A stretch of 49,187 nucleotides of DNA, from the NCBI GenBank assembly GCA_003021505.1, contig PXPT01000029.1:1-49187 (forward strand), given 5' to 3'. Made by a program: the position numbers and the translations under genes. The notes beneath the pieces are model-generated. The model was not told where the DNA came from. It did not search any database and was given only the letters and a program-made list of their open reading frames with translations. The stretch is from Cyanobacteria bacterium QS_4_48_99. Its GTDB lineage: Bacteria; Cyanobacteriota; Cyanobacteriia; Cyanobacteriales; Rubidibacteraceae. Of this stretch, positions 1 through 49,187 are shown one piece after another. Each line of letters opens with the position of its first letter. Position 1 is the stretch's first letter.

Positions 1-2
1 GC

Positions 3-1100
3 GGAATTGAATCTTTTACGCGAGAATGCTTTGATAGCTTATCAAAGGTTTCCTCTCTTGATGTCACTCTTTTTAAGGGGGGTGGGTTTTCTTATAAAAA
101 AGACATCACTTTATGGAATATGCAGCGCGATGATTGGTTGACCTCTCAACTTGTTGGAGTTTTAAATTTAATCAGTGATAAGAGCAATCCTAGTTTAGTT
201 GAAGAAGGGACATTCTTTTTAAGTCTCTTGCCCCACATATATTTCGTCAAACCTGATGTAATTTACTTTAGTCACTACGGTTTAGGGAGCCTGCTTTGGC
301 ACTGGCGACGTAGGACAAACCAAAATTTCAAGCTTTTATACCGCAACGGAGGACCTACAGGAGGAGAAGCACTCAAGAAACTTAGATTTCGCTTTGACCA
401 TGTACAGCAACTAGCCCCAACTCATCTGCAACTGGCTTTAGATGCAGGAGTTCCTACTGAAAAACAAAGCTTGGTTCCTAATGCAATTCATATGTCCTCT
501 GAACTTAAAATGCTGACATTTGATGAACGAGAAGCTCTGCGGCGTAAACTTGCACTGCCTGAAAAGCGACCTTTAGTTCTTTCTGTAGGAGCTATTAACA
601 AATACCATAAGCGCATGGATTATGTCATTCGTGAGGTCTCTACACTACCCAAGCCGCGTCCTTATCTTTTGCTGCTAGGCCAACAAGATGCGGAATCACC
701 AGAAGTATTTCAACTGGGTAATGAATTATTAGGCTCGGATAACTTTAAAGTTAGAACTGTTACTCAAAACCAAGTAACAGATTATTACAAAGCTGCTGAC
801 GTTTTCGTGCTTGCTTCCCTGAGAGAGGGATTTCCACGCGTTTGCATAGAGGCAATGTCTCATGGCTTACCATGTTTAGTTCACGACTATGATACTACCC
901 GGTATATTTTAGGAGATGAGGGCTACTTAGCTAACTTAGAACTGACAGGAAGTTTAGCGGGTTTGCTTATTCATGCCATAGCAGAAGCCCATGATGTATC
1001 TAAATGCAATCTCCGTCATCAAAGGGTGTACGAAAACTTTAGTTGGGATATGCTTCTTCCAAATTATGTAAGTTTAATTGAACGATGTACTAATTCATGA
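3..1100 (+). CDS. GT4-family glycosyltransferase, 5' end outside the window
   Basis: The reading frame is open from position 3, so the gene begins upstream of the window. The ATG at 120 is probably internal, because the 39 codons before it read as normal protein. The product is a GT-B fold glycosyltransferase that would transfer a sugar from a nucleotide donor at the cytoplasmic face of the membrane. The C-terminal half has the donor-site signature, with the E-x7-E motif EGFPRVCIE encoded at about 825-855 followed by AMSHGLPCLV. The acceptor and sugar cannot be told. It is followed after 50 bp by a GT2 gene in the same direction and looks like part of a polysaccharide operon. Confidence 0.85.
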   Translation, partial: GIESFTRECFDSLSKVSSLDVTLFKGGGFSYKKDITLWNMQRDDWLTSQLVGVLNLISDKSNPSLVEEGTFFLSLLPHIYFVKPDVIYFSHYGLGSLLWHWRRRTNQNFKLLYRNGGPTGGEALKKLRFRFDHVQQLAPTHLQLALDAGVPTEKQSLVPNAIHMSSELKMLTFDEREALRRKLALPEKRPLVLSVGAINKYHKRMDYVIREVSTLPKPRPYLLLLGQQDAESPEVFQLGNELLGSDNFKVRTVTQNQVTDYYKAADVFVLASLREGFPRVCIEAMSHGLPCLVHDYDTTRYILGDEGYLANLELTGSLAGLLIHAIAEAHDVSKCNLRHQRVYENFSWDMLLPNYVSLIERCTNS

Positions 1101-1150
1101 GGAAGGTTTCCTCACAATAATTACTGCCATGACTAAGAGGTAAACTACCA

Positions 1151-2065
1151 ATGCGATTATCGGTTTGTATTACAACCAGGAATCGTCCCCAGAGACTTGA
1201 GAATTGTCTTCGGGCAATCTGGGATTCCAGCGTCAAACCACATTCTGTAATTGTTTCAGATGACTCAGGCGAAAATGAGGTACAGCAGAAAAATCACCAG
1301 GTTGTAGAAAAGTATCCCACTACAACTTATCTGACTGGTCCTCGTTCTGGTGTTTGTGCTAATCGCAACAATGCAGTCAATGCAGTTATCGATACTGACT
1401 TGGTTGCCTTTATTGATGATGACATTTGCGTAGACCCAGACTTTATTGCTTGCGCTGTAGAGCGATATAATCAGATGGAGCAAAAGCATAGTAGTAGCAG
1501 CATACTCTCAGGAGTATCCCGAGATGGACACGGTCATGAGATGGTTGCCTCAAAACTCTCCTTTCGTGGATACTTTTGTCCAGCGGACATTCCCCAGGCT
1601 GTAGTTATTCATGCAGCAGTATTCCCTCGGTCGTTTTTTGAGCAAGAGCAGTGGGACGAGAACATCTTTTTCGGTTATGAGGATGCGGAACTGTGTCTGC
1701 GTGCATTGAAGCGTGGCTACCGCATCTTGCATTGCCCAGAGCTAAAGGTCTTGAACACTGCATTTAAAAAAGGAACGCTTGTTGTACCAAGTGTAGGTAG
1801 CCTTACGGATTACAATATTCACATTGATGCAGCGCGACTCTATGTCGGAATTAAACGCTACAAGGATTTGTTTCCAAATCCTTTCAAGCTAGTTGCTTTT
1901 CTAGCCATTTACTTCACTCATATGAATATTTATCTATCCAGAAAACATGCACTTCTGGCATGGCCTCAGATTATTCAACGTTCTCATATCCAACAGTTAT
2001 TGCCGAGGTCTTCCTCAGATGCAACTGCTCGCAAACTTGAGTCTGCTGACGATAAATCTCTATAG
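1151..2065 (+). CDS. GT2-family glycosyltransferase
   Basis: This 304-residue GT-A fold transferase starts with the typical beta strand and turn LSVCITTRNRPQRLENCL. It has the metal- and nucleotide-binding acidic motif in VAFIDDDICVDPDF, with DDD at residues 89-91. The segment NIFFGYEDAELCLRALKRGY (about 170-190) matches the ED-x-E/D acceptor-side motif of GT2 enzymes. It probably adds one sugar to a lipid-linked repeat unit. It lies 50 bp after a GT4 gene and is followed by a 266-bp gap in which I see no gene. Confidence 0.85.
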   Translation: MRLSVCITTRNRPQRLENCLRAIWDSSVKPHSVIVSDDSGENEVQQKNHQVVEKYPTTTYLTGPRSGVCANRNNAVNAVIDTDLVAFIDDDICVDPDFIACAVERYNQMEQKHSSSSILSGVSRDGHGHEMVASKLSFRGYFCPADIPQAVVIHAAVFPRSFFEQEQWDENIFFGYEDAELCLRALKRGYRILHCPELKVLNTAFKKGTLVVPSVGSLTDYNIHIDAARLYVGIKRYKDLFPNPFKLVAFLAIYFTHMNIYLSRKHALLAWPQIIQRSHIQQLLPRSSSDATARKLESADDKSL

Positions 2066-2331
2066 CAAAAGATTGCCTAAGCTTACAACTCCCTCAATGA
2101 AAAATTACGGATAGCTATTACACCACTATGCTCTGCGGGTGTCTCAGATATCGCAGCGCTCATTAGACCTATCCTCCCCACAAGGGTCAGCCAGTTTTCT
2201 AGTGGAACTAGAGCAGCAAACTCGGCTAGCCGATAAAAGTGGGACTAAGATCATCGCTCGCAGGCGATTGCTACCCTAGCCTGCCAATCCTAAGTTAGGG
2301 ATTCTCAATTAAGCTTAATGGATGATGACCT

Positions 2332-3394
2332 ATGAAACTTGGCATCGTTACGCACAGCGTTATGAAAGGAGAAGGTCAAGGCAGAGTGAACTACGAGGTT
2401 GCTCGGGAAGCCATCCGTCGTGGTCATCACCTCGCCTTATTGGCGAGTCGGATTGCTCCAGAACTGCAACAGAGCGACCAGGTAGACTGGATTTACGTTC
2501 CAGTTAAAGGGTGGCCAACAGCATTTCTCCGTAATCTAGTTTTCTCCTGGCGGAGTGCAAATTGGTTGCGTAAACACCGCTGTGAGCTTGACCTTGTCAA
2601 GGTTAACGGGGCAATAACTAAAGCACCGGGAGATATCAACGCCGTGCATTTTGTTCACAGTTCCTGGCTGCGATCACCAGTACACATTTCTCGGGTACGT
2701 CAAGATTGGTATGGTGCTTACCAGTGGCTCTTCACTGCTTTAAAAGGTTAAAAAGGAACTGACCGACATCGGCGTTCCGAAAGAAAGCATTCGAGTCATC
2801 ACAAATGGTGTTGACTTACAGGAATTTTCACCGGGGATTGCTGACCGGAAAAAATTAAATCTTCCTGAAGGAGTACCAATCGCACTTTTTGCTGGGGATA
2901 TTCGGACACCTCGCAAGAACTTAGATACGGTGCTGCATGCCTTAGTCCAAGTTCCGGATTTACACCTAGCGATTGTTGGTACGACTGAAGGTAGTCCGTA
3001 TCTTCAGCTTGCTGAAAAGCTGGGTTTGAGTGAACGGGCACACTTTTTAGGGTATCGGCGTGACATTGCCGAGATTATGCAAGCAGTGGATTTATTTGTT
3101 TTCCCGTCACGTTACGAACCCTACGGACTTGTCTTGTTGGAAGCAATGGCTTCCGGGCTACCAGTCATTACTGCCACCACAACAGGTGCTGCTGAGATCA
3201 TTACGCCAGCATCTGGTCTAGTCATGCCCGACTCAGAAGATACCCAGGCTTTGGTACAGGCACTAAACACGCTTGCAAGTAACCCCGAACAGAGAGTTCG
3301 CATGGGCAAGGCTAGCCGAACTGTAGCAGAGCAGCATAGCTGGACTAGTATGGCGCAAAGTTATGTGGATTTATGCGAGGAAATGGTCAAATAA
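2332..3394 (+). pseudogene. GT4-family glycosyltransferase, split by deletion and frameshift
   Basis: The N-terminal part (2332-2751, 139 residues, starting MKLGIVTHSVMKGEGQGRVN) stops at TAA 2749-2751. The same protein resumes in the next frame from codon 2744 (KVKKELTDIGVPKESIRV) and runs to 3394, with the donor-site motif EPYGLVLLEAMASGLPVITA. In relatives a linker of roughly 20-30 residues joins the two halves. It is missing here, so the lesion appears to be a small deletion plus a frame change and not one miscalled base. The downstream fragment could only be made by reinitiation and would lack the acceptor domain. The next gene overlaps the stop by one base (TAATG), so the operon layout is otherwise intact. 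Confidence 0.75.
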
Positions 3395-4335
3395 TGAAGA
3401 TAACTGTTATTGTCCCCACCTATCGCCGCCCGAAAGACTTGTCACGCTGCCTAGAGGCGCTAAAAAAGCAAACTCGTCCAGCCGATGAGCTATTGGTAGT
3501 GGTCCGCGATACCGATGCAGAAACTTGGATATTTCTGGAAACCTTCACCTCTGAAACCCTGCCATTACGGACTGTGACGGTGAGCGCTCCAGGAGCGATC
3601 GCCGCTATGAATGCAGGGCTTGATGCAGCGTCTGGGGAAATCGTTTCCTTTACAGATGATGACGCCGCCCCTCATATCGATTGGCTGACACGTATAGAAC
3701 CTCACTTTTTATCCGATAGCCGTGTGGGTGGTGTAGGCGGTCGCGACTGGGTGTACCACGGTACTGACTTGGTAGAAGGTGCCAAGGAAGTGGTGGGTCA
3801 GGTGCAGTGGTTTGGACGGGCGATTGGAAATCATCACCTCGGCGTAGGCGAGGCTCGCGAGGTAGATGTACTCAAAGGAGTGAACATGAGTTTTCGATGG
3901 ACTGCCATTAAGAACAAGCACTTCGATCAACGCATGCAAGGTACAAGCGCCCAGATTCACCATGAAATAGAGTTCTGTCTAGCACTAAAAAAAGCAGGTT
4001 GGAAACTAATCTACGATCCTAAAGTTGCAGTGGACCACCATACAGGACAGCGTTTTGACGAGGATCAGCGAAACAAATTTAATCCAATTGCTATGAAAAA
4101 CATCGTGTGCAATGAAACTCTAGCTTTGCTAGAGCACTTACCATCGACACGACGGGTTGTTTTCCTGACATGGGCGATTTTAGTGGGAACGCGAGGGGAA
4201 CCAGGTCTTGTGCAGTGGTTGCGATTTATGCCTAGCCAAGGCAGCCTAGCAACACAGAAGTTGCAGGCATCCCTTCAGGGGCGGCGGCAAGGTTGGCAAA
4301 CTTGGCAACAGTCGAGATTGGGTAAAGATGTTTAA
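3394..4335 (+). CDS. GT2-family glycosyltransferase
   Basis: I take the ATG at 3394, which overlaps the previous stop as TAATG and puts the first beta strand KITVIVPTYRRPKDL at the N-terminus. A start at 3373 would add seven unrelated residues. The 313-residue protein has the GT-A acidic motif VSFTDDDAAPHIDW (DDD at 88-90) and an HHEIEFCLALKKAGW acceptor-side segment near residue 190. It probably elongates the same exopolysaccharide unit as its neighbours. Translational coupling to the broken GT4 upstream could lower its expression if that message is not translated to its end. Confidence 0.85.
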   Translation: MKITVIVPTYRRPKDLSRCLEALKKQTRPADELLVVVRDTDAETWIFLETFTSETLPLRTVTVSAPGAIAAMNAGLDAASGEIVSFTDDDAAPHIDWLTRIEPHFLSDSRVGGVGGRDWVYHGTDLVEGAKEVVGQVQWFGRAIGNHHLGVGEAREVDVLKGVNMSFRWTAIKNKHFDQRMQGTSAQIHHEIEFCLALKKAGWKLIYDPKVAVDHHTGQRFDEDQRNKFNPIAMKNIVCNETLALLEHLPSTRRVVFLTWAILVGTRGEPGLVQWLRFMPSQGSLATQKLQASLQGRRQGWQTWQQSRLGKDV

Positions 4336-4471
4336 AGTTTTATATTCCTCAGACGCTTGCCTTAACAGCCAAAGTATAAGAAATGCTTTGAAGTTATTTC
4401 ATAAACTATATTATCTAAACGAAGCGATTATTCAAGGGGAAAAACAAAAGTGAAAAAAACCAGATTTTTTC

Positions 4472-5377
4472 GTGGTTGGTGCTCCCAAATGTGGAACAAC
4501 ATCCCTATGCAAATATCTTGACCAGCACCCCGACGTTTTTATTTCTAAACCTAAAGAACCCCATTATTTTGGTCAAGATTTGGCGGCTAAACCTAGAAGA
4601 GGTAGAACTCTCGAAAAGTATCTGAGTCTTTTTGAAGGAGCAAAAAATAAAGTTTGTGGAGAAGGTTCGACTAGGTACCTATATTCGAAAGTCGCTGCCA
4701 AATACATTTATGAGCTTAATCCTGATGCAAAAATAATAATAATGCTTAGAAATCCGGTAGACTTTCTGTATTCTTTCCATAGCCAATTGTTAGTGGATTT
4801 AGCGGAAGATATTCCAGATTTCCAATTAGCATTAGAGGCAGAGTCTGATCGTCGCGAAGGCAAAAGGATTCCTAGAGATGCTCAGAGACCAGCAGACTGT
4901 TTATATAGCGAAGTAGCTAAATTTTCTGAACAAGTTAAAAGATATTTTGACACCTTTGGTCGCGAACAGGTATATGTAATTATTTTTGATGACTTTAAGA
5001 GCGACATAGCCAGAGTTTATCGAGAGACGCTGGAATTTCTCGAAGTAGATGCCAGCTTTCAGTTTACTGATTTTAAAACTCACAAACCCAACGCTCGAAT
5101 CAAAAACATTGCTTTGTTACGTAGAAAGCAGAGAATAAAGAGGTGGATTATTTCGGTTGGCAGTTTAGTGCCCATGTTTCCCGGTCGCGCCCCTTTAAAG
5201 AAACTCCTGTTAAAAACAATTAACCGCATTCTGAGACCAGCTTCTCCCCTAGAAAAAGTAAGCCGCGAGCCTATGGATCCTGAATTGCGCAAGCATCTGA
5301 AGAAGCAGTTTGCCCCAGAAGTAGAACGACTAAGTAATTTGCTGGGGCGTGATTTGTCTCACTGGAGCCTTGATTAA
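4472..5377 (+). CDS. PAPS-dependent sulfotransferase, 5' end disturbed by an A-run
   Basis: The protein carries the 5'-phosphosulfate loop GAPKCGTTSL at residues 3-12 and the 3'-phosphate motif MLRNPVDFLYSFHSQL from residue 91. Both bind PAPS, and the likely job is to sulfate a sugar hydroxyl of the exopolysaccharide. The only in-frame start is GTG 4472, directly at the loop, which removes the usual first strand. The codons before it read KKPDFFV, exactly the family N-terminus, but TGA 4451-4453 blocks them. If the A7 run at 4453-4459 were A6, a GTG at 4450 with an AAGGGG Shine-Dalgarno at 4434-4439 would read through in frame. Either the start is truncated or the A-run is miscounted. Confidence 0.8.
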   Translation: MVGAPKCGTTSLCKYLDQHPDVFISKPKEPHYFGQDLAAKPRRGRTLEKYLSLFEGAKNKVCGEGSTRYLYSKVAAKYIYELNPDAKIIIMLRNPVDFLYSFHSQLLVDLAEDIPDFQLALEAESDRREGKRIPRDAQRPADCLYSEVAKFSEQVKRYFDTFGREQVYVIIFDDFKSDIARVYRETLEFLEVDASFQFTDFKTHKPNARIKNIALLRRKQRIKRWIISVGSLVPMFPGRAPLKKLLLKTINRILRPASPLEKVSREPMDPELRKHLKKQFAPEVERLSNLLGRDLSHWSLD

Positions 5378-5401
5378 GTTAAAACACTACGGACGTTTCC
5401 C

Positions 5402-6802
5402 ATGAAGAGCCTCCAACTAGGCTTGCAACCAGCACCAGCTTGGACAGCAATATTAGGACTAGCATTTTTTTCGGCACTGTGCATTCTTGCAGGCGCTGGC
5501 AGCTTGTTGAACCTCGCTTTCCCGGTAGGAGCTTTAGGCGTGGGCATATTCCTATATTTTCGGTATCCCATCCTTTATGTGGGGTTTACCTGGTGGATGT
5601 GGTTTCTCTCGCCGCTTGTCCGACGCCTAGCGGATTACCGGGGTGGCGGCTACACCGAACCTAGTCCCATTCTACTAGCCCCTTTCCTAGTAACGTTTGT
5701 AGCTCTTGTTACTCTCTGGCAACATCTTCCCAAGACCCATCGCCAGGGTGGTTTACCTTTTGTTTTGAGTTTTGCAGGTGTGTTCTATGGCTTTCTCGTT
5801 GCACTAATTCATAGATCACCATTCACTGTTGCACAAGCCTTGTTAGTTTGGCTGGCTCCATTTCTGCTGGGTTTCCACTTATTTGCGAATTGGCGAAACT
5901 ATCCAAGTTATCGCCAAAATATTGAGCGCACTTTTATTTGGGGTGCGCTGGTCATGGGAGTCTATGGAATCGTACAGTATTTAGTATTACCTGCATGGGA
6001 TCGCTCCTGGCTTATACAATCAGGATTAAGCAGCGCGGGAAGCCCAGAACCCTTGGGGATCCGCGTATGGAGTACGATGAATTCTGGCGAACCCTTTGCA
6101 GCCGTTATGGTAGCTGCTCTGCTGCTGCTATTCACTAACCGAGGAGCATTACGTCTTCCCGCGTCAGTGGCTGGCTACTTAGCTTTTTTATTATCTACGG
6201 TGCGTTCTGCTTGGATTGCCTGGCTTGCAGGGCTGCTTACTCTTGCCAACTCTCTTAAGGCTAATCTCCAGATGCGTATAATCATCACCATCGTGGTGAT
6301 GGCAGTGTGCGTCCTTCCCTTGACTACCCTAGAGCAATTTTCCGAGCCAATTAATTCTCGCTTTGATACTTTATCTAACGTCGAGGATGATGGCAGTGTT
6401 GAAACAAGACAAGCAACATACTCAGAACTACTCGGTCCCGCACTTACCAGTTTCGTAGGGGAGGGAATCAAAGAGTCAACCCCTGACAGTGCCTTTTTAG
6501 CTATATTTTTGCAATTGGGTTGGCTTGGAACTATTCCTTATGCAGGTGGAATGTTCCTGATCGTTTTTAGCTTGTTCCAAGGTTCTGAAAGTCGCTTTGA
6601 TCTATTTGCGGCCGCCGCCCGCGCTATTGTTGTTAGTGCCTTAGTAAGGCTATTCGTGAACAGCATCATGATTGACACCAGCGGTATAGTTCTTTGGGGA
6701 TTTTTAGGGATAGGTATGGCAGCTCATAATTATCATCAGCATCAACGTAGTGCGGAATATAGACAGCCTTTGCCACAAAACTCTCACAGCGAGAGAGGGT
6801 AG
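5402..6802 (+). CDS. O-antigen ligase/polymerase-like membrane protein (Wzy/WaaL type)
   Basis: This is a 466-residue integral membrane protein with about ten to twelve hydrophobic segments, for example around residues 15-50, 90-125 and 255-300. A large polar loop near residues 310-360 (QFSEPINSRFDTLSNVEDD) fits the periplasmic loop of the O-antigen ligase/polymerase family. Members polymerise or transfer lipid-linked oligosaccharides on the outer face of the inner membrane. The surrounding glycosyltransferases and sulfotransferases make it the probable polymerase of this polysaccharide. I see no strong Shine-Dalgarno before ATG 5402. The next gene starts 8 bp after its stop. Confidence 0.75.
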   Translation: MKSLQLGLQPAPAWTAILGLAFFSALCILAGAGSLLNLAFPVGALGVGIFLYFRYPILYVGFTWWMWFLSPLVRRLADYRGGGYTEPSPILLAPFLVTFVALVTLWQHLPKTHRQGGLPFVLSFAGVFYGFLVALIHRSPFTVAQALLVWLAPFLLGFHLFANWRNYPSYRQNIERTFIWGALVMGVYGIVQYLVLPAWDRSWLIQSGLSSAGSPEPLGIRVWSTMNSGEPFAAVMVAALLLLFTNRGALRLPASVAGYLAFLLSTVRSAWIAWLAGLLTLANSLKANLQMRIIITIVVMAVCVLPLTTLEQFSEPINSRFDTLSNVEDDGSVETRQATYSELLGPALTSFVGEGIKESTPDSAFLAIFLQLGWLGTIPYAGGMFLIVFSLFQGSESRFDLFAAAARAIVVSALVRLFVNSIMIDTSGIVLWGFLGIGMAAHNYHQHQRSAEYRQPLPQNSHSERG

Positions 6803-6810
6803 AGATAATA

Positions 6811-7767
6811 ATGAAGCTTGCAGTCGATCAAATTAACAACTGGATCTTTGTTACAGGGGTTATCCGAAGCGGTACCACGTTTGCTGGAAAAGTGCTGAGC
6901 TTGCCAGTGGAAGTAGACTATATTCACGAACCCTACGGGGAGCAACGTGCTAGATCCAATAGACCTGACTTGTTTCCCTATGTGCGACCCAGCATCAACA
7001 CTAAGGAAATGCAGAAATACCATGAGTTCACCAAACGGATCTTTAGCTATGATTTGACCTTGAGAGGTTACTATCCTGAGAAAGACCCTTGGCTCCGGAA
7101 GGTGACTAAGCGGCTTGTAGGGAGTAGGGCTCCCTTCTACCTGCGGTTAGCTAAGCTTAATGTCTTCCATAAAGCAGCGATTATCAAAGATCCCATCGGT
7201 CTTCTACTAGCAGAGTACCTCCATCTCCATTTCGGAGTAAAACCTGTTATCGTCATCAAGCATCCAGTATCGCTTATAGCTAGCTTGAAGCGCGTAAACT
7301 GGTGGCCTCATCCTCGTGAGCTTGCCGACAAGCAGCTCATTAAGGATTATTTCTATGACGAAACCGAGTTTATGGAAAGAAGCTGGTCTACCCCTATGTT
7401 GGCCTCTGCAGCCTATTGGCGTGCCGTACATAAGGTATTGCTCTCGCAAGCTAGAAACTACCCGAACTGGCAGGTTGTTACGCACGAAGAACTTTGCCGA
7501 AATCCAGTCTCGGCTTTCAAACACTTATACGAGGTACTCGATTTGCCGTGGTCTGAATCGGTTAAACGTAGAATTCTCAAACTGACGCAGGGCAATCGCT
7601 CTACTGAAGCTAGAAAAGGAATAGTTCAGGATTTCCAGAGAAATAGTGCAAACCTCTTTGAAATGCGCCGCGATTCGCTTTCGCTAGAAGAGCGCAGAGC
7701 AGTTTTTGAGGTTGTCAAAGATGTAGCACTAAAAATTTACACTAGAGAAAGCTTTGCAATAGATTAA
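6811..7767 (+). CDS. sulfotransferase-family protein
   Basis: The 318-residue protein has a PAPS-loop-like motif GVIRSGTTFAGKVL at residues 16-29 and a 3'-phosphate-binding segment VKPVIVIKHPVSLIASLK at 143-160. Both match the Sulfotransfer_1/3 families. The spacing to the membrane protein upstream is only 8 bp, so the two are probably co-transcribed. It is the second of three sulfotransferase-like genes in this locus, and its substrate is presumably a sugar of the exported polymer. Chain length is normal for the family and no lesion is visible. Confidence 0.75.
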   Translation: MKLAVDQINNWIFVTGVIRSGTTFAGKVLSLPVEVDYIHEPYGEQRARSNRPDLFPYVRPSINTKEMQKYHEFTKRIFSYDLTLRGYYPEKDPWLRKVTKRLVGSRAPFYLRLAKLNVFHKAAIIKDPIGLLLAEYLHLHFGVKPVIVIKHPVSLIASLKRVNWWPHPRELADKQLIKDYFYDETEFMERSWSTPMLASAAYWRAVHKVLLSQARNYPNWQVVTHEELCRNPVSAFKHLYEVLDLPWSESVKRRILKLTQGNRSTEARKGIVQDFQRNSANLFEMRRDSLSLEERRAVFEVVKDVALKIYTRESFAID

Positions 7768-7837
7768 TATTTCGTCGTCTAGACTCAATTAATGTTTTTA
7801 ATCGAGAAGTAGACGCACTATCTAAAGTAAATCAATT

Positions 7838-8587
7838 ATGTTTGAAACTATCTGGAAAATTCAGTCCAGTTCACTGATGAGTTTGCCTCGACAACTCAGT
7901 TTCTCTTTTCGTTCGCTAGTAGCCCGAGAGCCTGCATTATGGATACTGTACCAGCCCTATCTTTGGTGGGGACAGATGAAACGAAAAACCTACTATGGTG
8001 ACGTCGAGGAAGGAATAGTAACCCCCGATACCGAGCTGGTCATTGACGGGTTTCAAGGATCGGCTAATAGCTTTGCAGTAGCGGAATTTAAACGGAGCCA
8101 GACGCGGCATGTAAAGCTTCTGCATCACAGGCATGCACCAGTTGCGATTATACGAGCTATTGAACAGGGTATCCCTGTTTTGCTGACCATACGGGAACCA
8201 TTAGATACAGTTATTTCCCTTACTAGCCGCTGGCCTCATGTTTCTGCGAACCAGGCGCTAAAAAGCTACATTGGGTTTTACACCAAGCTGAAGCCGTACG
8301 CCCCTTATTACGTTGTTAGCACTTTTGAGCAAACCACACAACATCTAGATCGCGTAGTGCAAGTAGTGAATGCTAAGTTTTCTACCAACTTTGACCTGGT
8401 TGACTCTGCCACGGTGAATGAAGAGAGCAGGGTAAAAGCCCGCAATCCTGAAAAAGCCAGACGCGATGCTCTCAAGCAAGACAAGATGAAGGAACTTGCT
8501 GCTGCGAAAAATGCCCAGTTGTTGGCGAAAGCCAATGAGCTTTATCGAACGTTTGAAGCGTTTGCTCAACAAACAATGAAGCCATAA
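7838..8587 (+). CDS. small sulfotransferase-like protein
   Basis: The 249-residue protein is divergent, but it has DGFQGSANSFA (residues 70-80) in the place of the phosphosulfate loop and LLTIREPLDTVISL (115-128), a good 3'-phosphate-binding motif with the Arg and Ser that the family uses. The loop lacks the usual GTT, so nucleotide binding is less certain than for the two upstream genes. The C-terminus is rich in Lys, Ala and Glu. It lies 70 bp after the previous sulfotransferase and is the last intact gene of the plus-strand run. A lipid or carbohydrate substrate is equally possible. Confidence 0.6.
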   Translation: MFETIWKIQSSSLMSLPRQLSFSFRSLVAREPALWILYQPYLWWGQMKRKTYYGDVEEGIVTPDTELVIDGFQGSANSFAVAEFKRSQTRHVKLLHHRHAPVAIIRAIEQGIPVLLTIREPLDTVISLTSRWPHVSANQALKSYIGFYTKLKPYAPYYVVSTFEQTTQHLDRVVQVVNAKFSTNFDLVDSATVNEESRVKARNPEKARRDALKQDKMKELAAAKNAQLLAKANELYRTFEAFAQQTMKP

Positions 8588-8646
8588 AGAGCTATTTTTC
8601 CGAAAATAATTGTGGTTGTGCAACGCTCACCAAATTTATATATAAT

Positions 8647-9031
8647 TAATCATAAAACTGCCAAAAGCAGGAGGAACCAATAAGTACCGAATTATTTTGG
8701 AATATCGTTCCCGGTGGAAGAGCATTTTTTCACGAAAACAATGCTTTTAGCGATTTGCTAATTTGGTTTCGAGATAACGTGGCGGGAAAATATGGTGCCC
8801 CCCAAGTATGGAGATAATGATGAGTTTCCTTTAACACCAGGATAAAGAGAACTTTTGAAGAGAAAATTTTCTGTTAATATAGTATATCCAGAATTAGCAT
8901 TTTTTGGTTTGGCATCCGTGTATTTATTAAAAGGGCGTTTACATCGGTTAATGAGAAGACTGGATGACTATCTTTTCCAGTTTCCTAGCTTCAGACAGTA
9001 TTCATACCGGCAATATTTGCTTTTGTCCTGA
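8647..9031 (+). pseudogene. SAM-dependent methyltransferase C-terminal remnant
   Basis: Codons from 8686 read TELFWNIVPGGRAFFHENN and continue to a TAA near 8816. Just beyond, in another frame, the text continues GDNDEFPLTPG, then an in-frame TAA, then RELLKRKFSVNIVYPELAFF, and ends at TGA 9029-9031. Immediately upstream, HKTAK and KAGGT appear in different frames. The order (strand with a GGT turn, then VPGGRAFFHE, then a C-terminal helix pair) resembles the last third of class I methyltransferases of polysaccharide loci. At least two frameshifts and one stop are present, so this is decay. The family name is tentative; the broken state is clear. Confidence 0.55.
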
Positions 9032-9074
9032 CGGTATGATTAAGCTAACAAACCACGGGCAGAGGAATAGGCAC

Positions 9075-9118
9075 AGTTAAACTCGTTGAATGGTTATTCA
9101 ATCCTGCTCAGTTTAACT
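9075..9118. terminator. nested hairpin between convergent genes
   Basis: AGTTAAAC (9075-9082) pairs with GTTTAACT (9111-9118). Inside lies a perfect TTGAAT/ATTCAA hairpin (9086-9091 and 9096-9101) with a GGTT loop. It sits between the end of the methyltransferase remnant and the end of the minus-strand lectin gene, where a two-way terminator would be expected. No U-tract follows, so Rho-independent termination is not assured. Confidence 0.35.
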
Positions 9119-9159
9119 ACGCCACTTTCTCACGAACCTAACCACAAGAGGTGGCTCGA

Positions 9160-11910
9160 TTACCCCGAAACTGGTGTGATTGCAAAAACTTTCGTATCCC
9201 ACCTTTTAATTGTTGCATTAAATTCTCCAGAACCGGAAGCTACATTGAAGTCCGTTTCCTGACCTGTTAACAGTTCGCGCGCGGTGTACTTTCCGTCTGG
9301 CAGATCAAGATTAATGGTCGCTTTAACCTTTCCAAGGTTGCTATTACTCTCGTCAAATTGGATGTGATCGCTAGCAACCACGATCAAGCGATCATTTTGA
9401 TCATAAAATCCAAAACCAGTAATCGTTCTCCCCTCTTGACCTGTGCTGAAACTCAGCGGGTAGTCAAACGTCTTAGCCTCTTCTTCGCTCAGAATAGGTG
9501 CAGTCTTCTCTAAAGCCGCACGTTCTTTTTCAGGAAGGAGATCTTCTCCGCCCTGGTATCGGTCAGGGATAATCCAAGCGCTAGGTTGAAAGTCATCCTG
9601 CAGTTCATTCAGTGCAGCATCACTAACGTAGTAGTTGAAAGGTACGCCTGCTTCTTTAAGATCCGTGACTGGCTGTAAATGCTGCCCTAGGTATGACGAG
9701 GTTATTTGGTTCGAATCCGCTCCTGCATTAGCCTCAACAGCGCGTTCTATAGGCACGCTGTAGTAGAGTGCCGGACCAAACGGACGGGTGGGAACGATGT
9801 CGCGGAGAAGCTCCACCCAGGGCTCTTTAGTTTTTCCTTGATCGTGGTAACTACGCGTCCAGGATTCGGTTGCTCGACGCACATCTCCCTGCCGCGTCGC
9901 CACGTGCGTTAAACCTGACTCAAGCCAGGTTCGTTTTAAGCGCTTCCACCCTAGCTCCTCTTGGGCTTCTTCACTCAGATTAGGCCACAGCTCATCAACT
10001 GCATTCCAGTACCTGTCTTCCGACGACATGATCATGTGCCCGTAGCGCCCACTGGGTTCTCGAGCGGCATACAGTCCTAGCATGGCTGACTCCCGTGATT
10101 CTGGAACGGAAAGCTGGCGCATCATGAAAGGTTGCACCGTTTGAACATTAAAAAGGACGTTATCAGGAGACACATTTTGCATAATGGCTCGCGCGTCAAC
10201 AGCACCCTTCCTACGCATGGCAGCCGGTGCAAAAGAAGTCTGGCTAACCAACCAGGGCTCTTCATCCGTGTGCTCGCCAATTTCCCTGGTAAGGGCTTCC
10301 CAGTTGTAAGCCCAGCGATCAACAAAGTAATCAATCCACTCCTGGTAGTGCTGTGAGCGGATCTCATCAGCCTGCTCTGTCAGCGTTCCAGACGAGAGAG
10401 TGACATCCATTCTACTCTCAAAGTCCTCAATGATGCGGGCATTGAAGTAGTTTGCGACACCGGAACCAGGATGAGAATCAAAAAAATCTGAGAAGCTGAA
10501 ACCGTTTATTCCCGTGAAAGCTGCCAAGCGACCGAGCCGTTCAGCTTGCCAATCGGCATAATAGGCGCTCTTACCCTCGAAATCTTCCGGAAAATCCTTT
10601 GGATCTAGTGGTACGAGGGGACTAACATAGCCCCATCCCAAATTTTCTCCGTTTTTGTTAACCCCCAATAACTCAGGACGCGCTTCAATCCATTCCACCC
10701 AAGCCTCATGACCTTCTTTGTCAGCGAACTTTCCACCAGGCTGGGACTCTTTAAAGGTACTTTTCCATAGTTGTAGACCCGTTGTAGGTACGACACCTTC
10801 CGCCTCATGCTCTGCGGCAACTCTGTTGATGGTTTCCTTCTTTTCCTGATATGCGGGTACTTCTTCCCAGAACCAGTTCTGAGGCGCTAGTCCCTGTCCT
10901 GCACCCCATGACTGATCCCAAGCGCCTGGTTCAAAAGGTGGACTCTTAACGCTAGTATCGGCAGCAGGTTCTCCTCGGGAGATTGGATCGCCAGAAACTG
11001 TGTCGGAGACCCCCGCGGTAATACCTGTATCTACTTTCCCACCATCGGTTGGGATAGCAGTAAGAGAGCTGCTGTCATCCATAGCCAGGAAGTTAACCGC
11101 TTCTGTCGTGTGCTTTGTCTCCTGGTCAGCACTGGTATCCTCCTCAAGCTTAACTTGGACTGTATCATTGCCGATATTATGGTAACGCAGTCCCGCTGGG
11201 TTTGAGCCATCATATGTTCCCATGGAAGACAAAAACTGTGGCGCTTCTGAAAAGTTGGCGCTGAAATCAATTTGGTGCCAGTCCTCAGTGACACGATTGG
11301 CGGTTTGTCCAACCTGATAGGTATGCCCATTCCACTCTCCCTCGCCCGAGGAGATAGCTGACCAGCCCAGGCTTTCAGTGGTGTGACCGGAGTTTTCTCG
11401 GGCTTCTTCTTCTTCCAGGGTGAGCTGGAAGCCACTAGCACTAGCCTCTTTTTGACGAGTGCGCACGAAGTCACTGCCAGTTTTAGTTTGAACTTGACTA
11501 AAAACTACGGGGGCTTCAGCGAACTCGTGGCTAAAGTTGACCGTTTCCCAACCCTCACTCGCGAGGAGATTAGTATCGGTGGTGCCTACTTCCAGTAGAG
11601 TGCCATCGTCTAACTGCCAGGTTCCTGCTTCAAGGACAAAGTAATTAAAGCTTTCTTCTGTGTGCCAGCCATCTTCGTAGTTTGGTTCTTGGATCGAGGC
11701 AGTGAAGCTGTCGCTTTGGATATCTTCAATGCGAATGGTGGCGGGATCGCTGCCATTGTAGGAAAGGGGTTGAGCAAAGACAACAGGGTCGTTGTAGCTG
11801 TGTTGAAGTTCAATGGTTTGGCTGTTGTGGTTTAAATCGCTGATGGTACTAGTCTCGCCGATTGTTAAAGGAAGAGGTGTATCTGTAGCAGACGCATCGA
11901 CTGAACTCAT
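9160..11910 (-). CDS. H-type-lectin-like repeat protein with a large glycosidase-like C-terminal region
   Basis: The start ATG at 11910 has a strong AGAGGAG Shine-Dalgarno five bases upstream on the minus strand. The 916-residue acidic protein opens with three related repeats of about 70 residues (about 31-100, 121-193 and 211-278). Each has the pattern hydrophobic-x-F...AP-V-F-S/A-Q, then G-S-D/N, then L-E-E and H-T-T-E, as in H-type lectin-like domains. A Pro/Gly linker (about 285-335) leads to about 580 residues that look like a TIM-barrel glycosidase-like region (for example ITGINGFSFSDFFDSHPGS-like text near residue 470). The catalytic class is not recognisable. I see no N-terminal signal peptide. 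Its position inside the polysaccharide locus suggests that it binds or trims the polymer. Confidence 0.65.
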   Translation of the reverse strand: MSSVDASATDTPLPLTIGETSTISDLNHNSQTIELQHSYNDPVVFAQPLSYNGSDPATIRIEDIQSDSFTASIQEPNYEDGWHTEESFNYFVLEAGTWQLDDGTLLEVGTTDTNLLASEGWETVNFSHEFAEAPVVFSQVQTKTGSDFVRTRQKEASASGFQLTLEEEEARENSGHTTESLGWSAISSGEGEWNGHTYQVGQTANRVTEDWHQIDFSANFSEAPQFLSSMGTYDGSNPAGLRYHNIGNDTVQVKLEEDTSADQETKHTTEAVNFLAMDDSSSLTAIPTDGGKVDTGITAGVSDTVSGDPISRGEPAADTSVKSPPFEPGAWDQSWGAGQGLAPQNWFWEEVPAYQEKKETINRVAAEHEAEGVVPTTGLQLWKSTFKESQPGGKFADKEGHEAWVEWIEARPELLGVNKNGENLGWGYVSPLVPLDPKDFPEDFEGKSAYYADWQAERLGRLAAFTGINGFSFSDFFDSHPGSGVANYFNARIIEDFESRMDVTLSSGTLTEQADEIRSQHYQEWIDYFVDRWAYNWEALTREIGEHTDEEPWLVSQTSFAPAAMRRKGAVDARAIMQNVSPDNVLFNVQTVQPFMMRQLSVPESRESAMLGLYAAREPSGRYGHMIMSSEDRYWNAVDELWPNLSEEAQEELGWKRLKRTWLESGLTHVATRQGDVRRATESWTRSYHDQGKTKEPWVELLRDIVPTRPFGPALYYSVPIERAVEANAGADSNQITSSYLGQHLQPVTDLKEAGVPFNYYVSDAALNELQDDFQPSAWIIPDRYQGGEDLLPEKERAALEKTAPILSEEEAKTFDYPLSFSTGQEGRTITGFGFYDQNDRLIVVASDHIQFDESNSNLGKVKATINLDLPDGKYTARELLTGQETDFNVASGSGEFNATIKRWDTKVFAITPVSG

Positions 11911-12321
11911 TGCTCCTCTTTTATTTAATCAACTAGCAATGAGTCTGCTAACCAAAAAGTAATTTTGATGTGATCTCTAAGGAGTTCAAAGATGATCTAA
12001 ATCACGTAGAGCGGAAGCTCCGTATGCCGTTGATGGGAGGCACTGAATGCCACAAAAATTTCCAAAATGGATAGTCTACATGCAGACTTGTACAATCTTT
12101 GCTCGCAGACGCAAAGACAATTGGAGCGCGAGTTTACAATCAAGTCTTACAGGTTGGCGTCTTGAATTTTGTCACTCCACCAGTGAGGCAGTCACTGTAG
12201 TCAACTACGTAGTTATACAAAAAACTGATCTCCTCACCCACACGCTGATTATTTTTTTCTCTGGAAGCGCTTAAATGGTAATATAAAACACTTAATCCGC
12301 GAGCCGAAAAATGGGGAAGCA
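11911..12321. other. 411-bp divergent intergenic region
   Basis: This gap separates the minus-strand lectin protein from the plus-strand GT4 pair and should hold both promoters. Visible items are the lectin gene's ribosome-binding site next to 11910, a 10-bp palindrome ACTACGTAGT at about 12202-12211, and an AT-rich stretch at 12260-12295 before the GT4 start. A 75-codon ORF at 12047-12274 has no ribosome-binding site and a protein text I do not trust. Confidence 0.4.
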
Positions 12322-13470
12322 GTGAATAGCGCAATCAAAACTCTACAAATTGGTGAGGGCTGGTTCCCCGAACAACCAGGCGGGCTCAACCGCTTCTATT
12401 ACGATTGCACCCGCTACTTGCCCCAAGCGGGTGTAGAAATGCGTGGTCTAGTTACAGGCTCTTCTAAGGTCTGCCAAGATTCCCATGGACAAATCCAAGC
12501 CTTTGCCCCCAGTGAGTCTCCTCTCTGGCAACGCTGCTACGGTGTTCGGCAAGCATTTCATCGGCTGCTGGCTGAACAAGAGTACCCACTAGTTGTTTCC
12601 CACTTTGCCTTGTATACCTTGCCCGTGCTGGATGAATTGCGCCAGCGACCTTTGGTAACGCACTTTCATGGTCCCTGGGCTCTCGAAAGTAGCGTAGAAA
12701 GCAACAAAAGTGTTGCTAACAAGCTGAAAAAAGCAATTGAGCAGATTGCATATCGTCGAACCGTAAACTTTATTGTACTCTCTAAAACCTTCCGCGATAT
12801 CTTACACCAACAATATCGAGTGCCGTGGGAACGCATTCATATCGTCCCTGGCGGTGTAGACATGAATCACTTTGACCTTACTATGTCCCGCACTGAGGTA
12901 CGAGCCAAACTAGGTTGGTCTCAAGACCGCTTCATTATCTTTACTGTGCGACGGCTGGCAAAGCGCATGGGTTTAGAAAATTTAATCGCGGCAGTGGACA
13001 AGGTACGTCACCATTATCCAGAAGTTATGTTGCAGATTGCTGGTAAAGGCGCACTGGCTTCAACCCTGAAAACGCAAATTGAACAACTCGGACTCACAGA
13101 GCATGTCAGACTATTAGGGTATGTCCCGGATGAACAACTGGCACTCGCATACCGCGCTGCTGACTTGACAGTTGTGCCTACGGTTTCCCTAGAGGGATTT
13201 GGTCTAATTGTCGTCGAGTCTCTAGCGGCTGGCACGCCCGTTTTGGGAACGCCAGTAGGCGGCATTCCCGAAATTTTGGAACCCTTCTCTCAAGACTTAG
13301 TATTTGAGGGATACACCAGCGAGCAGCTAGCTCAAGGTATGATAGAAGCTCTATCTGGTCAGCGCCAGCTACCCAGCAGCCCAGCCTGTCAAGCTTACAT
13401 TCAGCAAAATTACGCTTGGCATGTGATCGCACAGCAAATTAAATCGGTCTACCAAGCCTCCTTAGCATGA
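12322..13470 (+). CDS. GT4-family glycosyltransferase
   Basis: The start is GTG 12322, preceded by GGGGAAG. The 382-residue GT-B protein has an N-terminal glycine-rich motif EQPGGLNRFYYD typical of GT4 enzymes, the linker GGVDMNHFD near residue 178, and the donor site EGFGLIVVESLAAGTPVLGT (E-x7-E, about residue 290) followed by VGGIPEIL. It probably acts at the inner membrane in polysaccharide assembly. The last codon overlaps the next glycosyltransferase as ATGA, which indicates translational coupling of the pair. Confidence 0.88.
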   Translation: MNSAIKTLQIGEGWFPEQPGGLNRFYYDCTRYLPQAGVEMRGLVTGSSKVCQDSHGQIQAFAPSESPLWQRCYGVRQAFHRLLAEQEYPLVVSHFALYTLPVLDELRQRPLVTHFHGPWALESSVESNKSVANKLKKAIEQIAYRRTVNFIVLSKTFRDILHQQYRVPWERIHIVPGGVDMNHFDLTMSRTEVRAKLGWSQDRFIIFTVRRLAKRMGLENLIAAVDKVRHHYPEVMLQIAGKGALASTLKTQIEQLGLTEHVRLLGYVPDEQLALAYRAADLTVVPTVSLEGFGLIVVESLAAGTPVLGTPVGGIPEILEPFSQDLVFEGYTSEQLAQGMIEALSGQRQLPSSPACQAYIQQNYAWHVIAQQIKSVYQASLA

Positions 13471-14615
13471 AGCGCCGTCGAGTTCTCTTTGTTGATCACA
13501 CTGCCGTGATGGGTGGAGGTGAGTTGAGTTTACTAGATATTGCCACCGCCTATCGCGAAACCAGCCAGGTTCTTCTATTTACCGACGGTCCCTTCCGAGA
13601 GCGGCTGGAAGCAGCCGGGGTCAGCGTCAAGGTTGCGCCTGCCCCAGAAGTTGCTCTAACAATGCGTGCCTCAGGTGAACTCAGCGCACTCAAGGTCTTA
13701 CCTGCCCTATGGTGGATGGCTTGTCAAGTCGCAGAGGCAGGACGGGGGTTTGAGTTAGTACACGCCAACTCGCAAAAAGCGCTCATCGCTTCTGCGCTGG
13801 CTACATTGATGGGAGGTCCCCCAGTCGTCTGGCACCTGCGAGATATTCTGACCGCAGGGCACTTCAGTCGCCTCAATCGTCGCATCGCAGTTTCCTTGGC
13901 AAATACTCGCACTGCTCTAGTATTAGTCAATTCCCGTGCCACGGGTGAAGCATTTGTCGCTGCTGGCGGGCGTCGGAAACTGGTTAGCCTGCTCTACAAC
14001 GGATTCTCGTCAGATGCTTTTGATCACTTAGCACCGGAAAAGCCAGCAGAGATTCGTACTGAGCTAGGAATTAATGATGCCCCACTGGTAGGTGTATTCA
14101 GTCGCATATCCTACTGGAAAGGTCAACATGTCCTGCTAGAAGCGCTACGGGAACTGCCAGAGGTACACGCCCTATTCGTGGGTGAAGCACTATTTGGTGA
14201 AGTGGAGTACACCTCTCATATTAAGGCTCTGGCTTCTACCCCTGAGTTAGAAGGTCGCGTTCATTGGCTGGGATTTCGCAGTGACGTACCAGCCTTGATG
14301 GCGGCTTGTAACATTGTGGCGCATACCTCCACTGAACCCGAACCTTTCGGTAGGGTAATTGTCGAAGGTCAGCTTGCCCAACGACCTGTAGTTGCTTCCG
14401 CTACTGGTGGTCCAGCCGAGCTTATTCAGGATGGGGTGACTGGTAGCCTAGTGCCCCCTAATGACCCAGTGGCACTCGCTAAAACAATTCGTGAGCTTCT
14501 AGCAGACCCCAGTGCGACCGCAGCCCTGGCAGAGCGGGGGAGAACTCAGGCACGGACTAATTTTTCCTTGGAAACCCTGCTGGCTGCCTTGGACAAGGCG
14601 CTACAACAAGTTTAG
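13467..14615 (+). CDS. GT4-family glycosyltransferase
   Basis: The ATG at 13467 overlaps the stop of the preceding glycosyltransferase by four bases (ATGA). The 382-residue protein starts RRVLFVDHTAVMGGGELSLL, the acceptor-domain signature, and has the donor-site motif EPFGRVIVEGQLAQRPVVA (E-x7-E, about residue 291) followed by TGGPAELI. The pair probably adds consecutive sugars. It is the last gene of the polysaccharide locus; a hairpin-bearing 379-bp gap separates it from the RiPP cluster. Confidence 0.88.
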   Translation: MKRRRVLFVDHTAVMGGGELSLLDIATAYRETSQVLLFTDGPFRERLEAAGVSVKVAPAPEVALTMRASGELSALKVLPALWWMACQVAEAGRGFELVHANSQKALIASALATLMGGPPVVWHLRDILTAGHFSRLNRRIAVSLANTRTALVLVNSRATGEAFVAAGGRRKLVSLLYNGFSSDAFDHLAPEKPAEIRTELGINDAPLVGVFSRISYWKGQHVLLEALRELPEVHALFVGEALFGEVEYTSHIKALASTPELEGRVHWLGFRSDVPALMAACNIVAHTSTEPEPFGRVIVEGQLAQRPVVASATGGPAELIQDGVTGSLVPPNDPVALAKTIRELLADPSATAALAERGRTQARTNFSLETLLAALDKALQQV

Positions 14616-14994
14616 TTGTTTGTTAAAGAAGCGATCGCCCTCCAAATTTCTGCTAAAAATAAAATACTACTCTACCAGCAGAGAATGCAGAATGGGATAA
14701 TGAAGGCAAGAGGCGAGAGGCAAGAGGCAAAAGGGGCAATGAAGAACTTTTGCCTTCTGCTTCTAGCCTTTCCTGATTCTTTACTTTTGCCATTTGCCTT
14801 TAGCCTTTAGCATTCCTTAAATCACCACTTTTAGGTCACTTTTTCACCCCTCTAGAAGTTATAAAAAATTATACGATAATAAAATAATCCCAGTAGATTA
14901 AGTTTTTAAATGTAATCACTCTTGTAGGTTAGCTAGACACAAGGCTAACCTCCGCCGCAATTAGTCAAGTTAATTGTTATTAGCATAAGCAAGT
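14616..14994. other. 379-bp intergenic region with repeat-type hairpin and AT-rich leader
   Basis: The first half contains a perfect 9-bp stem AGGCAAAAG/CTTTTGCCT (14725-14733 and 14747-14755), flanked by AGGC-rich and TGCC-rich repeats of a kind that recurs at 26.58 and 35.89 kb in the window. It may act as the terminator of the glycosyltransferase pair. The second half (about 14855-14905) is strongly AT-rich and precedes the first RiPP gene by about 90 bp, a plausible promoter region. No gene is seen. Confidence 0.4.
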
Positions 14995-15300
14995 ATGGCA
15001 AAACCAAACAAAGTTTCCAACTATTCCATAATCAGACCTACTCAGGATCAGGTTTCTTCTGACCTGGCTGGAGAGGCGGTAATTCTCCATCTCAACTCTG
15101 GCGTTTATTATGGGGTGAATGAAGTAGGGGCTCGGATCTGGAATTCAATCCAACAGCAAAAAACAGTGAATGATCTCCAGGGAATGCTTTTAGAAGAGTA
15201 TGAAGTGGAGCCTGAGCAACTGCGTAGCGACACCCTACCCTTACTCCAACAATTGGCAGCCGAAGGGCTAATTGAGGTCAAAAATGAAGCGAATCCGTAA
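14995..15300 (+). CDS. PqqD-like RiPP recognition protein (lasso B1)
   Basis: This 101-residue protein belongs to the PqqD fold, the RiPP recognition element of lasso peptide systems. It holds the precursor's leader and presents it to the B2 peptidase. The text is typical: DLAGEAVILHLNSGVYYGVN, then GARIWNSIQ, then a helical C-terminus ending LLQQLAAEGLIEV. It is a free-standing B1 and not a B1-B2 fusion. The next gene starts inside its last codons at 15284, so the two are translationally coupled. With the cyclase and the leader-motif precursor downstream, the assignment to a lasso-type locus is firm. Confidence 0.88.
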   Translation: MAKPNKVSNYSIIRPTQDQVSSDLAGEAVILHLNSGVYYGVNEVGARIWNSIQQQKTVNDLQGMLLEEYEVEPEQLRSDTLPLLQQLAAEGLIEVKNEANP

Positions 15301-15729
15301 GTTTTTCTACCAGAGTAAGAGCGATCGCCAACTTCTGCTCATTACCTTCATCTTACTAGGAATAATCCGGTTCGGGCTATGGTTACTGCCATTCCCCACC
15401 TTTCGGCGAGTCTTGGCAATAATTAATAAAGTGACTTCTCAGCAGCAGAAAGTAGAGCAATCCTCCAAAAAAAAATTGTCTGGGCGGTCAACGCGAGCAG
15501 TTACTATCTACCTGGTCGCGTGAAATGTCTCGCTCGCGCCTTGGCGACACAAATTCTTTTGAGTCGATGTGGTTATCCATCCCATCTCCGCTTCGGCATT
15601 GTTAAAGAAAAAGAAGGGCATCTACAAGCTCATGCCTGGGTGGAAAGTCAGGAAGAAGTCGTCATGGGCGATCTTAGGAACTTATCCGAGTTCACTCCAT
15701 TACCATCGCTGGAAGGAGGCAGACTGTGA
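15284..15729 (+). pseudogene. lasso B2 leader peptidase (transglutaminase-like), frameshifted at A9
   Basis: B2 is the cysteine protease that removes the leader from a lasso precursor. The N-terminal part (MKRIRKFFYQSKSDRQ, then a hydrophobic LLLITFILLGIIRFGLWLL) starts at ATG 15284 and leaves frame at an A9 run (15467-15475). The text continues one frame over from codon 15475 (IVWAVNASSYYLPGRVKCLA) to TGA 15727-15729. The catalytic triad lies wholly downstream: Cys in VKCLARAL, His in LQAHAWVE and Asp in VMGDLRN. With one more A the joined protein would be about 149 residues, the normal B2 length, with no other lesion. This could be a true mutation, a sequencing error, or transcriptional slippage on A9. 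Confidence 0.8.
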
Positions 15730-17747
15730 GCGGCATCGTAGGTATTCACTACTTCGACGGTCGGTCTGTAGAGCGTACAGACCTTAAGGAGATGGTGGAT
15801 GTTCTTGCTCACCGGGGACCAGACGGCTCAGATATCTGGAGCGAAGGCTCTGTAGGTGTAGGGCATTGCATGCTGTGGACAACGCCTGAATCGCTTGTTG
15901 AGAAGTTACCTCTGGTTAGTCAAACCGGCGATTTGGTAATTACTGCTGATGCCCGGATTGATAATCGGGATGAACTTCTCCCGGCACTAGGACTTGACAA
16001 TGGAATACCTGAAAAAATTACTGATAGCCAACTCATCCTTGCTGCTTACCAACAATGGGGAGAGCAATGCCCAGAGCAACTCTTGGGGGACTTTGCGTTT
16101 GCCATCTGGGACAAAAGTAAGCAAACCTTTTTCTGCGCTCGGGATCATCTAGGCGTTAAGCCATTCTACTATTATTCGTCCCACCAAGCTTTCGTTTTCG
16201 CCTCCGAAATGAAAGCCCTTCTTAGCGTGTCCGAAATCTCACCTCGCCTCAACGAGGTCAGAATGGGCGACTACTTAACAATGATGATGGAAGACCAATC
16301 TATCACCATCTATAAAAGCATCCTACGGCTTCCGCCTGCCCATAGCATGAGCGTGAGCCAGTCTGGAGTGCAGTTGTGGGCATATTGGTGCCTAGACCCT
16401 GAGCGCGAGCTTCAGTTGGACAGCGATGAAGCTTATGCTAAGGCATTTCGCGAAATCTTTACGAAGGCAGTACGCTGCCGCCTACGTAGTGCTCTGCCTG
16501 TGGGTTCCCAGTTGAGCGGTGGACTCGATTCTTCTTCAGTTACCTGTGTCGCCCGGAAATTACTCGCTCAGGCAGGAAATACGCCACTACATACTGTTTC
16601 AAACATTTTTGAAGACCTCCCTGAATGTGACGAGCAACCTTTCATTAACACCGTCCTTGCTCAAGGAGAAATGATTCCTCACTACGTGCATGCCGACCAA
16701 CTCAGTCCCTTGTCGGAGCTAGACCAGATTTGGCAGTACGAGGATGAAGCCTTGATTGCTCCCAACCATTTCCTCTCCTGGGGGCTGAACCGCGCCGCAC
16801 AGCAGGCAGGTATTCGAGTCTTTCTTGACGGCTTTGATGGTGACACTGCGGTATCTCATGGTGGGGTGAGGTTCGCGGAGCTAGCACGCCAACAAGAGTG
16901 GGAAAGCTTTGCTCGGGAAGCTAAGGCAATTTCGGCACACTTCCCTATCTCGCCCCAAATGTTGCTGAACAGCTACGGTGTTGTGCCCCTACAAGGATTG
17001 GCAAAGCAAGCCCGCTGGGTGGCTTTTGCTAAAGCCGTGCATCAGCTCCACAAGCATTTGGATATCTCGCGCAGGCACTTGTTGATCAAACATGGCTTAA
17101 AAGCATTAGTTCCGAAACGGATGCGCCAGATTAGGCGGCGGCTGCGCCGAGGCAGAAGTGGAAAACCGACTAGCCCCGTTAGCCCTCTTGTCAACCCCAG
17201 CTTTGCTCAGCGCATCAGTTTGGCTGAGCGTATTAATATGCTAGGTAGGCACTCAGAGCAACCAACAACCGCTAGAGCGGATCACTGGCAAGCCTTAACA
17301 ACCGGTCTGATAGCATTTGCCCTGGAACAATTAGACCAATATGCGGCAGCCTTTTCCCTAGAAGCTCGCCATCCCTTTATGGATAAGCGGCTGATTGAAT
17401 TTTGTCTAGCATTGCCCTCTGAGCAGAAGTTGTATCAAGGGTGGAGCCGGATGGTACTGCGCCGCGCTCTAGCAGACGTTCTGCCAGAGACAATTCAGTG
17501 GCGCGGGGGAAAAACGACTATGACACCGAATTTTCAACGCGGACTACTGAAATTCGACCACGAGCTTCTCGATCAGGTGGTTTTCCAGCGATCGCAGCAG
17601 ATGGAAAAATACGTCAATCTACATTTTCTGCGAAAAACTTATCAACAAGTCCAATCAGGAGAAAAGCTCCATGATCCAGATATAATGGTACTTTGGCGGG
17701 CGATCACTATAGCGCTATGGCTGAACCGCAACCAGGTAACATCATAA
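15726..17747 (+). CDS. asparagine-synthetase-like lasso cyclase (C protein)
   Basis: The start is GTG 15726, overlapping the B2 stop. The 673-residue protein has the two domains of class B asparagine synthetase. The N-terminal glutaminase-like domain begins MSGIVGIHYFDG: the catalytic Cys that should follow the initiator Met is Ser, so no ammonia can be released from glutamine. The synthetase domain has the intact PPi loop SGGLDSSS (about residues 263-270) and ELARRQEW and MDKRLIEFCLALP segments. This combination is that of lasso cyclases, which adenylate an Asp/Glu side chain and close an isopeptide ring with the core's first residue. The next gene is the precursor, 114 bp downstream. Confidence 0.88.
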   Translation: MSGIVGIHYFDGRSVERTDLKEMVDVLAHRGPDGSDIWSEGSVGVGHCMLWTTPESLVEKLPLVSQTGDLVITADARIDNRDELLPALGLDNGIPEKITDSQLILAAYQQWGEQCPEQLLGDFAFAIWDKSKQTFFCARDHLGVKPFYYYSSHQAFVFASEMKALLSVSEISPRLNEVRMGDYLTMMMEDQSITIYKSILRLPPAHSMSVSQSGVQLWAYWCLDPERELQLDSDEAYAKAFREIFTKAVRCRLRSALPVGSQLSGGLDSSSVTCVARKLLAQAGNTPLHTVSNIFEDLPECDEQPFINTVLAQGEMIPHYVHADQLSPLSELDQIWQYEDEALIAPNHFLSWGLNRAAQQAGIRVFLDGFDGDTAVSHGGVRFAELARQQEWESFAREAKAISAHFPISPQMLLNSYGVVPLQGLAKQARWVAFAKAVHQLHKHLDISRRHLLIKHGLKALVPKRMRQIRRRLRRGRSGKPTSPVSPLVNPSFAQRISLAERINMLGRHSEQPTTARADHWQALTTGLIAFALEQLDQYAAAFSLEARHPFMDKRLIEFCLALPSEQKLYQGWSRMVLRRALADVLPETIQWRGGKTTMTPNFQRGLLKFDHELLDQVVFQRSQQMEKYVNLHFLRKTYQQVQSGEKLHDPDIMVLWRAITIALWLNRNQVTS

Positions 17748-17861
17748 GTCTCACTACGCAAGTTGGGCAGATTCTGAACTGGTCTATAACCTTGACATTA
17801 CGCCCAAATCCAACCATTTCAATCGCGGGAGATTCAAACTAAACAAACAGATAATCAAAAA

Positions 17862-18074
17862 ATGAAAAAGCCTTACAAAACACCAAAACTAACTATCCAC
17901 GGTAATATTGAGAACCTTACCCAGGGACCATTTAGTATGGGTGAATCCAGCGATACTAGTTTCTTTGGTGGTCAGAGTTTCACCCCATCAATACCAGAGG
18001 CAAATAAACTGCATGATGGTGGCCATAACAGCTCGTTCGACTTTGAGAAAAGCGATCTCGACTTGGGTAATTAG
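17862..18074 (+). CDS. lasso-type RiPP precursor with an unusually long C-terminal part
   Basis: The 70-residue peptide has the canonical lasso leader motif Y5-x2-P8-x-L10-x3-G14-x4-L19-T20, with Thr20 in the penultimate-leader position. Cleavage after Gln21 would leave a core starting at Gly22 (GPFSMGESSDTSFFGG). The only acidic residue at ring distance is Glu28, core position 7. Asp31 would be position 10, outside the usual 7-9. The remaining core is 49 residues, more than twice that of characterised lasso peptides, and is rich in Gly, Ser, Phe and Asp. Either it is trimmed further, or the product is not a conventional lasso. The position directly after the cyclase supports a real gene. Confidence 0.85.
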   Translation: MKKPYKTPKLTIHGNIENLTQGPFSMGESSDTSFFGGQSFTPSIPEANKLHDGGHNSSFDFEKSDLDLGN

Positions 18075-18162
18075 TAAGCAATTGCTTACTAAAAATTACC
18101 ACGGAAAGTTTTTCGGTGGCAGATGGCTCTTCTCGTAAATGCCCCTTCTAGGAAGTAGAAGC

Positions 18163-19056
18163 ATGTACGTCTATACTGCCAACAATCTCTGCATTCACTC
18201 TGAAATTTGTTTACCCGAACTTGTAGTCTCGGAAGGAACCCCAGAGATTGTTATACGCTTAGGAAAGCTCCACAATCTCCCCCAGGAGAGTAGCGGCAGG
18301 GGCAACCGCTTTCTCGGCGAATTGAGGGGAGTGGGAAGATTCTTGATTGAGGGCGGACGAGAAATTGTCGTCGAACCTATTTCTGGGATAGACGAGTCGA
18401 TGCTGCGCCCCAGCATCCTCGGACCCGCTATGTCAGTGGTGCTACGGCAGCGAGGACTGCTAGTTCTCCATGCCAGCAGCGTCGCGATTAATCATACCGC
18501 TGTTGCTTTTTTAGGCAGCTCGGGATGGGGAAAGTCAACCATAGCCCAAACATTCCATGCCCAAGGTTATGACATCTTAACGGATGACGTTATGGCTGTG
18601 GAAACAAGTCGCCCTCATCCCATTGTATTTCCTGGCTTTCCCCAACTCAAACTTTCCCCAGAAGCAGCAGCTTCGATGGGAGGCGACTCCAAATGCCTAT
18701 CTCCTCTCTTTCCTAACGCAGAGAAACTGTCCTACGCTTTTACAGGCGGTTTTCAGAACACTCCCCTGCCGCTTGAGCGGATTTATGTGCTTGCCAATGG
18801 CACTTACCACGATATTGCCCAATTGCCTCCCCAGGCTGCCTTTACTGAGCTAGTCCGTCATACCCGAGCAGTTCATCTGCTCAAAGCTCCCGAGTTTATC
18901 CATTCCCATCTGCGCCAGTGCAGCAGCCTGATTAGAAATGTATCCTCCTGTCGCTTGAGTAGGCAAATTTCTCTGGAGGCACTCCCAGAACTGGTGAAGC
19001 TAGTTAAGGAAGACCTTGCCAACACTGCTAGTTGCGAAACTCAATTTCGTGCTTAA
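18163..19056 (+). CDS. HPr-kinase-like protein of the RiPP locus
   Basis: I chose ATG 18163 because GGAAG lies seven bases upstream and the family starts with MYxYxAxxLxIHSE, as here (MYVYTANNLCIHSEICLPEL). An ATG at 18139 would add eight residues. The protein has the P-loop GSSGWGKST (about residues 118-126), a preceding LHASSV strand, and DILTDDVM as the Walker-B-like segment. Homologues in lasso clusters such as that of paeninodin phosphorylate a serine near the end of the precursor. This precursor has serines at 57, 58 and 64, so a similar modification is possible here but not shown. Confidence 0.75.
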   Translation: MYVYTANNLCIHSEICLPELVVSEGTPEIVIRLGKLHNLPQESSGRGNRFLGELRGVGRFLIEGGREIVVEPISGIDESMLRPSILGPAMSVVLRQRGLLVLHASSVAINHTAVAFLGSSGWGKSTIAQTFHAQGYDILTDDVMAVETSRPHPIVFPGFPQLKLSPEAAASMGGDSKCLSPLFPNAEKLSYAFTGGFQNTPLPLERIYVLANGTYHDIAQLPPQAAFTELVRHTRAVHLLKAPEFIHSHLRQCSSLIRNVSSCRLSRQISLEALPELVKLVKEDLANTASCETQFRA

Positions 19057-19472
19057 AAAAGTTCAGTCGAATTTCTCTAAATTGTTAGCTATGAAACCTC
19101 TTGGTATTGGGAAGAAAATGCCTCTATCGTTTACTGACAATAAGGACTTCAATCCATTTCCATTCGTTAGCTTTGAAAACTTTGATGTGTGCTTTAGTGC
19201 CATTGGAGTTGAACTTAATACACTGATTTTTGTAGAGACAAGGAAAATTAAAAACTGTCTCCGCCAGAAAGGTAAGAGTAGAGTTTGCAGATCATGTCTC
19301 TAAGTTCTTTTGGAAATCTTATTTTTGGTCGAAATCTTATGCAGTTAGTATTGCAGCGGGTTCTGTCCCTTAGAAAATGATTACTTATATCCAAAACCAA
19401 AAAGGGTAATACCAATTTTATATAGTTGCGACAGAAATATTTGGCTGGGGGAATGGGAAAAGGGAAAAGGCG
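19057..19472. other. 416-bp region without a recognisable gene
   Basis: It lies between the kinase-like gene and the exporter remnant, where the N-terminal membrane domain of an ABC exporter would be expected. I could not find exporter text here in any frame, so the 5' part of that gene appears to be deleted and not merely frameshifted. A 95-codon ORF at 19016-19303 overlaps the kinase gene and has no recognisable features. Confidence 0.4.
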
Positions 19473-19690
19473 ATGATTCTTTGCTGGGAAACGGTTTCCT
19501 GGCGACTCAGCGATGGCGAATGGCAACGCCTTGCCCTGGCACAAGCATTTCTGCGACTCATGCGCGATGGTGAGATTTGTGCCTCAGGTAGCCATAAACA
19601 ACTGCTCAAGTCAAGAGAGGGAGTCTTTATGCTCAGTCCTGGCAAGCACAAATGCAAGCCGACTCAAACTCGCTAGTTCACTTTGCCTAA
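19473..19690 (+). pseudogene. ABC exporter remnant (lasso D protein)
   Basis: Codons from about 19505 read RLSDGEWQRLALAQAFLR, the ABC signature region (LSGGE-type) of an exporter nucleotide-binding domain. This runs straight into LMRDGEICASGSHKQLLKSR, which in intact proteins lies about 40-50 residues later, so Walker B and the H-loop are deleted. A one-base shift near 19629 then gives YAQSWQAQMQADSNSLVHFA in another frame, the typical C-terminus, ending at TAA 19688-19690. All transmembrane helices and Walker A are gone. The position between the kinase-like and nucleotidyltransferase genes is where lasso clusters carry the exporter. Confidence 0.75.
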
Positions 19691-19710
19691 CAAACTAGAT
19701 TCAACCGCCT

Positions 19711-20928
19711 GTGAGAACGCCGCCAACTAACACTGGCTCGGAAATTCAACTACTTCTCTGCTGTGCCCACGCTCACCTAGACACCGCAACGGCAGAGCGC
19801 ATTAAAGCCTTACTTCAGCAAGATATTGATTGGATATATCTCATCGAGATAGCGTCCCAACACGAAGTAGTATCGCTCCTATACCAGAGCCTCAATGCTA
19901 CCAGCCCAGAAGCCGTTCCCGAAGCTATTCTCAATCAGCTCCGAAAGTGCTTTCATGCCAACGCCCAGCATACGCTATTCTCAACCAGGGAACTGCTCAA
20001 ACTCCTCAATCTGTTCGATTCCCACAACATTTCCGCTATCCCGTTCAAGGGTCCAATTCTTGCTGCTTCCGCCTACGACAACTTAGCATTACGGCAGTTT
20101 TGCGACTTAGACATTCTCATAGACGAGTCAGACACATCAAAAGCCACAGACTTGCTTCTTTCTCAAGGATACGAGCCACCGAGCCAGCTTGCTGAGGCAC
20201 AGAAAAGACCTTACCTTCAATGCGAGCGATTTATGGAATCTGGTCCATACCAAGGCTCTTACAACTTGGTTCGCAAGGACAGAAAAGTAGCTGTGGAGCT
20301 TCACTGGTCGCTCACTAAGAAGGATTTCCCTTTCCCCATTGATTTCAAGCATTTGTGGCAAAACACTCAGCCAGTTTCCCTCGCAGGCACAAGCGTCCTT
20401 CAATTCTCGCCAGAGGATTTGCTTTTGTTCCTGTGCATGCACGGCTCCAAGCACTGCTGGTCAGAGTTGAAATGGCTCTGCGATGTCGCCGAAGTAATCC
20501 ACACTTATCCAGAAATTGATTGGGAGCAACTTAGCCAACGAGCTAAGGTTTTAGGTAGCGATCGCATGCTCTGGCTCGGTCTTTTTCTTGCCCGTGAACT
20601 GCTAGGAGTAACTCTTCCAGAGGCAGTTCTGTCTAGGATGCAGGCAGACACTGAGGCAAAATCTCTTGCTGGGCAGGTGCGCGAGCGGATTTTTGAAAGA
20701 CCGCCTACCGAGATGGAAAAGCACCTCTTCCTTTTAAGAGCAAGGGAAAGTCCCCAGGACAAGCTCCGCTACCTTCTCGGTCTTACCTTTACTCCCACCG
20801 CCAAAGAATGGGAAACTTTTCCGCTGCCTAAGTCTCTCTATTTTGCCTACCATTTCATCCGACCAATCCGATTGATGAGCGAGTTGGGCTGGCACGCAAT
20901 GGAAGACCGTGCGAAAAACTCTTTTTGA
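19711..20928 (+). CDS. nucleotidyltransferase-family protein of the RiPP locus
   Basis: The start is GTG 19711, 20 bp after the exporter remnant. The 405-residue protein matches the uncharacterised nucleotidyltransferase family NTP_transf_5: AIPFKGPILAASAYDNLALR, then FCDLDILID with the metal-binding D-x-D at residues 132-134, then VELHWSL and FSPEDLLLFLCMHGSKHCW. Such proteins recur beside lasso-type clusters with HPr-kinase-like partners, and may transfer a nucleotide or act on the phosphorylated peptide. The catalytic motif looks intact although its neighbours are damaged. Confidence 0.78.
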   Translation: MRTPPTNTGSEIQLLLCCAHAHLDTATAERIKALLQQDIDWIYLIEIASQHEVVSLLYQSLNATSPEAVPEAILNQLRKCFHANAQHTLFSTRELLKLLNLFDSHNISAIPFKGPILAASAYDNLALRQFCDLDILIDESDTSKATDLLLSQGYEPPSQLAEAQKRPYLQCERFMESGPYQGSYNLVRKDRKVAVELHWSLTKKDFPFPIDFKHLWQNTQPVSLAGTSVLQFSPEDLLLFLCMHGSKHCWSELKWLCDVAEVIHTYPEIDWEQLSQRAKVLGSDRMLWLGLFLARELLGVTLPEAVLSRMQADTEAKSLAGQVRERIFERPPTEMEKHLFLLRARESPQDKLRYLLGLTFTPTAKEWETFPLPKSLYFAYHFIRPIRLMSELGWHAMEDRAKNSF

Positions 20929-20971
20929 ACCCAATAATTCAGAATGAAGCAAAGCTAGGGGAAAGTGTGGT

Positions 20972-22024
20972 TTAATCATGGTAGTCGCCGACAGTATCTG
21001 ATTCCGACTCAGCAACCGAAAACTGCGCGGGTGGGCTAACACTTTTGATAGAATTCACCTTCGTAGCCAGCGCTTGCAACTGTTGAGGGAACTTCTCGCG
21101 CTGATTGACTAAGTAGACACCCACTAAAGTTAGACCGACACCTGCCCACTGTAAGGGACTAAGTACCTCTGATAACAATAAATTGCCAAATAACAGCGCA
21201 AATACAGGAGTTAAAAACGTCAGGGAACTGAGGCTAGTAAGATTCTTTTTTGAAGCTAAGTAAAAGAATGTACCATAAGCGATCGCACTTCCCAAAACTG
21301 CTGCATAACTCAACGCCATCCAGCCTTCCAGACCAATATTCACCCACTGATTAGACTCCCAAACACCAGAGAAAATAAACAACGGCATTCCCCCCAAAAT
21401 CATGTGCCAGCCTGTGGCAGTTACGGGGTCAGCATAACGACCAACAAAGCGAATTAATACCGTTCCCCCTGCCATTGACAGGGAAGCTAGCAGCATCAAC
21501 CATTCCCCATGCTCGAAGAGATTTGGCCAGCTCGACGACATCGCAATTCCATCAGCGCTAACTAGACTGAAAATCCACTCATCGGGCAAGCCAATCAAAC
21601 TAATGCCCAAAATGCCTATCAATAATCCCAACCAACCCCACAAACCGATAATTTCACCAAACAACCAACTAGAAACTAGTGCCACAGCTAGCGGCTGAGA
21701 GTCAATCATGACTGAACCCAAACCCGCACCAGTTTTCACTAATCCTTCCGAAAGAAACCCTTGAAACATTGCCCCATCAACCAAGGCAAAAACGCTAATC
21801 CACAACCATGCTGCCCAGCCTTGAGGTTGAGGACGTTTTAAGATTGCTGCCGCTGCCAAAACCAATACCCCTGCTGGGAGCAAACGCACTCCACCCATAA
21901 ATAAAGGCGTTGTGTTAGGAATGACACCTTTCATTGCCACCATTGCTGTTCCCCAGAGAAAGAAGGGGGCAATTACTAGCACGGGCAAAATGGAAAATTG
22001 GGATTTAGCGAGTTTTAACTGCAT
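20972..22024 (-). CDS. EamA-family (DMT superfamily) transporter
   Basis: The 350-residue membrane protein has the ten-helix, two-fold repeat layout of EamA transporters. The first repeat starts IAPFFLWGTAMVAMKGVIP, and the second (about residue 180 on) contains GGTVLIRFVGRY and GSAIAYGTFFYLASKKNLTS, the latter a diagnostic EamA segment. It would export small metabolites across the inner membrane; the substrate cannot be told. It converges with the nucleotidyltransferase gene, whose stop is 43 bp away, and diverges from sppA. Confidence 0.85.
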   Translation of the reverse strand: MQLKLAKSQFSILPVLVIAPFFLWGTAMVAMKGVIPNTTPLFMGGVRLLPAGVLVLAAAAILKRPQPQGWAAWLWISVFALVDGAMFQGFLSEGLVKTGAGLGSVMIDSQPLAVALVSSWLFGEIIGLWGWLGLLIGILGISLIGLPDEWIFSLVSADGIAMSSSWPNLFEHGEWLMLLASLSMAGGTVLIRFVGRYADPVTATGWHMILGGMPLFIFSGVWESNQWVNIGLEGWMALSYAAVLGSAIAYGTFFYLASKKNLTSLSSLTFLTPVFALLFGNLLLSEVLSPLQWAGVGLTLVGVYLVNQREKFPQQLQALATKVNSIKSVSPPAQFSVAESESDTVGDYHD

Positions 22025-22099
22025 GAAGACACTCGACGAAGGTGCGCGAACACTAAATAAATTAACTCAATTGTATACTTTTATTAAGCTCATTTAGCA

Positions 22100-22153
22100 G
22101 CGGCGTGGCGAAGAAACCTTGCTACTTCTATAAGAGAGAGGCTTCCACGCCGC
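22100..22153. repeat. 9-bp perfect inverted repeat between divergent genes
   Basis: GCGGCGTGG (22100-22108) and CCACGCCGC (22145-22153) are perfect inverted copies 36 bp apart in the gap between the EamA transporter and sppA. It could be a cruciform, a regulator site, or the ends of a small decayed repeat element. Confidence 0.4.
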
Positions 22154-22256
22154 CTTTAAATCAGGCAAACTAGAGTAAAGACAAACACATTGTTTTAGAA
22201 GCTGGGAGCATACTTGCTCCTCTAGCACAATTACGGTTATTATCTGTTAAACGCTC

Positions 22257-23078
22257 ATGATCTGGCCCTTTAAACGGAAGAATGCTAAGCAAATTGCTCG
22301 CATAGAAGTCGCAGAGGTTATCGCCTCTAGTACCCGTAAGCGGGTGCTTAAAGCTCTAAAACACGTTGAAGAGAGAAAGTTTCCTGCCCTACTACTGCGG
22401 ATTGACTCTCCTGGAGGCACAGTAGGCGACTCCCAAGAAATCTTCAATGCTTTGAAGCGCTTGCAAGAAAAAGTAAAAATTGTTGCCAGCTTTGGGAATA
22501 TCTCAGCTTCTGGCGGCGTTTACATCGGCATGGGAGCCGAAAACATTATCGCTAACCCAGGGACAATCACTGGCAGCATCGGTGTAATTGTGCGCGGCAA
22601 TAATCTCGAACGCCTGCTCGATAAAGTGGGAGTTTCGTTCAAAGTAATCAAATCCGGTCCCTACAAGGATATTCTCGCGTTTGACAGAGAACTCACCTCC
22701 GAAGAAGCAGACATACTCCAGACACTCATTAATACCAGCTATCAACAGTTCGTCCAAACTGTCGCCGAGGCTCGCCAAATGGGGATAGAGACTGTTCAAA
22801 CCTTTGCCGATGGTCGCATTTTCACAGGCCAGCAGGCACTAGAGCTAGGAGTGGTTGACCACCTCGGAAGCGAGGAAGATGCTCGCCGCCGAGCAGCAGA
22901 ACTAGCGGGACTAGACCCCGACAAAACCAAGTGCGTTCCCATCGAAGACAAAAAACCTCCTCTCAGTCGCTTACTATCTGGTGGGGAGCAGCAAAGGACA
23001 GGATTAGGAGCGGCGGTTAATTGGGTAGAATTTGAACTGGCAACCAATGGTCAGCCGTTGTGGTTGTATCGACCCTAG
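22257..23078 (+). CDS. sppA: signal peptide peptidase SppA (short, single-domain)
   Basis: This 273-residue serine protease degrades cleaved signal peptides at the membrane. The catalytic Ser is in NISASGGVYIG (Ser85) and the general-base Lys is in KSGPYKDI (Lys137), the SppA Ser/Lys dyad. LRIDSPGGTVGDSQEI (about 47-62) supplies the oxyanion region. It is the short form; I see no N-terminal membrane anchor, only a basic amphipathic start. The gene is followed after 101 bp by aroH in the same direction, an arrangement I recall as common in cyanobacteria. Confidence 0.9.
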   Translation: MIWPFKRKNAKQIARIEVAEVIASSTRKRVLKALKHVEERKFPALLLRIDSPGGTVGDSQEIFNALKRLQEKVKIVASFGNISASGGVYIGMGAENIIANPGTITGSIGVIVRGNNLERLLDKVGVSFKVIKSGPYKDILAFDRELTSEEADILQTLINTSYQQFVQTVAEARQMGIETVQTFADGRIFTGQQALELGVVDHLGSEEDARRRAAELAGLDPDKTKCVPIEDKKPPLSRLLSGGEQQRTGLGAAVNWVEFELATNGQPLWLYRP

Positions 23079-23179
23079 GTGCAATTTCAGAGGAATTTCA
23101 GATTTTAGTGTTTAGATGTTTGTGAAATCTATGATGCAAGCATCTAATATCCAAAACGAACGAGCGGAGGACAATTGCA

Positions 23180-23599
23180 GTGGAGTGGAAAGTGCGAGCA
23201 ATTCGTGGGGCAACGACCGCTTACCAAAATTCGGTTGAGGCAATTCGAGAAGTCGTGACAGAACTGCTCGACGAACTGGAGAGGCACAATCAACTCCAAC
23301 CCGATGACGTGATTAGTGCTATTTTTACGACTACCCGCGATTTGGATGCGATTTTTCCAGCCGCGATCGCGAGGGAACGTCCTTACTGGCAAAACGTTGC
23401 CCTGTTAGATGTCCAGCAGATGCACGTGGAGGGAAGCTTAGAACGCTGTATCCGAGTACTCATCCACATCAATACTCCCAAGCCCCAGCACTCGATGACT
23501 CATATCTATCTCAGGCAAGCAGAAAATCTTAGACCTGAGTGGGGTTTGGCTCAATTCAGTACACCTGCCTCGAAACCGGTGGAGTATCATCACCACTGA
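23180..23599 (+). CDS. aroH: chorismate mutase, AroH type
   Basis: The start is GTG 23180 with a GCGGAGGAC ribosome-binding site about seven bases upstream. The 139-residue enzyme converts chorismate to prephenate for Phe and Tyr synthesis. It is the trimeric AroH class: VRAIRGATT holds the first active-site Arg, TTTRDLDAIFPA the central segment, and MHVEGSLERCIRVLIH the remaining active-site region. The length is slightly above the usual 120-130 because of a C-terminal extension (SKPVEYHHH). It probably shares a transcript with sppA. Confidence 0.92.
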   Translation: MEWKVRAIRGATTAYQNSVEAIREVVTELLDELERHNQLQPDDVISAIFTTTRDLDAIFPAAIARERPYWQNVALLDVQQMHVEGSLERCIRVLIHINTPKPQHSMTHIYLRQAENLRPEWGLAQFSTPASKPVEYHHH

Positions 23600-23730
23600 G
23601 GAGGTGCGGAGGTGTGGAGGAAAGAAATTCAGAACCGACGCGCAGGACGGAGTCCGAGCATCGCAGAATTCAGAATTCGTGTTGCCCCTCTGTCCCTGTG
23701 CCCCTCTGCCCCTGTGACCCTCTGCCCCCT

Positions 23731-24621
23731 TCATCCTTCCTCCTTCCTTCTGCCACGCAAGCGAATTCCTAAAAAAATGTCGTAGAGAAACCCCCAGAAA
23801 TTTTTGCCCTGAAATAAGCCTAGGGATTGATGGCAACCTTTGGCATCTAACAGAGGCTGGGTGGCAGAGTAAGCCTTTTGGTACTTATACCAGGGAATTG
23901 AGGGCCAGAGGTGGTGAATGAGATGGTAATTTTGCCCCAGGATAAGCAGGTTGAGAATAAAACTGGGATAAACCCTCGCATTTTTCCAGCGATCGCGCTC
24001 AGCAAAGGGTCGATGGGGCAAGTAATCAAAAAATAGCCCTAGTGCCCACCCGACAACCAAAGAAGCTGAGAACCAATAGTTGATCACGTAGTTGAAAAAG
24101 CCATATTGCAAAGCCAAATAAATAATTGTGGCGAGAAATAAGCGGCTCAAAAACCATTCGAGCAACTCGTACTTGCGCCACAAACGCCGCTTGAAAAAGA
24201 ATACCTCGTGGTAGAAAAAACGAACCGGAATCAATAAAAGCGGTCCACCAGTCGAAACAAAATGATCGGGGTCATTTTTAGGATCGTTAACATTCGCATG
24301 ATGCTGGAGATGCACCCGCGTAAACACAGGGAAGACAAACCCCAACATTAGGGCACTCCCATGCCCCAAAATGGCATTGATAATCCGGTTTTGATGGGCA
24401 GCACGATGAGAAGCATCATGGATGACAGTTCCCGCTAAGTGCAAAGCCATAACGTTCACGCCAAAACAGCACCAACTCTGCCAGTTCCAGAGCCAATATC
24501 CACAAGTGGAAAGAATTATTAAGGCGATCGCGCCTAGGAACATCGAAAGGGTAGGATTCAATCCACCAGGAGCTTTAAGCAACTCTCTCGGAACTGTCAG
24601 CGGCATTTGAGCCTCCGACAT
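23731..24621 (-). CDS. crtR: beta-carotene hydroxylase CrtR (fatty-acid-hydroxylase fold)
   Basis: This 296-residue di-iron membrane enzyme hydroxylates beta-carotene rings to make zeaxanthin-type xanthophylls. It has the histidine clusters HDASH (68-72), HLQHH (104-108) and NYHLIHH (231-237), plus the CrtR-specific stretches GHGSALMLGFVFPVFTRVHL-like and FFDYLPHRPF. Four hydrophobic segments fit the desaturase topology. The match to cyanobacterial CrtR is close along the whole length. The upstream region has an AT-rich stretch (about 24660-24690) that probably holds its promoter. Confidence 0.92.
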   Translation of the reverse strand: MSEAQMPLTVPRELLKAPGGLNPTLSMFLGAIALIILSTCGYWLWNWQSWCCFGVNVMALHLAGTVIHDASHRAAHQNRIINAILGHGSALMLGFVFPVFTRVHLQHHANVNDPKNDPDHFVSTGGPLLLIPVRFFYHEVFFFKRRLWRKYELLEWFLSRLFLATIIYLALQYGFFNYVINYWFSASLVVGWALGLFFDYLPHRPFAERDRWKNARVYPSFILNLLILGQNYHLIHHLWPSIPWYKYQKAYSATQPLLDAKGCHQSLGLFQGKNFWGFLYDIFLGIRLRGRRKEEG

Positions 24622-24722
24622 GTTGATGTTTTCTCCTTATCTAAGCTTGATTTGCGTTCTCTATGATATACTTATAGTGCTATAAAAACTTGTGAAATTA
24701 TCTCTCATTTTCTCAAATGGGA

Positions 24723-25535
24723 TTAAGAAGTGAGTAGTTTCTGAGCAGCCTCAAATTCCAAAAAGTTCTGTGAGTTCAAAATCTCACTGAGATCCATTTC
24801 CTTTTCTAGCAAGCAGGTATGACCACTGTTAGGTAGCACCACTAGCTGGGAGTTAGGGAGAGCGCTAGCTAAACTTTTCGCTTCGGCAACTGAGGGCAAA
24901 AGGCGATCAGCAGCACTCGCAACAAGTAGCACCGGTTGAGTGAGACGGCTTAATTCCTCCTCGCTCACCTCAAACACCTCAAGTAAAGAGAGTCGCCAAT
25001 AGACAGTTTTTGGTGGAACCGACTTCATGGCATCGAATAAAGTGCGGCGATCGCTCGGTGCAATGCACCCTAAAGCCGACAAAAAAGGCAATAGCCCTAG
25101 GGCAGAACTCCGGTAGAGCGACTCTGGCATCCAGCGAGTGAAGCGTGCGGCACAATGGAATAAAGGTCGCCGCCGATAGGAAGATGCCGGATTAACTAAA
25201 ATAATACGCTCAAACAGCTTCGGCTCACGCAGCGCCACTTTTAGCGCCAAACAACCCCCAAAAGACTCACCACACAAATAAACGGGGCGATGGGGTCGAT
25301 GAACCTGTTCTTGTTCAATCAAATCGAGGCAGGCGCGAGAAAGAGAGTCCCAGTCCCTCCAATCATCTTGCGGGAGCACTAGACAGCGCACGTCGAAGCA
25401 CTTCTCTAAATCATCGGTTTGAGTTCGCAGGAGTTGCCCTGTTCCATCCATTCCAGGCAAAAACACAAACAGCGGGCAGTCTGGATGAATTGTTTTCGGG
25501 GCAAAGAAACGAGGATAGCTGTTAACTTCTGGCAT
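24723..25535 (-). CDS. alpha/beta hydrolase resembling the N-terminal half of phytyl ester synthase
   Basis: The 270-residue protein has the hydrolase oxyanion segment FLPGMDGTGQLL, the nucleophile elbow GESFGG (Ser91), the acid in VASAADRLLP and the His in NSGHTCLLEKE. The sequence resembles the hydrolase domain of plant PES1/2 and the cyanobacterial slr2103 family, which make fatty-acid phytyl or plastoquinol esters and triacylglycerol. In those proteins an acyltransferase domain follows on the same chain. Here it is a separate gene just upstream (25756-26496), so I infer a split version. A simple lipase or thioesterase is the alternative. Confidence 0.75.
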   Translation of the reverse strand: MPEVNSYPRFFAPKTIHPDCPLFVFLPGMDGTGQLLRTQTDDLEKCFDVRCLVLPQDDWRDWDSLSRACLDLIEQEQVHRPHRPVYLCGESFGGCLALKVALREPKLFERIILVNPASSYRRRPLFHCAARFTRWMPESLYRSSALGLLPFLSALGCIAPSDRRTLFDAMKSVPPKTVYWRLSLLEVFEVSEEELSRLTQPVLLVASAADRLLPSVAEAKSLASALPNSQLVVLPNSGHTCLLEKEMDLSEILNSQNFLEFEAAQKLLTS

Positions 25536-25755
25536 TTTTCAATTAGTCATAAGAGGTGAGGTGTGAGAGTGTGAGTGCGTGAGAGACTCAGAAACATCAA
25601 TAAGATTTTGTATCAAAAGGGGGTGAGTGCGTAAAAGCGTGAGTGCGCTAAGAGTAGACATGATTTTGTTTCAAATGAGTCAATCTTGCTCCTCACTCCT
25701 CGCTCTTCACCTCCCCTCTCTCCTCACGCCTCACGTTCCCGTTAGTCATTAGTCA

Positions 25756-26496
25756 TCACCCCATCCCCGCGTCTCCCCTACTCCCCAAAGCGAGCAACTC
25801 CGCGATCTCCTCCCGACAATATCCGGTTAACTCGTTTACCACTTTTTTCGCCTGTTTTCCCTGGTACTGCTGTCGCTGCTTGGGAGTAATCCAATGGGGA
25901 TGACCAACCAGAACTTTGGCACGGCTGTAAACCACCATGGGATGCCAACCAGCTTGATCAAATAGGGGTTCTGAAGGGTCAAAAAAGCGCAAAAACCGCA
26001 GGGGCAACGCAGAACTGACACTTTCTTCCTCAGAGGCGATCGCTACGGGTAAAACCGCCAAATTATGGACAGGTGCCCTTAGCAGTAAGTGAGCAAAACC
26101 GCGCTGAAATTCACCCACTTCATTCGGCGAAGTCAACTTCACCATCGGTTGTGCCCCCTCAGGGAATATCCCCACCCATTGCCGAGATAGTAATAGATCC
26201 GTCGCTTGCCGTAGGAAGCTGTATCGCCGTTTTTCCAGGGTATCCAAGGGAAAGCCACCGATTTGGTCTACAATCTCTCGCATCACCGGCACTTGGCTCA
26301 TGTAGTGATGGCAGGCAATGCGAATGGGATGCCGCAACCCTTTCATCAGCAGCAAGGGGTCCATGAAGCTGCGATGATTGCTGACTACTACCACTGGCCC
26401 ATCTTGAGGAATGCGGTTCTCGTAGTAGATGAACATCCGTACTCCCGTTCCATTGAGGAACCAGTCAGAAATTTGGAGCGGACGATTAGAAGACAT
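25756..26496 (-). CDS. lysophospholipid-acyltransferase-family protein
   Basis: The 246-residue protein has motif I NHRSFMD (residues 40-46) and motif III FPEGAQP (111-117) of the PlsC/LPLAT family, so it should transfer an acyl group to a glycerol or isoprenoid hydroxyl. The long segment after residue 120 (VGEFQRGFAHLLLRAP) and the C-terminal region are like the acyltransferase domain of phytyl-ester-synthase proteins and unlike PlsC. The hydrolase of that enzyme class follows 220 bp downstream on the same strand. The true PlsC of the cell is probably at 35.2 kb. Confidence 0.78.
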   Translation of the reverse strand: MSSNRPLQISDWFLNGTGVRMFIYYENRIPQDGPVVVVSNHRSFMDPLLLMKGLRHPIRIACHHYMSQVPVMREIVDQIGGFPLDTLEKRRYSFLRQATDLLLSRQWVGIFPEGAQPMVKLTSPNEVGEFQRGFAHLLLRAPVHNLAVLPVAIASEEESVSSALPLRFLRFFDPSEPLFDQAGWHPMVVYSRAKVLVGHPHWITPKQRQQYQGKQAKKVVNELTGYCREEIAELLALGSRGDAGMG

Positions 26497-26798
26497 GCGG
26501 TTGATAGCGGCTCTCAGTTAATGCAATCTACCTTGCAGAATAAAGCAAAAGATAAAAAACTAAAGGTTTCTCGGAAGGCGAATGGCGCGCATGCTAAAGG
26601 CGAAAGTTTCTTCATTCCACCTTTTGCCCTTTGCCTCTTGCCTTCTACCTTCATTAAAGAAGTCTTCTTAATTTTACTTTACATTAACTTCACAATTGTT
26701 TTAGAGTATAAATGCTTAAAATAGGAACGAACAGCTCCATCTTTCTTCGTCAATAGCATTGATCACAGGCGATTATATCGGGGAGTTGTAAGAAATAC
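26497..26798. other. 302-bp divergent region before metG
   Basis: The gap between the acyltransferase and metG holds AAGGCGAAAG- and TTTTGCC-type repeats at 26575-26650 and an AT-rich segment at 26665-26725. The latter has a TATAAAT-like hexamer at about 26705, a possible metG promoter. No gene is seen; a 153-codon ORF running through it is a shadow. Confidence 0.35.
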
Positions 26799-28406
26799 AT
26801 GGGCAGCATCAATAAACAGAACAGCCGACTTGCGCTAACCACGCCGCTCTACTACGTCAACGATGTCCCCCATATTGGGAGCGCCTACACCACTATGGTG
26901 GCAGATGTCGTGGCTCGCTTTGGGCGGCTACAGGGAAGATCTGTGCTACTGATTACTGGCACGGACGAACACGGGCAAAAAATTCAGCGGACAGCGGAAG
27001 AGAAGGGACTAGGGCCCCAACAGCAATGCGACCAAATTGCCGCCAGTTTCGATGCTCTCTGGCAAAAACTCAATATCGAGTATGATCGCTTTAGCCGCAC
27101 CACGGCGACTCGTCATCAGGCGATCGTCAACGAATTTTTCCAGCGCGTTTGGGACAATGGCGACATTTATCTGGCTCAGAAGCAGGGTTGGTACTGCGTC
27201 TCTTGTGAGGAATTTAAAGACGAACGCGAATTAGTCAGTGGCGGCTACTGCCCCATTCACACCAATAAAAAAGCCGAGTGGCGAGACGAGGAAAATTACT
27301 TCTTCCGGCTCTCGAAATATCAACGACAGCTAGAGGCACTCTACGCGGAACAACCCGATTTTATCCAACCGGAGACTCGTCGCAACGAAGTCCTAAACTT
27401 TGTTAGGCAGGGACTGCAAGATTTTTCCATCTCCCGTATCAATCTGGAGTGGGGCATTCCAGTACCAGTTGACTCCAAGCACACCATTTATGTCTGGTTC
27501 GATGCCCTGCTGGGTTATGTCACTGCCCTGCTCAATCCCGAAAGCGAGCCTACCCTGGAGAACGCTCTCTCGCAGTGGTGGCCCATTAATTTACATATAA
27601 TCGGCAAGGATATTTTGCGTTTCCACGCTGTTTATTGGCCCGCTATGCTGTTCTCAGCCGGGATTTCTTCACCAGGAAAGGTGTTTGGGCATGGCTTTCT
27701 GACTAAAGATGGTCAGAAGATGGGCAAAAGTCTCGGCAATACTTTAGATCCGGTCGATTTAGTCAACAGATATGGTTCGGACGCGGTGCGCTACTATTTT
27801 CTAAAAGAAATAGAATTTGGACAAGATGGCGATTTCAATGAAACCCGCTTTGTTAAGCTTCTCAATGCCGACCTTGCAAATGACTTGGGCAACTTGCTCA
27901 ACCGGACTTTAAAGATGGCAAATAAGTATTGCCAAGGTCGCACACCTGATTTAACTGGAGAAGATATTGCGGCTGATCATACACTTAAAAGCATCGGGTT
28001 AGAGTTGAGCGATCGCGTCACCACTGCCTACGAATCCCTCAGTTTTAACCAAGCCTGTGAGGAAATTTTCGCCCTAATTAGAGCTAGTAACAAATTTCTT
28101 GACGAACAAGCACCCTGGAGTTTATACAAGCAGGGAAAGCAAACCGAAGTCGAATCTGTATTATACACCGTTTTAGAATCAGTTAGGCTTTCTGCCTACC
28201 TACTTTCCCCAGTCATTGCCAATTTAAGCAATGACATTTATCAACAGCTTGGCTTTTCTTATGACTTTAATAACAAAACGCAAGTTTGCAAAGATATGCC
28301 TTTTTCTCAACATGCCCAGTGGGGATTTTTACCAGCCCATCAAAAATTAGGAAACCCCCAACCTATTTTTTCTCGGTTGGAACTTCCCTCAGAAAATGCT
28401 TTGTAG
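26799..28406 (+). CDS. metG: methionyl-tRNA synthetase
   Basis: This class Ia synthetase charges tRNA-Met. The HIGH box is HIGS (residues 25-28), and the KMSKS loop is KMGKS (about residues 307-311) in GQKMGKSLGN. A single zinc knuckle, CVSC...GGYCPIH (about 131-150), is present. At 535 residues it lacks the C-terminal EMAP-like tRNA-binding domain found in longer bacterial forms, as is normal for cyanobacteria. It is followed after 108 bp by a NYN-domain gene. Confidence 0.95.
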   Translation: MGSINKQNSRLALTTPLYYVNDVPHIGSAYTTMVADVVARFGRLQGRSVLLITGTDEHGQKIQRTAEEKGLGPQQQCDQIAASFDALWQKLNIEYDRFSRTTATRHQAIVNEFFQRVWDNGDIYLAQKQGWYCVSCEEFKDERELVSGGYCPIHTNKKAEWRDEENYFFRLSKYQRQLEALYAEQPDFIQPETRRNEVLNFVRQGLQDFSISRINLEWGIPVPVDSKHTIYVWFDALLGYVTALLNPESEPTLENALSQWWPINLHIIGKDILRFHAVYWPAMLFSAGISSPGKVFGHGFLTKDGQKMGKSLGNTLDPVDLVNRYGSDAVRYYFLKEIEFGQDGDFNETRFVKLLNADLANDLGNLLNRTLKMANKYCQGRTPDLTGEDIAADHTLKSIGLELSDRVTTAYESLSFNQACEEIFALIRASNKFLDEQAPWSLYKQGKQTEVESVLYTVLESVRLSAYLLSPVIANLSNDIYQQLGFSYDFNNKTQVCKDMPFSQHAQWGFLPAHQKLGNPQPIFSRLELPSENAL

Positions 28407-28514
28407 TAAGCACTACCAAGGCACTTAATAAGATTCCACCAACTCTCTCCGAAGAGAGGATACAAAATTAACAAGTTTTACAACACTTTATTTAAAAAAG
28501 ACGAGGATAAAGAA

Positions 28515-29120
28515 ATGCTAGATAATTTCGGTCAAGATCCAGTATTTACGCCAGAACAAGTCCTAGAAAATCGCGGTCGCGTTGCTATTTTTATCGATGG
28601 CTCCAATTTGTTTTACGCTGCCCTACAACTGGGAATGGAGATTGACTATACCAAATTACTTTACCGTTTGACTTCTGGGTCGAGATTACTGCGTGCCTTT
28701 TTTTACACGGGCGTTGATAGTACCAACGAGAAGCAACAAGGCTTTCTTCTCTGGATGCGCCGTAACGGTTATCGGGTCATTGCCAAGGACTTAGTGCAAC
28801 TTCCAGACGGGTCAAAAAAAGCCAATCTGGATGTAGAAATTGCTGTTGATATGATGGCGTTGGCAGGTGCTTATGACACGGCAGTGCTGGTTAGTGGGGA
28901 TGGCGATCTCGCCTATGCCGCCGATGCCATTAGTTATCGGGGTGCCCGCATAGAAGTGGTGAGCTTGCGCTCGATGACCAGCGATAGTTTAATTAATGTT
29001 GCTGATCGCTACATCGACCTTGACCAGATCCAAGATTCGGTTCAAAAAATATCTAGGCAAAATGGTAACTACTCCAGCTTTCCCAGCTTGAGTATGTTGG
29101 ATGAAGAAAGATCCCGCTAG
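28515..29120 (+). CDS. NYN-domain (LabA-like PIN-fold) protein
   Basis: The 201-residue protein has the NYN/PIN acidic residues in RVAIFIDGSNLFYAAL (Asp28, Asn31), LDVEIAVDMM (Asp112) and VSGDGDLAYA (Asp129, Asp131). This makes it a probable metal-dependent RNase of the LabA group, which in cyanobacteria includes a circadian output regulator. I would not claim the clock role from sequence alone. The gene ends at 29120, so the lptC start at 29137 follows closely. Confidence 0.82.
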   Translation: MLDNFGQDPVFTPEQVLENRGRVAIFIDGSNLFYAALQLGMEIDYTKLLYRLTSGSRLLRAFFYTGVDSTNEKQQGFLLWMRRNGYRVIAKDLVQLPDGSKKANLDVEIAVDMMALAGAYDTAVLVSGDGDLAYAADAISYRGARIEVVSLRSMTSDSLINVADRYIDLDQIQDSVQKISRQNGNYSSFPSLSMLDEERSR

Positions 29121-29136
29121 CAAGCTCAGGAAGGTA

Positions 29137-30306
29137 ATGAACCCAAGTCTTGGAAAAACTCAGACAAAGCAGTTGGGCAACTGGTTGGTCAAAGCTGTAC
29201 TACTAGTTTTGATTTTGAGTGCGACTGCCTGCGGACAGCAACGCCAAACCGAGTCGCGATCACAACCAAATAGCGCCGCTGCGGCCGATTCCCAAAAGCG
29301 CCTAGTCTTAGAAAGTGCCACCATCAACCAACCTAACCAGCAAGGCCAGACACAATGGAAAATTAACGCCAAGCGAGCCGTTTACAGCCCCGATCAAAAA
29401 ACTGCCCAGCTTGAGGACATTACAGGAAATTTATATCAGGATGGCAAGGTTGTCCTCCAGGTAGAGGCAAAGCGCGGAACTGTCAAAAAGGATGGGAAAG
29501 AAATTGTTCTTCGGGATCAGTTCGTGGCTACTGACCCGCGTAATGGTGCAACAATTCGGGGAGAGAATGTGGTGTGGCGTCCTCAACAAGACCTCCTGCT
29601 GGTACGCCAAAATTTTACTGGCAGCCATCCTAAACTCACAGCATCGGCAAACCAAGGAAAATATGACACCTCCAAACAACGCCTAGAGTTAATCGGTCAA
29701 GTGGAGGCAACTGCCCAAGACCCTTCCCTGCACATGAAAACAGAGCATCTGTTCTGGAAGATTCAGCAAGGACTGGTTATTAGCGATCGCACTACTCACA
29801 TCGACCGTTACAAAGGGGAAACCATTACTGACAGCGCGGTTGCTGACCATGCCCAAGTGAATCTCAATACTCAAATAGCGCAACTCAACCAAAATGTGGA
29901 ACTAAAGTCATTAGATCCGCTTCTGCAAATTGCCACTGAATCGGCAACTTGGAATCCCGAAGCCCAAACCGTGGTATCAGACAAACCCGTGCGAATTGTC
30001 AATTCTGAAGAAAAAGTCACTGCCACAGCGAATCAGGGACAGGTCAACCTCGATACCAAAGTCGCTCATCTAACCGGAGGCGTCCAAGGGATTAGCAAGC
30101 GCAATCAAGCCCAACTCTTCGCCAATAAGCTTTTCTGGAAAATTCCCAGCCCAAGGATGCAAGCTAAGGGTAATGTTATTTACCGACAAGCTGACCCGCC
30201 TTTGAATACCACAGGAACCCAAGCAAAAGGAAATCTCGCCAATGAAAATATTGTGGTTCGTGGCGGCGACAGCGACGAGAGAGTAGTAACAGAAATTGTT
30301 CCTTAA
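29137..30306 (+). CDS. lptC: LptC-like LPS-transport lipoprotein, double length
   Basis: I chose ATG 29137, which has AGGAAGG just upstream and gives a compact lipoprotein signal: KQLGNWLVKAVLLVLILSAT followed by the lipobox Cys in ATACGQQ. The ATG at 29101 overlaps the NYN gene and adds 12 residues. The mature part is made of repeated beta strands (for example TQWKINAKRAVYSPDQKTAQ and LRDQFVATDPRNGATIRGEN), as in the LptC/OstA jelly-roll proteins that bridge LPS to the outer membrane. It is about twice the length of enterobacterial LptC, as is usual in cyanobacteria. Confidence 0.82.
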   Translation: MNPSLGKTQTKQLGNWLVKAVLLVLILSATACGQQRQTESRSQPNSAAAADSQKRLVLESATINQPNQQGQTQWKINAKRAVYSPDQKTAQLEDITGNLYQDGKVVLQVEAKRGTVKKDGKEIVLRDQFVATDPRNGATIRGENVVWRPQQDLLLVRQNFTGSHPKLTASANQGKYDTSKQRLELIGQVEATAQDPSLHMKTEHLFWKIQQGLVISDRTTHIDRYKGETITDSAVADHAQVNLNTQIAQLNQNVELKSLDPLLQIATESATWNPEAQTVVSDKPVRIVNSEEKVTATANQGQVNLDTKVAHLTGGVQGISKRNQAQLFANKLFWKIPSPRMQAKGNVIYRQADPPLNTTGTQAKGNLANENIVVRGGDSDERVVTEIVP

Positions 30307-30535
30307 TCGTTGGTCATCGGTCATTAGTCATTAGTACTAACGTTTATTTAACTTTAGTGATGACTAACCAATTTTGGATTTTCCCCTAACTTTCCCCGCT
30401 TCCCCAGCCTCCCCTGCTTCCTTGTCCCCCCATCTTCCTAACCCCTACTTCCACCTCTTCTTCCTCTAAAATTCGGCTAGGATAGCCCAATTCCAAGCTT
30501 TTGGATGTCGCTGCAAGCGGTTTCACTTCCCATTG

Positions 30536-31728
30536 TTAAGAAAGATTCTGCAAAAATTTGTCTTGCTGGGATCGAAACATTTCGGTCGCGCTACCGCGAT
30601 TGATCACGGCAAACCAAACTTTGCCGCGTTCTTGAGTCGGGATGACAGCAGCCAGGGCACTAACTCGGTTCAGAGTTCCGGTTTTAACCGTAGCGCCGAC
30701 TGGAAGGGTTGATCGCCAATCGTGCCACAATGGTTCATACCAGCAAAGGGAAAAATATTGGCAATGCCCAAAGACTGGGACTGCAAATTGCGCCCAATCG
30801 CCATTAGCATCTGAGAGACTGCACGAGGGGAAATCCGATTATCTACCCAAGCCCGAACCTTTAATCAACTGAATTTCTTCGGGAGGCACAGCAGCCGATT
30901 TTGCTGCCAACTGGGAAACTACCAGGGCACTTCCCATAAACTCTGCCAACATCTCAGCCATATTATTATTACTGTAAATATTCATCTGCTTGAGAATTTT
31001 TGCCAAAGTCATGGATTGATGAGGTAGGAGCAAAATGGGTTCATTAGTTAAATTTTCTTGAACCTGGACAGTGCCAGCAATTTCGAGTTGAGAGCGAGGA
31101 GTATCCGGCGGAAGGCGCTGGTAGGCAGCAGTAATTTTGGACGACCAGCCCTCAGAGTTTAAGACTTGTTAAAATAAACGACCAGCAGCTAGGGGTTGGA
31201 CTGGAAGTTCATATAGAAAATTTCTGTAATGACTAGATCTTGGGTAACTTTGCAGATGCCAAGCCGATCAAGTGCATTTCCCACCGCGATCACCTCTTCC
31301 CCAACAAACAGAGGATTGCCACTGCCTCTGATCACCAAATCTCCCTACAAAAGCCCTCCTTAACCGGACTGGTGGCGTAGATACGAGTTTCCAACTGGTG
31401 ATCTGCGCCCAGGTTTCCAACGCTGCCAAGGTAGTGGCAATTTTTGTCAGAGAGGCAGCAGGGATGGGTCTTTTCCCTGATGAGAAGCTAATTGAGCTAA
31501 ATTTGACTGTATCCAGATTCCCTGATTTGCAGTAACAATGCCTTGCTCAGACAGATCGTCTAGATACTTCTGCACCATCGCTTCGGCTGCCGGGTCGGGT
31601 TTTGGGGGCAAACTAAATAATTCTGACTCCTGCCACGACAGCATTTGGGCAGTTGCGGGAGAGTCTGATTGCTACCCCGGAATTCCCAACAGCAAACTAA
31701 TTAAACTAGAACCCAATGCTTCCAACAT
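30536..31728 (-). pseudogene. dacB: D-Ala-D-Ala carboxypeptidase/endopeptidase PBP4 (dacB), multiply broken
   Basis: The gene starts at ATG 31728 (MLEALGSSLISLLLGIPG), meets a TAG after 18 codons, and continues as QSDSPATAQMLSWQESEL. The active-site SxxK reads PAASLTKIATTLAAL, encoded at about 31442-31453, but in a different frame from the preceding text. The SxN motif is in MNIYSNNNMAEML (30839-31033 ORF) and the KTG motif is in VKTGTLNRVSALA (30536-30730 ORF), again with frame changes between. All three penicillin-binding motifs survive, but at least one stop and three frameshifts separate them. It is therefore inactive; another carboxypeptidase must serve the cell. Confidence 0.82.
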
Positions 31729-31807
31729 TACTAAGTTCCTATTCAGCGAAGAATTTTGCTAAGAGTGCGTCTGCTAAAATCTTTAAGGCTTCTATCACGC
31801 ATGCTCA

Positions 31808-32869
31808 ATGAGATCGACTCGTGCAAAGATTGCAGTTGACGCAATGGGAGGCGATTATGCTCCTGATGAAATCGTCGCCGGAGCGCTCAGAGCTACCGAA
31901 GAGCTGGACGTGGATGTTCTGCTGGTAGGCGATCGCGATCAAATTCAATCCTCCCTCGGGGAGCATATCACCTCCAGCCACATCGAGATTGTTCCGGCTG
32001 AGGGCATCATTTCCATGAACGAAGAACCCCTAGTGGGTATCAAACGTAAGCCGCAAGCGTCGATTAATGTTGCCATGAACTTGGTTAAGGATAATCGTGC
32101 CGAAGCAGTGGTGTCAGCCGGTCATTCGGGGGCTGCTATGGCGGCAGGCTTACTTCGCTTAGGTCGCCTGGAAGGAATTGATCGCCCAGCGATTGGCGCA
32201 GTTTTCCCGACCTTGCTCGCCAGTAAGTCAGTGATTCTTCTCGATGCCGGCGCAATGGTGGACTGTCGCCCCAAATTCTTGGAACAGTTCGCCCTGATGG
32301 GGGGGATTTACAGCAAGTACGCGCTTGGCGTGGAACAGCCGAAAGTGGGATTGCTCAATATTGGAGAGGAATCTTCTAAAGGTAATGATGTAGCAATCCG
32401 CACTCACAAGCTACTGCAAGATAATCCTCAAATTCCCTTTATTGGCAACGTTGAGGGCAAAGATGTTCTCTCCGGTCGCTTTGATGTGGTGGTTTGCGAT
32501 GGCTTTGTGGGTAACATTTTGCTGAAATTTGCTGAGGGAGTTGGGGATAGCGTGCTGCAAATTTTACAAGAGGAACTGCCCAAAGGATGGAGGGGGCGAC
32601 TCGGTACGGCACTTCTAAAACCTCACTTAAAGCGAATTAAGCAGCGCATCGACCACGCTGAACGTGGAGGAGGGTTGCTATTAGGGATTGCTGGTATTTG
32701 TATAATTAGTCACGGGAGTTCTCAGGCTCCCTCCATTTTTAACGCCATTCGTTCGGCAAAAGACGCGATGGATAACCAGGTGCTAGAGCGTATTCAGTCC
32801 CACTGCAATCAAAGCAGCCAGGCATCTGCCTCGGAGAATCCGAAAGCCGGAGAATACGAATCGGGTTGA
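31808..32869 (+). CDS. plsX: phosphate acyltransferase PlsX
   Basis: PlsX makes acyl-phosphate from acyl-ACP for the first step of phospholipid synthesis. The 353-residue protein starts with the signature KIAVDAMGGDYAPDEIV, and has VSAGHSGAAMAAGLLRLGR and GEESSKGNDV segments of the family. A Ser/Glu-rich tail after residue 335 is an ordinary extension. It opens the lipid-synthesis run plsX-fabH-fabD-plsC, the arrangement found in many cyanobacteria and other bacteria. Confidence 0.94.
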   Translation: MRSTRAKIAVDAMGGDYAPDEIVAGALRATEELDVDVLLVGDRDQIQSSLGEHITSSHIEIVPAEGIISMNEEPLVGIKRKPQASINVAMNLVKDNRAEAVVSAGHSGAAMAAGLLRLGRLEGIDRPAIGAVFPTLLASKSVILLDAGAMVDCRPKFLEQFALMGGIYSKYALGVEQPKVGLLNIGEESSKGNDVAIRTHKLLQDNPQIPFIGNVEGKDVLSGRFDVVVCDGFVGNILLKFAEGVGDSVLQILQEELPKGWRGRLGTALLKPHLKRIKQRIDHAERGGGLLLGIAGICIISHGSSQAPSIFNAIRSAKDAMDNQVLERIQSHCNQSSQASASENPKAGEYESG

Positions 32870-33069
32870 TACGCGAATTTCGGATTGTGGATTGTGGATT
32901 CTCTAAAAGGGTTCATGCCCATTTCCTTAAGTTCACGATCAAGTGACTCCGGTAGCCAGGGTAGATTGGGAGAAAATACCACTGCCGAGTAAAATAACTA
33001 AAGCATGCTTAGAAAGGCTGATAGCGCGATTCCCCGCTATCGAACAAGCGCAAGCAATGGAGAAAAGCG

Positions 33070-34071
33070 TTGAAACAGTTAGGGGCAGGGATGGCAATCG
33101 CCGGGAGCGGTTCTGCAACACCAAAGGTCGCTCTCGATAACCAAGACCTTAGCCAAATTGTGGAAACCTCGGATGAGTGGATTCGCACCCGAACAGGAAT
33201 CCAACAGCGGTATGTGGCATCGCCAGAAGAATCGCTTGCGGGTGTTGCTGCCCAAGCAGCAGAGAGGGCGATCGCCATGGCGGAGACTACCTCAGCCGAA
33301 ATTGACTTAATTTTGTTAGCCACCTCCACCCCCGATGACCTCTTTGGCAGTGCTAGCCAGATTCAGAGCTTACTCGGCGCTTCTCGCGCTGTGGCTTTTG
33401 ACCTCACAGCCGCTTGCTCGGGATTTATATTTGGTTTAGTCACCGCCTCCCAGTTTATTCGCACCGGCGTTTATCAAAATGTCTTGCTAATTGGAGCAGA
33501 CTTGCTCTCTCGCTGGACAGATTGGTCAGATCGGCGTACCTGTGTACTATTTGGGGATGGGGCAGGCGCTGTCGTCCTGCAAGCCAACCCCGAGCGCGAT
33601 CGCCTACTGGGATTTGAACTGTGCAGTGATGGCACTCACAATCAAAGTCTCAACCTCACTTATCAGGGAAAGTCCCAACCGCTCCTCAAAGATGTTTCCA
33701 TTAGTCATGGCTCTTATTACCCCATCACCATGAACGGCAAAGAAGTTTACCGCTTTGCCGTCGCCAAAGTGCCAGAAGTGATTTCCAAAGCCCTATTCCG
33801 CGCTCAACTTACCGCCGAACAAGTAGACTGGCTCCTACTCCACCAGGCAAATCAACGGATTATGGATGCGGTGGCACAGCGCCTGAATATTTCCAGTGAT
33901 CGAGCCATCAGCAATCTCGCTAAATACGGCAACACCTCCGCCGCATCAATCCCCCTTGCCCTTGATGAAACTGTGCGCCAAGAAACGATCCAACCCGGAG
34001 ACATCATCGCCGCTTCTGGCTTTGGTGCCGGACTGACTTGGGGGGCGGCAATTTTCCAGTGGGGAAGGTAG
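33070..34071 (+). CDS. fabH: beta-ketoacyl-ACP synthase III
   Basis: FabH condenses acetyl-CoA with malonyl-ACP to start fatty-acid synthesis. I keep TTG 33070 as start, because GGAG lies about seven bases upstream and the first residues (MKQLGAGMAIAGSGSATP) match the family. ATG 33091 is the alternative. The catalytic triad is present: Cys116 in TAACSGFI, His258 in LLHQANQRIMD and Asn near 288 in KYGNTSAASIP. The GFGAGLTWG C-terminal glycine motif is intact. Confidence 0.94.
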   Translation: MKQLGAGMAIAGSGSATPKVALDNQDLSQIVETSDEWIRTRTGIQQRYVASPEESLAGVAAQAAERAIAMAETTSAEIDLILLATSTPDDLFGSASQIQSLLGASRAVAFDLTAACSGFIFGLVTASQFIRTGVYQNVLLIGADLLSRWTDWSDRRTCVLFGDGAGAVVLQANPERDRLLGFELCSDGTHNQSLNLTYQGKSQPLLKDVSISHGSYYPITMNGKEVYRFAVAKVPEVISKALFRAQLTAEQVDWLLLHQANQRIMDAVAQRLNISSDRAISNLAKYGNTSAASIPLALDETVRQETIQPGDIIAASGFGAGLTWGAAIFQWGR

Positions 34072-34137
34072 TTTTTTGCTAATGGCTAGTGGCTAATGGC
34101 TTATGGCTAATCGACAATTAGCAATGGACAATTAGTA

Positions 34138-35031
34138 ATGACTAAAACAGCATGGGTATTTCCAGGACAGGGTTCGCAAGCTGCTGGGATGGAAGTAGAT
34201 TTAACTGAGATTCCGGCTGCTCAAAACAGGTTTGAACTCGCAGAGCAAATTTTAGGTTGGTCAGTTTTAGACCTTTGCCAAAGACAGCAAGAGCAATTAT
34301 CGCGCACGTTCTACACTCAGCCTTGCTTGTATGTCATTGAGTGTATCCTCGCCGATTTAATGATGGAGCGAAGCATGATGCCCCGGTTAGTTGCAGGACA
34401 TAGCTTGGGCGAGTACGTTGCCCTTTATGCCGCCAGCGTATTTGACTTTGAGGCAGGATTGCGTCTGGTTAAGCGCCGTGCGGAATTAATGGATGCGGCT
34501 GCTGGGGGCAAGATGGTGGCTTTAATGAAATTTGACCGCGAACAGTTGCAGGCACAGGTTGACAAAACCCCAGATGTTGTAATTGCGAATGATAATAGCC
34601 CCATGCAAGCGGTTATTTCTGGAACCCCGGAGGCAGTGGAGTCGGTGGTGTATCAGGTTAAAGCTAAACGTGCCGCTCCCTTAAATGTTTCCGGTGCATT
34701 TCATTCTCCGCTGATGGCATCTGCCGCTGAGAAGTTCCAAGAGATCTTAGAATCTGTCCCCTTTGGGGATGCGAACATTCCTTTACTCTCGAATGCCGAG
34801 CCTGCCTCAACGACTGATGGTACAAAGTTGAGAGAACGCTTGAAGCAACAGATGACTAGTCCCGTCCGCTGGCGAGAAATTATGCTGCGGTTGCCAGAAG
34901 AAGGCATTTCACAGGTGGTTGAAGTTGGTCCCGGGAACGTTCTGACTGGCTTGATCAAAAGAACCTGTTCTAATTTAGAGTTAAACAATGTCAGCAGCGT
35001 GGCGGATTTACAGCAGTTTTCGACTCCTTGA
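34138..35031 (+). CDS. fabD: malonyl-CoA:ACP transacylase
   Basis: FabD loads malonate onto acyl carrier protein. The 297-residue enzyme begins with the substrate-site motif TAWVFPGQGSQAAGM. The nucleophile elbow is GHSLGEY with Ser89, and the base His is in SGAFHSPLM. The Arg that binds malonyl carboxylate lies in LRLVKRRAELM. It stands 66 bp after fabH; the gap has short TGGCTAATGG-type repeats. Confidence 0.94.
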   Translation: MTKTAWVFPGQGSQAAGMEVDLTEIPAAQNRFELAEQILGWSVLDLCQRQQEQLSRTFYTQPCLYVIECILADLMMERSMMPRLVAGHSLGEYVALYAASVFDFEAGLRLVKRRAELMDAAAGGKMVALMKFDREQLQAQVDKTPDVVIANDNSPMQAVISGTPEAVESVVYQVKAKRAAPLNVSGAFHSPLMASAAEKFQEILESVPFGDANIPLLSNAEPASTTDGTKLRERLKQQMTSPVRWREIMLRLPEEGISQVVEVGPGNVLTGLIKRTCSNLELNNVSSVADLQQFSTP

Positions 35032-35161
35032 GGTAGACCTGTTTGGAATCAGGAAAAGTGGGAATGGGTAAAGGTTAAAGGCAATCTCCCCATTACCCCA
35101 AAACCGTTGCCCTTTAACCGACAAAGGAAAACGCTGTAGGTGCAACCAAGGAATCTTTCCC

Positions 35162-35800
35162 GTGAGCAGAGAGCGAGAACCTTTCGTTAACCTATTTCTC
35201 TACTACCTCTTCAAGTATTCGGTATTGGCTCCGATGTTCAAAACCTACTTCCGGGGGCGAATTTATGGAGCTGAGAAAGTACCGCAAGCGGGAGCACTGG
35301 TGATAGTAAGTAACCATGCCAGTTACTTTGACCCGCCCATTTTGTCCTCTTGTGTGCAGCGTCCCGTGGCATACATGGCGAAGGAGGAATTGTTTGACGT
35401 TCCCATTTTGAAGCAAGGGATTCGGTTATACGGGGCTTATCCAGTGAAGCGTTCCGCAGCCGACAGGAGTGCCATCCGTGCGGCAGTTGATGCTCTCAAT
35501 GAGGGCTGGGCAGCCGGGATATTTTTGCAGGGGCATCGTACTCCCGATGCTCGCATTACGAACCCGAAGTTCGGAGGAGCGATGATTGCTGCCAAGGCGA
35601 AAGCCCCGCTACTACCTGTGAGTTTGTGGGGCACAGAGAGGATTTTACAGAAAGGTTATTCTGTGCCGCAACCCGTACCTGTGACGGTGCGAATCGGCGA
35701 GTTAATCGACCCTCCTAGTTCTACTAAGCGGGAAGCATTGCAAGCAACTACGGAAAAATGTGCTGCTGCTGTCAATGCCATGCACAATTTGGGACGATAA
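35162..35800 (+). CDS. plsC: 1-acyl-sn-glycerol-3-phosphate acyltransferase
   Basis: The start is GTG 35162. The 212-residue enzyme acylates lysophosphatidate to phosphatidate at the membrane. Motif I is NHASYFD (residues 51-57). The motif usually written FPEGTRS is FLQGHRT (121-127) here: the Glu codon is CAG (Gln) and the Thr codon is CAT (His), a departure from the consensus at a substrate-binding motif. The remaining text (YPVKRSAADRSAIRAA, FGGAMIAAKAKAPLLPV) is normal. Its place after fabD supports plsC. Confidence 0.88.
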   Translation: MSREREPFVNLFLYYLFKYSVLAPMFKTYFRGRIYGAEKVPQAGALVIVSNHASYFDPPILSSCVQRPVAYMAKEELFDVPILKQGIRLYGAYPVKRSAADRSAIRAAVDALNEGWAAGIFLQGHRTPDARITNPKFGGAMIAAKAKAPLLPVSLWGTERILQKGYSVPQPVPVTVRIGELIDPPSSTKREALQATTEKCAAAVNAMHNLGR

Positions 35801-35927
35801 AATTTAATAAGGCTTTCGCCAAAGTAAGGTAAGAGGCTCATCGGAAGGTCGCGCATGCACGCATGCTAGAGATCAAAGTTTAATTAACTCCCTTTTGCCA
35901 TTTGCCTTCGTTTTTAATTGTTTCGTC

Positions 35928-36233
35928 ATGCAGGATCTCAAAGCAGCATTAGCGGAAAGTCTAGATGAAGCAGAGTGGAATTGGCTACTTCCCCATGCCA
36001 AGCGCGATGCTGTGCTTGTGGTGTCTCCAGTGCTAAATTTGCTCGATGTGGGAGTGGCGATCGCCCAAGACGATGTTTCGGTGGTGCAAAGTTGGATTAA
36101 CAACGAGCAGCTCCATAAACCTTCTACTCAGCAGCTCTCTGACTGGAATGCCAACCCAGATAAGCTGTTCAGCGCCTTAATCGTGCAACCCTACGTGCTA
36201 GTGCAAGAGCAATCCGCTAGTTCTGCTCCTTAA
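35928..36233 (+). CDS. DUF2288 family protein
   Basis: I take ATG 35928 (MQDLKAALAESLDEAEWNWL). An ATG at 35895 would add eleven residues from repeat-like sequence. The 101-residue acidic protein matches the DUF2288 family of cyanobacteria and proteobacteria through LDVGVAIAQDDVSVVQSWIN and ALIVQPYVLVQE. The function is unknown. Its 3' end overlaps the convergent YdcF gene by 17 bp (36217-36233). Confidence 0.75.
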   Translation: MQDLKAALAESLDEAEWNWLLPHAKRDAVLVVSPVLNLLDVGVAIAQDDVSVVQSWINNEQLHKPSTQQLSDWNANPDKLFSALIVQPYVLVQEQSASSAP

Positions 36234-36855
36234 ATCGCTCGGAAAATCTGTATAAACTGGCACCACTGCGCCCAGTAGCCACCCACAGTAGTGCCCTGGC
36301 TCCATCCCGAATGCTTTTTTCCACTGGCTCTGTTTCCTGCGCAGTAGGGACAGAAATGGGCTTCAGTGCAATCCCTCGGCTACCAAAAACAATTTCACCA
36401 ACTACGCGAGCGCGACGCATATGATTCTGGGAGGTAATTAGATAGACACTATCGATTCCCCGAGCCTGTAACTCCTCAACTAGGGTAGTAAAGTTAGTCA
36501 CAGTATCAATTGCCTGGTAGTCTAAGTGAAGGTGATCGCTTTCTATTCCCGCCTTTGCAAACACTCGTTTAGCATACCCTTCGGGACTACCGGAAGAAAC
36601 CCAGATGGGTAGCTCCCGATGCTGCTGCGCCCAATCAGCCGCAAAGCGCTCTCGTTTCTCTGCTCCTCCGAGGACGAAAACCGCTTCTGGCTCGACAAAA
36701 TAGCTAGAAATTTGCTTTCCACCCCACCAAAGTAACGCAGCCACTAGAAGCAACAGCCAGAGTGCCCCTGTTCCTCTAGAGTGCTGAGATTTAGTCAAAG
36801 CGTTTTTTTTTCGGCGAGAACCGATTTTTAACAACACTGTCGTATCTTGAAGCAA
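36217..36855 (-). CDS. YdcF/DUF218-family membrane-anchored protein
   Basis: The 212-residue protein has a basic N-terminus and one membrane helix (about 31-52, ALWLLLLVAALLWWGG), then the DUF218 core. That core includes AVFVLGGAEKRERFAADW, LPIWVSSGSPEGYAKRVF, AIDTVTNFTTLVEEL and VYLITSQNHMRRA, which carry the conserved Gly, Glu/Asp and His of the YdcF fold. Members act outside the membrane and are linked to envelope or polysaccharide metabolism. The exact role is unknown. It overlaps the DUF2288 gene tail to tail. Confidence 0.82.
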   Translation of the reverse strand: MLQDTTVLLKIGSRRKKNALTKSQHSRGTGALWLLLLVAALLWWGGKQISSYFVEPEAVFVLGGAEKRERFAADWAQQHRELPIWVSSGSPEGYAKRVFAKAGIESDHLHLDYQAIDTVTNFTTLVEELQARGIDSVYLITSQNHMRRARVVGEIVFGSRGIALKPISVPTAQETEPVEKSIRDGARALLWVATGRSGASLYRFSERFKEQN

Positions 36856-37055
36856 CTCCCCGCCTAAGTTTACTGCAAGAATCCGTAATTGAGTAAAGCA
36901 GAGGGCAGAGGGCAGATGGCAGAAGTGGTTTACCGCTATTTTGACCTTGTGCCTCTATACTTCTGCCTCCTTCTGGAAGGGCTGTGTTCCAAGGAATCCT
37001 TGAGAACCCTTTAAGCCCCGTCCTACTGCCTTCATGCTTCTGCCTTATTAATAGG

Positions 37056-37129
37056 CGGGACTGGCTGGATTCGAACCAGCGACCTAGCGCTTAGGAGGCG
37101 CTTGCTCTATCCTGCTGAGCTACAGCCCC
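37056..37129 (-). tRNA. tRNA-Arg (anticodon CCT)
   Basis: The 74-nt minus-strand sequence folds into a full cloverleaf. The acceptor stem is GGGGCTG/CAGTCCC (one G-U pair), the D stem GCTC/GAGC, the anticodon stem AGCGC/GCGCT with loop CTCCTAA, and the T stem GCTGG/CCAGC with loop TTCGAAT. Anticodon CCT reads AGG. The discriminator is G, and no CCA is encoded. Confidence 0.95.
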
Positions 37130-37161
37130 AGTGTAAGGCTATGATAGCAAAGGGCTAGGGG

Positions 37162-37199
37162 TTCAGGTTACAGGTTGCAGGTTACCAGTTACAGGTTAA
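37162..37199. repeat. tandem CAGGTTA/CAGGTTG-type short repeats
   Basis: Units of the form CAGGTTA, CAGGTTG and CAGTTA follow each other here. The same repeat family occurs inverted at about 41667-41698. Such short tandem repeats are common between cyanobacterial genes. Confidence 0.5.
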
Positions 37200-37309
37200 T
37201 GGCTTATATGTAACCTTCAACATTCAACCTACTCCTTCGGAAAACGCTACCCTACTCCTACCGAGAACGCTACTCTTCGAGAACGCCTTACGGCGAACGC
37301 GAACAACAT

Positions 37310-38613
<1,304 letters not shown>

Positions 38614-38727
38614 TTATGAACTTGGCTCAGAACCCTGTAGGTCCCCTTCGAATTAGTAATTATTGAGTTATGCTTTTTCTTACTTTTAACGTTAGGTCAT
38701 CTAAAATTAATTTACGGGACTGGTAAG

Positions 38728-39324
38728 TTAACTTCCTGTTCCTTCAAAAACCGCAACCATACGTGCTGCTCCGTAGTCTTGAACGACGAATTTTTCTAGC
38801 CATGATTTCTGCGTCCAACTTAAAAGCTTATTTTCGTCAACAGGGTCTTGGATATGGTATTCACAGCTTTCCTCGTGCCATTTATAAGGCACAGAAATTA
38901 CGATAGTTTTTCCTGTATCTAGTAGCTTTTGCGCAAACGGGGCAGGATATTCTAAATGTTCGAGTAATTGCAGGCAAAATACCAAATCAAAGCGACTCTC
39001 CGGTACGAATTGCATAAAATCGCCTTGGATATTTGTTGCTTTTGGGATTTCGGGCACACGCTTAATATCGATTGCAGTTATAGAGGGTATCCAATCGACT
39101 TGCGCCAGCAACTGCGAATTATGAGAGCCTACATCAATTGCTGTCTCGGCATCAGGTGCGTATTTTTTAGCTAGTCTAAGCGCTTCCTGGTAATAGCGTA
39201 AATTTTTACGTTTTTCCCAGTAATTGCTTGGGCGATTTTGATTAATTCCTAGCGTTGTTTTAACGGCACTTTTAAGGGGTCTAACGATTGGTCTGAGTTG
39301 GGCTTTAAGTGTCGTTTCTTTCAT
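38728..39324 (-). CDS. class I SAM-dependent methyltransferase
   Basis: The 198-residue protein has the SAM-binding motif AIDVGSHNSQLLAQV (about residues 63-77), an acidic residue after strand 2 in ITAIDIKRVP, and FDLVFCLQLLEHL (about 113-125), the post-motif of class I methyltransferases. The short size and the basic N-terminus recall small methyltransferases of polysaccharide or lipid metabolism. The substrate is unknown. Confidence 0.75.
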   Translation of the reverse strand: MKETTLKAQLRPIVRPLKSAVKTTLGINQNRPSNYWEKRKNLRYYQEALRLAKKYAPDAETAIDVGSHNSQLLAQVDWIPSITAIDIKRVPEIPKATNIQGDFMQFVPESRFDLVFCLQLLEHLEYPAPFAQKLLDTGKTIVISVPYKWHEESCEYHIQDPVDENKLLSWTQKSWLEKFVVQDYGAARMVAVFEGTGS

Positions 39325-39664
39325 AGAAGCTCTCTGCGCTATCCCGTTTATCAGTCAACAGTTTATAACAAATGAGAGTAAAAAAAAGGTGAAAGAAATC
39401 TCCAAGCTAGCGCTGCTATAGCAAGTTGACTGAAAAATTTCGGGGAGTGACCGTCCAAGGGTTCCCAAAACTCTAGCCAAAGTTAACAGTAGGGAGCATC
39501 AAAATTGAAATTTTTATAGAAAGCTGACGCAGAGAGGGGGAAACAAGCGGAGGTGCGGAGATGCGGAGGTGCGGAGGGGCAAAGTTTCGGAGTGCGTTGC
39601 CTCTCCCCGAGAGCCCCTCTGCTCCTGGAGTTCCCCTGCTCCCTAATCAACTGAGCGCCTTGAT
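39325..39664. other. 340-bp intergenic region with GGAGGTGCG tandem repeats
   Basis: At 39548-39577 a 9-bp unit (GGAGGTGCG or GGAGATGCG) repeats about three times, and related text recurs at about 23600-23620. Beyond this and the T/C-rich stretch at 39600-39640, I see neither a gene nor a clear promoter. Confidence 0.4.
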
Positions 39665-41350
39665 TTAACCCAACCCCAAATCGGTGATGGCACCAACACT
39701 GCTAGAAGAGACTAGCTTGGCATACTTCGCTAGCACGCCACTGGTGTAACGGGGTTTGGGGGGTTGCCAGTTGGCTCTGCGAGATTCTAATTCTTCGTCG
39801 GTGACGTGAAGGTGTAACTTTTGGGTGTCGGCATCAATGGTGATCGTGTCGCCTTCGTGGACAAGCGCGATCGCGCCCCCAACTGCTGCTTCTGGGGCAA
39901 CATGACCGACTACCATCCCGTATGTTCCTCCAGAAAAGCGTCCATCCGTAATTAATCCGACAGAATTGCCTAGTCCTGCGCCAATAATGGCAGAGGTGGG
40001 TGCAAGCATCTCCCGCATACCCGGACCCGCCTTGGGACCTTCGTAGCGCACAATCAGGACATCCCCTGGGTTAATTGAGCCAGCGAGAATGGCATCTAGA
40101 CAATCTTCCTCGGATTCAAAGACGCGGGCACCCCCTTGAATTTGGCGATTTTTGATACCGCTTACCTTTGCCACTGCCCCCTCGGTTGCCAGATTCCCTT
40201 TCATAATCGCCAGATGACCTTGCGGATAGAGGGGATTGTCCCAAGGGCGGATAACATTTTGGTTAGTAGGGGGTTGGGCGGGAACGTCTGCCAAGACTTC
40301 GGCAATGGTTTGTCCAGTAATAGTTAAGGCATCACCATGAAAGAGATCGTGCTCTAGCAGCATTTTCATCACCTGGGGCGCGCCACCCACTTGGTGCAAC
40401 TCCGTAATGACATACCTACCAGAGGGCTTGAGGTCACACAGGATAGGCACTCGCTTGCGAATGGTTTCAAAATCATCTAAAGAGAGTTCTATCCCTGCGG
40501 TATGGGCGATCGCTAATAAATGTAGGACAGCATTGGTAGAACCGCCTACTGCCATGGTGAGGGCGATCGCATTCTCGAATGCCTTGCGAGTTAAAAGCTG
40601 GCGGGGCAAAATTTGCTTGTGAATCGCCTCCACCAACACCTGGGCAGATTTCTTTGCACTTTCGGCTTTCTCAGCATCTTCGGCTGCCATGGTGGAGGAA
40701 TAGGGCAAACTCATCCCCATTGCCTCAATCGCCGAAGACATGGTATTGGCGGTAAACATCCCTCCACAGGAACCTGCCCCTGGACACGCCTGGCGCTCAA
40801 TTTCGGTGAGTTCAGCTTGGTCAATTCTGCCAGCACTGTGTTTTCCTACCGCTTCAAAAGCGCTGACAATCGTTAAGTCTTGCCCGTTGTAATGTCCCGG
40901 CTTAATCGTACCGCCATAGACGAAGATAGCAGGAATATTCAGGCGAGCAATTGCAATCATTGCCCCTGGCATATTTTTGTCGCAGCCGCCAATTGCCAAC
41001 ACCCCGTCCATACTCTGTGCCTGAGACACGGTTTCAATCGAGTCGGCAATGACTTCCCGAGACACCAGGGAATATTTCATCCCTTCTGTCCCCATGGAGA
41101 TGCCATCACTGACGGTAATCGTGCCAAACATTTGCGGCATCCCCGCGCCATCAACTATCCCCGCTTCTGCGGTGGTAGCAAGTTGATTTAACCCGATGTT
41201 GCAAGGGGTGAGGCTGCTATAGCCATTGGCAATACCGATTATCGGTTTAGTGAAATCGTGATCGCTAAACCCTACCGCCCGCAGCATGGCACGGTTCGGC
41301 GCTCTCTGCACCCCTTGAGTAACGGCTTGACTTCTAAAATTCTCCGGCAT
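39665..41350 (-). CDS. ilvD: dihydroxy-acid dehydratase
   Basis: IlvD converts dihydroxy acids to the 2-keto acids of Val, Ile and Leu. The 561-residue protein has the iron-sulfur ligands Cys50 (SLTPCNIG), Cys123 (GGCDKNMPG) and Cys195 ([11 protein letters not shown]), with the family signatures around them. The C-terminal [19 protein letters not shown] motif is intact. The start ATG at 41350 has AAAAGGG about 11 bases upstream. It stands alone, as is usual in cyanobacteria. Confidence 0.95.
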
Positions 41351-41703
41351 GATTAATTACCCTTTTCTTAAAACAGCTAATACTCTATTTTCCATGTTTG
41401 CAGGTGTGCCCCCATCTGATCTCTACCCCTGCTTCCCCCGCCGCCCTAAAATTACACGCCTTGAGCGGAACTTCAAGCCTGAATCAGGAATGGTCAACGA
41501 CCATTAGCGCGGCTGCCAGCAACTTATATGGTAGTTGGTGAGCGATCACCGCATTGCCTTGTGATGCTACTTGTCTTCTTGTCCCTTAAAGGTTGAAGAT
41601 TGTAGCGACTAAGGACTGGGGACTGACTACTGGAAAAACAAACCAATCATCAATTGCTAATCCCCATAACCTGCAACCTGCAACTTGTAACCTGTAAGTC
41701 CTT
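41351..41703. other. 353-bp intergenic region, no gene seen
   Basis: It holds the 5' region of ilvD and, at 41667-41698, an inverted copy of the CAGGTT short repeats seen beside the tRNA. Otherwise nothing recognisable. Confidence 0.4.
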
Positions 41704-42828
41704 TCAACCCAATCCGGGAACGACGGGATGGAAGTAAAACGCTAGCCCTACAATCGTGTAGGTTGCCAATAGCAAGCTGCCCTCTAGCCAGTTGGATTTA
41801 CCATCAGAACTAATCGAGTTCGTAATTAACACCGACACTGCCACAGCCACCAGTTCAAACGGGTTGAAGTCGAGATCCATGGGTTGATCAAGGAACCAAC
41901 CAGCAATCACCAATACCGGAGCAACGAATAAAGCAATTTGCATGCTCGATCCCACCGCGATCGACATGGAAAGATCCATCTTATCCTTAATTGCCACAGT
42001 AACGGCTGTGATGTGTTCGGCGGCATTGCCAATTATCGGCAGGAGAATTACCCCGGTAAAAAGGGCAGTAAGCTTTAACTGAGAGGTTGCTTCTTCGAGG
42101 GAGTTAACCAGTAGTTCCGACTCAATTGCAATTACTACTGTCACCGCTAACAATATCCCCACCCAAAGTCCAACATTTGGCTTTTGTTCTCCTTTGCCCT
42201 CGGTTGCTTCGCTTTTGTCGGTGGTATCTGAGTCGCTGTCTGCAACACCCACATCGTAGAGATAGTCGTGGGTTTTCATGGAAAACAGCAGCGTTAGCCC
42301 ATAAACCAGAATTAAAACTACAGCCACCGCCACAGAAAGCCGCTGTAGCGTAATTTCTCCGATTCCTGTGGAAGTATACTCTACTGCTGTTGGCAACAAA
42401 ATCGCAATTACTGCCAGATTCATGGTTGAGGCATTCATGCGGGCAGCAGTCGATTGGAACTGCTGTTGTTTATAGCGCAAGCCTCCCAACAGCATCGAGA
42501 ATCCCATCACTAACAGTAAGTTACTTAGAATCGAGCCTGTAATAGTTGCTTTAACGACCTCGATTAATCCGCTTCTCAGGGCAAATAGGGCAAGAATTAG
42601 TTCGGTGGCGTTCCCAAAGGTGGCGTTTAAGAGTCCTCCCAAATTAGGACCAACGACAACAGCAATTTTTTCGGTTGCTGTGCCCAAAAAAGATGCCAAC
42701 GGGACAATTGCTAGACCGGCTGTGATGAAAACAACTGTCGCCCCCCACTCCCAAAATTGAGCTGCCACAGAGACAGGGAAGAACAGTAACAGAATAAAAA
42801 AAATTGTGTTTTTGTCAATTGTTGGCAT
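41704..42828 (-). CDS. cax: calcium/proton antiporter (CaCA family, Cax)
   Basis: The 374-residue membrane protein has two inverted halves of about five helices, each with an exchanger motif: GNATELILALFAL (from residue 72) and GNAAEHITAVTVAIKDK (from residue 267). The Glu in each binds Ca2+ during exchange. A Ser/Asp/Glu-rich loop (about 195-214) joins the halves, as in Cax proteins. It expels Ca2+ using the proton gradient and may serve salt or calcium tolerance. Confidence 0.92.
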   Translation of the reverse strand: MPTIDKNTIFFILLLFFPVSVAAQFWEWGATVVFITAGLAIVPLASFLGTATEKIAVVVGPNLGGLLNATFGNATELILALFALRSGLIEVVKATITGSILSNLLLVMGFSMLLGGLRYKQQQFQSTAARMNASTMNLAVIAILLPTAVEYTSTGIGEITLQRLSVAVAVVLILVYGLTLLFSMKTHDYLYDVGVADSDSDTTDKSEATEGKGEQKPNVGLWVGILLAVTVVIAIESELLVNSLEEATSQLKLTALFTGVILLPIIGNAAEHITAVTVAIKDKMDLSMSIAVGSSMQIALFVAPVLVIAGWFLDQPMDLDFNPFELVAVAVSVLITNSISSDGKSNWLEGSLLLATYTIVGLAFYFHPVVPGLG

Positions 42829-42962
42829 GGAATTTTAGGGGATTAAGCGCTTTACGGGTACAAGTCACCGTACAGTTATGCACTGGCTGAAACAAGCAGC
42901 CAGCAGTAGCTAACTCCACGGCAATGCCCTCTTCTAGAGATTGGCTTTCTATATTTTAGCGC

Positions 42963-43871
42963 TTAGTGAATCCCGTAGTCGTTCATGGCAAATTTTACTT
43001 CTAAAACGAGGCGATTTTTATAGACTGGTAGAGTGCCCTTATGAAAACAGTAAAAATCTTCCACAAAACCTGAACCTGCTTTCCCGTAAACTGTCTCTAC
43101 ATTCTCTTTGCCATAGTAATTAATAATTTCTGCGTCGTTTCTCTCTCTAACTAATGAAAACTGATGGCGCAGCTTTTTGTTATTATGGCTCCCTCTAACG
43201 CATACGTGAGGGGTGCTTAACTCATCCACATCTGTTAAGTAAAAGAAAAATTTGATGAAGCGATAATCTTCTAAATCGTAATGAAAGCGAAACAACCCGC
43301 TCATGTTTTCGCTCACTGCTTCCCCGACTGCAAAAGTCCACTTCAGTCTACTCTCAATTAGCACGGGGTTTGTCTCTAAATACTGAGCAGCGATTTCCCA
43401 AAGCTTAGGGTCATTCTCGATCTTTCTTATAGCTGGACACAGTAAAGAAGGATTTAAGTGATGACCACTCACGAAGCTTCGTGGTTCTTTTTCTTTTTCA
43501 GAAAGAGAGAAAGAAAGTCGGGGGTTTGCGTTCCCCATGTAACTGGCAGAACTAGAAAAATCTAGGATATCCTGCAAACTATCCCGAGGCAAGTTTATCC
43601 CCAAAAATAAACCATCTTGTTTGAGACTTTTAACCACCTCATCTACTTGGATATCTTTAAAAATAGAATCTCTATTTTTACTGCTATTATTACTGATGCT
43701 ATCGCCAGAGCGCTTAGAAAAGAAAATCCCCAACTCTCGCATTAATTTAATCCGAGTTACACAAAACATTAAAAACCACTTAGGATTTCTAATGATTCGC
43801 GTAGCGTATTTGAAAAAGTTTCGTTTAAATTTTAACCACAAGTTGGGGCAATCAATAGCAAATATAAGCAA
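42963..43871 (-). CDS. phytanoyl-CoA-dioxygenase-like Fe(II)/2-oxoglutarate oxygenase
   Basis: The facial triad is visible: His197 and Asp199 in FRFHYDLEDYRF, and His277 in DFYCFHKGTLP, with the 2-oxoglutarate Arg ten residues later (Arg287). Between them lies LTDVDELSTPHVCVRGSHN, typical of PhyH-type enzymes. The only start for the full frame is TTG 43871. ATG at 43769 or 43742 would shorten the N-terminus by 34 or 43 residues, which otherwise reads as natural basic protein. The substrate is not known. It is directly downstream of a truncated IS630-type ORF, so the 5' end may have been altered. Confidence 0.65.
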   Translation of the reverse strand: MLIFAIDCPNLWLKFKRNFFKYATRIIRNPKWFLMFCVTRIKLMRELGIFFSKRSGDSISNNSSKNRDSIFKDIQVDEVVKSLKQDGLFLGINLPRDSLQDILDFSSSASYMGNANPRLSFSLSEKEKEPRSFVSGHHLNPSLLCPAIRKIENDPKLWEIAAQYLETNPVLIESRLKWTFAVGEAVSENMSGLFRFHYDLEDYRFIKFFFYLTDVDELSTPHVCVRGSHNNKKLRHQFSLVRERNDAEIINYYGKENVETVYGKAGSGFVEDFYCFHKGTLPVYKNRLVLEVKFAMNDYGIH

Positions 43872-43898
43872 TTTAATATGTCCAAAAAGCGACCAATT

Positions 43899-44381
43899 TC
43901 AATTCCGATTAATGTTATGTTTTGCCTTAATTCGATACTTTATTTTTTTAGAAATTAGCATGTTTTTTTCTCGCAGAATTCTTCTTACTGAAGAGCTACT
44001 TAGTTCAATTCCAGTTCTCTGCGCTAAATAAGTAGCTAAACGTTTACCTGTCCATCCCCCATAGTCATATCCCACTTCAAAAGGCTCTTTCTTGACTGCT
44101 TCTATCAACAAGTTGATATATTCATCTGTGGCTTTGCGAAAGTTTCCGTTCTCTCGCCCATCTTTGAGGCTATCGAGATTGTTTGGGTCTCCGTGGGTAC
44201 ACCAGTGGGCGACAGTACGGTAGGAACAGCCGATGAAGTCACTAATTTCTCGGTAAGTTTTGCCATCGTTCAAAAGAAGTAGGATCAAAGCTCGTTTTCT
44301 CAAATGATGGCAACGGCTCTCTTGGAAAGCTTTTTGCAATTTTGTGATTTGTTTTTGGCTAAGAAAGTTTTTGGTGGGCAT
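43899..44381 (-). mobile_element. IS630-type transposase, N-terminal part only
   Basis: The 160-residue ORF has a helix-turn-helix (GKTYREISDFIGCSYRTVAH) and a winged-helix segment (GGWTGKRLATYLAQRTGIEL, SSSSVRRILREK) of IS630-family transposases. Family members continue into the DDE domain, but here the text stops shortly after REKNMLISKKIKYR and the oxygenase begins 27 bp later. No DDE residues are seen in any frame, so the element is truncated, probably by deletion. Confidence 0.7.
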
Positions 44382-44599
44382 GGTTTAGAAATTCCTGACA
44401 ATTTTATTTTTCAACATAAAATTTTCTGGATAAAATTATAGCGCGACAAAATAATTTAAAAAGTGACTAAAAAATTAGATATTTGTCCGTGTAATTAAAT
44501 TGCATTGACAATGTTGCTGGAGGCTGAGGAGAGTCCAGCAGTCCTGGGAAAACGGCGATCACGCTTAGTTTATATCAAGTGTGGTTAAAGTGACGCGGG

Positions 44600-44905
44600 G
44601 AGGAGGAGTCCTCTAGCCCAGAGTTTAGTGAATACTCGTTGCCCTGTCTTTTTGGAAAGCAGGGGTTTTGATTACTGAGGTGAAAGTCTTGCCTCTGTCT
44701 TAACCAATGGGACTGTTAAGTTAGACTATCCCCTCCCTGAATTTGATGGGAGTTAGGTTATGCAAATAAGCTGCACAAGAGCTATATCGTAATCAAAAAG
44801 TGTGGTAGGTAGCGATATGCTTACGCCTGAATGCATCAATTCCAAGACAACGACTTGAGTGAAAACCTGTCCGCAAAAAATCTTCAGATCATGCGAGATC
44901 GCATG
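44600..44905. ncRNA. candidate structured RNA: run of consecutive hairpins
   Basis: In a gene-free stretch five stems follow each other: GAGGA/TCCTC (44600-44613), CCCTG-CTTT/AAAG-CAGGG (44642-44664, TTGG loop), CTTAAC/GTTAAG (44699-44720), CTCCC/GGGAG (44733-44752) and CATGCGA/TCGCATG (44890-44905). The density is above what I see elsewhere in the window. It may be part of a group II intron, another catalytic or regulatory RNA, or the end of a mobile element; I cannot identify it. The rest of 44382-45053 holds no gene. Confidence 0.3.
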
Positions 44906-45116
44906 CATTTCCCCGAGCAAATTGACTATCTCTGTCCGATACTGAGGAAGTAATCAAAAAGTAGTTCAAAGTTACACCTTAGTGACTTGCCCTAATCTCT
45001 ATATGTCAGCTCTAACCGGAAGACAACCCCGCAACCCCTCTAAAGAGCGACCGTTAGTCGCAGATTACTCCGCCACGTCCTTGAGGGAGACGCGCGGACG
45101 CGGGGACGCGCGGACA

Positions 45117-45137
45117 CCCCATGTCTAAAGACAGGGG
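45117..45137. repeat. hairpin resembling an IS200/IS605 end
   Basis: CCCC-A-TGTCT-AA-AGACA-GGGG (45117-45137) is a stem with one bulged base and a two-base loop. Subterminal hairpins of this form mark the ends of IS200/IS605 elements in cyanobacteria. No transposase (tnpA or tnpB) text accompanies it. Confidence 0.4.
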
Positions 45138-45260
45138 ATTCAAATAAGGACATACAAGGAAATCGACGCTGCGCGTTCTCTTCCTTGATTTTTTGTCTCC
45201 ATAAATCAATTTAGGGGCTTGTGACCGTTTGCGGAGATGGGAAAATACTCTTCCATTTTC

Positions 45261-45411
45261 CGCTAAGGACATCTCACGGTGGCGAATCACTTCGCCACCC
45301 GTGTCCTTGTCTCCGCGTCTCCCCATCTCCGCGTCTTTTCCGGTCATAAACGCCTGGGGAAAGCCAAGGGGCTGTGGTCGGAGGTTCCCTCCGACCTTTA
45401 TAAGCCCCGTC
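45261..45411. repeat. structured repeat element, copy A
   Basis: The element begins CGCTAAGGACATCTCACGG and contains a perfect 9-bp hairpin GGTGGCGAA/TTCGCCACC (45278-45299). About 70 bp later comes a second nested stem: GGGGCT (45368-45373) with AGCCCC (45403-45408) around GGTCGGAGG/CCTCCGACC (45376-45396), then GTC. The start and the nested stem match copy B at 49102-49187. The ORFs called through this region are shadows of repeats. Confidence 0.5.
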
Positions 45412-45581
45412 AGGCAACGCGGGCTTGTAAAACGACGGAGCACGGCACGCGACCGTTGGTCAATTGTCTCAGTGAAGCCTAGAGCGGAGGAAGCAGGGGG
45501 CAGGGGCAGCATGGGGGAGAAATCTTCTTCCCTACTTCCCTAGCGACAGTAGGGAACGGTGCTTCCTCTGCTTCTCTCTCT

Positions 45582-48002
45582 TTATTGCTGCATCTGTTGC
45601 TCTAACAACTGCTTTGCTCGAGGCTTGTAGATTAAATAGAACAGCGACTCGATGTAACGCAGCATATCCTCGCGTTTTTCTTTGGAAGTGAAGTTCCAAA
45701 ATCCATAAATTCGTGCCAGGGAGAGGAGCCTGGTGGTATGAATTTTCCAGGTATAGTTACTGTAGACCCGCTCCATCGCTCGATTAGAAAATTCTTGCCA
45801 ATAGGAAGGATTCTGGTCGCACTTGGAAATGAAATCGAGAATTTTTTCCGCTGTTTCCTCTAATTGGGTGGGGTTAATGTAGAACCCATCAACCTTGTCA
45901 TTGATAATTTCTATAGGACCACCGAACTGAGTGCCAAAGGTGGGCAAACCCGAAATCATCGCTTCGAGAATGGTGAGACCAAAGGCTTCAAATAAGGCAG
46001 GTTGGACAAAAATACCTTCGTGGTCTGCAATAACGCGATAGACTTCTCCAGAGTCGCTTTTGGGCAGGCGCACTCCCAGCCAGCGAATTTTCCCGTGAAG
46101 ATTGTACTCTTCGATAATCCGGTAGAGCTTTTCGATTTCTGCCTTCTCTTCGTCATCAGTGGATTCCTCAATACGTAACTTCCCCGCCACCAAGATTAAG
46201 TTACAACGCTCTTGCAAGGCTTGAGAACGACCAAAGCATTCCGCCAAACCCGTGATATTCTTAATGCGATCCAGGCGTGCCATCGAGAAAAGGGGACGCT
46301 TGTTGGGGTCATCCAGTTTGCCAAAAGCCTGGCTAGAGTCTTCAAGAGTAAACAGCAGTTCTTCGATGCGCTCGACTCGGGCAGGAATTCGCTCTTCAGT
46401 TCGGTTGTAGGGGAAATAAACAGTTTCGTTGACCCCGGGCGGCACAACATTAAACTTGGGCGAAAAGAGGTTAATTCCATGCACAACGTGATAGAGGTCT
46501 GGCATGGAGAAATTCTCGTAAGACTCATACTGACCCACACTATCAGGTCTGCCAACGATTTCTTGGTAAGTGCTGCTCATCAGACAATTAGCAGCATTCA
46601 TGGCAATTAAGTCGGCGGTGTACTGAAGAGAAAAGTGGTATTGGCTTTCTAAGTCTTGCCAGTAGAGGTCACTAAAGAGATATTTGGATTTTTCGAGGGC
46701 ATGGGCAACATTGAAATGCGTAACGTTAAGGCGTCGTGACAGAAGAAAGGCAACCAAATTGCCGTCCGAATAGTTGCCAATAATTAAGTTTGGTTTCCCT
46801 TTCAACTCAGCATAGAGTTCTTTTTCGGCATCAAGGGCGTAGGTTTCGAGATAGGGCCAAATCTCAAATCGAGAAATCCAGTTTTGTGTCAGCTTGGGAT
46901 TGTAATCACGGAAAGGCACGCGCAAAATCCAGGCATTGTCTGTGCCATAAATTTTCTCTAGGCGCTCGTTACAGCGGGTGCCATCGCTGTTGGGAATAAG
47001 GCGAGAGAGAACAATCACTTTTGGCTCCACGCCTAAGCTTTCCAACCCAGCGAGGTGGATCTCTTCTTGGAGTTGCTTTTCTAGGCTTCTGGCTTGGTCG
47101 AGAACGTAAACTACCTGACCACCCGTATCAGGACGCCCCAAAACGCCTTCTTGCCCAAACCAACCATGCACCGAAACCAGAACAATGCTGAAAATCATGG
47201 GGATGCGCGAGAGGAAGGCTTCTAGAACCTGGGCATCGGGAGAATCAATCAGTTCGTCGAGAATTTCTAGGCTTTCTTTCACTCGAGTTGCCGTGTTGCC
47301 CCAACCGGCTTCAAAGCCCATATTTTGCAAATCGAAGCGAAATTCTTCGTAGGCTCTATCTGGTGGGAGGTCGCTAACAAATGCCAAAGCCCGCTTCACT
47401 TGGTCGGAAAGTTGTTGCTGGTTCTGGATTCGTCCGTTGATGAGCAGCGTTACTCCATCGTAGCTGTGGAGATTGAGGAAATTATAAAGTCCTTCTAGCC
47501 ACTGCTGTGAGTCTTGGAAAAGCTTACTAGAGAGGAAGCGATTGAGGTATTCTACGCCTTTGCCAATATTTTTAGGGTCACGGATGCTTGGGGAGTAGTC
47601 ATAAAAGGGTTGGAAGTCGATTTCAAAAACGTCCCCTTCCTCAGGATGAAAGTGGTTGACGAAGCGATCGCGCACATCGAGCAATTGCTCAGTAGTCAGC
47701 GGTTCGACCGTGAGGTCTTCTAACAATCGATAAACTTCTTGTTTGGCAATTTCCGCTCGGATAATTAGGCAAATACTTTCTTCTTCTAAAAGAATTTCTT
47801 GAGTGTAGTAAATTAGTCTGCTTAGACGAGAATATTGATAATAATGCTCTGACTTCTGCTGATTTTCACAGAAGGTAGAAAATGCGTTCAGAATGTCGTT
47901 GTGCAGTAAATATTTCCGCTCGGCATCTCGGAGCTCACTAATAAATTCCCCAAGATCGCTTTTTTCATCAGAGTTGAGAATTGCATTGATTAAATCTGAC
48001 AT
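45582..48002 (-). CDS. sus: sucrose synthase
   Basis: The 806-residue enzyme reversibly cleaves sucrose with UDP or ADP to nucleotide-glucose and fructose. It has the long N-terminal regulatory region, then the GT-B core. The glycine-rich acceptor motif is GRPDTGGQVVYVLDQARSLE, and the donor-site E-x7-E is in ALFEAFGLTILEAMISGLPT (about residue 670). Full length matches cyanobacterial and plant sucrose synthases. ATG 48002 has AAGGGAG five bases upstream. It stands alone between mobile debris, with no sucrose-phosphate synthase or invertase beside it. Confidence 0.94.
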   Translation of the reverse strand: MSDLINAILNSDEKSDLGEFISELRDAERKYLLHNDILNAFSTFCENQQKSEHYYQYSRLSRLIYYTQEILLEEESICLIIRAEIAKQEVYRLLEDLTVEPLTTEQLLDVRDRFVNHFHPEEGDVFEIDFQPFYDYSPSIRDPKNIGKGVEYLNRFLSSKLFQDSQQWLEGLYNFLNLHSYDGVTLLINGRIQNQQQLSDQVKRALAFVSDLPPDRAYEEFRFDLQNMGFEAGWGNTATRVKESLEILDELIDSPDAQVLEAFLSRIPMIFSIVLVSVHGWFGQEGVLGRPDTGGQVVYVLDQARSLEKQLQEEIHLAGLESLGVEPKVIVLSRLIPNSDGTRCNERLEKIYGTDNAWILRVPFRDYNPKLTQNWISRFEIWPYLETYALDAEKELYAELKGKPNLIIGNYSDGNLVAFLLSRRLNVTHFNVAHALEKSKYLFSDLYWQDLESQYHFSLQYTADLIAMNAANCLMSSTYQEIVGRPDSVGQYESYENFSMPDLYHVVHGINLFSPKFNVVPPGVNETVYFPYNRTEERIPARVERIEELLFTLEDSSQAFGKLDDPNKRPLFSMARLDRIKNITGLAECFGRSQALQERCNLILVAGKLRIEESTDDEEKAEIEKLYRIIEEYNLHGKIRWLGVRLPKSDSGEVYRVIADHEGIFVQPALFEAFGLTILEAMISGLPTFGTQFGGPIEIINDKVDGFYINPTQLEETAEKILDFISKCDQNPSYWQEFSNRAMERVYSNYTWKIHTTRLLSLARIYGFWNFTSKEKREDMLRYIESLFYLIYKPRAKQLLEQQMQQ

Positions 48003-48055
48003 GAAACTCCCTTAATAATTCCCAATAACCAAGTAATATAGGACAAAAATGTGAA

Positions 48056-48153
48056 ATATAGCAGTTCTCACTTAAGTGGAGTACACCTGAACTCGATTCT
48101 GACTAGTGATCGCATTCTGAATTTGTACCTTATGAGTCTAAGAACCGCTATAT
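48056..48153. mobile_element. MITE-like element with 13-bp terminal inverted repeats
   Basis: ATATAGCAGTTCT (48056-48068) and AGAACCGCTATAT (48141-48153) are inverted copies with one mismatch, bounding 98 bp without coding capacity. The TA-type ends suit the IS630/Tc1 target preference, and an IS630-type ORF lies 3.7 kb away. It sits about 55 bp upstream of the sucrose synthase start and could influence its promoter. Confidence 0.55.
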
Positions 48154-48217
48154 AATTATTGATAAAACTGCTGCCATCGCAGTTAATGTAGCCCGTTTGT
48201 GGAGCTGCGGTTCCACC

Positions 48218-48513
48218 TTATTCTGGTTTTAATAACGCTTGAAACCGCTGGTTTAGGTGAATTGAGTTGAAATCAGGGTCAGTTTGGGAGCCAATCCCGA
48301 TTTTTACCTGGGTTAAGTGGGATTGCCTTCTGTAGGCTTTCCACTGCCAGCCCCACCTTGTCTAACTTTGCGGCGCAGCAAGCGTGATTGTAACAGGCAT
48401 ATTCCTCATCAGGTAGTAGGGTCAGCGCTTGGTTATAGCTAGTGATCACTTTTTCACAACAACCAAAATAACGCAGGGCACCCCCGCGACTATGATACTC
48501 ATGACTGGAACTA
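48218..48513 (-). pseudogene. TPR-repeat protein, C-terminal remnant
   Basis: On the minus strand the text SHEYHSRGGALRYFGCCEKV continues to ITSYNQALTLLPDEEYACYN and LAVESLQKAIPLNPG, two TPR units. A frame change near 48285 leads to DPDFNSIHLNQRFQALLKPE and TAA (48218-48220), the usual end of cyanobacterial TPR proteins. A stop upstream (about 48514-48519) closes the 5' side. The N-terminal repeats are lost. Confidence 0.65.
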
Positions 48514-48532
48514 TATCATTGAGTAAGCTGTT

Positions 48533-48860
48533 AATGGAGATGGGGTTTGCCCTGATGCGTGACTCTCCACGCTCGTGGCGTGGTTCCATGGAGCGGACGA
48601 AACTGCTGAATGAAATGACCCGTATCGTGATAATTCAAATCAACAGCAATCTGAGCTACTGACAACTCCATCTTGAGAAGTAAGCAATGTGCCTCTGCCA
48701 TGCTGCCTTCGATGATCCATTTATGGACGCTTCATCCTGTATGCCGCCGCACCAAGTCGGTGAGGTAGGCAGGGGAGAGACCAACGGCTTTAGCCACATA
48801 GTAACGCACTAAGTTACAAACTGATTTCTGGATTCTCTCACAAATTCTTTTTAAAACTTA
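48533..48860 (-). pseudogene. AraC-family regulator, C-terminal DNA-binding remnant
   Basis: On the minus strand the text RYYVAKAVGLSPAYLTDLVR meets an in-frame TGA after RRHTG, where the family has an Arg codon. It then continues SVHKWIIEGSMAEAHCLL and LSVAQIAVDLNYHDTGHFI, with QQFRPLHGTTP, to TAA 48533-48535. These are the two helix-turn-helix units of AraC proteins. The ligand-binding N-terminal domain is absent. Confidence 0.7.
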
Positions 48861-48880
48861 TAATTCCGAATAGGGGATAC

Positions 48881-48897
48881 GTGGACAACATGTCCAC
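48881..48897. repeat. 7-bp hairpin GTGGACA/TGTCCAC
   Basis: A perfect 7-bp stem with a 3-base loop lies upstream of the AraC remnant. It could be an old operator or an element end. Confidence 0.3.
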
Positions 48898-48981
48898 AGG
48901 GTTTGCTCCTCGCTTCCATGAAGAAATGGTGCGGAAGATGTTTATCAGCAGTGCAGCCGCCTTAGGGTGTGTCTGCACGCG

Positions 48982-49104
48982 TTATAACCAAATTAAGATG
49001 TCAGCTAAAGTTAACATCGTCAGGTATTGGCGTACTTTTCATACCGTGTGGCGATTCGTCGAAATTGCTTGAGCCGATTGATTAATCCTTCAATTCGATT
49101 TCGC
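48982..49104 (-). mobile_element. IS5-type transposase, C-terminal remnant
   Basis: On the minus strand the text RNRIEGLINRLKQFRRIATR is the conserved C-terminal motif of IS5-family DDE transposases. A one-base deletion after RYEKYAN shifts the frame, and YLTMLTLADILIWL ends at TAA (48982-48984). The 5' boundary coincides with the start of the structured repeat at 49102, which suggests that the repeat element interrupted it. Confidence 0.65.
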
Positions 49105-49187
49105 TAACGGACAGCTCACGGTGGCGAAGTAATTGAGGGGGCGTGGCTTGAGGTTTCCTCAAGCCTTTAAGAACCCCGTCGCCACCC
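49102..49187. repeat. structured repeat element, copy B (reaches the window end)
   Basis: It begins CGCTAACGGACAGCTCACGG and has three nested stems: GGTGGCGA (49120-49127) with TCGCCACC (49179-49186), GGGG (49137-49140) with CCCC (49174-49177), and GGCTTGAGG/CCTCAAGCC (49145-49165). The start and the inner stem plus CCCCGTC tail match copy A at 45261-45411, although the stem sequence differs with compensating changes. This suggests a selected RNA or ssDNA fold. Confidence 0.5.

Follow-up and report, generated by a model that had tools for sequence, protein, structure and literature searches.

The gene cluster at positions 14,995 to 20,928 of contig PXPT01000029.1 from Cyanobacteria bacterium QS_4_48_99 (the window, 49,187 nucleotides, is the whole stretch of DNA analysed here) raises the question of what a lasso peptide pathway could make from a precursor whose predicted core is 49 residues long. 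The initial annotation had treated this core as atypical and had proposed a product closed between Gly1 and Glu7, of a class not well described in cyanobacteria. The features of the locus are as follows.

14995..15300, + strand: B1, a PqqD-like RiPP recognition element of 101 amino acids (Pfam PqqD, 5.7e-20; NF033536, 70.6 bits, cut-off 80)
15284..15523, + strand: N-terminal half of the B2 leader peptidase, its frame closed by a stop (NF033537, 28.5 bits, profile positions 2-67)
15467..15475, + strand: run of nine A at the B2 frame break (read from the sequence)
15478..15729, + strand: C-terminal half of B2, out of frame with the N-terminal half and carrying the KC...AHAW residues (ORF 15520-15729: NF033537, 66.9 bits; Transglut_core3, 1.1e-18)
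15726..17747, + strand: lasso cyclase, isopeptide-bond-forming and asparagine-synthetase-like, 673 amino acids, open (NF033535, 1043 bits, cut-off 525)
17862..18074, + strand: precursor A, 70 amino acids, with a leader of 21 residues (17862-17924) and a core of 49 (17925-18071) (NF033528, 35.3 bits, cut-off 33, leader only)
17943..17945, + strand: core E7, the ring acid first proposed, not conserved (conservation count)
17952..17954, + strand: core D10, aligned with the conserved Asp of the family (alignments)
18033..18035, + strand: core S37, the Ser of S-F-D, in the column of the family's tail Ser (alignment)
18139..19056, + strand: HPr-kinase-like lasso precursor kinase, 305 amino acids, with H111, K132, D149 and D150 (motif alignment)
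19506..19681, + strand: relic of an ABC exporter, signature region and C-terminal end in two frames with an internal deletion (tblastn with homologous exporters)
19711..20928, + strand: NTP_transf_5 nucleotidyltransferase, 405 amino acids (PF14907, 1.3e-69)

Judged by its gene content the locus is a genuine lasso-type cluster, as first annotated. The gene matches exceed chance: the cyclase and the precursor both pass curated family cut-offs, the former by a wide margin and the latter in a match to NF033528 (‘lasso_cyano’) that covers only positions 1-21 of the 35 in the profile. B1 matches the general Pfam PqqD family but falls short of the lasso-specific cut-off. The cyclase, free of cysteine as had been noted and beginning SGIVGI, resembles a hydroxyamidotransferase, asparagine synthetases and, weakly, a beta-lactam synthetase amongst solved structures; the same comparison with the kinase returned nothing credible, the top rows being antibody chains that we take as chance. 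In an alignment of 54 kinases (window included) every sequence keeps the H and K of the kinase motif and the second of its two D residues, and 53 have the first D as well. No frame is broken in the genes for the cyclase, the kinase or the nucleotidyltransferase. The gene order originally given holds for B1, cyclase, precursor, kinase and nucleotidyltransferase and fails at B2, which is not one gene but two frames. The leader carries the motif Y5-x2-P8-x-L10-x3-G14-x4-L19-T20 as described, and the core length of 49 residues, counted from the Thr at -2, is also right. The window precursor was the single match in a precursor profile search of its own genome. Cyclases above the NF033535 cut-off occur in 27 of 388 sampled genomes of the class and 32 of 388 of the order; a plasmid search for the cyclase gave three distant matches, none cyanobacterial by name.

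To set the core in context we gathered precursors by the leader pattern alone from 83 loci and the window, obtaining 125 hits, 109 of them distinct with the window included. Dropped before any count were L001-L006 (the window's own genome or a weak hit), six loci from other phyla or unclassified sources (L065-L067, L069-L071), frames of at least 170 residues and precursors of fewer than 40 or more than 110 residues. The precursors are credited to 71 loci besides the window, each with a distinct one; eight more loci repeat a precursor credited elsewhere, L095 has none, and the precursors of L016, L053 and L054 escaped the pattern and lie outside the counts. These last comprise two distinct sequences, one with a core of 35 residues and the other with a core of 33; each carries Gly3, Asp9 and GS-x-[DN].

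The cores of the 108 other precursors run from 23 to 58 residues with a median of 41; 90 have at least 30 residues and 15 at least 49. Reduction to a non-redundant set (below 75% identity) left 79 representatives, 62 of them long (30-58 residues, median 42, 13 with at least 49) and 17 short (23-28 residues). Long-core precursors were found in many cyanobacterial families, and NF033528 recognises each of the 16 members of a hand-chosen alignment (A1) with an E-value no higher than 0.01. In a quick cyclase tree of uncertain root, the 14 short-core rows can be accounted for by two changes, compared with a mean of 13.1 in shuffled data (none of 500 shuffles as low). The window falls in a supported set of 37 rows that contains 28 long-core cyclases, eight without an assigned core (six with a precursor credited elsewhere, two with a long-core precursor missed by the pattern) and no short-core cyclase. 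The cyclases with cores of 23-28 residues (L017, L020, L023-L026, L085, L087, L088 and L090-L094) cluster on this tree. In four loci from Moorena and the same family (L034, L035, L037 and L074), a single cyclase gene is followed by a tandem array of three to five precursors, whose leaders are almost the same and whose ring residues differ. On these comparisons a long core is the rule within the cyanobacterial family, being long only against characterised lasso peptides, and the description of the window core as atypical has to be corrected.

The same relatives bear on the ring. Thr stands at -2 in 108 of 108 precursors, a count that is informative only in that Ser, the other residue allowed by the pattern at the leader end, never occurs; the core start is thus well anchored. 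Asp is found at core position 9 in 93 of the 108 (56 of the 62 long representatives) and Gly at position 3 in 86. Residue 1 of the long representatives is most often Ala (25), followed by Val (10), Ile (7) and Phe (7). A nine-residue ring from a residue other than Gly has a precedent, since the published core sequences of paeninodin and pseudomycoidin begin with Ala and have Asp at position 9 (PMC12427821).

The window core departs from this pattern. It lacks Gly3, its only acid at positions 7-9 is E7, and the next acid is D10, which MAFFT places on the conserved Asp in both alignments, the core having one extra residue. A macrolactam of seven residues joining G1 to E7, with a tail of 42 residues, would make use of the sole acid at ring distance, and seven-residue rings exist; a ring closed on D10 would need ten residues, outside the range of 7-9 given for lasso peptides (PMC8498205). 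E7 was therefore correctly singled out as the only acid at 7-9. It is not conserved, however: in none of the 79 representatives is position 7 the only acidic one of positions 7-9, only seven have Gly1, and it is D10 rather than E7 that aligns with the family's Asp. With Gly22 and Glu28 of the precursor so poorly matched in its homologues, which the initial annotation had itself named as evidence against its proposal, we consider the G1-E7 product improbable. Three of the 62 long relatives share with the window an Asp at position 10 and no acid at 7-9. The ring chemistry of the window copy may involve either a shifted cleavage or the use of E7, or else the core is degenerate.

Leave-one-out profiles locate the divergence in the core. 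The window leader ranks 20 of 63 and is ordinary, whereas the whole core ranks 60, core positions 1-20 rank 55 and leader plus core 58; the whole cores of three relatives score no higher than that of the window. A search of 378 genomes of the class for a close relative of the window core matched only its own genome at E 0.01, the sole other match of the whole precursor in nine genomes of the family was weak (E 0.56), and a search of its own genome found no second precursor elsewhere.

Beyond the ring, the tails of the long cores share a conserved motif. Past position 15, 45 of the 62 contain [GDN]S.[DN], compared with a mean of 7.5 and a maximum of 16 in 1000 shuffles, and 54 contain the looser S.[DN] (shuffled mean 23.1, maximum 34). 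In the 45 cores with the strict motif, 4-27 residues follow its last occurrence. The window core has the looser form only (S-F-D, with Ser before it). A C-terminal Ser, as in paeninodin, is present in 14 of 17 short representatives and in five of 62 long ones; in alignment A1 the serines of the short and long cores share one invariant column with the window's S37. Of the long cores, 38 are free of Cys and 24 have exactly two, with none having a single Cys, and in 21 of the 24 both follow the first S.[DNS] beyond position 15. We attach no probability to this pattern, the sequences being related, but it suggests a tail disulfide in the members with a Cys pair.

From this conservation we infer that the tail Ser is the target of the kinase and nucleotidyltransferase. 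Precedents for the acceptor weigh against this: the paeninodin kinase acts on a C-terminal Ser (PMC9266682, PMC8498205) and BsfK phosphorylates core Ser3 (PMC10368454). No demonstrated case of an acceptor Ser deep in a tail was found in the available text of the literature consulted. Trimming might also first shorten the long tail so that it ends at this Ser. The window core ends in Asn and so offers no C-terminal Ser acceptor, its nearest counterpart being the internal S37.

A long phosphopeptide of another RiPP class is also conceivable. The LPP family combines a separate recognition element, an HprK-like kinase, an NTP transferase and an MsbA-like pump with a core of 45 residues, and thus has a core length and a tailoring set comparable with those seen here. 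Its clusters are, however, described with an SpI-type leader peptidase (PMC13381572, as far as its available text goes), whereas the window has a lasso cyclase above its cut-off and both halves of a B2, and its relatives show the pattern of Thr at -2 and Asp at 9. We regard a non-lasso product as very improbable.

Two lesions overlooked in the initial annotation bear on whether the pathway still works. The first is in B2, the N-terminal half of which (from 15284) and C-terminal half (from 15478) flank the run of nine A in different frames. Both halves match NF033537, yet there is no single intact B2 gene at the locus, and a whole-genome search did not find a second B2. By contrast, the gene is open across the break point in 74 of 74 homologues (matched by the C-terminal half, with no stop in that frame over at least the 50 preceding codons), a set that includes near-duplicates and a few non-cyanobacterial loci. 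A programmed frameshift is rejected as a conserved feature, since none of the 74 breaks there. The function of the window's B2 copy is doubtful on this evidence; its descent from the lasso family is nevertheless clear.

The second lesion is in the exporter. In tblastn searches with homologous exporters only 19506-19681 still matches well: a signature region, with LSDGE in place of LSGG(E/Q), is followed by the deletion of about 52 ATPase residues and then by the C-terminal end in a second frame. Amongst 32 named cyanobacterial loci searched in the same way, an ABC exporter is present in 30, the kinase in 31 and the nucleotidyltransferase in 22, with the order kinase-exporter-nucleotidyltransferase in 20; an earlier motif-based count (18 of 32 in order) had missed diverged pumps and is superseded. 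The two without an exporter are L036, on a contig of 4.2 kb, and the Acaryochloris locus L054 (2820-4991), which resembles the window in that no exporter separates its adjacent kinase and nucleotidyltransferase genes. Given L054, loss of the exporter alone need not kill the pathway.

The cluster could still be functional if the B2 break were an assembly error or if slippage on the A run restored the frame, and if a generic ABC pump exported the product. A run of nine A is a classic spot for assembly error or transcriptional slippage, and the break lies exactly in the only such run on the + strand of the window, the other long runs on that strand being one of nine T, two of eight A and one of seven G. 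The other genes are open and the C-terminal half of B2 retains its C and H regions. Elsewhere in the window an A-rich site, near 2740-2751, likewise divides a glycosyltransferase gene (2332-3394) between frames, as expected of an error-prone assembly. On the other hand, homopolymer error cannot account for the deletion and frame change in the exporter relic, the B2 homologues give no sign of a conserved programmed shift, and the window core is amongst the most divergent. We consider a working cluster possible but rather unlikely, and infer that the B2 break exists in the genome and did not arise in assembly.

Our preferred reading, to which we give a probability of about 0.65, is that the window holds a decaying member of the known cyanobacterial long-core lasso family defined by NF033528 and NF033535: the sole B2 is split, the exporter is a scrap, and the core has drifted, with Gly3 lost and the Asp displaced to position 10. 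Gene identities, the frame break in the assembly, the exporter relic and the conservation within the family are direct observations; the biochemical steps set out below are argued from homology. Because the cyclase, kinase and nucleotidyltransferase keep open frames and conserved motifs, any decay must be recent or partial. The divergent core is no proof of it, since three of the 62 long relatives have Asp10 and no acid at 7-9, and three cores score equally low or lower. With the locus probably being lost, this strain holds little promise for mass spectrometry.

The family is of more interest than the window copy. In intact relatives, B1 would bind the YxxPxL leader, and a tailoring pair of the paeninodin/pseudomycoidin kind (HPr-like kinase and nucleotidyltransferase) would modify a Ser, most likely that of the tail Ser-x-Asp. 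B2 would then be expected to cleave after the residue that follows the last Thr of the leader, leaving Thr at -2, the cyclase to link the new N-terminus to the Asp at core 9, and an ABC pump to export the product. It is tempting to suggest, albeit tentatively, that cyanobacteria make unusually large lasso peptides, with an Asp9-closed ring built from a residue 1 that is mostly not Gly, an internal Ser-x-Asp modified by the kinase and nucleotidyltransferase, 4-27 residues beyond it and, in 24 of 62, one Cys pair; to this group the window would belong as a decaying outlier. The tail may either be trimmed or remain long and exposed. If the suggestion is correct and the tails stay whole, most of these products, at 30-58 residues, would be larger than any lasso peptide that we found described, the longest of those being pandonodin at 33 residues (PMC13352647, PMC12427821). 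The fixed position of the ring acid, the conserved tail Ser-x-Asp and the presence of no Cys or a pair yield testable predictions of ring size, phosphorylation site and tail trimming.

Cyanobacterial lasso clusters have been reported by genome mining in Roseofilum, by authors who call lasso peptides underexplored in cyanobacteria (PMC9967302), in Cyanocohniella (PMC9332814) and in Chlorogloeopsis (PMC11392904). A term search of the available text of four lasso reviews (PMC9266682, PMC8498205, PMC12427821 and, from 2026, PMC13352647) found no mention of cyanobacteria, and no isolated cyanobacterial lasso product was amongst the matches listed in the open-licence literature, which excludes most subscription papers. 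To call the class not well described is thus fair for its products but not for the family, which already has NCBIfam models and a predicted peptide (PMC9332814).

Within the NF033528/NF033535 family (lasso_cyano and lass_lactam_cya) the window shares leader, cyclase, gene order and long core, and differs in having a core with Asp at 10 but neither Gly3 nor Asp9, a split B2 and a lost exporter. Another member is that of Cyanocohniella sp. LLY (L053), for which a cleaved peptide of 36 residues has been predicted (PMC9332814); counted from the Thr at -2 its core has 35 residues, with Gly1, Gly3, Asp9 and GSID, and unlike the window it has an open B2 and an exporter. Paeninodin and pseudomycoidin resemble the window in having an HPr-like kinase beside the lasso genes, with a nucleotidyltransferase in pseudomycoidin (PMC9266682), and their printed cores start with Ala and carry Asp9 like many cyanobacterial cores (PMC12427821); those cores, however, are 23-24 residues long with the modified Ser as last residue, whereas 57 of the 62 long cyanobacterial cores do not end in Ser. 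The bsf cluster of Bradymonas sediminis likewise encodes B1, B2, C, an exporter, a kinase and a nucleotidyltransferase (PMC10368454), but there the kinase targets Ser3 and the leader has Ile at -2, positions at which the cyanobacterial precursors have Gly (86 of 108) and Thr. Pandonodin also has a long tail, with a Cys pair in it as in 24 of the 62 long cyanobacterial cores, although its 33 residues in all (PMC13352647) compare with 49 in the window core, which has no Cys.
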